The notes beneath the pieces are model-generated. The model was not told where the DNA came from. It did no database searches and saw nothing but the letters and a program-made list of their open reading frames with translations. A stretch of DNA of 64,000 nucleotides. It comes from Pseudovirgaria hyperparasitica (taxonomy: Eukaryota; Ascomycota; Dothideomycetes; Acrospermales; Acrospermaceae). The translations under genes were made by a program, and so were the position numbers. Below are positions 1-64,000 of this stretch, piece after piece. The DNA lies in the NCBI RefSeq assembly GCF_010093815.1, contig NW_022985557.1, forward strand, positions 1,178,001 to 1,242,000. Direction: 5' to 3'. The stretch's first letter is position 1; each line of letters starts with the position of its first letter.

Positions 1-1039
1 ACTAAGAGAGTCCTACATGTAAGATTCCAGGACAGTATGAATCACCACACGTGACGCGTGCTCAAACGGGGGGCACAATGATGACTTGGTACGCGAGCTC
101 GCCACGATGCACATGGAGAAACAGCAGCCACTTCACGTAGATATGCAAAAGGTACAGAATAGGACTTGCGAGATTTCCATTTGCTAAAGCTCGACGCCGG
201 CCTCGCAGCCTCGGATGAGGTAAATATGCACTGCGAGTTCCCCCGACGGAGCGCTTGAATGTATACACTACATACCAAGCATCGTGCGCCACCACCGAAC
301 AACAAAACACCAAAACAAAACAGTCCCGAAATAGGACCAAACCAAGCCGAAAGCGAAAGCGAATGCAAGCGCCTGTCCATGAAAAAATGCCAGATTTATC
401 CCAATTTGTGGCACCGCGAGACTTTGACGACATGAAAGGCCGTGACGTCGTGAGAGAGTGGGTATACCAGCTAAAATGCAGTAGCATGCAGAATGGTGCT
501 AGGACGCATGCTGTGTACAACAAACGAGAGAAAAAACTTTAATTCCGGTAAGAGGATGTTTCTTTTTCTTTTTCCAAAAAGACCCTGTGAACTTGTGTTG
601 GATTCTCCGGTGGGTGAGACAGTGGGAAGCGACTGAAGGGCGCCAGGTCCTGTTCGCGTGGAGATGAAATGAAATATATGCTGTTGAAAACACCGTGGGC
701 CTGGCCTGAGTATGCATATAACCAAGGGAATGATGCGAACGGAAGGAGACGAGATTGCGGTCGACTGAATCATACCCCGGATCTATCATCTAGATTGGTC
801 CTAAGAAATCGCCGTCTTGGTGTTTTTTCATCTGTATGGTGATTGTTCCGCTGGTTGTGGCAGAAATTTATAGGCAAACCGTACATGCCAAAGGTATCGA
901 TGAGGCCCGAATGTCCCAGCCAATGCAACGGCTGTCGACATGCAAAGATAACGCCGAGATGCTTACACTGAACCAGTGTGCGATGCACATGTGGAAGCCA
1001 TGATGAAACGCCGCCATGTATGATGTCTTTTCAGATTTT

Positions 1040-1041
<2 letters not shown>
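1..1041. other. No supported gene
   Basis: Short overlapping open frames occur on both strands here, but none has a recognisable domain, a convincing splice structure or protein-like composition. I see nothing to annotate before the GT repeat. The minus-strand part nearest the repeat may be 3' untranslated sequence of the gene ending at 1129. Confidence 0.4.

Positions 1042-1123
<82 letters not shown>
1042..1123. repeat. (GT)41 dinucleotide microsatellite
   Basis: An uninterrupted GT run of about 82 bases. It lies five bases beyond the stop codon of the minus-strand gene at 1129-1704, so it would be a CA run at the very start of that transcript's 3' UTR, if the transcript extends this far. 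Confidence 0.97.
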
Positions 1124-1125
<2 letters not shown>

Positions 1126-1128
1126 GCA

Positions 1129-1704
1129 TTAGCGGCTGGCGACTGGCCTAGCACGCATCTGATGTCCCATATCACCACGACGTTGAGCTTCTTCTCTGAT
1201 CAATTTTTCGACGAGGTCATTCTGGGAGGTTTTAGTAGGCGGAGCTCCAGTGCCAGCAAGAAAGTAGCCACCGGCATGCTGTTGTTGCTCAAGTTCCAAC
1301 GGCGTAACTGGACCGGGACTGCCTAGAGGACAGAGACGAGGGCTCGCGGGATCCGGGCCATCGGCAGATTTGTGGTTCCTGGCGTTGGCAGCAATGAGCT
1401 CACGTTGGTAGATGTAGAGCTGGCGCTGGGCGTCAGAGTACTGCTTGTGCTGCATCCGGGGCGAGACGGGAGCGGTCGGAGTATTGGAAACAGTCGGAGG
1501 AGTATTGCTGGCGCTGCTATTCTGGTTTGATGGAAAATTCGCCGGATGGAAGCGAGGCAGTGATGGTAGCTTCAACTGTCCGACTGGTTGTCCCGAACCA
1601 TGAGATCGGACTGGCCGACGCTGCTGCGAGGGGATCTGTAAGGACTCCATTCTAGTGGGAGAGAGCGGCTGCAAAGGAGAGCGAGGAGGACCTCTTGGAG
1701 ACAT
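1129..1704 (-). CDS. Proline/serine-rich small protein, unknown function
   Basis: A single-exon frame of 191 codons. The N-terminal two thirds are low-complexity and rich in Pro, Ser, Asn and Gln, with several SPR/SPT-type motifs that could be proline-directed phosphorylation sites. The middle (about residues 85-110) is denser and helix-like, with the motif SDAQRQLYIYQRELIAAN. The C-terminus has a charged helix (LVEKLIREEAQRRG) and a basic tail. No catalytic domain or membrane segment is visible. The composition looks like a conserved disordered fungal protein rather than random sequence, but I do not recognise the family. The start at 1704 is the first Met and sits in an A-rich context. The stop is followed almost directly by the GT repeat. 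Confidence 0.7.
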   Translation of the reverse strand: MSPRGPPRSPLQPLSPTRMESLQIPSQQRRPVRSHGSGQPVGQLKLPSLPRFHPANFPSNQNSSASNTPPTVSNTPTAPVSPRMQHKQYSDAQRQLYIYQRELIAANARNHKSADGPDPASPRLCPLGSPGPVTPLELEQQQHAGGYFLAGTGAPPTKTSQNDLVEKLIREEAQRRGDMGHQMRARPVASR

Positions 1705-4027
1705 TTTTCGAGAATTGAGATATCAAAATGCGAAATCGAAACGCCGAGGCGGCCGCAATCGGCGATTGGGCTTCCTCACCGCACAGGAATGTTTAGCACC
1801 GGAAGACGGAGGGTGAAAGTGAGAGCGGTGATACGGGAGTGTAAATTTATTGGAGAAGATCTGTCTTGCAGCGGGTGGTGAGTGGCGTCCTGATGCGAGA
1901 AATGCAGGTAGAAGGATGTAGTGTGTTGTGTTTGGTGCAGTTAATTGGGAGAGTTTGAGGAGGATCGACTGCCGATGACGCCTTGCCGTGGGGAGTTCTC
2001 TGGGCAAGGTACCGCGACACTGCTTATAAGTCGATTGACAGAAGCTCCAGAGCAGTCTGGCAATGACGAGGCTGTGCTAGCGGAGAGTTGTAGGGGCAAT
2101 GGAGCTGGAAATGTAGGAGAAATAGGCCGGAAGTAGGAGAAGTCGAGTTGTGCTGCGCAGCCACTCGAATGAACCATGGATGGTACAAAATGCAACAATC
2201 TAAGGTGAAAGCAGTTGGCAGCCGGCAGCCCTAAGTACAGTTTAACGAGTATTAGAACAATAGAGCGGTAGCGGTGTTGGCGGTAGCGATGCAGGGGCCA
2301 GTTGGGTCTGTTGGGTCTGTTGAGTGTTGGTTCGTGCTGGTATTATTACTGGACCCTTGATAGAGAAGATGCACAGTTCAAGACTTCTTTAACTTTCTAC
2401 TGTAACTTCTGACTTCAGGCGGAGAATATTCTAGCATTGATGCTACTAATGCCACGATTCGGTGCCTGAGAGGTTCGCAATGAATAGCAAATCCTCCGTT
2501 GCTGCTAGTCTTCCACCGGATGGTGTCGAGTTTCGAAAATGTGCTGTTTTTGTTGGTTGCGGAACTGAAAACAGCGGAGAACGGCCCATAGACGTCTCCA
2601 ATTATGATTTATGATTCCCACACAGCTGGTTCGGTGGAGCTGCGAGCTGTGAGCTGCGAGCTGTGTCGGGAGCAGGACGGTGGACTGTAGACTATAGACT
2701 GTTTGCCGTGGTGGATGTGATGTGATGTGATTAATGCGATGTGAATGGATATACTCCCTGTGAGCCTTGTGCATTTGGTGGCGCCATGCGATCATTCCAC
2801 GCCGGACGAACCGACAGCTGAGACGATGACGCTGTTTGGACTTGTCCTGACTCCCAGCTAATAGTATCAATACACACATTCAGAGATCGGCTTAATACGA
2901 CCAATAACAATTTACAACAGGGGGCGACTTTGACACAACAGTTGCCGTTCCCGTTCCCGTCAGTCACACTCGCACTCGCATCCTTCACCGCATTCAGTCT
3001 ACATGACTAGTACCAGGGATTGGCAGCGTCCTTTACAGTCAATCATGGAGTAGAGTCAATCATGGAGTAGAGTCAATCATGGAGGGGAGTGGACTCGGTG
3101 TAGTACATGATATTATTATGCGAAGGCATGCCGATGGATGCAGGTCACAAAAGAAATTCCGTTCCGTCGTCACGGACATGAACCAGCACTGCAAGGACCT
3201 CGGTGGACTGACTATTACTGTACCTAAGCCTTTCTACATTACCATGCCCGGACAATGCCATTCTGTGATTGACATCCATCTGACTTTGCTTATGCCTGCA
3301 TAGCATTTAACTCTGCACTAGCGCCTCATCGTGACCGCCATCAATACGCAATAACACACGATGCATCATCCAACGGTCTTCTGCACTGTTATTGATCCGA
3401 CATGTACTGTATCAATCTCAGTATTACCATCGCACATAGTACCTTGGTAGCATGGCCCCCCCTCTGCTCGAGCGCATCCGCGTATCATGCGTGCGCTGGA
3501 TGTGACGTAGGCCCGGGTATTCTAGGGATGGGGCGTGCCTAGATACTACTAGTACGTACTACGTACTGAGTGGTATCGTGGTAAGCTGGCTGAGTAGACG
3601 ACTCCGCCAATCGTTGTCTGCCACCCCGGCCCTGATATGATCTTGATCGATTCCTGTGGCCGTCTACCATAATTACCTGTCATTTATTGGAGGCGTCGCC
3701 CACATACTTCTACATAGTATATGTAGGGAGCACATAAGATGGTGGGGTAGAACACGCCCAAGCCAATCATCTATTTTTCCAGACGTCAATCCTCCTTGAC
3801 CCAGGATTGCGTCGCGTATGCTTGCCGTGTCCCGATTGACGGCTGCATGTGAATTATATGTTTAATGGAGGGTGGCTGGTATGCGTGAGGAGCAAGAGCA
3901 AGTTGAAGCATTCTGTCCATCTCGAGAATGATTTTACGTCTTCTATTGTCGCTATCATGCCTAGATGTAATTTATTTTGATACCATAGCTCTGCCATTTG
4001 GGATGCCTATAGAGACACATGTCATAT
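1705..4027. other. 2.3 kb without a supported gene
   Basis: Many short frames occur on both strands but none looks coding. The stretch holds a duplicated 14-mer near 2636-2663 (gagctgcgagctgt twice), a three-copy 17-mer at 3037-3087 and a palindromic tact/agta-rich spot near 3545-3570. The first few hundred bases should contain the promoter of the gene at 1129-1704. Otherwise I see nothing. Confidence 0.45.
3037..3087. repeat. Tandem repeat, 3 x 17 bp
   Basis: Three head-to-tail copies of agtcaatcatggagtag. The last copy diverges in its final three bases. No gene overlaps it. Confidence 0.9.
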
Positions 4028-5492
4028 TTATCTGGCTCCAAGCTTGTCCAGCGCTCGAGCTCCCTGCTCCTCCCACTCCGCCTTCGTTACCCACATATCC
4101 TCCTTGTCTGCCATCTGCAACTGCATTAGCACCGCCGCAACTGTGAAATTATACCACACTTACAATGTTGGCAAGCACAGCACCACCAAGGAACACCATA
4201 TGCCGTCGTCGTGGTGGATCTTCTATGCGGACCTTGAATTTCTACTGAAGCATCAGCACCATCACGTCTATTAAGCTCTCCAACATTACTCACATTTAGC
4301 CTCTCAGGATTGCCCCCAAGCACTCTAGTAAGCCATAGCTGCTTCAATTCCTTCTCCAGTCGGCTTGGCAGACCGGGATACATACTGCTCCCACCACTGA
4401 GCACAATAGCCTTGTACAAGCTGCTACGAACGTCCACATCTGCCGACTGAATCATGTTAAACAGCATCTCGGCGATTCCGGGCTTCTCGTTATCAACCAG
4501 GTGGGGTTGAAACAGGCACTCCGGCGCTTCAAACCTCTCGCTCCCTACTCGAATAACGCGCCCGTCCGGTAAGGTGTAGGACTCTACTAGTGTGGTGGTC
4601 TCCTCGCTGAGCCTTTGGTCGAGCTCAAGATCGTACGAGACATAACACAGCTTCTCTTTGATCTGACGAACAGTTTCAAAATCTGCCGTACGGTTCAAGG
4701 CGTAGCCTCTGCGAAGTAGGAGTGCGATCAAGTTCCTGGTGATGTCTCTTCCTGCCACGTCCAACCTTCTCGTCAGATGATTTAGGACTGTGCTTTCGTA
4801 CACCGGAACGATATGCGTGACACCATCTCCTGAGTCGACCACTACACCAGAGGAGAGACCTTGTGCATAGAGCGCCAGCACCGCTTGGATGGCCACGTAG
4901 ACCCCGCCGAAATCGTATCGTTCAAACATGACTTCTGCCATTTGCTCGCGGTTCCGAACCGGATTCATCGGGGGCTCTGTTAGAAGGATCTTTCTACCCT
5001 GTGGATTTATGCGTAGTTTCTCGAAAAAAGTGAAGTCCCATAGGTGTTGCATGTCCTCCCATCCACTCTGTCTCACGATGCCATTCTCCATCTACAAGAA
5101 GCAGTATATTAGCTTCTGTCTTGGTACGAGTACTGTTTGATGACCCAGCCAGAATATCTGTCTTTGATGTTTTCATACCGGGTACGTTATTTGCAGCATT
5201 GACCGGGCCGCAGCAGCCTCGTCGCCGCACATAATATCCTTGACTACAATATCGCCATCTCTTTCTTCGGACCGGAGAATTGGTCGACCGACAATGGAAG
5301 GAAACTGGTGATCTGGGAAGTTCTACAACGATGAGTCGCTGGCACTCAAATACAATCTTATATACTGACCGTTCCTGCATAACCGACTTTGAGGAACCCA
5401 GTCCCGCCATCAAGGACTATGCATTGTCATTAGCTCTGTGTAGTGCGGTAGCTCGATGCCTGGTATGATTTACCAATGGGTACCTCCGCCAT
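4028..5492 (-). CDS. ARP2: Actin-related protein 2 (Arp2/3 complex)
   Basis: Arp2 is the actin-like subunit that, with Arp3, templates the new filament when the cytosolic Arp2/3 complex nucleates branched actin. Six exons (5492-5474, 5416-5370, 5322-5179, 5091-4294, 4241-4164, 4114-4028) give 390 aa, the usual Arp2 length. Visible actin-fold marks are the phosphate-1 loop near the N-terminus ([15 protein letters not shown]), the MENGIV block after exon 3, the phosphate-2 loop [10 protein letters not shown] and the adenosine motif [11 protein letters not shown]. The Arp2-type C-terminus has [19 protein letters not shown] and ends KLGAR. The start gives MAEVPIV. Introns are 47-87 nt. The acceptor of intron 4 is a tandem cagtag; only the second ag keeps the frame open. 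The gene is divergent from RPL5, sharing a 314-bp gap. Confidence 0.96.
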
Positions 5493-5806
5493 TGCCGAAA
5501 TATTTGCTGAATGGTCTCGAGTATCGAGTGCTCGCAGCTCAAGATCGCGCAACTGTCACAGAGTAACCTGATCGTAGCGTATGCCTGGAGGGGTTGGACC
5601 GTTGCGTGTACCATTGGCGGTGGGCCGTGCGAAAGTCTTGGATGCCTGAGGCAGCCGTAACCCACGTTCTTTCTTGGAGTTCGACCAAAATTCGCTTAAG
5701 CGATATCTCGCACTTTTCGAGCGGCCCACCGAATCTCGTCCTCAACCACCACCCTTTCGACAATCTACGGCAGAGTACCAGACGGCAACGCCGCAACACC
5801 GCCAAC
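5493..5806. promoter_or_regulatory. Shared divergent promoter, ARP2 / RPL5
   Basis: The 314 bp between the start codons of ARP2 (-) and RPL5 (+) must hold both 5' UTRs and both promoters. I see no clear TATA box. Bidirectional control is inferred from geometry only. Confidence 0.6.
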
Positions 5807-6913
5807 ATGCCTATGGTAAGTCCGACCTGAAGTTCCGCCTCTGGGACTTTTTCTGCACTGCGCGAAGCAAGTCCAGTCTGTCCTATCCCATCGATAGAGT
5901 CACCGCAAGTTGCTTCGAGTGGGAATTGAAGCGTTAATTGCTGACTCGGCTTGCACTTATAGTCAAAGTTGCAAAAAAATACTGCGTACTTTTCGTGAGT
6001 CTCTTACCGAGTCCTTCTATGATCTGTCTGCTAATATCTCAGGCGGTACCAAGTAAAGTACAAGCGCAGACGCCAGGGCAAGACCGATTACTATGCTCGC
6101 AAGCGCCTCATCACTCAGGCCAAGAACAAGTACAACGCTCCTAAGTACCGCCTTGTTGTACGCTTCACCAACAAGGACATCATCTGCCAAATCGTGTCCG
6201 CCGAAATCGTCGGTGACAAGATCTTTGCTGCAGCCTACGCCCACGAACTCAAGGCCTATGGTATCACACATGGCCTGACCAACTGGTCTGCTGCTTACGC
6301 CACTGGTCTCCTTGTTGCTCGTCGCGCCCTCAAGAAACTCAACCTTGACGAGGACTTTACTGGTGTTGAGGAGGCTGATGGCGAGTTCACTCTCACCGAA
6401 GCCGCCGAGGGTGATGATGGCGAATCCAGACGCCCCTTCAAAGTCTTCCTTGACGTCGGTCTTACCCGTACCTCCACTGGAGCCAAGGTCTTCGGTGCTA
6501 TGAAGGGCGCTTCTGACGGTGGTCTTTACATTCCTCACTCCGAGAAGCGTTTCCCCGGTTATGACATTGAGTCCAAGGAGCTCGATGCCGAGACCCTACG
6601 CAAATACATCTTTGGAGGCCACGTCGCTGAGTACATGGAGACTCTCGCCGACGACGACGAGGAGCGCTACAAGTCTCAGTTCCAAGGCTACATTGATGAT
6701 GACATTGAAGCTGATGGCCTTGAGGAGCTGTACGCTGAGGCACATAAGCAAATTCGTGCGGACCCATACAAGAAGGACCCCGAGGCACCAGCCCCGAAGT
6801 CCAAGGAGGAGTACAAGAAGGAGTCGCTGAAGTACAAGCAATACAAGCTCAGCAAGGAAGAGAAGCTCGAGCGTGTCAAGGCCAAGATGGCGCAAATCAA
6901 GAGCGACGCATAA
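5807..6913 (+). CDS. RPL5: 60S ribosomal protein L5 (uL18)
   Basis: RPL5 binds 5S rRNA and, with RPL11, enters the central protuberance of the large ribosomal subunit. Three exons (5807-5815, 5963-5994, 6043-6913) encode 303 aa, the family length. The first exon is only nine coding bases (Met-Pro-Met) and the second is 32 bases; together they restore the typical start [20 protein letters not shown]. Diagnostic blocks follow: [14 protein letters not shown], the 5S-binding region [30 protein letters not shown], and a lysine-rich C-terminus. Introns are 147 and 48 nt, placed in the first codons as is common in fungal ribosomal protein genes. The N-terminal splice solution was chosen because it alone gives the conserved start in frame. 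Confidence 0.97.
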
Positions 6914-7792
6914 AACGACTCTCTTGCATGTTCATGGTATTGGGTGGCGTCTTAGGAAAACTGGTGACTTGTGAAGTCTTCACACGAGTATTACGATAGG
7001 TTGTATCTTCCTTCGTAAATGTCCAACCAACGAATTCAAAATAAAGCATTGCCAATACCATGGCTTCTAGTGACCAAATAGCAGGCCACCGTGAACGTAT
7101 CGAATCAGCCGTGGTCGCGTGATAGATCCATGTATCCATGTAGTGCTCAGATGTACGTAGTCGGTTTTCATACTGCTGTCGAGAAATTCATACAGCTGGT
7201 GGACAGTTGGTGTGACACTTCGACAATGGATTAAGCATCTTGCCTGGCCTTGCTCAAGCGTTGAGGGTGTTGCAGACGAACAAGTATGAACGTGAGTTCT
7301 CTAGATTGGCATGTTGAGCTGCCAGGGCATGAGTTCGGTGTTGACTCGGCTGGTCTGATGAGTTGTGTTACCGTATTGAGTTCACTCCGACGTGCACGAC
7401 CCACCCGAACATGACACCGACCGCGCCGGCAATCGTCATAGGGTTTGGTTTGGTACGTGCCGACCACTGCGCGGTAGCACTTATCTTGATCATTGCTTAT
7501 AATTCACTCAGTATCTCTGGTATCACTGCTCAGCTGCAACAAATGTAGCTTATGCAATATTTCTAATGCCAGTTGGTCATTCTCAGCCGCGACTTCTACT
7601 ACTAATCATTACGCTACGAGTTCGCCGCTCTAGACCCGGCTCCCCTCGTTCCTCGTGCTTCAGAACAGCCCTATTAGCCGGGTCAGCTCGCGACCTTCTA
7701 TGTATTCCGATCTGTGTCATATCTCTATTCACGACTTATAACCTACCTGCGATATCTTCCTACCGAAGTTCGTCTGTTCTGGCGTTTTCTGG
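6914..7792. other. Intergenic, RPL5 3' end to LRR gene promoter
   Basis: About 880 bases with no supported gene. It should hold the RPL5 3' UTR and the promoter and 5' UTR of the LRR-protein gene. Short frames on both strands look random. Confidence 0.5.
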
Positions 7793-10700
7793 ATGATGGA
7801 AGACATCCATGGGGTTGACGTCTCATGGGTGCATCATTCGAACAAAGGTCAGCGACGCCCGGGCACGCCTGTGATCCCGCGATGCCAACCCACAATCACA
7901 TTATCCGCGCATGCGCTCTTTCATCAGTGATCATGTCTAAATATTCATACAGGGCCACATCAGCGACAGCGCGCACATTCTTCGCCCGGCCTATCCAAGG
8001 ATGTACCGCCGAAGACCTCATCTCATGGCGGCTTGCCCTCTCCGCCACCCGAACTATCACCACCGGAGTCACCCTCTCAAACGATACCAGAGCCTCCAGA
8101 TGAACTCACAACTTCATCTACCACACCTCCAATGCCTGTCCCACTAGGAGGCTTGAAATTGCAGGGCAAAAGACCAGGCATGTTGTATCGCAACAGTTCG
8201 GACAAAGAAAAGAACACGTCGCTGCCGCATGATAAGTCGCCGAAACGTCCTTCATGGATCTCGAGTATCAGCTCCAAGTTCTCTCAGACGTCTGTTCCCC
8301 AGAGCGATCAATTGAATGTTGCATCGTCAAGTGTTCAGACAACGGCCAGCTCAAACACAACCGGCAAAGTACAAGAAGCCTCAGAAGAAGTTGATTCCAG
8401 TCCTCAGCAATCACCAAAGTCCGGGGGAGCTTCGTTCTTTACAAGTGCGCTGAGACGGTTGTCTTCTGGGACACCTATAACTGGAGCTGGCAAGGCCGTG
8501 CCTAATGGCGGAGTTTGTCCTCGTCGAGTCCTCAACGTCGATCCGAATCGAGAGAGATGTGTAATGCCGGAGCTTAACAATGCCAAGCTGAGAAAAGTCG
8601 CGTTTTGTGTAGACGTTGAAATTGCGGGTGGCCCGCGCTACAAGGATGAAGAGGAAGAGCTTGGTAGAAAGAAGAAATTCAATGAGAAAAAATCGAAGGA
8701 TTCTGGCGAGGGAGAAGCTCTGAAAGACCCCGGAAATATGGTAGAGAAGAAGGATGCGTATATAGCGGAACACGAAAAGAATGCAGCTGCAACTACCCTT
8801 CAGCCTTCAGCTGCTCAGCAAGTTCCCCACGCGACCGAGGACAAGAAAGATGGGAACAAGAAGAAGGAGAAGAAAAAACGCTCAGAAGCTGAACGTAAGG
8901 AGAGGAAGGAAAAGAAACGTCGTAAGGCGGAGGAGAATGGACAGATACCCATGGAAATCAACCAGGAAGATTCAAGTGGAACCTCAACACCCGCCGGTAC
9001 AGCACCTGCTCGACCTCAGTCACGGCCTACTACCGATCCACTAAGAATATACCGTCGCTGCTGCCAGCTTAGAGAAACCCCGATCTTGAAGAGAATTACC
9101 GAACAACTTGCTCAGCCGTCCACCTGTCCGATTGAAACACCTGGAATCGTCTCCTGCCTGGACCTGACAGGATCGAGACTGCAACTAGCTGATGTTTTTA
9201 CTCTCAGTGACTGGTTGGCCATAGTCCCAGTTAAAAGACTTCTCCTCGAAGACGCCGATCTGGGTGATGAGGCTGTTCGTGTGATTCTAGCAGGTCTTCT
9301 AGCAGCGCGACATCCGGAATATCCTAGGCGCAAAATTGGAAGCTCTTCGCGAGACAACTCTATACGGTCGACGTTGGGAGGATACCAAGAGCGGTCAGGA
9401 TTCGTTGAGAAGATCAGCTTGAAGAACAACCCCAAAGTCGGCAAAGAGGGCTGGAAGCATATTAGTCTTTTCATCTACATGTGCAGATCTCTCCGGGCGC
9501 TCGATGTCTCCATGATTCCCTTTGGCCGTGAACGTCCGAAAAAGAATAACGCTCCCGGAAAGCGTGCTTCAATGGAGTTTCACGCCTCCCACTCAGAACT
9601 GGCTGACATATTCTCGAAGGCTATCTCTGAACGACTGGGTGGTTCAAGATTTGAGGAATTGATCATGGCTGAATGTTCCTTAGACACAGAGGACGTTAGG
9701 AAGATAGTCGACGCGATCACCTGGAGTGGCCTCAAGCGATTAAGTCTTGCTAGCAACAACCTTAGCGATGCTGCTCTTGAATACGTATGTCGATACATAC
9801 GTTCAGGAGTTCCTGATGGGCTTGATTTGGGGGGTAATGACATGTCAAACCGCCTAGACCACCTTTGTTCCGCTTTCACCGGATCTTGTCAAATCTGGGC
9901 ACTCAGTCTTGCGGATTGCAATCTGATGCCAGATTCACTCAGACCGCTCTTCCAATCTTTAATCACCTTACCCAACGTGCGATTCTTGGACTTGTCCCAC
10001 AACCGCAAGCTTTTCTCGCAAGACCCAAGCGCTCTCACGATATTGCGCAAGTATCTTCCACAATTCACTACGCTTAAAAGAATCCATCTGAACGATTGTT
10101 CGATGAAGCCGGCGCAGGCTATTGGGCTTGCAGAAATAATCTCAGAAGTTCCTCATCTCGCTCACATAAGTCTTCTCGAGAATCCACAACTGTCAGCTCT
10201 AGCCAAGGCAACAGACGAAGCTGGTCAGGAAGAAGCTTGTGCCCTTTACGCGTCACTGATGTGCGCTGCTAGAGTCTCGAGCTCCGTCATATGTATTGAC
10301 ATTGACGTCCCTGCGCAAGAATCAAGTGAAATCGTTAAGGCTCTGGCAAAACAGGTTGTGGCTCACTGTTTACGCAACATGGAGTCATGGACTGCGGCGG
10401 ATGCTGCCCAAGCTGGCGAGCAGGGCTTATCTCTGGAAGGTGTCAAGGATACGCTCTCTGATAGGCAAGTCGAAATCCCTGAAGTCCTGCTTCATCTCGT
10501 CGGTAATGCTGAAGGCGGTGACTACGATACTGCACCAGACGATGACTACATCGTAGGTGGTACTGGTGTTGTGAAGGCGCTCAGTTACTGTCTTCTTGAG
10601 AAAGCCTCGGACTCGCGGCGGTCTTCAGTACCAGTCAGCGGCACAGCTTCACCGAAGAATGCAATCGAGCAGCGTACAGGAGGTGTCAAGGCAAAGAATA

Positions 10701-11443
10701 TGTCCAGAGATCTTCTCGGCAGTGCACGAAAGATTCGAGAACGTATACAACCCGCCATAGTTCGAGAAAGTAAAGGCACTGACGAGATGGCTTACAAACG
10801 CCTACTATTCCTCGACCAGACGCTCCAAGGCATTATAAGACGCTTCGAGACCGAATACCCCGACACGCGCATCGAACATGATACTCCGCCTGACCCTGAC
10901 ACTGCATCCGAGAAGTCGTCTCCTCCATCTTCACTCGCTGAGTCCGCCGCCAAAGAGCTTTCCGTTAATACAGAAGCTACCACATACGAATCCGAGTCAG
11001 ATGATGGCCGTGTAGCATCACCCGCCCTCCTATCACGCCACAATTCTGACGTCTCATTCGCATCGCGGGCTCTCGGTAAAGAAGAGGGTCACATCCACCG
11101 CCTGAGTCAGAAGGTCCGGCGCGACATTCTGAAGAACTCCTCACCCTCACAGCCACTTCCAGGCGAAGCCGGTGGATATGAGCCAGCCCATATATCTGCT
11201 CTGCGGGCCAAGTTTGCTCAAATTCCTGGCGATGAGTTGCTCCGTGGTATACAAAAGGAGGGTTGGGACGCTACATTCAAGCGTATGGGCGAGAATGCGG
11301 AAGAGCTCAGACGCCTACAGGAGGAGAACCCAGAAGACTTCCAAGCGTTCAAGGAGGCACAGCTTGCGGCGCTGGAGAACGTTGGCCATCAAGACGCGGA
11401 GGCTGTGAGGCAAGGTGGTAGCAACGTTGCTGTCAAAGACTGA
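7793..11443 (+). CDS. Large LRR (RNI-like) protein, unknown role
   Basis: Two exons (7793-7847 and 7953-11443, 105-nt intron) give about 1181 aa. The long second exon has no in-frame ATG near its start. Splicing from the upstream exon supplies the start MMEDIHGVDVSWVHHSNK in frame, and this is why I extended the gene. The N-terminal 300 residues are disordered and Ser/Pro-rich, ending in a very basic Lys/Arg stretch (about residues 315-350) that could be a nuclear signal or helical. About residues 390-770 carry leucine-rich repeats of the ribonuclease-inhibitor type, with units such as LKRLSLASNNLSDAALEYV, IWALSLADCNL and VRFLDLSHN. The C-terminus is again acidic and disordered, with a short conserved-looking helical end. 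No enzymatic domain is visible. A scaffold role is plausible from the repeats alone. I do not recognise the specific family. Confidence 0.85.
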
Positions 11444-11777
11444 GTAAATCATGATGGTTTACGCTTTGTTGTGTACTTTGCCAGCTCTCTCATGGAGTTG
11501 AATGAATTTCTTTTCTCTACTCGCTCGATACCACTGTACATTTACAGTCTTTACTGTTAGTAATGCTTGTTAAAACTATGGGATTTTTGGATGTCATTTC
11601 TATGGAAAGCGGAGCTAATGGAATCACGATGTATATTATTTGACTCAGAACCTAGGATGCAGTCAGTCTCAACCAAAGTCTCTTTCTTGGAACAGGTTCT
11701 GTTCAAGGTGCTTGACCGTTGTATATGCTAATACACTACTATGAAATGTACGTATGCCCCACTAGCCCAAATTGACC
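11444..11777. other. Intergenic, nothing seen
   Basis: This should hold the 3' UTR of the LRR gene and a short promoter for the rhodanese gene. No other signal is visible. Confidence 0.5.
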
Positions 11778-12236
11778 ATGCGGCGCACCGTACCTCCTGC
11801 TATCGTCTGGCCCCTCTATTCCTCGCCTGCCCACACCTACAAACCCTCAAATCCATTGACCATGTCCCATCTAATTGACGTCCGCACACCCGAAGAGTAC
11901 GCTACCGGCTTCCTGGGCAATGCCATCAATATACCTTATCAAGACATTGCGTCTCTCGTCGCGCGGCCAGACACCAAGAAGAGCGATGACATCACACTTT
12001 ATTGTCGGTCAGGACGCAGGTCGGGCATTGCATTGGGCGTGTTGAAAGAGTTGGGGTTCGTGAATGTGCGTGATATTGGGGGCCTGGAGGAGGCGAGGGA
12101 GGTGCTTCGGATGGAAGCTGAAGCTAAGCAGATTGAGGAAAGAGAGAAGGGAGGTAGAGAGAAGAGGGCTGATAGAGAGGGCATGAGGGAAGCATCGAGG
12201 AGGTTGATGGAAGGATTGAGGGACTTGGGGGAGTGA
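11778..12236 (+). CDS. Rhodanese-domain protein (sulfurtransferase-like)
   Basis: A small single-exon protein, 152 aa from the first ATG, or 124 aa from the ATG at 11862 where the domain begins (MSHLIDVRTPEEYATGF). It has the rhodanese fold marks: LIDVRTPEEY, an N-x-P segment (NAINIPY) and the active-site loop CRSGRRSG, with the catalytic Cys that carries persulfide sulfur, followed by the DIGGLEEAREV end. The C-terminus adds a charged helical tail. Known single-domain rhodaneses move sulfur to cyanide or thiol acceptors; the substrate here is unknown. The 28-residue N-terminal extension could be a weak mitochondrial leader, but that is a guess. The gene ends 70 bases before the convergent P450 gene. 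Confidence 0.85.
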   Translation: MRRTVPPAIVWPLYSSPAHTYKPSNPLTMSHLIDVRTPEEYATGFLGNAINIPYQDIASLVARPDTKKSDDITLYCRSGRRSGIALGVLKELGFVNVRDIGGLEEAREVLRMEAEAKQIEEREKGGREKRADREGMREASRRLMEGLRDLGE

Positions 12237-12306
12237 TGATGACTAGAGACCATGGTGAAAATTTGAACGATCAACGCGCTATGAGGGCATTGCGAACGTC
12301 TTGCCG

Positions 12307-14073
12307 TCAACCTACGCGAACTCGCAGCCCGTTACTGTCCAGCTTCGACTCTGGGATAAAGAAATCGTGCTTGAACGTCACGTCGCTCGCGTCTGTCTCG
12401 AACATCTCAAAGTCGAACGATCGGAATATGCTACCCATTGTAAGAAACAGCTCCGCCCACGCCAGGCTAGAGATTTTGTCAGTCAGCAAAGTTCATGTGC
12501 ATATATGATGGGACTTACTTTATGCCGATACACGCTCGCGGACCTTTGCCCCAGGAAACGAGATAGTGATCAAGTGCTTCGCCATCAGGTGCACGTGGAC
12601 TATTAAGCCAGCGCTCCGGTATAAACTTGAACGAGTCCGGAAAGATGTTCTCATCATGGTGCACGTCTATTGTCGTCATCGAGATTGTCGTAAAAGCTGG
12701 AATGGTCCATCCGTGGAGATGCATGGGACGATCATGCTGTCGTGGATTTCTCGCGGTAATACCGTATGATAGACGTACGGCTTCCTGGATGCAAGCCTTG
12801 AGATACGGTATTTTCTCAAGTTCAAGTAGGTCAGGAACGATATCGTCCCCAGGTAAAGCGCTTTTGAGCTCCTGCTTGAGAGTCCGATGGATAGCCGCGT
12901 TGTTGATGATGTGGAATGCCCCGACCATGAGAGTAAAGGCAACTGTTGTGACACCAGCTCCGACGATGCCGAATGCCTCGTCTGTTAGGCGTGCCTTTGT
13001 CTTTTCTTCTGGAGGAAGGTCGCTGTTCAAGATCTCCTGAAATACTGTGCGCTCATATCGTTTTTCATGTGGATGGTTGCCTCGGATCACACGATCCAGC
13101 AGATCCGACAGGTTCTGTGGTCTCGTCAGTGGGATTGCTTGCTGGCTTCAGATTGAGCTCACCCTTCGAAATAGTAACAGACTTGACATCTTCGACTCCA
13201 TCATTTCGATCACTGGAGCTGGCAAGGAGAACGCAAGTGAAAAGAATGTTGGAAAGAACGTTCCGATGTGCCCCATGTCACCACTAGTCATCAATGCTTC
13301 CCGAAACGACTCGAAATTATCCTTTCCTACGTGGTTGTAGTTGAAACCGAACGCATAGTCCATGATGATGTCTCCGGTCACGGCACAGAATCCATCGCTC
13401 AGAGTGACTGGCTTACCAGCCCTGCGATATTCATGTATTCTCTCTACGAGGTGCCGAACATGTTGCTGAACGATGCCCTGAAATTCAAGGATCGACCGTC
13501 GAGAGAACCTATCGATCATGAGATGGCTAACAAAGATTGTTTTATTGTAAACCCACAGTGGATTCAACACCGCCCGTCTCTGTCGATGTATCACGTGGGA
13601 TGGCGTGGCAATCATAGCCCCTGGATTTCCAAATCGATTCTCCCAACCTGGCCTGATGACTCTCTGGTTCTTTGCGTAAAGCTCGTCATAAAATAAACTG
13701 TCTCTGACGTGCTACTCAGGGGTCAACTGGAATACATTTGCGTAGGTGACTCTATTGCAGACGCACCAACTCATCTGGGCCCACGCGTACAACAGGACCT
13801 GGTCGACAGTGAGTGTTATCATCTAACTTTGATATTATATTTCATCATACCATACTGGTCATGAAACTCCTGTATCTTTTCATAGTACGTGCCCTTTCTC
13901 ACTATCTCATAGTATGCCTCGTACCATCGTGAGACTGCTACGATCTTGTGACCAGGAAACTTGGAAAGAGGATGATAGTATAAGCGCCATACTATCATGT
14001 ACGCAACGTATGCTGCCCAGACTAGAAGCAACGATGTTGCACAGACCACTGGAGTAAGAGATATCTCTACCAT
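12307..14073 (-). CDS. Cytochrome P450 monooxygenase (TRI4-like type)
   Basis: A microsomal haem monooxygenase. Five exons (14073-13851, 13798-13767, 13711-13163, 13114-12519, 12466-12307) give 519 aa, normal for fungal P450s. One N-terminal membrane anchor spans about residues 8-30, followed by a proline-bearing hinge (YYHPLSKFPG). Other marks are the ExxR helix (QEAVRL), a PERW segment (FIPERWL) and the haem loop WGKGPRACIG with the axial Cys. The C-terminal pattern FETDASDV...HDFF...KLDSNGLRVRV resembles the trichodiene-oxygenase/benzoate-hydroxylase-like fungal clans, but substrate cannot be called. The start at 14073 is the first Met before the anchor. The second intron has a tandem acceptor gagtag; only the last ag keeps the frame. 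No other biosynthetic gene adjoins it. Confidence 0.92.
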
Positions 14074-15943
14074 GGCTCGATTTCGTTCTGTCGAACGTCG
14101 CTGTGCTCGACTAGATGTACTGTGTGGACTTGATATTTGGCTGTTTCGGTTCGATTTCACAAAGCCATTCGCCAGTCATCAAACCGTACATACGATCTAC
14201 AGCGTCGTTTAACGGCAAACGAATAGTCGAAACCCCATTTCCTGCATCCGCAGACCTCTCACTCTTTATACACTCCTCGTGCACCACCTGTGGCGCCTCC
14301 GAAGAGACCGTCCTGGCAACGTAGCAGTACGTATCCAGAAGTAGCCCACCATCGGACCAAATCACGTCTACGCCATCTCTCCACCACCGAGATAAGACTA
14401 CCAATCATGACTTTGGTCCGCAGTACAGTATCTGCGCACCTATTGTGACGCGGGCGGTGGCTGTAAACCGCACTCCACTGCGCGCGCCAGACGCACCAAC
14501 CGGCCAGCCCGTCCGTGGGTCGTGCCGCATGGCTGCATAGGGATGCATGTCAAAAACGAGCTCGAATCCGCAGCAGCAACATCGACAGCGGACTGTTTGT
14601 TTTGCGGTGTGGAACCTCGATACGATGGCTGTGGGTATTCCTATGCAAGGCCAAAAATCGCGAAGGATTGCTTTGTGTCGGGACGCAGGCATGCAGGATT
14701 CGATCCGATCTGCAGATATATGCATGCACGCATGCGGACTCGCGCACGTCCTGGTTCAATGAAATCTCACGAATATATCACCACCAACACACCGGAACTC
14801 TATTTACACACGGTCTGGTCTTGGAGGGTGGTTGCCTGGCTCTGGGTTCTGAGACCGGATGTGTTTGTGAGCTTCATCTCCTATTTGCCATTGAGCCTGT
14901 CATACCCGCTCAGCTAACATCTATCTCAAATCAAACAAGGCAACTCCTTACTGCCTTGGCTATCAAATCATGTCTTCTGCCCCTTGCCTCTCCGGACCAG
15001 AAGCAAGTAAGTCAGCGCAACCTGCACTGGCCGCCCGTGCCCTTACGGACCAGTCTCCGTATAGTCCAGCTTGCATTCCACACCGCAGTGAAAGTCTGAC
15101 AGTCTTTGGTACGGGGAAAAAAATCGGCATGCCGTGACAGGGGTCCATCCCTTTCTCTCTAATGTGGCGCAATGTGTAATGTATGTATGTGTATTTGTTT
15201 TATTGTATAGACATACCTCTATCATATACACGATATGCATAGAAAGTGCTCTCTTTCTCTTTCTCTCTCACACAAACAAACAAATAAACAAATAGGACAG
15301 ACAGACAGACATAAGCGCAGACCTGTATTGTCAATATCGTAAACTGAACCCAAATCGTACGCGAAAATAGTTGATTAAGCTTTAATTGACTTTGTCAATT
15401 TTCGGCATTACTCAGCCTTGCACATTCATATGATTTTTTGTCCTCACGTGTCTCGTGAACTCTTAACTGTTGCTATCACGCACTTTTAGCTCTTTTTCCG
15501 GCGACTTACTCGGGGGCTGCGGGCTAACAGCTGTATTGGACCGTACCGTATGCTGTCCGATAATATTATGTGTGATGTCTGTTCAACTCTGACAGGCATG
15601 GTCATGTTTTAGCTTCTGGGGACTCGAGACATTAAGTATATTCAGGACGGGCGGGACGTATCTCGCGCCTCGGATTGTTGGGAGATGAAAAGCAATGTAA
15701 GGACGCTCAATCAGTGACTGCTACTCCTGGGTACTAGAAAGGCCGGTTAGTTCCACAACCTACGAGTTCTTTGATATTCTCGCTATGTTGTGCCGAGAGC
15801 TATGTAGCCGCTCGAATCTGCAGAGGGCCATTATGGAGAGTCATCATAGTCGCACAGGTAAAGCAGGATTGAAATGGTTCTGATTACCATCTATGGGGCA
15901 TCTATTGGTGTGGATATATCTATGGCTCTGCTAGTTCTCCGTA
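14074..15943. other. 1.9 kb intergenic, P450 promoter side to EMC1 3' end
   Basis: No supported gene. One plus-strand frame of 194 codons (14515-15099) has random-looking composition and was rejected. A pyrimidine-rich, CT- then ACA-type low-complexity tract lies at about 15248-15312. AT-rich sequence follows to about 15470. Confidence 0.45.
15248..15312. repeat. Low-complexity CT / acaaa / gaca tract
   Basis: A run of imperfect ctctttct units passes into caaacaaa and then gacagacagaca units. No gene overlaps it. Confidence 0.8.
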
Positions 15944-18860
15944 CTATGTAGTCCATCGTGCATTAATCTGCTTCCTTTTAACCTGGTAGTTGTTAGTATT
16001 TTTTCCGCAACATCCATGAATTATTACTCACCAGCGGCGCTACCACCAACACGCCAACGCCCAAAGCAGCGACAGTGAGTAGCATTTGCGGCTTGTTAAA
16101 GTCTTTCCCGAGGATGTCAAACGTAAAGCTTGGGGCTACCCGTGTTCCGAATACATCCAATCCGTATGCGAACACAAGACTGGTACTTTCGAGGGAGGAC
16201 GGTGTGGTGATGACATTCTTGATGCCAAATACCTCGCGCTTGTGGTTAAGATACCACTTTGGGTCAAACTCAAGATTAGGCGCATACTTCATAAGGCCTT
16301 CGCTGGCCTCTGACGCGGTGGGATCCCTTCCTATGGGACGGCGAGGATCAACAATCTGGCGCGGGATTCCCACCACTGCATGCGATTGTGGAAGGACAGC
16401 CAGAATTTGACGCGAAGATATTCCTTGTTTAGTGTGTGTGACGGACATGTGCGAGATCTCCTCTGGGATGTGGTAGGTTTGAGATTTGGCGTACGGCTTT
16501 GAGATGTCTCCGACTGTTGACGAAGGATCAGTGCTTGAAAAGTTACCGGATGCTGCGAGCGGTCCACGATCGTTGGGAAGGGACGATTCGAATAGTTCAG
16601 CAATTACCAATTGATGACCTCGAGAACCAACCGACGAGGATGCAGACGTGAAAGAATACGCCAGCCAGTTTTCGGACACCGTCGAGGCAATGAACCTTGT
16701 TGTGTCGACATCCCTATGGCTAGCGGAATATAGTACATTACCAGAAACTGAGTCGAGTAGGTAGACGGACGCGGTGCTGGTAATCTCTGACACTCCAGTG
16801 ACAAGAACGAGGTTAGCGTTGAGATACTTGTACAGCACGCGACGATCTCCAAGAACTTTACCAATAGATGCAACAGGGTCGTCTAGAGGCCTAGCTGCGA
16901 TTCCATGGATGCGTTCGCCGTCCAACGGTTTAAACTGCCATACCACCTCGTCAGGTCGGCCAAAAATATGGCCTTGCAACTCGCCATCCTTCAAAGTGTA
17001 CTCGACAACAGTGCTAAACTGACCAGTGGGCACTGTCGTCACAATATCACTTTGCAAATTATTTGATTCTCCGGTCAGAGCGTTGACGATGATTGGGGTG
17101 CTTAGACGTGGATCAGTGATCTGTACACGGCCGTTTGGAAGTGAGGTCAGCTGTGGAGCTGTGAGCTTGGAGCCCGGTGCTATACTTGAAACATCGACAT
17201 TCCATAGAACTTTGCCTTGGGCTGCAGTATCTAAGGCGATGAGACGATTTCGAGCGGTTGCCAATATCACTATCTTCCCGAACCCAAAGGAGTCCTTCTT
17301 GATGCTGTCAGGTGATATGGTCGCTCCGCCAAAGCTGGCCATCAGATTCGTTGGTAAGCTTTGGAACCATGTGGGAAGATGGCGTAGGTCATCAATATGT
17401 CTCATCAGACGATGAATAAACGCTGACACCACGTTCTGATGACCTTCAATGTCCAACTGCTGGGCCAATGTTTCTGCTTCTGGGTAACTGGTAAATACGG
17501 CGGATAAAGTGCTAGCTAGAGCTTCTGGTCGGGTCCATAGTGATTCACCATTGCGAAGCAGAGACCAGTCTCCATTAGAGAAGAGTATGGCAGATCGCAC
17601 AGCTTGCGCTGTATTCGAGCGAACGACTGCTTCTGTTACACCGTATAACGGATAGGCGTCGCCCTCAGTGGAAGCGCCTAGAACCTTCCGGTTCCATCTC
17701 CCTACAATACCGTGAGATGCGGAAGAGTAGATGATCATCTCCTCAGTCGTCACCCTCGTGAAGTATACGTTAGCATCAACGGTGCTTGTGGAGAAGGCAC
17801 CATTTCCAGACATGTTGGGAATGTCATATGCTTTCGAAATAGTACCCTTATTTACATCAACATGATAGACCTCCGCCCATTGGCTCAGCGAGGTCTGATA
17901 TTGGACCAAGAAATGAGGTAATGATGTTATTCTTGAGGGCGCGTGGACGGTGACGCGCTCGATCTCTCCAGATCCTTTGTTCTCGATGTTGAAAGAAGCA
18001 ACCCCTTTGGTGCCTATGATGTTGATCTTGAGAACTTTGTGGGCCTTATCCGCCCATACAAGCAGCGGTGATGCAGTGTTGGCTCCGGCGAACAGAATCG
18101 ACTCCGGAGAAGATACTTCGCTGTCGGAGCTCAGCGTGTACGAGTCCAGCTTGTCCCCGTTCACCGGACTCAATGACGAAACCTTGATCTTGTACCCGCC
18201 CAGAAACGTACCGTGATGCGCTATATAGTAAACGCTGGTCGCGGAAGAGGAAAGTTGGAAGGGCACGTCTCCACTGTGGAATGTGTTAGTTATAATAAGC
18301 GTTTGAGCTCTGTAGGCGTACCTGGTGTCTGCAAATTGCCATTTGGTTTTCCCAGTAGCACCATTCAGCCGCATGACAGTAGGTGTTTCGCCTTCCATTA
18401 GCACTATGGCATCTTTGCTTGTTGACGCCTGCTTCCCATCCTCGAAATCGATAATTTCTGCGTCTTTAATTCTTGAGGTACCAAGCTGTTTCTCCCACAC
18501 CATTCGACCATCGGATGAGCTCCATGCTGCTACCTGCCCATCCACCGCGCTTATAAGAGTATCTTGACCCTCACCAGCCGCGAGAAAAGTTTGCGAAGAG
18601 TTGGTGCTGGGTGTCAGCAATTGCCTCCACACGACGGACCCATCTTTGGGATTTATAGCCGCCAACACATTATGGGCTGATAGGGTGTATATGAGAGATG
18701 CCTTGGAGCCGGCAAATGGCTGCTGGAAGAAGGTTGCGTGTTGTTGAGGCTGGCCTACTAGAGCCCAGTGGTAGTCGACGTGATAGGCGTCATCAGCGAA
18801 GATGGCTTGCACGGTCGGAATGAGTATAGCCGGGAGGAGGAGTAATTCTTGAAGGCGCAT
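15944..18860 (-). CDS. EMC1: ER membrane protein complex subunit 1
   Basis: EMC1 is the large lumenal scaffold of the EMC insertase, which places transmembrane segments into the ER membrane. The model has three exons (18860-18322, 18273-16032, 15982-15944) and 939 aa. Residues 1-19 are a signal peptide, followed by IFADDAYHVDYHWALVG. A WD/PQQ-like beta-propeller follows, with repeated units such as INPKDGSVVWRQLL. The DUF1620-type C-terminal block contains FAYGLDVFGTRVAPS, and one membrane helix comes near residue 910. Splicing the last 49-nt intron replaces a weak tail with VKRKQINARWTT, like the basic cytosolic tails of other EMC1 proteins. The upstream 48-nt intron (18274-18321) is a multiple of three with no stop, so it could be read through. 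I remove it because it has GT, CTAAC and AG signals and interrupts the propeller. Confidence 0.94.
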
Positions 18861-19971
18861 TGTTCATGGGTCGCGAAGTCGGGGAGACAACGCTGTTGCA
18901 GATACAACCATTATGCTATGCCACCAAAAGTTCACGTAGAGCCGGAACTCGGCCAATCGTTACCCCGAAACTACTTACTACTCACCAGCCTCAATCATCG
19001 TTACTTCTACGTCTAAATACCTTCCGCAGGCCTCGAAACTTCAGAACTGACACTTGGTGACACCCTCGCGTAAGAAGAATGGAATCCCATAAAGAAAGAT
19101 GGTCTGTCAGTATACATCAACAGGACACGCACCGTCCTACTAGAGTCATCGGCGGCATTCGAAACGCAGGCCGCTAAAATCAGTCACGCATTGGCCGATA
19201 GAGTGCCCGTCACGCTACAAATGAAACTGAGACGTCAGCTTTGCTCTAGAAGTCCAGCGCCCCATTGGTAATGTGATTGTGAAACACAGCCGGCCCCAGG
19301 CATAGAATGCCCGTCCTATGAAACGCTATCTGAGTCGCGAGATGTCTATGAACCCTTCTCTGAAGAAAGCTGTATGTCATGATTTGTGAAGCCGCAAATA
19401 TGACGTGTGACGGAATGTGCGTGTGTAGCAGCCACAAGACAAACAGTACCGCACGACTTTCGTAAAGCTTGAATGGTCCATTGTTACTGTGTCTTTCCAA
19501 TACCAAGGGTGATAGACGTTATTTGAGACGAAGCGAAACACAATCTGTCTGACCGATTTCCACATACTTGACGTGTGTGATTGCAACACTGAGGACGACG
19601 CTGTTAGAAAGCAATAAAGACGTCGTCAGCCAACCAACAGTAGACGGCTCAAGGATCATCTTCTAGCTACGTCAGGCATAGCTTTGCGAGGCGCATGTTG
19701 GTAAGGCAGACGCCAGTCGTTATATTGGTGAGATACGTAGCGGCTAAAATAGTGGACAGTTCCACTTTGGGGCGTGTGGCGCTAGGCTCCAGGCCATCGG
19801 TCATCATTCCCATTCCCTTGGCCCCTCGCCGCCTTCCACAGCATCTCTCGCTCTCTCTTACATACCTCACGACCTCCCTCATACTCCTCTCCCTTCTCTC
19901 ACCACCACTTTTAAACCCACTGACTGACTTGACGACTTCATTTTATTTTATATCCCAACTCTAGGGCCATC
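18861..19971. other. Divergent intergenic region, EMC1 / membrane protein
   Basis: About 1.1 kb between two divergent start codons. The last 150 bases before 19972 are strongly pyrimidine-rich on the plus strand (ctctctctta, ctcccttctct), typical of fungal core promoters. No gene is supported. Confidence 0.55.
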
Positions 19972-21231
19972 ATGCCTTCCTTCCCTTTTGTCGTTGACGG
20001 AGTTTCGAAGCTAGCCGTTCGCGGTTACAGCTTCGGCGCCGAATACTTGAACAACAACGCTCTCAACAAGCGTGGAGATGAGCCTCCAAAGTTCCCTGAG
20101 ATGCCCGCCTGGGGCGCTGCCATCATCGGAGCTACTGCGCTCTTCTTCGTCTTTTTCTTGGCTTCTGTACGTTGACTACTCTGTGATGAAGCTCCATAGC
20201 GTGCCTGACTCTATTATTAGATCCAATACACCATTGGCGATGTCATCAGCACCCTAGCGATGATCGAAACACCCGCTGCTGAAGTCACCTTTACTGAGTC
20301 CGACGAGCCGGATAACACGCTGGACAAGGAGCAGAAGGAGCACCTTCTCGAGACCTCCCCAACCGTCACCATCGCCCCTATCAAGCCGATCACGTCCAAT
20401 ATCAGAGGCACAATCAAGCACCTCAGGTCCCAAGCAGGTCGAACATCCAGGTGGCGTGGTATCGTACCAGCTGTCATCTACAGCTTTCTCGTGTCAATCT
20501 CTTTCAACCTCGTACAGGCGATTATCCCGGGAGAGTTCGGTCTTCTTCGCATGCCTATCGTGAACTCCCTTGCCGCGCTGCCTCTCGCTCGTCTACACAT
20601 GGCCTGGACCCACGCCATGATCTCTCAACCATCCAACCTCCGCTGGTACCAACGCATCCAGCCCCTGTCCTCGTACAAGCAGCTTTGGCTTCCAACCATC
20701 GTCTCGCACTCTGCTGCGATATACGCTGTCTACGCCACCGGGTATTTCGCCGTCTTGATCAGCCAACTGTTCCTCAGCGATACCATGGATGCACTGACCG
20801 AAGGTAAGGCCGTATCTGGAGCTGCTATTACTGGCTCAATCCTCAGCGTGTTCGCCATCTTCTTCTTCGCCGTATTCGCTGGACTTTTCATAGTACTCCC
20901 AGCACATGTCACACTAGTGCGGATCGAGGCATCGCTTCTCCCTGAAGATCAGGACACCATCGTACCTTTCGATCGCTCTTTTGGTGGAAAGGTTGTTCCC
21001 AAGGTTCTTGGGGGATCCGGTGCTGTCGGCTTTCTGGACGCATGGAAGACCTTTAACTGGGAGGCCCGTCGCCGCTTGATCAAGCTTTACGTCAAGAATG
21101 CTGCTATCCAAATGATGACGGTCTTCACCTTCGTGCATTTGATAGCCTTTGAGGCACTTGCAATCATGGGCAAGGATATCAAGCACTACATGTGCAAGAT
21201 GAACAAGTATCAAAAGGAGCACTCTCAGTAA
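19972..21231 (+). CDS. Conserved fungal multi-pass membrane protein
   Basis: Two exons (19972-20166 and 20221-21231, 54-nt intron) encode 401 aa. Hydrophobic segments lie at about residues 48-70, 160-182, 230-252, 270-300 and 352-375. A soluble acidic stretch sits between the first two (DESDEPDNTLDKEQ type). There is no signal peptide and no known catalytic motif. The region around GGSGAVGFLDAWKTFNWEARRRLIKLY looks like a conserved cytosolic loop. Fungal databases hold similar proteins, some with misleading names linked to ubiquitin, but I see no ubiquitin-related domain here. Function unknown. The start is well placed after the pyrimidine-rich leader, and the splice joins LAS to IQYTIGDV in frame. 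Confidence 0.85.
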
Positions 21232-22291
21232 ATCACTGAGTCTCTGGCATAGCTAACGTACTTACTGCACCGGTTACATTGCTCCTTGGTCGAACCAATC
21301 TGTACTACTACGACAATCCTGTAGAACCGTAACAGAATGAATCGTGTAAGCGAATACTGTCCTTGTTTTACGACTCTGCACCAGGAATTTGGGATGTGGT
21401 GGCAAATTATTGCAATTAGAATGACCATGTCTCATCTCTGCTATTGATGTGATGTGTGCAAAACGTTTACTAATTAACGCCCCCATTGATCAACATTGTT
21501 CATTCAAGGCATTACATGATGACCATAGATGTTGCCGTCCACATTATACTAGTCATTCCCTTCGCGAGCAGTTAGCCAGCTTCGACTCATATGTAGTATT
21601 GCCAATGCTGCGCCTAATCATTTTGTGCCGACCTGGACAGCACCGAACAGTAAGGGTTGGCGAGGTGAGGCGAGGGTGAGAGGTCGAGGTTGTGGAACAA
21701 TGGAATGTTGGATCTTCAGATTCGGCTTGTCCTGATAGGCTAGGATATTCTGAATAATAGTATTCGCACTCGGTCAAAAGGGGCTCTTTCTATCAAGCAT
21801 TGCTATTCGTTAGACAAGCCATCCTTTCAGAATGGTTGTGATGTTCAGCTGTAACATGATATCAGACACAGTTTCGTTGCACACACGAGGCTCTGTGAAT
21901 AGCTTAAGAATAGGAGAATCCATATATTAGCTTCCCATTATCCCATTCCATTCCATTCCATCCTATGTCTTTCACGAAAACCAAAACATAAGATGTCGCT
22001 CATAATCATGTTCCATGCCGGCTTTTCAGAGATAAGGAAATAGGGACAACCCGTGTAAGAGGATAAGAGGTTAAGAGACTGCAATGTCGCAATGTGAGCA
22101 AGCATGCATTAATGGGTCTAAACGAGAGGTGAGAGTCGCGTAGGTATCGAGATGACTCGCAGAGCCAGGAACAGTGGTCGAGTGCCAGATACGCTGCCTT
22201 TGAGGCTCTCAGACGCTACCATGAGGCTGCAATAAACTGATGTGTCGACTATTTGGCAGTCTCATAGCACAGTCGTAGCGGTGACATGCAT
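21232..22291. other. Intergenic, convergent 3' ends
   Basis: About 1.06 kb between the 3' ends of the membrane-protein gene (+) and the reticulon gene (-). It contains a short ccattccatt repeat near 21945-21960. Nothing else is seen. Confidence 0.5.
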
Positions 22292-23881
22292 TCACAAGGG
22301 CTCCGCAACCGGGTGAACGGCCGGCTTGGCACCAAGAGGCTCGATTGGAGTGGAACTCGGAGCGGAAGGCAATGGGTCTTGTTTTGGAGCTGATGGGAAA
22401 TCTTGCTTCTTCGGAGCTGGGTTTGGCGAAGTAGCGCGGCCCATTATTCCTTGCGCCTTGGAAGAATACTCCCCAGCATAGTTCTTGATGGTCTCTGAAG
22501 CTCGGCCAGTGTGCTGAGCGGCAAGATCCTTAAATTGACTGGCCTGCGCTCCGACAACTTCACGCCCCTTTGCCAGTTGAGAATCGATAAGCTCCTGGTT
22601 TGAGATGTAGATCAAAGGTCCCATGTACAAGACAGTAGTTCCGATCAAAGAGAGGCCCCAGAGCGGTGTGAACTTGATGAGCCAGTATGCGAGGAGAGCG
22701 GACACAAAGGACTAGATTGAGTTGTTAGTAATAAGAACAAGGCTTCGCATGGGTGTACAGCATACAGCACCAGTAGCATAAAGATTCTCAGCGAAGACTA
22801 TTCGCTGGAATTCAATGACGAAGAAGTTGATGAACTGCTCAACATCGTCTAGAAGGCGCTCAAGGGAAGCCTTGGGGATGGTAAAATACTTCTTCGGGCG
22901 CATCTGTGAGGTCAACCCATTGCCGAAGACAAGTTTTCCAGCACCTTCTGCAGTCGCGGTCACTATTGCCATTAGTCAAGTCCTTTGCTATTACTGCCTC
23001 CACACTGAACATACAGCCAAGAACGATGTAGATTCCCTTGAAGATATAGCGGAAGATAGGAAGATATCTGGCCATGAAGATGAAGGTGACAGCGGCGGCA
23101 TACGAGATGGCGGTAGCACGAGGATTCTTCCACTACCCCGAGTTAGTGATATATGCTAAGTTGCCTATAACTATGACCACTTACGCTCAACAGACGGTAG
23201 AACATGGAGTGGTAGTCTAAAGATTGGTAAGCTGGTGTGACCATAAACAGCACTTCATTTGTGGCTCACGAGTCAAGGGCTGTCCTGTAGCTGCCGGCTG
23301 ATCAGGAGTTTGACGCGAAGCTGCAAGATCCGCAAATTCATTCTTGGTGATAGCGCTTTGCTCCTTGACATTCTGGCCAACAGGACCTTTTTTCAAATCA
23401 GTATATGCACTACGAAATTTGGTAAAGGCAATCTGAGAACCATTGTCAGCTTGGGCTCGTATGAAAGGGTATATCCGTTGCATGAACATACCTCACCGCC
23501 AACAATGGCATCCTTCGCGCTCTGCGTGGTTGGGTGGTTGTTTACGGCACTCATGGTCGACTGGGCGGCTGGGTTGAGGGTTAATGAGATTCAAAAGGAG
23601 AGGTCGTCGGAGAGGTGCAGATAAGACTGTGATGCAACCGGAGTTAGCTGGGGCTCGGCAAGTAACAACAGGGATAATGGAGCTCTCACCTCACAAGCTA
23701 ACAAGCTGTCTTTGAAGTTTGTGACACCGTTCGAGGAGGAGGTAGCACCGTCAAGTTGAGCAGGAGCAGGAGTAGAAGTGTTGGTGATGGAGTCGGAGGA
23801 AATTGTATCAGATGGGACTGTGTCGGAGGGAACTGTGTCGGATGTGTCGTGGACGTCCACGTCAGGACGAGGTTCGGCCAT
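22292..23881 (-). CDS. RTN1: Reticulon-like ER-shaping protein
   Basis: Reticulons insert hairpins into the tubular ER and bend it. Seven exons (23881-23690, 23560-23492, 23432-23270, 23216-23185, 23132-23015, 22962-22766, 22711-22292) give 396 aa. After an acidic disordered N-terminus comes the reticulon homology domain: LTHYHSMFYRLLSWKNPRAT, a first long hydrophobic hairpin (about residues 185-215), the linker MRPKKYFTIPKASLERLLDD with EFQRIVFAENL, and a second hairpin (SALLAYWLIKFTPLWGLSLI). A Pro-rich C-tail follows. A shorter form could start at the ATG in exon 2 (MSAVNNHP); the long form joins in frame through acceptor cgcccag. All introns are 52-59 nt except the first (129 nt), which makes alternative starts plausible. 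Confidence 0.92.
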
Positions 23882-24681
23882 AGCTAAGAACGGCTGTCAA
23901 GGTGCAGTCGGATGATATCCACAGGAAGTCGAGACCGCAACAGCAACGTTGAACTTGCGATATAAGGCAAGGGTATATGACAGAGGTTAAAGTTGATGCT
24001 GTAAAAGAGCAAGAAGTGGGCACGGAATCTATTATGACCAAAAGATTTTGATCGAAGGGGGGTCGCGTGCTTGGTGCCTGTGAAATTCAGGTCTATGCAG
24101 GAATGACGAAACACTTGCCAACATTATTATGGGGAGCTCGTCACTACTAACGTACATAGGTGCCCGCCCGCCGACCACCTAATAGCTACCTCACTACCCT
24201 CTGCCAGTAATTGTTCGGATTCCAAGATCCACCATAGCTGTCAAACTTGTCAAGGATTAATTAAAATGAATCCCCGGCTCACGCTCTACAGCCAATTTCT
24301 TGTACCTCTGACCAACTGAACTGTCGATAATCGCAACACGCACACACGATTTTGGCAGATGCCAACTTTTCAGGCGCCATGTTTCCAGTGGGTGGCTTGT
24401 ACTAGTTCCGCATGTGGGAGTCGCTTATCGGAGTAGTACTATGTTGCTAAGATGGATCCATCCATTCCTCTCCTATTGGCTATTTGAGGGCAAGCACCAC
24501 GAACGTTTGTTTGGGAGACGGAGAGGTGGACCTCAACGCTGTCAGCCTTGTTTATTACCTGACCATTCAAAGCCACCCTCTACCAAAGCTTCGCTATGAA
24601 TCGCACGATAATAGTTATATACAGGCCAGGTCTACACGTCTATCGAGATTTGCCTAGTAGCTTACACGCGTCTAGCGATTT
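23882..24681. other. Intergenic, reticulon promoter side
   Basis: 800 bases between two minus-strand genes, holding the reticulon promoter and the HIS5 3' UTR. No gene is supported. Confidence 0.5.
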
Positions 24682-26095
24682 CTAAGCTACCACATCATTG
24701 GCAGCTTGCTCTTTCTCTTCTTGATCGCCACTGACTTTGCTTCCGGTGTTGTGAATGCTGCTCAGGACACTTTTCAACTCCACTAGAAACCGGTCCACCT
24801 CTTGCTCAGTCCCAACCGTGATTCTCAATGCACCTGTGCACCCGTGCTCCTTTCCTCTGAAACGAACAACCACACCTTTCTGCTCCGCCAGGGCTTCATA
24901 AACGCCTTGTGCCGTGACGTTTGAGGGCTTCCCTTCTGGCCCATCTAGCATTTCGACAAGAAGAAAATTTGCGTCTGTCCCCCCAAGAAACCGGCCGACA
25001 CCAGCGATTTTTGGCATCTCTCTCAATAGCCGCTCTCTCTGGATCATGATCTTCTCTCTGTTCTCTTGCATGACTTGCAGATGCTCGGGACTGAGCGCAG
25101 CTGTAGCTATCTGCGAGGTTGGACTGGAAATGTTGTAGGGAGCTTTCAGAGAGTTCAGAAGGCGCGCAATGGGAGTGGAGGTGAATGCAGCACCGAGCCG
25201 TATGCCAGCGAGGCCGAACGCTTTGCTCAGCGTCTGCATTACAACAAGATTAGGAACTTCGAGAACCCATTCTGCTAGAGAAGCTTCTGGTGGAGAGAAA
25301 TCAATGTACGCTTCGTCGAGGACTACTATGCCGTTCCAAGTGGGATGATGGACAATTTCCATGATTGCGGACTTCGGTAGAGTTGCGCCGGTAGGGTTGC
25401 CTGGAGTACATAAATATACGAGCTTGATGGTTGAATCTTCGGATAATGCCTGTTTAATGCCTTGGACATCCAGTGCAAAGTTTTCTGATGCTATCAAGGG
25501 CACATTCACAATGGAGACATCATTGACTTGTGCCGATACGGCATACATGCCGTAGGTTGGCGGGCATGTAAGAATCTTGTCCTTGCCTGGAGCGCAAAAA
25601 CAGCGCAGCAACGCATCGATCGCTTCATCAGATCCAACTCCTACAAATAGATTCTCCGGGGTGAGAGTCTTTGTTGTATGAAGCTTGGCATTGCGGAGGT
25701 TGCATAGAAGCTGCTTTAATGTAGATTGGTGTCTTCAGCTTGTCAGAGAGAGACGTGACATGCATGTATGGGGGAGCGGACTGACGGATCTGGGTATCTG
25801 TTCAATCCACGCAGATCAAAATCTAGTGACCGCACTGGTGTCCCATCCATAGCCTGCTGTAAAACACCTCCAGCTTTGTTCAAAGCGAGCCCAGGGCCAT
25901 ATGCGTTCTCGTTCGCGTCGAGGAGGACATTTGTCCCGTCATCTTTGTAATCACTATCCAGTCAGCCATGGCACGGTCGAGATCGCATGACAAAATGTGT
26001 TTTACTCACTCTCTCGCACATCTGTATGGTTGCAAATGTAGAATGTTTGGCCGGGCACACTTCTCCAGATCGAATGCGGAGTTAGAGTGTGTCAT
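24682..26095 (-). CDS. HIS5: Histidinol-phosphate aminotransferase
   Basis: A PLP enzyme of histidine synthesis that converts imidazole-acetol phosphate plus glutamate to histidinol phosphate. Three exons (26095-26010, 25953-25786, 25732-24682) give 434 aa. Class-II aminotransferase marks in order are the N-terminal block FDLEKCARPNILHLQPYRCARDDY, substrate arm LLDANENAYGPG, RYPDPHQ, the glycine loop FVGVGSDEAID, CTPGNPTGA, VLDEAYIDF, the PLP-lysine motif TLSKAFGLAGIRLG, and the carboxylate-binding Arg in GALRITVGT. The second splice (acceptor ctgaag) was chosen because it restores DPHQSTLKQLLCNLRN. The first 28 codons match the usual fungal start. The C-terminal acidic tail (about 20 residues) is longer than the core family needs. 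Confidence 0.95.
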
Positions 26096-26563
26096 AATGT
26101 AGGATGCGAGAATCAAAAGTGCTGGCGGGGTTCGCCCATCTTTCGAGCTTTGGCCCGGCCTTGGCAATGATAAGATCTACAAAAGCCCATGAAAAGCGAG
26201 CTACTTGAGATCAGCATTCATTTCATTCTCCCATCAATTGTCTCCAGGAACAACATTCCTGACTATCGAGCGTAAACCCATCATGATCAGCGCGAGTCAA
26301 TGGCAAAGTCTCAACGTAACATATAATACAACACAATACCATGATTTGACATAAACGGAATATTTGTTCGCAGCCGAAGTAGGCTGAGAGAAATATGCTC
26401 TGATCATTACAATGTGGCTAACTTGCTAAAATTATTGAATGGACGTCTTCGTATGAAGCCGACTTCAGCCATCCACACAGTGGATGTTGCCTACAAGCCT
26501 CACAGTCTCGCTTCCCCCAGTCGAGCTGAGTGACATCGAAAGAGTTCCTCACCCTTGCTCAAT
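26096..26563. other. Intergenic, HIS5 promoter
   Basis: 468 bases holding the HIS5 promoter and the 3' UTR of the serine hydrolase gene. A single tgactc-like Gcn4/CpcA-type site could be expected, but I cannot point to a convincing one. Confidence 0.4.
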
Positions 26564-28262
26564 CTAACCTAAGTAGTCGAACCAAATCTTCTTAGACCCC
26601 ATTTCGGCTTCTAATGTAAGCCCAACCTGACTAGGACGGCCATCAGGCCCGATCCGGAATTCTGCCTCGAAATACTGGTAGTCAAAGCTCGCTGCCGGTG
26701 CGAAGCTCGGACTCATAGTCCTCGCGATGAAATAGTCGCCGCTGACGTGCTCGAAATCAAGTGTATACTTCCACGTCTTTTCAAATGTATCCATATGCAG
26801 CACTGCCTCCGCATCCCGAAGCCACCATGCAGGTGACTCAGCCAGCCTCAGGGTGAGGTTCCGATAGCCAGGGTTATGGTACGTTCCGACGTACTTTGAC
26901 AGTTCCAGTGTGGTTTGCAATGGTGGCGAAGGCGCAGATGGATATGCATTCTTCCGTGCGCTCTTCCAGTTGTTCTTCCACATCTCCTCATCTTTCGTAT
27001 ACTTACCCATCCAATCGAATCTTTCCTTAGCAGGGATCTCAAGCAGGTTATCGAGTAGCTCGAAGCAGACGATGTCGATGGCCCAATCACTGTACATGTC
27101 TGTGTTAGACATGAGAGCAAGAGTCCAGTTCTTTTCCGGGATGTACATCATCTTGGCTGCGTATCCAGGCACGGATCCATCATGGTAGAATAATTGATGA
27201 CCTTTGTAGACAGTAATCTCCCAGCCGAAGCTGTAGCCTACTGGGCCAGTGAAAGCCGAGTGCTCGTCTGCAGACAGGAACGTACGAGGCTTTCGGAGCT
27301 CCACGTAACTCTCGTGTGAGAGTATACGGGGGTCCTCATTCATGATCGCGCGTAAGTATTTGGCGTAGTCAACGACATTGGTAATCATTACACCTGCCCC
27401 ACTTACTTCTGGAGCATCGAATGGCCTCATTGGAACAAACTTTGCTGTGGTTTCGTTGTAGAAATATGACGTAGCAAGAATTTCGTTCCCGTCTGCCTCG
27501 GCCTTTTGGGCGTCTGTAAGGCTAAAGAAGGTTGAAGTCATACGTAGGGGTTTCCAGATGTTCTTCTTGAGGAAGTCGCCAAGCGACATGTCGGTGAGCT
27601 TCTCTACAACGTAACTCAGTGTTATAAACATCAGGTTGCAGTACTGGAACTTTGTCCGCACTTCAGCGGTCATTGGCAGATGCCGAAGACCTAGCACTAT
27701 GTCTTTCAGTGTGACGTTGGCGCCCCCATAACTGGAATCATGCCGAGGCATACCAGTACGGTGCGACAATGCATCCTCAAGAGTTACATGGAGTGTGGCG
27801 TAGTCATCCGGTAGAACAAATTCCTCACGAATAAGGGAGGATATTGGGGTCTGGAGGTTAATTGGGTCAGATGAATTAGCGCTCCGCTCCATCAACATCA
27901 GCAGACTGGCTGCAGTAAAAGATTTGGTAGTGGATCCACCAAAGTAAAGAGTTTCGGCAGTAGCGGCAGTGTTGGGAGTTCTCGATATCCCGTATCCCTA
28001 CACCATGTCAGCGCCATTTCTTGGTCGATTGAGTGTTGTCTACCTTTGCGTATGTTGTTGTGCCGTTGGAGAATGATATCGAGATACCTGGCACATGAAA
28101 CTTGGATAATGTAGTCTCGATGAATGAGCTCATCTGACTGTCAAACGGGCCATCTGATGAAAGACCGGCTGTTTCTGCTGTATGATCGGATGTGATTGCC
28201 TGGTCGTTGGGGAATGTAGCAACCACACAAGGCAGAATAAGCAGGCTTCGTATAAGCCTCAT
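26564..28262 (-). CDS. Secreted beta-lactamase-fold serine hydrolase
   Basis: Two exons (28262-28044 and 27997-26564, 46-nt intron) encode 550 aa. Residues 1-18 form a signal peptide (MRLIRSLLILPCVVATF). The class-C beta-lactamase / DD-peptidase fold is shown by the SxxK nucleophile motif STTK (about Ser95-Lys98), the YxN motif (QYCN) and an HxG-type third motif (YHDGSVPGY). A C-terminal beta-rich domain (about residues 420-550) resembles the lipocalin-like domain of such esterases. Fungal members of this group include lactonases, esterases and cluster-borne transesterases, so substrate is open; penicillin resistance should not be assumed. Several N-x-S/T sites fit secretion. An upstream TTG-initiated extension was ignored. 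Confidence 0.9.
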
Positions 28263-30072
28263 CGTGAGCGGGACGGACCGTTGCAATACGGGACAATATA
28301 TCTTTCAATGTGGTGGTGAGAGATACGAAGATGTTTTCCAGGAGCAGCCGACGGTCTTTACATTAGAGAGTGCTAGATCTAGTGACAGACCACTGAAAAT
28401 CGATTGGTTATTCTCTTCCAACGCTAAGCTTAATTGAGCCTGAAACTAAGCTCCAATTGGCTACCAGCAGTATACCCTACCGATATCTAGTGGAGTCGCG
28501 TTCACTTTTCGATTCCCATTGTATCTTATATTAGGAAGCGCGTAGATAGACGTGTATACAAACCTCACTAGTTACTTTGTATGTAAATGACTTAGGCTAT
28601 CAGGCTAATAGATCTTTCCCTAGCTAAATAAGAGCACTGCTTTAGTATTATTGCCTAGTGCAGCATGGCGGGTAGTAAGCCCCTTTCTTTAAGCCAATAA
28701 TTATTGACTTCTAGTTGACCTTTAAACTTCGCTTATCTCTTCGCACGTTCGTTCCTTAGCCAACTAGAGCTCTTGAACTCTCTTCCTTCCCCTCCCCCCC
28801 TCCCCTTCAATTTAACGCTAAAATTAGCATTGTCCGAGTACCCTTTTACTATTAAGCCAACCGTTAGGGGCTCATGGCGGAGAAAGAGATGCAGGTTAAA
28901 GAGTGTCCGCTGGGCGGACGATCTGCGGTGCTAAATTTTCCGCCGGCTCTTTTCCGCTTTTCACCGAATAAATTCGCTATAAGAAAGAAAGTTCCTAGAA
29001 CAAGTCTATACGTCGATTCTTATGTCCCTACTATAGACAGGGCTTAGACCAAAAGCTATTTATTATAGATTCTATCTATGCTAGTAAAGCTAGCAGGAAA
29101 GGACTGGCCGAGCGGCTAGTCAAAATCGATGGAACCTAATCCGGTTAGTTCGTCGCTATGCCATTACCCACTTAGATAATCTCTAGATCTGACCGCGAAC
29201 AAACTTGACCAACAAGCGAACTCACTTCATCGTACCCTTGCTCAGATATCGTGTCACTCTCCATAGTTTCAATCAGAGCTGATATTTGAGAGTCGAGGTT
29301 CCACTCTCAGCGCCTTTAAGACCACAGATATCGTATCAAGTGGGCCCCTGATCACGGCACAGTATGCGTTCGTCACAGCCTCCTCCCAGCATCGTCTTTG
29401 AGGAAATATATGCTTCCCTTAGAGCCATACACAGGGTCTCCATGCATTTATCTTGCTCGACGACACTTGAAGGTTACACTTCCATGCATACTTTGTCATA
29501 AACCGTTACATTACTGACACTGTCTACCTGAATGGCTATTCCTAAAACGGCGCGGAGAGGCCGTAATCTGGACAACATACATGAGTTCAGCCTGCTTCTG
29601 CGTTGTCTCACGAGGGTCTAGAATGAGTGTGAGACAAACGTGCCAACTCTTTGCCTGATGCGGCGCAGAAAGCATCATCCTCGCTTTCGCTAGCAAATGG
29701 GACTACAAGACTGCGAGGCTGGAGTCGAAAGAGGCCAAACATACACAAGGTATGCATCCTGATCCTCGTAAGTGTCTTCAACTCAGCTTCACATGGAGCA
29801 CTTCACCCATGAGCCTCGTGCCCTATAGAACACTTTCTGTCACTGGTTGCGTAGAGTAGGACAAGGAGGCAATGGTTCTTGAACAGTCGGCCGTAGGACT
29901 CTTTCTTGGACATGGGGAGTGCTTCCTTGTATTTACTATGCTTAAAGCTTGCCTAAGTCTCTCGTTATTATCTTCTCTCTATCTTTACAGCCAGGCCGAT
30001 AAGCTGACCATCATCTAACGTTCCTTTTTCGTATACTATTGCTCTTGCTTGCTACATACCTTTATCTTACTT
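28263..30072. other. 1.8 kb gene-poor stretch with relic-like sequence
   Basis: The first 200 bases are the promoter of the serine hydrolase. From about 28550 to 29160 the sequence turns AT- and ctag/ttag-rich, with a C homopolymer near 28793-28801 and the inverted motif tgtccgctgggcggac at 28904-28919. This looks like a decayed, possibly RIP-mutated, transposon remnant. From 29200 to 30072 nothing coding is visible; the end is pyrimidine-rich and is the probable promoter of the P450 gene at 30073. Confidence 0.5.
28550..29160. mobile_element. Possible decayed DNA-transposon/MITE remnant
   Basis: An AT-rich patch with many ctag/ttag words and a GC-rich hairpin motif (tccgctgggcggac), followed by gctaaattttccgcc. 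No open frame, no intact terminal repeats and no target-site duplication can be defined by eye. A related motif appears on the other strand near 49335-49353. The call rests on composition and shared motif only. Confidence 0.3.
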
Positions 30073-31962
30073 ATGGCAGGCTGCAATGGTCTTTCACTTC
30101 TCTCCCTGGGTCTTTATGGGTCAGCGCTTCTTACCGGCCCAGTCATGCATCTTGGACTCTGGATACGTGGCGAGTGGGATCGTTATGTGAATCACATACT
30201 CTTCCTCGCCTGCTTCATTCATAATGCCGGAATACTGATACTTCACTATCTTACTGGGGCCGACCTTCTGGATGCTTTAGCTATGACTGTAACACTTGAG
30301 GGTGCACACTTGCTGGGCCTTATGTGTAGCATTGGCTTGTACCGAATCTGCTTCCATCCTTTGAGGTTCTTTCCTGGGCCTCTGTCCTTCCGAATATCCA
30401 TATGGGGGAGAACGTGGGCCACGTTTCACAAAGGAGAAAGAGGAGCTATATTGATCGATGAAGTGCATCGTAGGTACGGTGACTATGTTAGGATCGCGCC
30501 GAATCACATATCCGTCAGGAGTGCCTCGTAAGTCTACGCTATTTCTTCACGACATGTATGCTAATGTATGGCAGGTCTATTCCATTGATTCATGGTACAG
30601 GGAAAACCACAGTGTGTCATAAGTCCGCAGCATACCTCAATCCAGTCAATTTCGGTAGTGTGAACGCTACGCGAGATCCCAATGAGCACGCTATCTACCG
30701 CAAGAAGTGGGACAAGGCTCTAGATCCGAAAGGTAATAAAGATCATCACAATCAGTCTCAGCGCATCACTGACTGTGAAAGCTGCTTCTTCATATCTTCC
30801 TGCCATACACCAAGTTGTTCTTGCCCTTGTCAGTCGATTAAGGTACTATCAAGGGCGTCCGATCGTAGCTAACCATGAATACGCTCTGTTCGCATTCGAC
30901 ACAATGGGCAGAATTGGATTTGGCCTCCCTAATGGGTTCAATTCAATGCCCTCAGGAAGACTTCCGCGAGCTATCGCTGATGTCGTTGCTACGACCCGTA
31001 TTGGGGTCTACATGGTAAATGCTATTGATATCTCTGCTGCTAGTTTCATTGTTTCTCACCACGGTCAGATGTTCATCCCTTGGCTACACATGATCACTGG
31101 TATCTTGCCTACATTTGGTATCATATACAAACCAGATGTCAAATTCCGTGAGTTTATAGGTGCAGCCATCCAGGAAAAATCCACAACCGAGCTTCCCGAA
31201 AAGCGACAACACCAAGCCCACAAAGACGTCATCAGCCACCTCATGGATTCCTCCGACGGCGTCAAGCTGTCACACTCCCAACTTCTTTCCAATGGCTTTA
31301 TCATTGGCCTTGCCGGCTCGGACACAACAATCAGTACCATTACTCACATGACCTACCGTTTCGCCCGCCATCCCAACATCGCACGCACTTTACATCAAGA
31401 AATATCCTCAGCACTTTCTCATAGAGGTACCCCAGCTGACTGGCCCGCCATCTCCAAATTGCCTTATCTGGACGCTTTCATCAACGAAACTCTCCGCCTT
31501 CACCCACCCAATCCATCCCCTCTCCCTCGTGTTACACCCCCAGAGGGTCTGTACCTTGACGACGGTGTGTACATTCCAGGTGGCGTCAACGTGTCCACTC
31601 CTGAGTGGAGTCTCCACCACGACTCACGCTACTTCTCTGAACCAGAAGTATTCATGCCAGAACGGTGGATTGCACATGATGTAGCGCGGACCTCAGGGGC
31701 GTCGTTCACGCCACGACCGGAGTGCATATTTGATCGTCGCGCGTTCATACCGTTCCTTAGGGGGCCATATCGGTGCGCTGGCATCTATGTGGCATATATG
31801 GAGCTTAAGATGTGGACGGCGGCTGTACTGATGGAATTCGATATTGTGTTCCCTGAGGGCGTGGATGTTCAGGAGGTCGATCGTCGAGTGAGGGATGAGT
31901 GGAAGGACTATACGATGACACAGGCTGCACCGATTGAGGTTTGCTTTAGGGAGAGGTTATAG
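30073..31962 (+). CDS. Cytochrome P450 with multi-pass N-terminus
   Basis: A haem monooxygenase. Three exons (30073-30527, 30575-30732, 30782-31962; introns 47 and 49 nt) give 597 aa, longer than the 500-520 usual for fungal P450s. The excess is at the N-terminus, where three hydrophobic stretches (about residues 6-30, 42-62 and 72-98) precede the first P450 signature LYRICFHPLRFFPGP. Later marks are the I-helix GLAGSDTTISTITH, the ExxR helix INETLRLHPP, the PERW segment (FMPERWI) and the haem loop PFLRGPYRCAG with the axial Cys. Between the two splices the reading is NPVNFGSVNATRDPNEHA, the expected pre-C-helix region. The substrate is unknown. It opens a 15-kb run of accessory-type genes. 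Confidence 0.9.
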
Positions 31963-32967
31963 ATCAGCTTGTGTGCTCGAACGGAACTTCTCTCTCCAAG
32001 GTAATAGACGGAAGCGATTTTGTTGCGGATCTGTTTGTTCTCAATATTTCCTTGGACTCTGTAAGCTATAAATTTCTCTTCTTTAGTGTCATTCTTTAGG
32101 CCGTATTCGAAATCTTGAAATAACATTATTCCAAAGTCGAGCTAATACATCAGACGATAGCATTCGTATCAAGTGACATTTCTCTGCAGTGTGATGCCTC
32201 TGCAGCCTTCTCGTTCCACAAGCGTTTGACGATCCTCAGTTTCGAGACTATGATATACAACAGATTTCCGTGACCTCAGTCACTTCACAGAACTAAGTTC
32301 AATGTTAACTTTGCAGTGTAGGTCCAAATTAGCCGAGACCTATAGTGCGCGTTCAGTACGGAAGATCACCCCTGAACAAACACCTTAGAGCCTCAGGCGC
32401 AACAGAGAACGCGATCAGACCGACTTCAAATACTGCGTAATCACAGAATCCTGTTCGTTTCCGTCTTATGGATAGACATAATTAGCATACCAACAAACAA
32501 TTGTGGCATTCTCCAATGATATGTAGAGCCAAGACAAACGACGCGCGTCTTTGCTGCATGTTGCAGGTGTGATGCCTTCATGTGCAACACAGTCCCGTCA
32601 AGCAAACATCATCCCACAAGGGATGCAACACCCTAGAGATTCTAAGTGTACTTCCTACTGTCTGTAGACACACTACGATCGGATTTCATCGGGGGTGCAG
32701 CGACAAATCGCGTCCGCGTGGCTCGACAGGCCCAATCAGAGACCTCGCATCGAGTGCCCAACGTAGACGCTAAAACGACGTAAACAGAGAGCTACAACAG
32801 AAGCATATACCGTCCCGCAAGGCTAAATTCTGGTCTGTTGTCTTATTAGTATACATAGATACATACCCGTGGCACATCGAGTACTAGGCTGCTGTTTCAC
32901 TTCAGCAACACTACCATCACGACGTTCAATTGCAGCCCGATCCACAATCCCTAGGGACGCCTTCAAG
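31963..32967. other. 1 kb intergenic, nothing seen
   Basis: This should contain the 3' UTR of the P450 gene and the promoter of the small membrane protein gene. No coding signal was found on either strand. Confidence 0.45.
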
Positions 32968-33699
32968 ATGACGCCCTTCTCTGTCTTTGCGACAGACACC
33001 ACCAATACCAGTCTCAAGGTCCGCATCGCCATGCTTGCCATCTTCCCCTTCCCATTCACGTTCTTGACCGTCTTTGGCGCTGTCGCCAACGCTATCCTTC
33101 CAACGCTTGGTGATATCCCGCTCGGAATCTCGGCTCTTCTGAGCGCGGCCATTATTATCGATGCTGTTAGATATAGATGTGTGTGCAAGACACAGGCCAG
33201 CACGGTGGTGCTGTTGACAGACATCATGCTTGCGGCAAGCCATGTCACCATGTTCGTCATCACACAGGTCGTGATGGGCATGGAATCGCAGTGTCGGCGT
33301 TACCATTGCTACAATAAGGAGGGTCTGGTATTGCTCGCGGGATATGGCAATCTGTTCTTCCTTGTCTTCGCGTACGTTGCCCGGGACTCGGCCCATTAAT
33401 TGGAGGGTTGAGCTGACGTTGATAGTGCGGCTCATGTATACCTGGCTATCAAAAGCATATATGCAGGCTACCGTAGAAATGAGTACGCAGATCGTTGCGA
33501 GGATTGCAATTCGATCGCTATGCCTCGTTTCAAGTCTTTCAGAGGCCTAGGGTACTTTGGAAGGCGCGCTGGAGGCAAGGAATACGCTCAACTGTCGGTA
33601 CAGGATAATGAGGATCCTGATAAGGGCAGGTTTTGCAACGAGGATGCCGAGGGGGAGGACGAGGCTATGCTCAAGCCCTCGACAGAGGAGCACGTGTGA
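32968..33699 (+). CDS. Small four-TM membrane protein, unknown
   Basis: Two exons (32968-33371 and 33426-33699, 54-nt intron) encode 225 aa. Four hydrophobic segments occupy about residues 17-40, 45-64, 75-98 and 112-135, in a MARVEL-like arrangement but without a recognisable signature. The spliced second exon continues the last helix (FAAHVYLAIKSIYAGYRR) and ends in a charged cytosolic tail rich in Asp/Glu and Lys. I start at the ATG at 32968 (MTPFSVFATDTTNTSLKVRI) because the upstream in-frame part is not membrane-like. The splice keeps the frame open for 91 further codons, which supports it. Function unknown. Confidence 0.75.
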
Positions 33700-34004
33700 G
33701 TCAAGGCAGTCGGGGTGGCAATAGACACCGATGTCAAGGACGTACATGCTAACAGCCGCGACGTTTCCTCGGTGTTTGGTGGAATGCGTACCGTTGATGT
33801 GATTCCTGGTACGAACGCAATAGGTCGCAGGACTACTTTGTAGTGCTGGGCCTCATTTCACTCCGAAGTGGTTTCACACGATCAGATTTTATGTATCGAA
33901 TAGTGAATATCTAACATATACCGTCTTTGTTATTCTATAATGCGCTTTCAATATGTGAAGAATGAAGTAACTGGAACATTAAAAGCTTGAAATTTTGGCA
34001 GCAC
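33700..34004. other. Convergent 3' ends, nothing seen
   Basis: 305 bases between the small membrane protein (+) and the large membrane protein (-). AT-rich, no other signal. Confidence 0.5.
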
Positions 34005-36348
34005 TTAGCTTTGAGAATCTGGGTTCCACAAGAGCCCCCTAATATCCGGATCTTCTGAAAGGGACGGCCTCAACGAGGTCTCCGGGTGAGAAGGTGTTAG
34101 GAGACTATCCGATTCTCCTTTCCCGCCCGAGCGGGTAGATATGGAACCGTCAATTCTGGAAGCACCCCTGTCTGGGACATGCAAGCGACCGACCACAAGA
34201 CGTCCCGGGAGGTCTTCCTCAATACGGTCACCAGGCAGCGGAAACAACTCATTATTCGCCGTATGTACCAGGAACTCGCTTTGCCTCTTCGGTATGCCAA
34301 CCCAGCGCATTTCCGGCTTCTCCGTTACCGGCGCAGCGTCTAGTCGTTTTCTCCAGGGAACGATGCCTCTCAGTTCGAAGACAGCACGCTGTAGCTGGAG
34401 GGTTCCCGTCTCGATCCATTCGAGCATTGGATAGGCTCCAATGTCGAACCTCGTGCTGATCCACTTGATTATGCTAGCAAGAACGCAATTCAAGAGGATA
34501 ATGAATCCACCGAGGGAGAGTACTATCTCGATGGCGAGCATGGAGAAAGACGCAAATTCAAAGTCATGAACTTTGATCCGGCCACAAAGTCGTGCAGCAG
34601 ATGCAATCTTGCCGTTGGACACTTTGTCGATAGGAGACATGAATTGAGAAGTGTGGTAGACTGTACCATTAGAAAGGGTGGCAATGTTGCGTGGTGAAGG
34701 CAGCTCGACGATCTTGTGTTGCATTATGGCGAGGGAGGTGTTGTGCATATTCTCAGCTTCTAGTAACCATTGCGTGTCCGGAAGTTGCACACTGACGGCG
34801 ACTTCCAGTGAAAGCAAGAAACCATGGGCAAGGAGGATCTCTCGTCCCAGAGTATAAGTGAGTGAACGCATGTTGGAGAAGTAGGCTGCTTCAGATAATA
34901 GTGCTAGGACATCTTTCTGTTCATCTGTGAAATTATCCCATGCGGGTTCTGAAAAGTCTCCGAAGTAGTTGCCCGTCAGAGTCGAGCACTGTGTCTCATC
35001 TGATGATGAACAGTACTGATACTGTTCCGTTACAGCCAACACTGAGAATTGTTCATCAGCCTTATATAGAGGTGTTCCCTCAGCTCTTGAGTCATTATGA
35101 CCAATTGTTGCGCGAAACCATGGATCATTAACGGGTGTCATGTAGTTGACGAGATTAGACTTCCTGATCAACGTGATGTCGGCATCAGTTCTAGCAAGCG
35201 CTCGTATAGGGGTCCATTCAAACTCAGGGTTACCTGAGTAGAAAGCCATTGGCCTTCAGTCACTATTAGTCCGGTCGACCGTGTGTTCTTACAGTGAACT
35301 TACACAATCTCATAGCCACTATCATAGTGGCCGGTAAAGTTCGATGCTGCAAATGTCCAATTAACGTCGTGACCTAGGAGGTCGATATTTCCAAGCCAGT
35401 AGAGAGTAAACATCTCTCCAGGGAACCCAGCCTCTCGTTCGGCTTCGGTGCCGATGAGATCTGCACGGTTGGTAGTCGTTGTTGTATGGTTCTGCGTGTT
35501 GATCGGACTCCATGTGGTAATCTTTCGAAACCAGACACGTTCTTCCGGCTTAGTGTTCATGCCGAAATCTTCTGAAGATATTAGGCCAGTATCCAAGGAA
35601 AGCGCCAATCCATGATCGCACATCGATTTTTCGAACGGACATGTAGCACTGGTGTTCCGCTGATATAGTCCGATGGTGCGTTTAGGGAAACCGGCGCATC
35701 CACGACCTCCAGAGAAATCCGAGTCGCTTTGCGCGTAGCATGATCTTGCCCACGAGGAGCTTGAAGTTGCTAGAGCCGAGGTGTACTGGTAGACGGCATC
35801 ACCAGCAGCGGCGAACGAAGTATGCTTCATAGCAGCAGTGTCGAAAATACCACACTGTCGCGATGCGAGCAACACTGCGCCTCCTGTTTGAGTTACACGG
35901 GAAGAGAAGATGCCTGCAACTGTAAAACCTACTAAATGTAGAATTGCCACGATGAGAAAGGGGAGTGATCGTAGTGTTACATTATGCCCTCTGCGCTTCC
36001 AACTCCAGAATAGATGTATCAAACTCCATATCGAACCTCCTGCCGTTGATGAGTTGCGGAGGATAGCTTGTCTCCCGTGGTGAAGTCCGTCCTGAGGGTC
36101 TCGAGTCGAATAGCAGCGATGAGCAATGAGCTGTATGATACCCCACAGATGGCCAGCTGCCCATGTAACGAACACGGCGAGGAAGGCAACGAAAAGATAT
36201 GCCCATTTGGGTGAAAGTGTGAGGACTTGACGATCGTTTGCTTGCCGACCTGTTATGGTAAGAATTAGGCTGATACCCGACAACATACGGTCAACTTACT
36301 CCAGTCGATCCAAAAGCCTTCATAGATTCGATCTAGCTGATCTGACAT
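34005..36348 (-). CDS. Large fungal membrane protein with glycosylated ectodomain
   Basis: Three exons (36348-36300, 36249-35304, 35253-34005; both introns 50 nt) encode 747 aa. The start MSDQLDRIYEGFWIDWS leads into two N-terminal membrane helices (about residues 27-48 and 105-128). A long ectodomain of some 400 residues follows, with many N-x-S/T sites and paired cysteines. A third strong helix comes near residue 570 (FSMLAIEIVLSLGGFIILLN), then a cytosolic Arg/Pro/Ser-rich tail with SRS/RPSLS-type motifs. This layout is frequent in uncharacterised Pezizomycotina proteins, often in variable regions. No enzymatic motif is visible and I do not assign a function. The splice into exon 2 was chosen because it restores IDWSRQAND; the exon 3 splice restores YEIVPMAFYSGN. 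Confidence 0.8.
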
Positions 36349-37391
36349 AACTGATGGTACTTCGTGTTCTTGAAGGGGATAGAACAGAATATCTTGTCAC
36401 CAGTGTCTTTCTGGCACAACCTGAATGGTTATGTTGAAGCAAGGCCCATAAGAGAGCCATGCCACGGCTAGAACTTATAGCGATGCCATGAGAACAGACA
36501 CATCGACGCTCAGATCATCCTAGAACGCCTGGAGGGGGGCTGTGTGTGTTGTGGAATGAGGCTTTTTCTCGAGAAGGCGTCAAGCCCCTGTATAGGATGA
36601 AGAACATGCGCTTCTCAGTTCAAGGTCGATACTCATTGGAGCCTAACGATAGCCCGAGGAATCTTCACCGATGAGCCCGTCAGTGAGCCGAGAGATGGCA
36701 CCCTATCTCCAACAGGGGAAGCACTGTCGACACCCACTTCGAGACAGGGATGTATCAGTGATGGGTGCTTCATGGCGGATAGGGACTGTTCGAAGTAGAC
36801 CGATACTGGTTCACTGGATATGTGGCTTTTCCATCTGTTCAAGCTTACGGCTGTTCCCGTCACTGATATGGCCAAATGCCAGGGTGCTTTCACCAGCTTC
36901 AAAGCATATATTGAGCCATGTCCTCATGAAGAGCACTGCGCTAGATCAAAGCAACCAAAGTACACACACCTCACCTCAGCGAGATGACATGGGTAGATAC
37001 CATGAGGGAAGGTGTTTGGTTGAAAGTTATCAAATCTTATCAATCTCCGAAGCTTGGGCGAATCAAATGGATGTGGCTGCAGGGTTATGCGTCAAACACG
37101 AAGTGGTGGCAGTGAACGCGCCAATCAGGTGATAATTAGCGGCGAGCAGAGGAACAGTGGAGCTAGACCATCATCCACGGCGGCAGTAACTGGGCAGTGC
37201 AGAATCTAATCTGATCTGATTTGTGAAGACGATCCTGCCTTGATTGACGTCGTGGCAGCCAGGTTGAGCCGCCTCGCCGACGATGGATAGTCACCAAAGT
37301 ACTGGCTTGGCATCCACATACTGAGTCGTGTTGGGCTGTTCGAACATCTAAAGCTTCCCACATCATCGTCAAACCTTTGCCACATCATTTC
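36349..37391. other. 1 kb intergenic, nothing supported
   Basis: This contains the promoter of the large membrane protein and the 3' side of the subtilase gene. Frames of 89 and 153 codons at 36633-36902 (-) and 36671-37132 (+) overlap each other and look random. Confidence 0.45.
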
Positions 37392-40300
37392 TTAGGCTTT
37401 TGGAAGAACTGTGAAGGATGGCGTCTCCCAGAGGTCCCAGTCAGTGGACTTGGTAGGATCACCAAACGGCAGCAAGGCGGCAATACGAAAGCTGTGAATA
37501 CTCGTCAGTATATTTGTGATGAGATCGGGTCTCAAGGCAGTAGCGTACTTGTACATCCCAGGCACAACCTGGGAGCCATTCGCAAAGCGACCCAGCCAGT
37601 ATGACCGCTCTACGTAATTCAGCATATGGTGATACTGCGGAAATGAATAAATGTCATTCTCGCTAGCTCCAGCTTCCGGATCGAAGTACTGCGAGTTCAT
37701 GGTGCCATTCCATGCGGTTGCTGATCCAACAAAACCATTCTGGCCGATGACTGGAGGATAGACCCAGTCTGCTTCGGTATAATCCTCGTCGAAGATCTGC
37801 TATGTAAGTAGAAACTTAGTAAACTGGGGTGGGATCGATGGCTTACATCCCAGCGAAACTCTTCTGTACCCCAAGTGAATCTCGTTAACAACTGGGGAAA
37901 GTCTTGCGCGCTCTTTGAAAAGTTGAACGAGAAGCTAAAAGTTGTCAGTCTTTGTCGAATATGCGATCAAGATTGACGCGCACTTAGATTTCTGGTCGAT
38001 GGTAATTCCATTTATTCCGGACATTAGCATGGGATAGTATGAGCCGTGGTCGAACACTTTCTGGATCTGTTCTTGGATAGAGGCTGCAACACCTAGGAGC
38101 ACATCAGCATTGAAGACAAGTGTGGGTCGCAGATACAAGGGGGCTTACCAAAATAAGGGATACCGAGCTCTTCGTCATTGGAGCCACGGACGAGTATCTT
38201 ACCACCATAGACTGGGATGTTGGTTTCATTGGCGCCTGAAGGAGACTTGAAAGAAATCCTAATACGATCAGGTATTCATCTTCATAGGTCTACTCTGCAT
38301 ACTCAGCTGAAATAGTCTGCCCTGCCTTGACAGTCAGACTTCTCGGTAGAGCTATCTCAGGATCGAATTCAACTAGTTCGACCTCGGAGTAGAAGGCTGT
38401 TCGTGGAAGGGCGTATAACTGTTGACCCGGAGGAAGTGGAATCCAGGAGTCGTATCCCCCAGCGGGTTGGATCTCGAAATTATATGCTACAGTTTCCTTC
38501 CCATTGTTAGTGATTTCCACAGTGTGGACGCCCTGAAAGTGTGCCGTGTCGTTGAGCTCAATTTTACGACAATCAAAACCAATGTCAGTGGTATATCCCA
38601 GAACAGCCTGAGCATCGATAAGACCAGCACCGACTTGTGACGGTGGAGACCAGAATTTGTACACTGTATCGCTGGTAGACCAGTCTGCCCAAGGCATTGC
38701 ACGACCAGTAGAGGTGATGCGTGATATCAGTCTCTGGGCCCAAGCGGGATCATTTGAGTGCGCTGCTCGCCCACCGAACTGGCTGACCCAGAGGGCTGCC
38801 ACTCCCGCAATATAGGGAGTTGCCATGCTCGTTCCACTAAGAATCCGGAATTCGTTGGTAGGATAACTACTGAGTATTCTTGTACCGGGTGCTGAGATGT
38901 CTGGTTTCAGGGCGAGGTCATAAGTCCCACCCCACGAGCTGTAACGGGCCGGTCTGCCTGCCCCAGAGTTGTAGACACCAACGTAATGATTCGCGTCGAC
39001 GTTGAATGATGCCGTGACATTTCCACCTTTTTGGATAGCCTCAATGATAGTCTGTCCAGCTTGAGCTTCTATGACAGCTATCGGATTCTGGGACACGGTA
39101 CCTAGTGGGGGCATAATTGGTGCATCAGTGTTGTAGAAGAGAGCGTACTGAGCTCCGCGCGCCGCAATATTAATCCACTTTGCATCAATGGTACAGCCTC
39201 CGAGCCGAACAAGTACCACAGTTTCGTTCAGCTGTGGTGTATCTTGAGGCAGAGGGCTACACGCGTCGCTTTCCACTGATATGTTCAACGTCAATGGCTT
39301 GATAATTATGTCCAGTAGGGTTTTCGGAAAAGAACCTTGTCCCAAAAGATAGGCAATCTCGGTTTCCTCGACAATGCTATTTGTGATAAACTTTGCATTG
39401 AAAGTATTGGCTGGGAGAGCGCCTGCCTCTGCTGATGCTACTGTGAGCGAGTGCTTCCCGGAGGCACCATTTGAGGCTGCAAAAGGACCGTCCTGAAATA
39501 GCGTGAGTAACTTATTGATAAAAGCTGAAAGTTGTTAGTAAAGTCAACACTTACTATGCCATCATTACCGGCCGCGACAACCACGACTACTCCAGCATCT
39601 ACAAGTCTTGATGCAACTACTGCAAGAGCGTTAGTTGTGAATCCGCTTCTTTCGCCCAGACTTGCGCTGATGATGTCAGCCTAGGATGTTACTTGTCAGC
39701 AAGATTCAAGATACCACACCGTCCACACGTCAATCACACTACATACCCCAGACTCATATGCCTTCAGAAACCCTTCGATCACTGTTGCTTCATCCGAGTA
39801 TCCTGAGCTGCCAAAGACTTTGACACCAAAAAGATTGGCTTCAGGCGCGACTCCCGTAAACCTGACACCGATCAGCAGTCTGTTCACAATTCTTCGAAGG
39901 ATCAGCCATACTGTTCACTCTTACCAGCGATTATACCAGCACAATGTGTACCATGCCCAAAAACATCGTAAGGGTCGTTGTCAGGCTCGGGAGCGGTGGC
40001 TGGCCAAGCTATAATCCTATCAGCGCGAGACTTTAGGCTATGATGCTACGCCAAACACTAACAGTCACCCACGAGATCGAAGCCACCAGATACCGTGAAG
40101 CCTTCTCCAATACCACCTCCAAGCTAAAGAGGGGGACTGTTAGCCACAGTTGTGACATTCCACAGTCGTGAAAACTTACTGCAGGGTGTGTATACTGAAT
40201 GCCACTGTCGACAAGAGCAACTAGTGCGCCCTTACCTTTGATGCCAGCCTCATGGAGCTTATCAACACCAGTTTGTCCATGGACAGAATAATTAACAGCT

Positions 40301-40683
40301 CTTGTATCATCCGCGAAGGATTCTCCCTCGACAGTTGGCGGGATCTGCATTGGGCGAGATTTGTAAACGGCGGCCACAACCTCGTGTCCAAACAACTGGT
40401 TGATAGTAGCTTTTAGCGATGATTGGTCGCAGTGAGCCTCGCATTCGATGCTCAGAGCTGGGAATACATCCCAGTTGAGCTCCTTCACGATGCCGAGACC
40501 TTCATACTTGGTCAACTCCTGACTAACGTCCATAAACTCACTGTGCGATTTCAGTTCCACAATATAACGCCTAGGCGTAGCATCTGACAAGACAGTTGTG
40601 CTATCCGAAGCACGAGAGATAAACCGACTTGCCCAGCTGCTTGCCACAGTGCTAAGTAGGGCAACGGTGTCGAAGACCTTCAT
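37392..40683 (-). pseudogene. Secreted subtilisin-like protease (S8) with apparent 1-bp frameshift
   Basis: An extracellular serine protease of the Vpr/C5a-peptidase-like type. Ten exons are visible: 40683-40180, 40123-40069, 40008-39925, 39861-39747, 39680-39555, 39492-38303, 38258-38149, 38092-37984, 37934-37847, 37799-37392. The domain order is signal peptide (1-18), I9 propeptide, catalytic Asp in VALVDSGIQ, catalytic His in GHGTHCAGIIA, a PA domain insert, catalytic Ser in GTSMATP, and an Fn3-like C-terminal domain. Every splice fits except intron 3 (39862-39924). The exon before ends GCT-G and the next begins G-TTT-ACG, so the coding total is 2789 bases, one short of a full frame. All ag acceptors in that intron are in the same wrong phase. 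Either the gene carries a one-base deletion (about 929 aa otherwise), the base is a sequencing error, or splicing is non-canonical. Read literally, the protein stops soon after the His motif. Confidence 0.8.
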
Positions 40684-41913
40684 CTTGAATCGAAGTTTCT
40701 ACTGTTGGCTGCCCAACATATGATTGCAATGAATGCTAACGGCTGGAACTGTTCCATCACTAGCTATATATCCGTCCTCAATGCGGATATCCGGATGACT
40801 TTGAGAACAAATATTATAAACCCTTGCAGACTTCAAGTTCGAGCTATTGGTGACAAGGTCCAGGGTGGTGTCGCTTACGGTCGATTCGTGCTTGCGCTCG
40901 CTGTGCATGGGTTTAATCGGTATCCCAGCAAAATGACCGTCTCGGAATTGCCATCTTGATCATGCCAATCCAAGGATGTAAACGGCATGCTAGCGCCGGT
41001 AAACGCGTAGGCGTCATGATTCGCCAATCGGTGTCACTTGGCAGACTTTATCAATGCCCTGCAAACAAATTAAGCATCAAAGCAACAGAATGGTCGATGG
41101 AAGGAGAGCTCGTGACGGAATGAGCTATTGTTATCTACCCCATGCACCTTGGCACTATGCTCACCTTCTCATCTAGTACTAGTATTTATATTCGTTTCGT
41201 CACTAAAGAGTTCCCTATCAATGCACAGTGTCGTCTAGAGAACGCATGAGACAGCTGCCGCAAAGCCGCCAGATCTTCTATGAAAACATAGCGTGTAGTT
41301 CCGAACTAAACAAATGCTGTCGGATAGGTAACAGCCAACTGTCACTTGGAAGCACCACTATGGCGACGCAATTGTAGTGTATTGCAGTGCATAGTCAGCT
41401 CTGTCACTAGATGGCTTATACACACCATCTTTCGCCTCGTCGGTCACGTTTCCTTACGGACGGTGCAAATGCTCGAATTTTCGAACTCTCGAGAAACATC
41501 GTTACATAGAATATTTCCCAAAAGTTGAAGGTAGTTGAATCGGTAGCGAACAGTCGGAGGGTCGATTATGTTGTGTGGTGGTGAAGAGAGTCTTCCGAGC
41601 AGAAAGCTAGAGTTCACGCTCCGCTTATTGCGACGTTTGCAATGAATAAACATCAAAGAAGAATTATGCAAAGCTCTTCTAGATGCATTAGTAGCGCTAG
41701 ACGACAGAATTACTCGGAACGTGAACGTTGATGACACAAAGAAGGCTACGAGTTAAACACGTACTATAGAATAATTGGAAGATTGCACGTGCCATGGATT
41801 TTCATCAACCTGGAAGCCTTGGTGCCTCAGGCAGAGAACATGGGGTTGCAATTCGTTCAAACACACACATACATTATCGGTATTTTGTTACCACCATTCA
41901 TTCAGCCGATTAC
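40684..41913. other. 1.2 kb intergenic, nothing supported
   Basis: Holds the subtilase promoter and the 3' side of the LPMO gene. Short frames on both strands only. Confidence 0.45.
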
Positions 41914-42670
41914 TCAGCCAGCAAAAACACCCGGGCCCGGACTAACATACTTGAAGCTGGAATCATAAATCGACGTGCTGAACAACGGGTCGCTCTTCTT
42001 ATACGCCCCTGGAAAGCTCACACCCGCTGGTTTCACACTCCCTCCACCCACAACATTGACCTGAAAGCAGCTCACATATGGTTGTGGGTTACCCGCGCCT
42101 GCATGCAACGCAATCGCCTCTGAACGCACAAGATAGTTGCCGCTTGCAATAGATTTGGGCACAGTGAATGTCCGCTTGCCACAGTTAGCATTGAGTACCT
42201 CAGTACCCCAGGAAGCTGTTGTGCCAGTGTAGCCGTCCTCCACGACCTTGAACCAACTTGCACTGCTTCCGACAGCAGTTTTTGCGTCGTTGACAGGAGC
42301 CATGTATACCAGCACCGGGCCGTAGTGATTGCCACCGATAGCGGGGTTAGAGCAGGACCGGTCGCCGGGCTGTTGGTGCATTTCGACAGTCAGGGTGGAA
42401 CCCGCTATGTATGTATGTTAGTTGAGATGCCCTCTGCGGATTCCGAGGTGGTCGATAAGGCATACCGGTGACCTCACAGACTCCTGAACTAGTGGCTGGC
42501 CCTCGTCCGCATGCCATTGTTGCATCTTCCACACTGGCGACGGGTGAGTTGTCTTGCACCTTGCGTACGCAGGTGCCGGACATGTCGGTACTACCGACCC
42601 AGAGTTGTTGCCAAGTAGCATGGGCAGAGACAGATACCACGAAAAAAGCGAAAACGGTGGACCACATCAT
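41914..42670 (-). CDS. AA9 lytic polysaccharide monooxygenase (cellulose-active family)
   Basis: A secreted copper enzyme that cleaves cellulose or related glucans by oxidation. Two exons (42670-42466 and 42404-41914, 61-nt intron) give 231 aa. The signal peptide ends ...SVSA before HATWQQLWV, so mature His1 (about residue 17) forms the copper histidine brace with the second histidine in GGNHYGPVLVYMAPV (about residue 95). The AA9 C-terminal motif is also present (IALHAGAGNPQPYVSCFQVNV), with the axial Tyr and a conserved Cys. There is no carbohydrate-binding module; the protein ends soon after the core domain. The splice restores EVTAGSTLTVEMHQQPGDRSC. Expression is probably inducible by plant polymers, as for the family, but no regulator site was identified. 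Either of two adjacent ATGs could start it. Confidence 0.95.
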
Positions 42671-43302
42671 GTTGATGGCTTATGTCGAGGTTGGCGATCC
42701 GGAGGTAACGAAGAGATATCGGGCAGGAGAGAAGGGTTGAGGTGAAGTTGTATGGTCAGACAGTATGGTTATATAGCCGCGATGCCACGCTCGCATATAT
42801 GATACGTCTTAATGGAGGTTATTGCTGTGAAACAGCCTGTAGATGATTTCATACTTACCCATAAAGGTCGATTTAGCCGGAGGAGCACAGCGGGCTCATT
42901 GGACAGGGATCGATCTTGAAACTTGCCTGAGGAGGTTCAAATATACATCTCAAGACTGATTAGGAGAAAAAACTGGCTAATCGTGTTACTGTTCTTCGAG
43001 GGAATGCTGCGTTGCAATGTAAAACTGACACGCAGGATCGGAGCACGGCCCGTGTTTTCCGAACCATTGGCAAATTGACGAATGTCAGATGACGGAGGTA
43101 GGAGATAGATATTTAGATCATGTGTATAAAGATCTAGGATGGCTATAAATCGTGCGAATGCGCTGTAAATTGCTGATATTAGACTGAAGTATTGAGAGCA
43201 TCCATCGTTATAGCCGATTTGCATCAATGCTCTACCAAGCAGAGCTTTCCTCACATTAAAGACATGGCATGCATATCACGCGCTCCCTCAAGCATCTATT
43301 GC
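42671..43302. other. LPMO promoter region, nothing else seen
   Basis: 632 bases between two minus-strand genes. AT-rich, no gene. Confidence 0.5.
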
Positions 43303-45327
43303 TTACAATTTTGCACCCTCCTTTGTGCGTCTCTCCTTATCCTTGTCACGTAGAAATCTGCGCAAGATCTTCCCACTCGGGCTCTTCGGGATAACATCGA
43401 TGAATTCGACGCCACCAGTAATCCATTTGTACTTTGCCTTATGCTTTTCGACATGTCTCTGAATGTCACGTTTAATATGCCTATCATTTTCTTCAAGGCC
43501 AACAGACGGCGACTTGACGACGAAGGCCTTGGGTATTTCACCGGAGTGAGCATCTGTATGCATTAGTATCCTATCAAATTACAGAATCGCACACCATAGA
43601 GGTACCTACCTGGGACCTGGATGACACAGCAGTCAGCAACTGCAGGATGGGTCAGGAGATGGGCTTCAAGTTCTGCGGGCGCCACCTGATGACCCTTAAC
43701 CTTAATAAGCTCCTTGATGCGATCGGTAATAATGATATGCTCGTTGCCAGAAGGAGCTTTACAGACCATGGCTTCATCGCCAGTCCGCATCCAACCATCG
43801 ATGTACGTCTCCTTGGTTGATTTCTCGTTATGCAGATAACCCAGAGTCACAGAGGGCGATTTCACAACAAGCTCCCCGCGTTCCTCGTAGCCTGTGCACT
43901 CAACACCCTCGACTGTGACAATCTTGGCTTGAACTCCCGGTATGAGTGATCCAGAGGAGCCGAACCAGACATCATGACCAGATGTTGTACAGACGACTGT
44001 ACAGGTTTCGGTCAAACCTGATACCAACGTTAGCCAAACACCACGCCAGCATTGATGATGGATATCGTTACCATAGCCTTGGCGAATGCACCAGGATGGG
44101 AACTGATTCTGTAGCTCCTGGGCTGTTTCCGAACCTAATGGCGCTGCGCCCGTGAATATATTATCTACGCTACTCATGTCGAATTGAGACACCACGTCTT
44201 TTTGCTTTGTCATGAGAATGATGATAGGTGGGACCTAGAACGGTTACTCCAATGATTCGATGTAGAGTAGACATGAACTTACGAGGTATAGTGTGGCTAT
44301 TTTATACGTTTGGATCGCATTGAGATATGGCTTCATCTCGAACCTAGGTAGCACAATCACGCCATCTCCCCTGTAGGTACCGACGTGACAGATAACAATA
44401 AGACCATAAATGTGGCTCATCGGAAGTAAGCCGAGCCCATTCTCTGTATATTCAGACTGATTATTGAGACTTTTGTCACGCTTCGTGTCTCGGTAGTGCT
44501 TTTCAAATGTCGTGACTTGTAGCGTATTAGCGATAACATTGCGATGCGATATCATGACACCTTTCTGCGTCTGATCAGTCTTCGATCATAGATCCACGCA
44601 TGATTCTTACCGGAAGTCCTGACGTCCCGCTCGAATAGCAGAGAAACGCAACCTGACGAGCTCCTTGGCCCTTCTCCCATTTCAATGGTTCTAGTCGAGC
44701 TTCCTTGGAGCCAATCCTGATCAAATCATTCACTGTCTTGTAGCCTTTGGGCGATTCTTGGCCGCCAGTAGCTTCTTTCGACAATTCGAGCATATATATG
44801 TTCGTCTTGGGTATGCCAACGGTCTGTGCGGCACCCTTGGCAATGTCGAGGAGAGGTAGACAAGTGAAGATGTATTTCGCACCAGAGTCACGCAGCTGGT
44901 GCTCGAGTTCCTTTTGCGAGTACACAGCATTGGCAGGTGTAGCTATACCATTCAGCCTATGAATGGCCCAGTTGAGGACATTGTAATCGATCTACCACTA
45001 TATTAGTGCTACAACGGGTCAATATGTGTCCAAAGGATGTTTGCGCACAGTGTTGACACTGAATATATTGACAACCTTGTCCCACTCAGTACCATTGTTC
45101 GGTGACCATCCAAACTCTTTCGCCATGCCACGTGCGAGGAAGTCTATGCGCTCCTTGACCTCGAGAGCGTTGTATGTCGCGCCAGAGAGACCACAGGTGA
45201 AAGGGTTCTTCGCGTAACCAAGAGGATGGCGGCCATATTGCTCGTCGAAAAGAAAGTCGGGAATAGACACACTATCTGGAGGATCGAAGGGGAGTTTTGG
45301 CGCCCATGCCGGAGGACCAAAAACCAT
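43303..45327 (-). CDS. 4-coumarate-CoA ligase-like acyl-CoA synthetase, peroxisomal
   Basis: Adenylates a carboxylic acid and transfers it to CoA. Six exons (45327-45049, 44991-44611, 44564-44283, 44234-44072, 44017-43610, 43553-43303) give 587 aa. AMP-binding marks are the P-loop YSSGTSGLPKGVMISHRN, the GYGLTET motif across the exon 4/5 junction, GYLHN, the DGWMRTGD motif, the hinge TDRIKELIKVKG and the catalytic-lysine end SPSGKILRRFL. The last three residues are AKL, a PTS1-type peroxisomal import signal, which fits fungal 4CL-like enzymes in side-chain activation for beta-oxidation or secondary metabolism. The substrate (cinnamate, fatty or other acid) is not readable. Introns are 46-57 nt. 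It lies directly upstream of the AA9 gene on the same strand, but an operon-like link is not implied. Confidence 0.93.
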
Positions 45328-46179
45328 GATTGCGACGGTGAACGACGTAGTACGATCGGAAGATTATGCAGGAAGCTGGGGTAGAAGGGTGACAGGGCAG
45401 CTACAACTGACTGCTTCAGGTCAAACAATCAACAACTGGGAGCCTTAATGGAACATACCTCCGTGAATCGCCCGGGTTGGCTTGCTGGCTCACAAGGACT
45501 AAGGGAACCAATGCCGAGTGTGGACACTGTGGAGCCGGAAGCTTGCAGCAGCTGTGCCGTAACGCGGGGAAAACACCCGAGGTTAACATGAAAGAGGGCT
45601 GGTTTGGTTTTCTTGCGCCAAAAATGGTAATTAGCTCTCTTCACGCTTTGCCGTCTCGAAGCGAGTAGGCATACTGGTCAACAGGGGGTGTAACAAAAGT
45701 CCGAGAACACCATCGGCACAGACCACCAGTTTTACTAATGGCTATTGAACTACTTTGACTAAGTCTGTAAATATCTAGCATGGCCAGATCAAATTCAGCC
45801 TTCGTAGGGTTATAGAGCCGCGTTACTTCTCCTTACTTTCAGATTTATTGAGCCAGTCGGTTATAGTAAGCCGCTTGTTATACGTCGTGACAGTGGTGTT
45901 CGCAGATCTTTGTCACTAGGTATTAGGTCCTGGCTAAGGCCATGTACACTAAGCATGTACAGTATTCGGAGCAACAAGACAGCGTTCAGGGAATTGGCTA
46001 AGCGTCGAAAGCGAAAAATGATGGATGTCGGGGGCTCCTATAATTGTCGTGTGGAGCCTTGATGCATTTATAGCCAACTTTTTTATATTCAATCCCAAGG
46101 TACAGTTGGGTCGGCATATACATCTGCCATATTCTATATATACACTGTGTGTCTAACAAATCTATGCAAAAATATACTC
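45328..46179. other. Intergenic, nothing supported
   Basis: 850 bases between two minus-strand genes: the promoter of the CoA ligase and the 3' UTR of the SMR gene. Short frames only. Confidence 0.5.
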
Positions 46180-47041
46180 TTACATGACTGTACAACATCC
46201 CTTGAACAGCTTGAGGACCTTGGGTAGATATTTCTTCACTTCCTCTTCGTATTGCATTTGCTCTGGCTGTTGCTGGTGTTGCTGTTGGCCACCATGTTGG
46301 CCTCCATGCTGTCCGCCGTGCTGCTGCTGGTGATGAGGATAGCCCTGCTGCGGTGGCTGATGGCCTCCACCATATCCGCTGTGAGGAGGAGGCTCCGCAG
46401 GGCCACCTTGTAAGTTTACGTAGATGCGGCCTGCATTAGGCTCGGTATGGTATTGCAGGCCGAGCTCGCGACATACTTGCTCAACTCGTGGCTTGATCTT
46501 TTGGACATGATTAACGGAGTGGTTTCCCTTGCCCACAATCCTGTGCAGATGGTCAGTACCGTATAGGTCACCGTGTGCTAGAGCTCAGACATACACATGC
46601 AGATGCGTCTGGCCCTGACTCCTGGCCGTCTTGATTCTTTGTTCCAAAATATCCTCTGCCTCTTCGACAAATTGACCATGTAGATCAATTGTATCTGACG
46701 CAACCCTTCCCTCAGCATTGTTTTCTCGGAATATGTACTCTGACGCCTGTTTGTTGTATCGCTCAACATCCGCGCCATGTCTCTTCCCTTCTTCGGAGAG
46801 ATTGTGCGCTGCGCTGCCGTCGCCGCTCTGGTAGGCTTGATGGGCACGGTCGAAGCATTGCTGGCGCTTGCTCTGGGCCTGACGCGCGAGGTTGCGGAGG
46901 CGATCGTACTCTTCCTCGGCGTTGTCGCTGCGGGAATGGTTAAACGCTGGGTAGGGGGTTAGCTTGCGACAGGGCTTGTTCAAATCTAGGCGGGCAGGTA
47001 CCTCCACCACCAAGTCGAGTACTGGTTCCTGGGTAAGACAT
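46180..47041 (-). CDS. SMR-domain protein with DUF1771 and CaaX-like end
   Basis: Three exons (47041-47002, 46946-46595, 46540-46180) encode 250 aa. A helical, charged DUF1771-type region (about residues 20-80; EEEYDRLRNLARQAQ, FDRAHQAY) precedes the SMR domain, with its DLHG motif (TIDLHGQFVEEAED) and the glycine turn IVGKGNHS. SMR domains in known proteins bind or nick nucleic acids. A Gln/His/Gly-rich linker follows, with three near-identical GGQH units. The C-terminus is amphipathic and basic (KKYLPKVLKLFKG) and ends CCTVM: a CaaX-like box for farnesylation with an adjacent Cys that could be palmitoylated. The start at MSYPGTSTRLGGG was selected because splicing it gives a clean in-frame domain; a longer unspliced reading was rejected. 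Confidence 0.88.
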
Positions 47042-47292
47042 GCCGCCAATGAGGAATACTGTATAGAGAAGCGACCGTGGAATAATGTATACAGCGATTA
47101 TGAAATAGGAGAGATTGGATTTTGGTGACAATAAGTACCGTCGGAACGAAGATCTAAATGTAGGGCAGCGTGCAGGTGTAGCTCCCGTCCCGCGATCTGG
47201 GCCCCGGTGGCTGGCACTTGCATTGACGCTCAACTTGTAAATGATTGCCATTTATAGATTGAAATAAATTTGAGCTCTGCATCAAAGGTTCA

Positions 47293-47378
47293 TCCTCCGT
47301 GGCGCAATTGGCTAGCGCGTCCGGCTGTTATCATGACAGCCAACCGGGAGGTTCGTGGTTCAAGCCCACGCGGGGGAG
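47293..47378 (+). tRNA. tRNA-Asn (GTT) with 12-nt intron
   Basis: A cloverleaf can be drawn by eye. The acceptor arms tcctccg and cggggga pair with one G-U and a U-A first pair. The D stem is gcgc/gcgc. The anticodon stem tccgg/ccggg encloses loop ctgtta+a with anticodon GTT at 47327-47329. The T stem cgtgg/ccacg flanks ttcaagc. A 12-base intron (47331-47342) sits one base 3' of the anticodon, the canonical place for nuclear tRNA introns. The discriminator is G. Internal promoter boxes are present (A box ggcgcaattgg, B box ggttcaagccc), and a T-rich Pol III terminator (ttcttttt) follows at once. Confidence 0.93.
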
Positions 47379-47387
47379 TTCTTTTTG
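47379..47387 (+). terminator. Pol III terminator of tRNA-Asn
   Basis: A T-rich run directly after the discriminator base, broken by one C and then five T. Confidence 0.8.
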
Positions 47388-47867
47388 CATTTTTACCTAT
47401 CTCAATCAATCAACCAAATGATTAGACAACAGTACGTGCGGGTACTGTACCTGGAATTGAGAAAAGCCGGCCTGAATTCCTTAGGGCTGTCTAGATGTTG
47501 GACGTTCTTGCCTGCTCAACTTCTAAATCTACAGCCAGAAAACTATGCAAGTCGGTAGGAATCACGATTCACGAATCATGCGCAGATCGCGGTGGGTGCC
47601 AGTCGCGGTATGCATGCACCAATCGTTTTTTCAATAGTACATACAAGATAATATATACAGTTTTGGTACAATGTGGTCTTACAAACTGTGGAGGACCATC
47701 CTGCCCAAGAGACCGATAGCCCGATGAAAGGAACAACAAAGGACCAGAAAACTCCCAGGGTATCGAGGCTGTATTGTATTCGTCATGCTACAATAGCCAT
47801 AGCGTGACTTTCATCGGCCAAACAATGTCCAATATTACAAGTGAACGAACAGTCTGGCCATCAGCCC
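47388..47867. other. Intergenic, nothing seen
   Basis: 480 bases between tRNA-Asn and the next minus-strand gene. No signal apart from short AT-rich runs. Confidence 0.5.
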
Positions 47868-48533
47868 TCAGTGTTCCTTCTTGCCCCCAAGAACTCTCTT
47901 GACCATTCCCCAAGCCATGAACATGCTATCTCCCAGTGATGGCCGGTCTAACGGTTCGTCGTGGTGAGAGTTATGGTGACGTCGGTGCTCATGTGAGTGA
48001 CTATGTTGATTGTGTCCGCCCTCAGAGCCGCGACGTACGTGCCCAACACTCTGATAATAGCTGGGATCGTAGTAAGGCTGAGCGGCCTGAGATCTGGGAG
48101 GAAGGTGTCCCTCAGAGTGGCTCCGGTGATGACCTGACTGACGCTGTCCGTACCAGGCGGGATCCTCGTAGTACGGGTAGGCCGAGGGATCTTGTGATGG
48201 TCTGCGGCTCATATTGACGGGAGTTGAGTTTGCATTCGAGGACGGATAGACTGGAATGAGGTTTGGATTCTGGACTGGGAGCGGCTGTCCGGACGGGATG
48301 GTTGCGAGAGAAGGGTCGAAGTGAACGGTGTGGGTATCATATGGGTTGGGCCCGACTAGGTTGGGGTTGCTTCGAAGCTGGTCGTCTGGAAAGGGTGGTG
48401 GTGGGTGTGACACCGCTCGTTTCGAACCAGCAAGAATTGGGGAATCTTGCTGTGACTGTGGAGGTGTTGGCGAGTAGTGTTGATGACTGAGAGGAGGGTG
48501 GGCGTGGTGTTGTTGATATAAGGTCGTCATCAT
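47868..48533 (-). CDS. His/Pro/Tyr/Ser-rich disordered protein
   Basis: A single exon of 221 aa. Nearly the whole chain is low-complexity: an N-terminal His/Pro/Gln stretch (HHAHPPLSHQHYSPTPPQ), a central Asn/Pro region with SRRPSQDPS and RSHSEGH motifs (possible basophilic-kinase sites), and a His-rich part (HSHSHEHRRHHNSHH). Only the last 20 residues look ordered and conserved (DSMFMAWGMVKRVLGGKK), suggesting a short C-terminal interaction helix. There is no signal peptide or membrane helix. Function unknown. It could bind metal through the His clusters, but that is speculation. Two adjacent ATGs start the frame. Confidence 0.75.
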   Translation of the reverse strand: MMTTLYQQHHAHPPLSHQHYSPTPPQSQQDSPILAGSKRAVSHPPPPFPDDQLRSNPNLVGPNPYDTHTVHFDPSLATIPSGQPLPVQNPNLIPVYPSSNANSTPVNMSRRPSQDPSAYPYYEDPAWYGQRQSGHHRSHSEGHLPPRSQAAQPYYDPSYYQSVGHVRRGSEGGHNQHSHSHEHRRHHNSHHDEPLDRPSLGDSMFMAWGMVKRVLGGKKEH

Positions 48534-50760
48534 AGGCGATCGTGGCCTGATATATATGATCGGTACGCTAATTCGGCGATCACTATGGGACCGGTGTGAT
48601 TAGAGGGCGTGGTGGTGGGTCGTAGGGTTCGCAGATAGGACAGCCTTGTTGTCGCGACTTATTGCTAGGCTACTTTGACCTTGATGGTACAACGACAGGT
48701 GCGTCCATGCAACGATAGGATACAGATCTTTGATTGGACTATTTTGACTTCGAACGATCATATGATATGTTTGGTCCGCAGAAGTTCGTTCGACTGTCGT
48801 TGTTGGAGGAAGATTATGTTACAATGGCTGTGTACGACAGGTGAGTAGAGGTCTTATATGACGTTCGCGAGCTGAACCTTACGGCTAATCGGAGTGATGG
48901 ACATGGGTAGGAGGCGAAAGAGAACAAATGACCAGCGGTAGGGATACGCTAGAAAATAGGAAAGCTGATGAATGATACACGGCAAAGGTAAGCCGTCAGC
49001 CTTGGAGGCGTATACAAGAAAATTGGAGGGCTCGGTCAGAAAGAAGGTTCTACATCCAATGACAGGAAGGAATCAATGACTCCATTCTGACAAGAGCCAA
49101 GATCTGGGGTTGACCTTGACCGTCGCAGACATCATCCGTGTGGAAAGGTGAGATCGTCCGTATTTTCGAATCATACTGCAAGCCAGGAGTCAGAATCGGA
49201 GTCGCATCCTCGAGTCAGCCTTGTCTGGACCGTTTGGTCGTAAACATTTTGCCACTGGTGCTTCGGCCTGCGGCTCTATCTAGCGAGCGACCTATTTGTG
49301 TACGGAACGCTAAAATCGGTCTGGTCATTGGACTGTCCGCAAGGGCTAGCGGATTTCCTACCTAATTAATTAAAATTTATCTAGACTTAAGAGCTCCTAA
49401 GTCATACAATCTAGGTAATTAACAGTGATAACTGCATCTAGGTCTTAGTCCGTTCGTTTAGAGAGACCATACTTGAAGAACACGCACCTTTGTGCTCGTC
49501 TGTCTATATGCATAGTGTCATTGTTTTTATGTAATGTTAGAAGCTTTGTGGATTTCGTATTTTCTCTCTCCAAGCATGCGCTATCGACGTAGGTGCTGCC
49601 ATCTCCACAAGCATCACGGAATCATATTCGATGGTTACTCGAATACTGCCCGCTGCGAACCGTCATGTTTGTTTAGATTTCAATCCTCCATGAATACGGA
49701 GGATGAGATATCTGAAAATGGATTTGGCATGTAGGATACTGAAGGACCGAGGTGTTGGGGTGCTCGCTGGTACTTGGACATGGCGACTACTAACGGACGT
49801 GAGAATGCCATGCAGCCTTGTTTTGTTGCGAAGCGGGTGGACGATGAATTCGGATTTACAGCCGCGCTAACCGACAACAAACGATCCATGCCGAAAGCAT
49901 ATGTCAATGAGCGTACATATCCATCAATAACCATATACCAGCTTACGATATGACGCCTATGTCGACTGTACACACCTCCTTACCCCGTTCATCTGCCTGA
50001 CACGCGTCCAGTCACCCCTCGCCCACTCGTTTGAATCCTTTTTGATTCTGTCTCGATCCGTTGTTAACTTACATCATGTAAGTCAAGATTCCATCAGGTG
50101 CTATGGAGAATGGACTGCTTTCCAAATGATACTCAATGCATACAGGCGCCGGTGCGCTGCTGCCTAGCTGGTGGCAAACAATCGCATTACTGTGTTTGTG
50201 ACCGATTTCCATGGGGTACGATCAGTATCGGACCTAAGAATCTGCTCATTCTAGCCAGGTAGTAGCGATAGGAAATGAACCTGGAACCCCTCTCTCAGTG
50301 ATATAGAACGGGTCTCTCTTTATAATAGTGACCATAGATCTAATCATCGAGCGACTGGTTATGAACTAATCAGTCGCGCGAGAGGAGGCCATCCAGAACC
50401 GGCCTCCAAGACCGGCCACGACTTTCTGTATCGACTCTCGGTATAAGTTCAAGCGATGTTGAACTAGCATTCTGGTGGTTGAGGTAAATGTTTACGTTGC
50501 TCTGTCTCAGCCGGCAGCCGGTAGCAAAGACGCAACGTTATCAAAGCCAGCAAGCTCTGTGGCAGTGCGTTATACCTAGGCTTCCTCTATTCCACTTTTA
50601 CTTCCACAGCCATAGCTAAGTTTGGATTATCTCCATCGTGAAATACAAGAGGGGGCCGCAATGATTATACAGGTGTAAGACCCTCGACTGTTCCGGATAG
50701 AGGGGAAAACACCATTTCCTCCGTGATGCGGGACACGAACTACAATGATTTTCCCCAAGA
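48534..50760. other. 2.2 kb gene-poor stretch
   Basis: No supported gene. Near 49300-49460 the sequence becomes AT- and ctag/taatta-rich and contains the inverted motif tgtccgc...gcggat (49335-49353), like the patch near 28.9 kb. A frame of 97 codons at 49680-49973 (-) looks random. The part near 50700 is the 3' side of the HAD gene. Confidence 0.45.
49290..49460. mobile_element. Possible decayed transposon remnant, second copy
   Basis: A short AT-rich patch with ctaggtaattaa-type words and the GC-rich inverted motif ctgtccgcaagggctagcgg. No open frame or target duplication is visible. It is linked to the patch at 28.55-29.16 kb only through the shared TCCGC/GCGGA motif and composition. Confidence 0.25.
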
Positions 50761-51519
50761 CTAACCGTTCGTCTTACTGAGACAAGCATGGATGCCCGCA
50801 ATAGCAGCTAGCGTGCCATCTGGGTCCTTCACTTTGACCGTCTTCAGGCCCAATTGATGAGCGGGGTAGTCATTACCACCAGGGAAGATAGCATCCCCGA
50901 TAAACATCATCTCCTCGAGGGGAATACCACTCTGGTCGCGCAGCCTCTTCAGGCCGTACGCCTTGTCGACACCCTTTTGGGTGATGTCAATAGAGGTAGA
51001 CCCGCCCATGTTGATGGATACTCCCGGTAATCGTTGTATAAGGTCTCGTTGTATCAATTTGCGTTTAGCGAAGTCGGGGTCCCAGAGCTCCTTCTCATGT
51101 ATCGGCGCTTCCTGGCCCAGGGCAGAGAAGGTAATCTGACTACCGCGGTCTTCGATGCGGTTCCCCCACGTCTTCTCAGGCTTAAAGCCAGTCTTCTCGA
51201 GGGAGAGGTCCAAGGCTTCGAGGATACTCTCCTTATCGGAGCTATTAAAGAGGTCGGCACAGACGCGATTCCATTGTCCCTCATTGTATGTATAGAGTTT
51301 GGTGCCAGTTGTCGGTAGGAGCCACAGTTTAGAACGGTTCGCCCGTGCTGGTAGGCGCGACACAATCTGCTTCTCGAATTGCGGCCAATCACCGCCGGAG
51401 ATAACGGCCACATGTGCGACATGGAGTAGGTCGGCCAGCGCCTCTCCCATGGAATCGAGGAGCGGCTGCTTGCTCAAGGCAAGGGTGCCATCGAGGTCGA
51501 ACGCGACGAGAGAAATCAT
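50761..51519 (-). CDS. HAD-IIB phosphatase, bacterial type (PMM-like cap)
   Basis: A single exon of 252 aa. HAD motif I is FDLDGTLA (Asp nucleophile and acid/base Asp at about residues 8 and 10), motif II is VISGGDW, the motif III lysine lies in GVDKAYGL, and motif IV is MFIGDAIFPGGNDYP. The cap between motifs II and III carries WGNRIEDRGSQITFSALG, a block shared with phosphomannomutase-type HAD-IIB proteins. In eukaryotic PMM the chain continues differently; this compact version matches bacterial 'HAD-IIB family hydrolases' as I remember them. Likely role: sugar-phosphate phosphatase or mutase, substrate unknown. It is intronless while most neighbours of this size have introns, and it stands alone in a gene-poor stretch. 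Horizontal origin is an inference. All catalytic residues are present, so it should be active. Confidence 0.88.
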   Translation of the reverse strand: MISLVAFDLDGTLALSKQPLLDSMGEALADLLHVAHVAVISGGDWPQFEKQIVSRLPARANRSKLWLLPTTGTKLYTYNEGQWNRVCADLFNSSDKESILEALDLSLEKTGFKPEKTWGNRIEDRGSQITFSALGQEAPIHEKELWDPDFAKRKLIQRDLIQRLPGVSINMGGSTSIDITQKGVDKAYGLKRLRDQSGIPLEEMMFIGDAIFPGGNDYPAHQLGLKTVKVKDPDGTLAAIAGIHACLSKTNG

Positions 51520-54198
51520 AATGTCGTACCGACGGTACTTGGTGACGGCCGAGGACTTCAGTAGGGCAAAGCGCCAGCGAAGGAAAGTCGTCTACGTGCT
51601 AGCAAAGGATAGTAAGTAGATAGGGTGGGTGTGAAGGAAAGATGGCTGGCCATGATCGGCGTGTGTTCTATCCCTGCCGCCGCTCACCGCCCTAGAGGGG
51701 TGGTTCACTGTGGATCCGGGCACGCCTTCCTTAAATCTCGTCGGCTCCCCTGTTGCTCCTTCTCCTGCTGTTGCAATATTCTTTTAAATGGTCATCCCTA
51801 CGAAGATCTGTTCGACATGCGCGTATACGGGAAACCCCGTGAGGTGTGAGTATGTCGTAGGGCATGAACCGGGTATCGGCAAAAGACGCACTTAATGATC
51901 TCGGCCTGCCACTTCCCGCTGTACACCATGTCGAGCTCGTCTTAGGTCAAATGAAACTCCATGCGATCACGGCCGCCTTGGTGTGAAGGTCTGCTCGTTG
52001 AATTGGTATTGGCGCGTTCCCTGAGCAAATTACGGGATGAGGGAGAATGAGAAGAACAAGTCTACCGACCGCAATACATCAGGAGGCCAGGCAATAGAGG
52101 CTGTACTTGAGCCTCGAGCACTTCAGAGGTCGAGGAGGCCTTGGGTAACTTTGAAGGAGGTTGGTTTCATGATCATCGGAGCTGTTGCAATGTCAGAGAT
52201 GTAAACAAGGCGCCACAACACATTTTGTCCCTGCACAATAGCTTACCTGCCAGTCGATGCAAATGACCCTTCCGTGTACACAGTGCTGCTCGACGAGGGC
52301 AATGATCTCGGATAGGTAGTCCAGTACAACCTGGTTATGCGTATCCAGTCCTGCATCTTCAGAATGCTCGGCAGACAAATGGCAATTTGTCTGGTGTTTT
52401 ACAAACGCGAACCTTTCCGCGCCTAGACTCGCACCCGGCTTTTAGTCCCTCACATCATGGACTATCAACTCCGGGTTGCATGTGATATGCGCAATTGGTG
52501 AGCTTTGGCGTTGCTTCAGCGCCGGGCTTCAGCACGGCACCAAAAGAGCTCGTATGGCTGTTCCTCCTCAAACAACAGGTCATCGACAAGAACCTTGAGC
52601 GCAAGGTGCATCGTCTCTCTACAGCGATCCTGAGTAAGCGGAGCTGTGTTTGTCCATGCACGCTGTCTCAAACCATCAAACTTTTCGCGAGGTGGAGTAA
52701 AAAAAGAGGAAAAGCGTGAATATGGAATGTCAAGTCCACCTCCGCTCTCCGCTCTTCTATCCGCGGCAGTATCCCCCGGTGCGTGGTTGGGCGGAGTCCG
52801 CTAACAGCCTAGGCGCCAAGGATAACGTAGGCAGCCCACGACATCATCTATCTGTATAACCTACAGGAGAAAAAGCCACGGGGTAAAGTGTCTCGTGTGT
52901 TGCACGGGCAATTTCCTGAAGCACGCAGACATTACCGTGAATGGTCTGCTCTGAAATGCCCTCTATTTTGCGAAAGTAATCTTGCGGCACTACAAGTCTA
53001 CAATCACAAAAACTGTATCCTCTCTCTGTACCGCAGCTTGATATTTTGAACGACTCCATTCCTCGCCTGGGAACACCTCGATGTCGACAGCTTGATGTGC
53101 CTCCAATAAACCAGTCATCAACTTTGCTTTCACTTCCTCGTGGTGGGCAAACGGACTTCGTCCGTAGCACAGGACTTCGACAAAGCGCTTTGAGTATTTT
53201 TCTTCAGGTACGTGGGAAGATCGTTGTGAATGATGGGGCTGGGATCAATAGCTCTGTACTCATCGTCTCGGCTTATCGTCATTAACTCTTTAGCCCTGCG
53301 CTTGGATAAGTCCACTTTAGGATGGTTGACGAATTCAGTTCTCCTGTGATACGTCACGGAGGAGACGAGAACGGAGAGAGCATCCATGGTCAGCATTGCT
53401 TTCACCACTGCGGACGATTCGGCCGCCATCTGCAGGGCCACCACGACTGCCTCGAAGCCCGGGATGCTGTGCACTGGTAGATAAAATACATGAGAGACAG
53501 CGATGTTAGCCACTACACCAGTTCAGAAGATGGGGTCCTATACTAACCATTTTGGAGGTATAATGGTCTTTGAACAGGTAGGAAACGTGTCCTCTCCTTC
53601 AGTTCCAGCCGTATTCTAGTAATCATTCTTCATGCTAGACTCTTAACTTGCTCTCCTGAAGCTCACCACCAAATTTTATGAGACTAAAGACTGTAAGACT
53701 ATGTAATCTCAATACTGATCAGACCAGCGCATGTGTTGAGGACTTACGGGAGCTGTATTGTACGTAGAAGGGATTCAATCTGGGCTCGCATAAAGTACTA
53801 GGAGTCGTTCTACTTCGACCTACGTCGTATGCTGCTTTCGGACACGTATAAATGTGGATTTCCTCAAGTATATACACATCCAGGCCTCGAGAGTCAACAG
53901 CGGGTGTTCGACTTGATGCAATATCAAAAAGGGCGTCACGCATGGCGATCGTTGCGAGAAGACCAAGTTTGTCAAAAAGTCACCCTTGGCTGCCACAGCT
54001 GCGCCTTACTCTGCCCGGTTTCCTGTTACCAAAAACCGGTGAGACCAACTTACCGCCACTTAGATGGGGTGAGGTAGTCACACGTCCAAGCAAGCATTGT
54101 TCACAAGCGTTGTTTACAGCTGATTTGGAAACGCCTGCTGACTTTGTTAGTTTTGACAGTGAATCGCCCGAAGAGGCAGCAGGAGATCAGAGTAAATA
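51520..54198. other. 2.7 kb without a clear gene
   Basis: The first 300 bases are the HAD promoter. Between 52840 and 53960 the minus strand has several medium frames with protein-like stretches: DLSKRRAKELMTISRDDEYR near 53300, and in another frame LLEAHQAVDIEVFPGEEW near 53080. They do not join by good splice sites into one model. This may be a decayed gene or chance. No domain is recognised. Confidence 0.4.
52844..53513 (-). pseudogene. Possible broken minus-strand gene, unknown
   Basis: Protein-like reading appears in two successive minus frames. An upstream frame (53513 to about 53220) contains VNHPKVDLSKRRAKEL. A second frame around 53140-52990 contains EVKAKLMTGLLEAHQAVDI and ends FVIVDL before a stop. 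A third frame stays open to 52844. No intron with convincing borders connects them: the best candidate is only 37 nt, shorter than any other intron in the window. I do not recognise a family. This could be a frameshifted gene or an accidental run of open frame. Confidence 0.25.
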
Positions 54199-54531
54199 AT
54201 GCCTATTCACACTGCGGGTCGGACCGCCTCGAGACCGCTTCGACGTATGCGACACATATGGTTCTTCCTTCAAGCGGTGTTCAGGGCTCTTGAACGAGCT
54301 TATGTCACGCTTGAAGAGACTCTGATAGCTACGATACGCCTTATAACCGCTTATGTCACGCATGAAGGGACTCTGATCGTTACAATACCCTCTATGACCA
54401 TTTACGGTAACGACTCAACGACCAGTGAATCGGTCCGTGAATCAGCAATACTTGCTCGTTCCGATGTGAGACGTCTGCACAGGTTCATTCCAAGTTTTGA
54501 CCCATGCCTGCACCGTCCAAATGCACTGTGA
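54199..54531 (+). CDS. Short ORF with internal 17-residue duplication
   Basis: A frame of 110 aa that includes an imperfect 51-bp tandem duplication (54298-54399), giving AYVTLEETLIATIRLIT followed by AYVTHEGTLIVTIPSMT. The rest is basic and shows no motif. Between the copies about four in five bases match, and the frame is kept. Whether it is translated is uncertain: there is no family resemblance and no splice structure. Confidence 0.3.
   Translation: MPIHTAGRTASRPLRRMRHIWFFLQAVFRALERAYVTLEETLIATIRLITAYVTHEGTLIVTIPSMTIYGNDSTTSESVRESAILARSDVRRLHRFIPSFDPCLHRPNAL
54298..54399. repeat. Tandem duplication, 2 x 51 bp, diverged
   Basis: Both units start gcttatgtcacgc and end acc, with scattered substitutions and no indels. 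They lie inside the 110-codon frame. Confidence 0.9.
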
Positions 54532-54596
54532 AGACATATCGGCTGACATAATTACTGCTACTGGCGTTGTGCTGAGCTGGCAGAACCTTTAGTATA

Positions 54597-54608
54597 TCCA
54601 TATATGGA
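54597..54608. promoter_or_regulatory. CArG-like palindrome upstream of the 54775 gene
   Basis: The perfect palindrome tccatatatgga contains ccatatatgg, an exact CC(A/T)6GG box as bound by SRF/Mcm1-type MADS factors. It lies 167-178 bases before the ATG at 54775. Function is inferred from the match only. Confidence 0.4.
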
Positions 54609-54774
54609 CATACCTTCTGTTCCTACTCTGATTTCCTGCTCCCCACCCTTTTCCATTGCGATCCTGTTACATACCAGAGTTTCCAGGGCAAGATCTGATC
54701 AGTCCCATCATCGCCATCATACCTCCATCTCTACTCTATTCGTCTTGGACATATCAGTATTATAACCACACATC

Positions 54775-56772
54775 ATGAGTCAGGATCACTCAACTGCTAT
54801 AATGGAGAACTATGTCAGCATATCTCCCCCGTCAGCACTTCCGAAAGACCTCCAGAGACACATGCAGAAGGGAGGTACCAATAAGTTGCCGCCAATCCAA
54901 CATTCATCTCTAGCGGTCTCAGATGCCGCTCTAAAGGCATTTTCTATGAGAGGGCATCCCTTGCCATCGATAGGAGAGCAATTTCCAAAAATGGAAAAAA
55001 TTAAAGACATGGAAGACAGGATGTTGGCATCTCAGGTCTTGCTGAATATTAGTAGCAGTCACCGTCCTGTGGAACATGTGAGGCCTCACGTAGCTCCCAG
55101 ATCCCCGACTTCCACATTCACACCTATCAATCAGCCCGACAACGCTTCATCTACTGTCTCCAACTTCGGTCATGGAATGCACCTCGACCATCGGACCCTC
55201 GACTCTCAAGACATGACTCCGTCTCACGGGGATCAAGTGACAGGTACCGCTGTGGCTAGTGATGGACGCCCTTCTGCTCTCACATGCGTCAAACACAACC
55301 TTCATTCTGCTGATGAAGCACCTACACCTCCCAACCATGAAAGAAGACGTCGCCATGTCAAAACGAACGCGAAAAAGACAAAGAATGTGCTGGGGCCCAG
55401 GCCTCTGGAGAGATGGAAGGAATGGAACCCAGCGTTAGAAAAATCAGAAAATGAACTAGACAAAAAAGGTAGTGACAGTATCGAGAGGTACGAAAAGATG
55501 GGAGTGGAAGAAAAGGTCGCGTTCATGGACGGGCTCTCGACGGAAATCGTCAGGAACGCATGCATCTGCCAGTCAGCATGGAGACTGACCAAGTCCGAGT
55601 GCTACGCCCTCCCACCAGTGCCCCAGGGCGTTACTATGATTAAGAACGACGAGCAGATGTTCGGGAGCCCCGGACCGTTCCGCAGAGCTGTGTCTCATTT
55701 CTTCGGCCGAAACATGACGTCGACAAAGAAGTTGAACTTGCCAATCCTGACTCGTACATGCTATCAGAAGAGCAAGTACAGGGAGGACAAATATCCGGAC
55801 TTCATATATCGTTTGCTCCAGCTGGTTCTAGCCATCAACGACATGGACTTCCATTCTGAAGTCACATACAAAGTTGACCTGGTTAAGGAGGACCGAAACT
55901 GGTTTCAGGCCTGGTCAGAGAAGTCCGAAGGAAAGGAGGATGCCGAAGCAAAGAAGGACGGCGAACAAAAGAAGCATGACGGCCCGAGGCATGGTGGGCC
56001 AACGGCGCAGCTGTTCAAGTATATGCAGGAGACATATATCAAACCGCCAGTCCCAAGAGTCATGAACAAGCTGGAGTGCTTCAAGATGATCGAAGATATC
56101 AAGGAGAAGATCAAGGACTCTATTTATTTTGCCGACGATGAAGTGAGGAGAGAGGTTGAAAAGAAACAGGAAGCCGAGATGCAACTGAAGAAAACAGAGG
56201 GGACGGGACCAACGGACTCAGCGGAGAAACAGGTCGAGCAGGTGGATCCAACGAAGCCGGAGGGAAATCCGACCGACAAGAAGAAGACGAGCCGGATGCA
56301 CAAAGGAAAGGTAGAGCTTGCATCTTTGACTAGCAAGGAAGCGGCAAAGTACATTGAAGGATATTTCACCTTCCTACTCATCCCGGTCATCCCGGACGGC
56401 GCTACAGCTGCAGAACCACGGCCCACCAAGATCCCAGACGAGATTTACACAGCAATGTATGTAGAGCACTCCAAGAGGAATCCGAAGATCAAGTCCGAAC
56501 CAGCGTCTTCCGAACAGCCCGAAGAACAACTACCAGCCCGCAGATCCAACAAGCGCAAGCGAGCAAATGAAGCGAAACATACCGAGGCAGGCCTCGACGA
56601 TAGCAATAGCAATCCAGAAAACGAAGATGATCTCCCCGTGCTTCCAAAGAGAAGGAAGATAGCGGCGGCGCAGAAACCTCGTAGGCGTGCACCAGCATCG
56701 AAAACGCTCAGTCGGTCTCGCAGGAACCTTCCATTGAAGGTCGATATGGCAACCGACGCCATGGAGGAGTAG
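54775..56772 (+). CDS. Unrecognised, probably nuclear, lysine-rich protein
   Basis: A single exon of 665 aa. Residues 1-190 are disordered. A short basic run (about 183-205, RRRHVKTNAKKTK) precedes the best-ordered part, about residues 205-390, with helical and aromatic segments (EKVAFMDGLSTEIVRNACICQSAWRL cut short here, FRRAVSHFFGRN, FIYRLLQLVLAINDMDFHSEV). The C-terminal half is charged, with Lys/Glu-rich stretches and a second small ordered part (EAAKYIEGYFTFLLIPVIPDG). Two likely bipartite nuclear signals follow near residues 580 and 625 (SNKRKRANE, PKRRKIAAAQKPRRR). No known domain is visible. It may be lineage-specific. The ATG at 54775 is the first in frame, after a pyrimidine-rich leader. 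Confidence 0.75.
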   Translation: MSQDHSTAIMENYVSISPPSALPKDLQRHMQKGGTNKLPPIQHSSLAVSDAALKAFSMRGHPLPSIGEQFPKMEKIKDMEDRMLASQVLLNISSSHRPVEHVRPHVAPRSPTSTFTPINQPDNASSTVSNFGHGMHLDHRTLDSQDMTPSHGDQVTGTAVASDGRPSALTCVKHNLHSADEAPTPPNHERRRRHVKTNAKKTKNVLGPRPLERWKEWNPALEKSENELDKKGSDSIERYEKMGVEEKVAFMDGLSTEIVRNACICQSAWRLTKSECYALPPVPQGVTMIKNDEQMFGSPGPFRRAVSHFFGRNMTSTKKLNLPILTRTCYQKSKYREDKYPDFIYRLLQLVLAINDMDFHSEVTYKVDLVKEDRNWFQAWSEKSEGKEDAEAKKDGEQKKHDGPRHGGPTAQLFKYMQETYIKPPVPRVMNKLECFKMIEDIKEKIKDSIYFADDEVRREVEKKQEAEMQLKKTEGTGPTDSAEKQVEQVDPTKPEGNPTDKKKTSRMHKGKVELASLTSKEAAKYIEGYFTFLLIPVIPDGATAAEPRPTKIPDEIYTAMYVEHSKRNPKIKSEPASSEQPEEQLPARRSNKRKRANEAKHTEAGLDDSNSNPENEDDLPVLPKRRKIAAAQKPRRRAPASKTLSRSRRNLPLKVDMATDAMEE

Positions 56773-57083
56773 GCCAGATCTGATCTATGAAGGGCGAGTC
56801 TGATGTAAAGTCTTGTCCATATCTTGACAACCTTTTTCCACACTGTTCATGGTTTTATTTCGGGGTCTTTTGTCTTTCGGGGTCGGGGTTTATATACATA
56901 CATACTTCAGATGTGACTATCTTCTGAATGGCTTGTGACATAGGTTTTTATCATACTATACATGCTCTTGTTCTTACTGTCGTGACATTGCTCTCAACCC
57001 TGCTGCAAGACTTTTCGTAGATGACTCACTAACCCTTTGTGAAAACGAACAATGCGGACGTGAAAAGCCCCCCGAAAGCTCGT
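56773..57083. other. Convergent 3' ends, nothing seen
   Basis: 311 bases between the nuclear-type protein gene (+) and the amidohydrolase relic (-). It contains a likely 3' UTR with T-rich runs. Confidence 0.5.
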
Positions 57084-58345
57084 TCAATACCCAGTCCCGT
57101 CGCCATTCACAACATCCGCCATCCTCGTTTCGCCCGTCAACACCCCCGACTGGGGAAATACAGACCCATAAACCGGCAACGGCGTCTCCTCCCAAAGCCT
57201 CTGAATCCTCCTCGCACTCTCCCCGAACCTCTCCAGCACACTCCCCTCCTCCTCCTCCTCCTCCTCCTCCCCACCCCCCAGCACAAGCTTGAAATCCCTC
57301 TTCTTCCAACCGCCCATCCACAAGCACATGCTCGACATCCCCAACATTCGCATGCAGCAGCACCGCCGCAACCGCATTCCTCCACCCGACAAGATCCGGG
57401 CCCCGCGTATCAAACACCACCACATCCGCTTTCGCCCCGGGCACAAGCACCCCGACATCACGCCGACGCAGCGCCAGCCCGCCATTCCGCGTCGCCAGCA
57501 GAAACGCCTGGGTCGCCGCTCATCGGGGTTCGTAGTCGGGAACGAGCCAGTCCTGCAGCGCCTCGCGGTACCAGACAAGGCGGGTTTTCTGCAGCCGCAG
57601 GCGGGGGCCTGGGTGAGGACGTCGGCGGAGAAGGTGAAGTGGGTGTCGGCGCCGAGGGCGGACAGGTCTTGGAAGAGGTGTGCTGTTGGGTGGTTCGTGG
57701 CCGTAGTGCATTTCGCTTTCGGGGGTGATGGCGGTGTGTTGGTGGGTCTGGCGCAGGAGGCGGGCGTCGAGGGGGTTGAGGTTGGAGGCGTGGCTGGAGA
57801 TGATGGGGAGGGTGGTGTTGAGCAGGGCGTGCGAGTGGAGGAGAGATGGGGTGTTTGCGGCGCCCCAGGGGCCGGTTAGGAGGTGTGTTGTGTAGAGGGA
57901 TGGGGCTGTTTCGCTGTGGGGTGTCAGTTGGGGGGGGGGGGTTGAAGGGAGGTTCCGAGGGGAAGGGGGAAGCACTTGATGAGTTGTACCACGGCTGAGT
58001 TTATTTCTGGAGGGTTGGCAAGCCACGAGTCGTACGAGAGTCCAAGGCTTATGGACGTATTGTGGAAGCTTGCAGCAGCGACAATAATGGTGCGATAGTC
58101 GGTCATTTGCGCCGTGATGTCGTAGTACGTCAGGTTGTGCAGGGTGATGCAGTACCAAACACGCGCGCCGCTGTCGATACTGGAGTTCAGCCTGGCGAGC
58201 ACATGGTCGAGGGAGAAGGATGCTGAGGCGTGGTCGACGATGGACGTTACGCCAGCGTGGAGCGATTCCCGGATGCCGACTGTTTGGGCATGGTATATGT
58301 CTTCAGGGGTGTGAGATTCACCGTAGCGGTAGATATACTAATGAG
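57084..58345 (-). pseudogene. Decayed amidohydrolase (ATZ/TRZ-type), 5'-truncated
   Basis: A cytosolic metal-dependent amidohydrolase relic. Ordered family blocks are visible across several frames: GESHTPEDIYHAQTVGIRES and GVTSIVDHAS, then SGARVWYC. A plausible 64-nt intron with a 12-G tract (on the plus strand) leads to LLTGPWGAANTPSLL, PIISSHASN and ITPESEMHYGHEP. Further on come FQDLSALGADTHFTFSADVLTQA, LQKTRLVWYREALQDWLVP, TQAFLLATRNGGLALRR with GVLVPGAKADVVVFD, then WKKRDFKLVLGG and the C-terminal helix ERFGESARRIQRLWEE. Consecutive blocks fall in different frames, with at least five one- or two-base shifts (near 57667, 57615, 57531, 57522 and 57307). The N-terminal strand with the HxH metal ligands is not found upstream. 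I therefore call it a pseudogene. Clustered sequencing errors in this GC-rich part are the main alternative. Confidence 0.8.
57245..57271. repeat. (CCT)n trinucleotide repeat
   Basis: About nine CCT units on the plus strand. In the amidohydrolase relic they read as a Glu run, EEEEEEEE. Confidence 0.9.
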
Positions 58346-58548
58346 GGGTTTCTCGTACCCGTCCCACGCACTTCGGAGTTGTAACCTCCGAATTCATTAT
58401 CCGGGGCGTGGACTCCAGCATGCTCGGAGTTGTGTCAGACGGACCAAACCTAGGTACACGTGGTGCCTTGTTAATTCTACTCGGATATGGATCTACTCAT
58501 CATCTGAGCGGACGAGTGCCAACACTGCCAGGAATATACCATGACCGC

Positions 58549-60341
58549 TCAAACCGGCACTCTCTTGCCCACCCTCCGCCAAAAGTCACACCTCTCCCGC
58601 AACTTCGGAACAGGAGCCTGACTAAAGCCCTCCGAACCAATGACAAACTCCTTCCCCTCACTAATCCGGGGCAGACCAGTAACATTCGCCGGCGTGAGTT
58701 TCCGTGCATTCGGATCCCCCGTCTGGAACAGACTCGCAAACGCCCCTGCATAGCCCCGATAGACGAGCGGATCAGCCGTCTGCACCGCATTGACCGAATT
58801 CCACTACATCACATCGCCGTCAGCATCCAAACAAACACACACACACTCTCTCTCAGAGCCAAAGAAGATACCAAACATCCACTTACCCACTTCGTATCAT
58901 CCGCATGCGTCGCCGGCAACCGCGCATACTCAGACAAATACCCCGCCCGCCTCGCCGCCCCCGCAACCCAAAAGCCCGCACAGCTCAGCACCGAGTCCCT
59001 ATATATCGCGCCGGCGCGCTCATACGTCGTACCATAAGCCGCCGTATCCGTGCTCCCAACGCCCGGATACAAAGCCTTCACATCCGCGATATCCGCGTCC
59101 GTGAAACCGGGCAGATACCCCCGGAGCCAGCCGTCGAAACTCGCCTCGGAGGAGTTATACCCCCCGCCGGCGGTCGTCGAGTTCGCCGTCCTGAGCCCCG
59201 GCGGCACAAACGTCTCGCCTTCGTGCTGGTTGAAGGTGGCCCATGCGACGTCTATGTCGATTCGTCCGCCGCTCACGGCCTCCGTCAGCGTCTCCCGCAG
59301 AAACGTGCCGTCGATGACCGGGCCCCAGTTGAATGTCCTGGTCGTGTACTTGAAGTCGTCCTTCATCGCGTACGCCGCCGTGCGGATGCGCGCGAAATCC
59401 ACCTCCTTTAAACACCGCAGCGCCGCGGCCTTGTCCATCCCCATCCCCATCCCCATCCCCACACCCGCATCAGCACACCCAACCAGCACCGCCAACCTCT
59501 CAAACTGCCCCTCCGCCTCCACCCCATCAAACGCCCCCGTCCTCCCCCAAAACGGACTCGTCGGCACCGCCCTCCGAAACAGTCTCTCCCTGCCCCCTCC
59601 CATCCCCGCAAGAACCTGCGCAACAACACTCCCCCCGCCCGCACTCTGCCCCTGCACCGTAACATCCCCCGCATCCCCACCAAAACCATGAATATACCTC
59701 CCTACCCACCTCAACGCCGCCCTCTGATCCAGCAGCCCCACGTTCAAATCACTCCCCGCATCCGCCGCGCCGACCGCGCTCCCGGCCAGGAACCCGAACG
59801 CGTTGACCCGGTAGTTCGGATACACGACTACGTAATCTGCGTCTGCGTCTACGCTGAGCACAGGATACAGCGAAGGCGGCACACCCAACGCCGCGCTTCC
59901 ACGGATGAAGCCCCCGCCGTAGAACACCACGACGACGGGTCTGCGCACGGTGGTGTCGGATGTGTTCCAGGGCCGGGAGTAGATGGATAGGAAGAGGCAG
60001 TTTTCGACGCCGGTGGTGGTGTCTTGTGGGCAGGTGGGGAAGGGGGTCGGGGAGCTGGTGTTGTGGGTGCCGGTGTAGGGGGGGAGGGGCTGGGGGCTGC
60101 GGAAGCGGTTTGGTGGGGCGGGGGAGGCGGCGTATTGGAGGGCGGGGAAGAGGGTGAGGTTGTAGGTGGGCGAGTAGGTTCCTGTTATGGTGGCGGTGTC
60201 GAGGGTTATGGTTGGGTTTTGGGAGGGGGAGGTTGCGTGGGTGAGGGGGAGGAGGGGGAGGAGGATGGGGAGGGAGAGGGAGAGGGAGAGGGAGAGGGAG
60301 AGGGAGAGGGAGAAGGGCATGCAGAGGTATGACTGCCGCAT
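58549..60341 (-). CDS. Secreted type-B carboxylesterase
   Basis: An extracellular alpha/beta hydrolase for carboxylic esters. Two exons (60341-58887 and 58803-58549, 83-nt intron) give about 569 aa. The signal peptide contains a (Ser-Leu)n run coded by a gggaga repeat. The start could be the Met at 60341 or the one seven codons on at 60320. Family marks are the Cys pair region NCLFLSIYSRP, the oxyanion loop VVVFYGGGFIRGSA, the nucleophile elbow VQGQSAGGGSV (catalytic Ser), the acidic motif FNQHEGETF and a C-terminal His (ATHADDTKW). The last exon reads ADPLVYRGYAGAFASLFQTGDPN, as in cholinesterase-like fungal enzymes. A second microsatellite gives GMGMGMGM. Substrate unknown. GC and codon bias are much higher than in the left half of the window. 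Confidence 0.92.
59440..59461. repeat. (CCCCAT)n coding microsatellite
   Basis: Four units in the esterase gene. On the coding strand they give repeated Gly-Met. Confidence 0.85.
60269..60314. repeat. (GGGAGA)n coding microsatellite
   Basis: About seven hexamer units on the plus strand, coding the Ser-Leu run of the esterase signal peptide on the minus strand. Unit number sets the length of the hydrophobic core. Confidence 0.9.
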
Positions 60342-61435
60342 GCTTCGTGTCCTAACAATCCTTCTAATATCCCCGTTCCCGCAAGACAGATAATGCAAGA
60401 ACGTGAAGAAATATCAATGTCGCAAACGCAGCAGCATGTCTCGAGCAGGCTGCCTATGATATACTACACCTACCCGCGACGCCCACCTGCATCCTACACT
60501 CCCGTCTATAAAAACATGATGGGGCACCACAGCGGGTAGTTCCTCGATGCTCGGAGGAAGAAACGGTGGTGTTCCGTGCGTTTCGCTGCAATGTGAGCCG
60601 AGCCGCGAGCTACTAGGGGGGAATTTATCCGGCGACTACAACATCATGGATTGGGAGATGTCCTGGGTTGATATTGTCCGTCGTGGAGTATTGTTTGGGG
60701 CTGTGAGGGGGGAGGAAGGCTGGGTCTGTTCGAGGGGTCTTGGTGGTCTTGCTGTGGGGTTGGTGCATCTTGTTGTCGAGACATCAAGGTTCAGATACGA
60801 CATCAGCATCACTTCACTCATCCACCTCACGCTCACGCTCACCCTCTTCCCCCCCTTCCCACACCCCATCCCAACAATCCCGCACAAACCGTTCAAACCG
60901 TTCAAACACCAGCGCAAACACCCCCCCAAAATCTCCCAATCAACAGCTCGATAACTCCTAGATGCGGATGTGGATCGTAACGCCTGTCAGAACATCCATG
61001 CGAGATATAAAGTGAGCTACGCACGAGTGCCCCGCACGAACGCATCCATGATGTTCAATCTATAGATAGAACAAACGACCCGGTACTAGGTACAGTAGCT
61101 ACATTGAATGCCAGCCAAGCACAACTAGCGCTTCAACACGTCCGTCTATCTGAAAGAGCTCTAGGAGGTAATTATGAGCATCGTCGGATTTACTGCTTTG
61201 CACCGTCGTGGCGTGGAGACTTCAAGGTCTCAATATCGCCAAGTGGGAGTGGTATCTGCGAGCACGTGCATGGATGGCTAAATGGCCTCAAGAACGGGAC
61301 AACAGGAGAGCAGAAAGTACGAAAGACTTGAAACAACAAATGCTCGATAGTCTTTCACATTCGATCTCTATGTCTATCCCTTTTATATGTCTGCACCTAG
61401 CTGGCGTGGGTATCGTCCGGGTATCATGACTCTGC
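60342..61435. other. Intergenic, nothing supported
   Basis: About 1.1 kb: the esterase promoter and the 3' side of the WD40 gene. C-rich tracts occur near 60840-60880. Frames here look random. Confidence 0.5.
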
Positions 61436-63027
61436 TCATGCTACAGGAGTCGAAAAGACAAGCGTGATATGACTGTGACAACATTAGCAATCAAGACAAA
61501 ACACTTTCCCATCCCAGGCCACCAGCAGCAGCAGCAGGAAACTTACTCATCACCGGCAGTCACAACAGACTTCTCCTCCTTGCCCTGCACAAAGCCCATG
61601 ATGCCGCCCCCGTCACCACCACCCCTGTGCCCCCTCCATTCGCCGACTAACCCTCTGGCAGCAGCAGTCGTACCCCCTCGTGCATCCCACCTCCTGACCA
61701 CGCCGTCATTCCCGCACGATGTGAGCAGCCAGCCGCCCTGGCCAGACTTCTTCGAGAACTCGACCTTGATGACTGCCTGGCCCTCGCCCTCATCCTCATG
61801 CGCGTTTTCGATCCGCCGCCTGGCGGCGAAACGATGTGCCACGTCGAACAGGACGATAGAGCCGTCCACGTTTCCGGCGGCCATGAGTGTGAGAGGCGGC
61901 TGGGCGAACGAAATGGTTTCTACGCTGTCGGAGCCCGCTTGGAGTGAGGCGAGGATCTGCCCGGCTTGTCCGCTGGAGCCAGCCTTCGGCCCACCGGCTT
62001 GCTTGCCACCAGCAGCTTTGCCTTTTTGCCCGGCACCTGTTGCGCTACTCGTTGCCGACGCATCTGCGCCTAAGCGTGGGAGCCCGACGATCCGTATCTG
62101 GCCCTCGGGTCCACCGACCGCAATCAAGGAGCCGTTCGGCGAGATGGCGATGCTGTATAGGCCCCCTTCAACCTTGAAACGCTCGTCGTGGCCAGTGAGT
62201 CCGACGACACTTTGGCTGCCTTGCGCCTCGACCAGTCCCGCCGCGGCAGCCTCTCCGAACACATCCCACACATATAGACTCGAGTCTTCCGAGACTGTTG
62301 CCAGTAGCTTGCCGTCTGGCGTCCAGGCCCCAGCCGTACATGATTCCTGGTGGATGTAGAACGTCTGGACAATACTCAAGGGCGATGTCTTGTCCGCCGC
62401 GTTGATCGTGTAAACCCAGACAGAGCCATCGTTTGCGCCCATGGCTACCGTGTTCGGGTACTCTGGGTGCGGACAAGCCGCCAGCCAGTTGATTTCCTCC
62501 ACCTCTTGCGCCTCCGCAATGAATCTCCACTTCAGCCCTGACGCGTCCGACTGCCATGTCCTCAGTTTTCCATCCAGTCCCGCCGACACCACATACTCTC
62601 CGCGAGGAAGTGTGAATGTGATTGCGTTTATGCTGTCCGTATGCCCCTCCAACTTGAAAATAGGCTTCAATCCCTCTCGTTCTACCGGTCGCGGATCGCT
62701 TTCGTAGCTCGGAGGAAGCACGGGCGGCTGTGGCGGGGTCGCGTCGAGTATATATCCCACATCATCGCCACCGCCTGTCGCGACGACGTTTGGATTTCGG
62801 GGATGGGAAGCAATGCAGAAGATCGAGTCTTTGTGCCCGTCAAAGTGCGCGACGCTGTCGTTGATGAGCTGAATCTCTTCCAACGTGGCCGAGGGGTCCT
62901 CGTCTGCGTCCTCATCCGAGTCCATGGCTGCGTCGTCGTCCGAGGGCACTTCTTCGCCTATCTCGTCTTCTTCCAGCATGTCGTCGTCCACGTCCTCGAC
63001 GTCATCGTGGGGTTGGTGGGCTGACAT
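61436..63027 (-). CDS. SQT1: WD40 protein, Sqt1/AAMP-like ribosome assembly factor
   Basis: Sqt1 is the dedicated chaperone of ribosomal protein uL16 (Rpl10) before it joins the 60S subunit. Two exons (63027-61547 and 61472-61436, 74-nt intron) give 505 aa. An acidic N-terminus (about residues 5-45, many Asp/Glu) precedes a WD40 propeller: HFDGHKDSIFCIASHP, LEGHTDSINAITF, the ACPHPEYPNTVAMGANDG block, a GAWTPDGKLLATVSEDSSLYVWD repeat (read here in part) and VGLTGHDERFKVEGG. An Ala/Gly/Lys-rich loop near residues 335-365 is an insertion between blades. The splice to VTAGDDHITLVF gives the family-typical end; without it the chain would stop at AGDE. The Met at 63027 fits better than the upstream one, which would add an unrelated 40 residues. 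Confidence 0.9.
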
Positions 63028-63786
63028 TTGCAGGAAATGGCTGACAAGGTTTGAGGGTTGAAGGGAGCGAAAAAGAATTGGGAAATATGCTTTTAGTAGC
63101 AGGGTAAAGAGCGACTTTATTGTTTTATATAATTTGCTGCGAGGCAAGGTGAAGTTTCCAGAGTGCTTAGAAATTCATGCCAAAAAGTTGCCAGTCGATT
63201 AGCCAGGTTTAGCAGAGTCGGGGAGGGGTTGCGCCGACCTCATAGATTGATCCATACCTAAATGGCACAAACGAGCTCGCTTCGATACATTGAACAGGAT
63301 GAATTAGGACATTCGTACTTTATGGCCCAAAACATGACTTCACCACTCCACCTCAAATTTCAGTCACAGATGGATCAGTAGTAAACGGCGGTAAAGAGTG
63401 GGTAGAGACACTTTTGTTCTGAAGATTGCACTATCTCGCTAGCTAAATTGTGGATGTGGAATTGTGGGAGGGGTATAGCATCGAGACTGTATAGTACAAA
63501 ATCGTAAGCAAAGTGTAGTATAAGGCCAGATCATGGTTTAAATCCAACAGAGTTCCACCAAGACGCGTGCGTCGTACGGCCGGCCCATTTTTCCAAAGGC
63601 TGTTCTCAACCCGACACCCCTAGATCGTCGTATGTAGATAAATAGCCAGACCATCGTACAACAACAAAAGAAACAATAATAGATCATCGTACAACAAAGG
63701 GAAGAAGTGTCGGGCTTATATTTACATCAGAATGTAGAAGCTTGCATCATTAAAAGTCGTAATCTGTCAAGGCAGTCCGACAACAG
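63028..63786. other. Intergenic, nothing supported
   Basis: 759 bases: promoter of the WD40 gene and 3' UTR of the gene at the right edge. Confidence 0.5.
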
Positions 63787-64000
63787 CTAGACCTCGGTGG
63801 CCGCCCGCCTCTTCCAGAATTTCCACTCAGCTTTCTGGTTGTTCTTGTTCGCAGCACCGGTTGGCAGTCGCTGAGTAGCAGCAGGCGGTACTGGTGGTCC
63901 CGAGTTCCGTAGGAAGTCGGCCAAGTCGCCGGTTTCAGAATTGGTGGCGCCCTGGCGCGGCGAGACAACTCTCGCATCGCGTGCGCCTGTAGCCGACGAC
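63787..64000 (-). CDS. 3' end of a gene cut by the window edge
   Basis: An open frame of 71 codons enters from the right edge and stops at 63789-63787. The reading includes RDARVVSPRQGATNSETGDLA and continues DFLRNSGPPVPPAATQRLP, then a basic end KAEWKFWKRRAATEV. A DLADFLRxSGPP block is a short pattern I have seen near the C-termini of uncharacterised fungal proteins. The choice of this frame over the ATG-bearing one in the same place rests on that block and on its composition. The 5' part and the full product lie outside the window. Confidence 0.65.
   Translation of the reverse strand, partial: SSATGARDARVVSPRQGATNSETGDLADFLRNSGPPVPPAATQRLPTGAANKNNQKAEWKFWKRRAATEV

Follow-up and report, generated by a model that had tools for sequence, protein, structure and literature searches.

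Evidence for a retained Sphingomonas-like HAD gene in a chromosome of the fungus Pseudovirgaria hyperparasitica

Here we describe a single gene in the genome of the ascomycete Pseudovirgaria hyperparasitica that was probably acquired from a Sphingomonas-like donor and retained, and that encodes a predicted HAD enzyme of hexose phosphates; we give this reading as a whole a probability of about 0.88. The gene lies in a window of 64,000 nucleotides (bases 1178001-1242000 of contig C9, 1,577,359 bases long, from an assembly of 35 Mb and 59 contigs). A retained horizontal acquisition had been proposed for it in a sequence-only reading, and the proposal is upheld by the sphingomonad relatives of the protein, a separate phosphomannomutase (PMM) gene on contig C6, DNA similarity to bacteria within the open reading frame (ORF) only, host-like GC3, constraint on the protein and a partial duplicate on contig C19. 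The ORF, its place among sphingomonads, its residence in the host contig, the constraint and the decayed state of the duplicate were each computed here.

The same reading had described an intronless HAD frame of 252 residues without stating its strand. The frame is real and lies on the minus strand, where 252 codons run uninterrupted and without intron from an ATG to a stop; read on the plus strand, the same stretch holds five stops. All four HAD motifs quoted at that time, and the cap block, were located in the protein (Table 1), with the F of FDLDGTLA at residue 7. The description of the surroundings as a gene desert is overstated. The ORF does stand alone in an interval of 6.2 kb (48534-54774), flanked by one ORF of at least 200 aa that ends at 48533 and another that begins at 54775, and the largest other stop-to-stop frame in this interval is 130 aa. 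Because ordinary eukaryotic genes lie elsewhere in the window (an Actin family gene, EMC1, a WD40 protein with Sqt1 as its best match, a carboxylesterase and a subtilase), the surroundings are a gene-poor gap rather than a desert. The window also carries a tRNA-Asn (gtt) gene at 47293-47378 on the plus strand.

Table 1. Positions in the window of the acquired ORF, its motifs and the parts duplicated on contig C19
Feature	Window position	Strand	Basis or remark
Intronless HAD-IIB / alpha-phosphoglucomutase-like ORF, 252 aa, sphingomonad origin	50761..51519	-	Motifs, profile matches, trees
HAD motif I, residues 7-13, FDLDGTL	51481..51501	-	D8 and D10 common to 4bnd
HAD motif II, residues 39-45, VISGGDW	51385..51405	-	S41 and G42 as in 4bnd; D44 and W45 not
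Cap block, residues 118-135, WGNRIEDRGSQITFSALG	51115..51168	-	E123, R125, S132 and G135 as in 4bnd; R121, D124 and Q128 not
HAD motif III, residues 183-190, GVDKAYGL (K186)	50950..50973	-	K186 and G189 common to 4bnd
HAD motif IV, residues 208-217, GDAIFPGGND (D209, D217)	50869..50898	-	D209 and P213-D217 common to 4bnd
ORF part with decayed copy at G000:C19:291462-291593	50814..50946	-	117/133 bases identical; copy with in-frame stop and one-base gap
3' flank outside the ORF, also beside the C19 copy	50722..50760	-	BLAST block window 50722-50774, 44/53 identical

A separate observation concerns the rDNA of this assembly. Eukaryotic SSU, 5.8S and LSU models match a copy on contig C40, and the single 5.8S match in the assembly falls in this heavily RIP-like copy (G000:C40:7541-7657, L105); no intact rDNA was seen. 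Its TpA/ApT ratio is 1.81 and its (CpA+TpG)/(ApC+GpT) ratio 0.41, against 0.74 and 1.20 in the window, and by the usual thresholds we take the C40 values to be a signature of repeat-induced point mutation (RIP). With the eukaryotic rDNA models, this signature indicates that the genome is probably of filamentous-ascomycete type.

Profile searches place the protein in subclass IIB of the HAD superfamily. The NCBIfam model HAD-SF-IIB (TIGR01484) scored 65.4 bits (E 7.6e-18), above its curated cut-off of 41.8 bits, and Pfam returned PMM (PF03332; 8.1e-10, 39.3 bits over residues 116-240, with a gathering cut-off of 22.4 bits) together with Hydrolase_3 (1.1e-9, 38.9 bits). The Cof-type phosphatase model TIGR00099 gave 45 bits, below its cut-off of 137 bits; on the Cof-type HAD gene that lies upstream in the L088 operon described below, it gave 170.3 bits. 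Superfamily motifs I-IV are present in full (D8/D10, S41, K186, D209/D217) and invariant in 26 aligned rows. Going by the catalytic roles usual in the superfamily, we presume D8 to be the nucleophile and D10 the acid/base.

The closest solved structure refines this assignment. The best PDB chain is 4bnd (phmmer 8.4e-41, residues 3-243), the alpha-phosphoglucomutase of Lactococcus lactis (Nogly et al. 2013, as it appears in the reference list of PMC4263888), and a profile search returned 4bnd at 2.9e-54 against 2.8e-18 for the best PMM, PMM2. The alignment to 4bnd is full-length, with 83 identities in 241 aligned residues, and the catalytic residues are kept. These profile and structure matches, like the tblastn matches below, are far more than chance would produce. 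Since the nearest solved structure is the Lactococcus alpha-phosphoglucomutase, we predict that the protein acts on hexose phosphates as either a mutase or a phosphatase. The earlier label of HAD-IIB phosphatase needs adjusting, as the closest solved relative is a HAD-type alpha-phosphoglucomutase and not a plain HAD-IIB phosphatase. Within the reading of a retained acquired gene we lean slightly towards a mutase (on glucose-1-P/glucose-6-P or on mannose phosphates) and rank below it a plain sugar-phosphate phosphatase, which is still a real possibility; an enzyme of hexose-phosphate balance would fit. The product would be a cytosolic HAD enzyme in which D8 takes the phosphoryl group and D10 acts as acid/base, while K186 and D209 would help to hold the aspartyl-phosphate and Mg2+, and the cap residues R125, Q136 and K143 would hold the rest of the substrate.

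The Pfam PMM match would also be expected of a native gene, one for a fungal phosphomannomutase or Cof-type phosphatase that had diverged. However, the fungus has its own PMM as a separate gene on contig C6, with an upstream exon, and this matches the window protein weakly (30% identity over 102 residues, E 8.4e-4), whereas identity to a Sphingomonas protein reaches 80% and the trees nest the window protein among bacteria. We consider a native origin barely credible. That a fungal PMM might prove to be the closest relative, an outcome raised against the original proposal, was looked at and not found; the nearest relatives found are sphingomonads.

A scan of genome contigs recovered 324 relatives, the best 80 of which are 65-80% identical in amino acids over at least 242 residues. 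Titles among these best 80 of 324 name Sphingomonas, Sphingobium, Sphingopyxis or Novosphingobium in 75 cases; the other five name two uncultured bacteria, one 'Proteobacteria bacterium', one 'Bacillus sp.' and one 'Actinobacteria bacterium', the last two records being probably mislabelled bins. The best tblastn match is a Sphingomonas contig at 5e-132, an E-value relative to the candidate stretches only. The nearest bacterium is 80% identical to the window gene in amino acids and 74% in DNA. The window protein forms a clade with L001, a chromosomal Sphingomonas gene, and L003, from a metagenome-assembled genome (MAG) whose title gives a Cladonia lichen as its source, with support of 99/92 in a tree of 87 rows and 100/94 in a tree of 79 rows that left out PMM and alpha-phosphoglucomutase, the bootstraps being not settled in either. 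K182 sets these three apart from all others of 85 rows, and I2 is shared by L001 and the window protein alone. An AU test did not reject a tree in which the window protein was held with the plasmid paralogues L090 and L091 (61% identical; p 0.263). As these too are sphingomonad sequences, placement in the sphingomonad group is secure, and the branch within it is not settled, so that the exact donor there is something we can only infer. Of 289 genomes of L001's class just 2 match at 1e-20, and the genome of L001 itself is one of these.

Mobile carriers were considered and rejected: 52 plasmid records match (best 76.5%) and 14 phage records match (best 61.1%), none of them closer than the chromosomal L001. 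A scan of viral contigs for relatives of the window protein yielded none that was confirmed. Acinetobacter phage records (H23, H29-H34) do contain relatives that are 34-37% identical and mostly annotated as hypothetical or without annotation. On several sphingomonad plasmids, the paralogue of about 61% identity sits directly after a heavy-metal P-type ATPase (L090 8001-8750, L091 7992-8741).

Whether the gene truly resides in the fungal genome bears on the possibility of an assembly artefact or contamination, in which DNA of an associated Sphingomonas became part of a fungal contig. Sphingomonads occur on fungi and lichens and in association with them, and the lichen title of L003 is in keeping with such an association, but several observations argue against it. 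DNA similarity to L001 and L003 is confined to the ORF. The GC3 of the gene (0.639) falls below that of all 11 bacterial loci (0.752-0.927) and near that of the host, although at the top of the native range (0.487-0.645 in eight long native ORFs), and the window-specific changes, counted at sites where L001 and L003 agree, run 71 from GC to AT and 14 from AT to GC. A decayed copy with a matching 3' flank is present on another contig of the same genome, and even the nearest bacterium stands at just the identities given above. Contamination is accordingly very improbable. By the two marks of horizontal transfer that we used, the protein is nested in a bacterial clade and its gene is integrated in a eukaryotic chromosome, as judged from the contig, its neighbours and the C19 copy.

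The C19 match continues for 39 bases past the stop codon of the ORF. Because a deletion throws the end of the copy out of alignment, we compared the C9 and C19 copies over the 133-base BLAST-aligned block only, using the sites at which three bacteria agree. Eleven derived states are common to both copies, three changes are found in C9 only, all at position 3, and seven in C19 only, six of them at positions 1 or 2 (these being small counts), while one site differs in both. The shared derived states and the pattern of private changes indicate that the C19 copy arose after much change from the bacterial state, and that one copy then decayed while the other was held. The course of events would then be that a fungal chromosome received a single gene of a Sphingomonas-like donor, that this gene took on host-like base composition and was kept as coding sequence, and that its 3' part and flank were later copied to C19, where they decayed.

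A wider segmental duplication between C9 and C19 was sought by comparing 13 kb with 50 kb and was not found; just two unrelated 77-base matches emerged. These join the stretch at window 53452-53528 to copies of 79-85% identity at G000:C19:309317-309393 and 269021-269097, which lie about 20 kb on either side of the decayed copy. The decayed copy itself adjoins a frame that resembles an FAD-linked oxidase when translations are read by eye, and by the same means frames in G000:C19:286000-296000 (L084) resemble a UbiA-type prenyltransferase, an FAD-linked oxidase, a short-chain dehydrogenase and a methyltransferase, perhaps a secondary-metabolite cluster.

That the copy on C19 decayed raises the possibility that the ORF on C9 is itself nonfunctional, a recently dead or dying relic left open by luck. 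At low divergence this would not be rare, since in neutral simulations with 0.1 hits per site the ORF was still open in 2149 of 20,000 runs without bias and in 1125 of 20,000 with AT bias. At 0.45 hits per site, however, the divergence seen at third positions, these counts dropped to 6 of 20,000 and 0 of 20,000. The distribution of window-specific changes over codon positions (27/223 at the first, 19/229 at the second and 80/164 at the third) likewise speaks for constraint, with 46/452 at positions 1 and 2 against 80/164 at position 3 (Fisher p 2.6e-23). Across 81 bacterial rows, 95 columns reach a conservation of at least 99%, and the window protein keeps 92 of them; the three that differ (F103L, A109K, A174S) all fall outside the four HAD motifs, and the two most divergent bacterial rows also carry three changes each. 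A relic is therefore improbable, and we favor a gene retained under selection on its protein; its expression, its catalysis and its benefit to the host are what we infer beyond this constraint.

The age of the transfer is a different matter. Relative to L001 the gene has a dN of 0.151 and a dS of 2.06, the latter saturated, and the end branch of the window protein is long (0.36 in the 87-row tree, 0.45 in the 79-row tree). Both leave time for an older transfer, into an ancestor common to other fungi or by way of another fungus, in which case the gene would not be special to this species; the many fungal genes of bacterial origin reported in large surveys, to judge from the extract of PMC11708051, are in line with this. 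The position of the gene next to individual Sphingomonas genomes speaks against a very ancient transfer but is no bar to a genus- or family-wide event, and we put an older transfer at even odds. A more far-reaching version of the retained acquisition seems doubtful. In it, a Sphingomonas living on lichens or rock would have passed the gene on recently and to this lineage only, adding to the native enzymes a second route, of HAD type, for interconverting hexose-1-phosphate and hexose-6-phosphate; duplication of the gene and strong selection on it would point to a real physiological gain in a surface habitat common to both partners.

Among the 80 bacterial loci, at least 40 have the gene downstream of gnd and a Cof-type HAD gene, and at least 27 also show tal; these counts are lower bounds because the loci reach just 3 kb upstream and some are cut. 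A Sphingomonas parapaucimobilis plasmid (L088 2170-9253) is annotated with the gene order rpiA-tkt-tal-gnd-HAD-HAD-heme oxygenase, next to a histidine kinase, possibly a regulated pentose-phosphate operon. Searching the fungal genome with the 6-phosphogluconate dehydrogenase of L088 gave one weak stretch (43% over 70 residues, with one stop), and the Cof-type neighbour of L001 gave no match there, an empty answer that alone proves nothing; neither search turned up a transferred partner gene. Eight proteins of the L088 neighbourhood, compared with the window, matched just the HAD gene and a weak heme-oxygenase stretch, which we rejected as chance (49783-49893, opposite strand, 35% over 37 residues, E 0.003). 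Ten neighbour frames inspected for a functional clue (L002, L029, L055, L063, L001, L003) were mixed and had no common pathway. As to a link with the Sphingomonas general stress response, the extract of PMC6599016 contains none of the pathway words sought.

If the reading of a retained acquisition is true, the gene offers a clean case, open to dating, in which one sphingomonad gene came to work within the genome of a fungus, and the decayed sister copy supplies a neutral yardstick from the same genome. The case would also point to a bacterial branch near alpha-phosphoglucomutase that is unstudied and often stands beside pentose-phosphate genes. A literature search found no paper describing a fungus with a HAD gene from sphingomonads, although one may still exist.

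The protein can be set beside several known systems. Compared with Lactococcus 4bnd it keeps D8, D10, S41, E123, R125, Q136, K143, W146-P148, R153, K186, D209 and D217 but departs at D44, W45, R121, D124, Q128, S176 and D178. With eukaryotic PMM1/PMM2 it shares the HAD subclass, the Pfam PMM match and a SID motif in the cap, yet the match is far weaker than to 4bnd and the aligned PMM2 chain has R at Q136. Sphingomonad HAD-IIB genes of the tal-gnd-Cof HAD-gene run have the same start, the same conserved columns and, barring the C-terminal extension, the same length; unlike them, the window gene has host-like GC3, five extra C-terminal residues relative to L001 and no operon partners that we found. 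Among transfers between organisms, the extract of PMC12542154 describes single-gene transfers into lichen partners, and that of PMC11708051 counts 20,093 prokaryote-derived genes in 829 fungal genomes, with 45% of donors in the Proteobacteria and a mean identity to the donor of 46%. The present gene resembles the transfers of that survey as a single gene from a Proteobacteria donor, under purifying selection and coding for a metabolic enzyme; it differs in an identity of 80%, well above the mean, and the extract names no sphingomonad donor or HAD enzyme. We take it to be a genuine retained acquisition, more recent in identity than the survey average, and the kind of event is well known.
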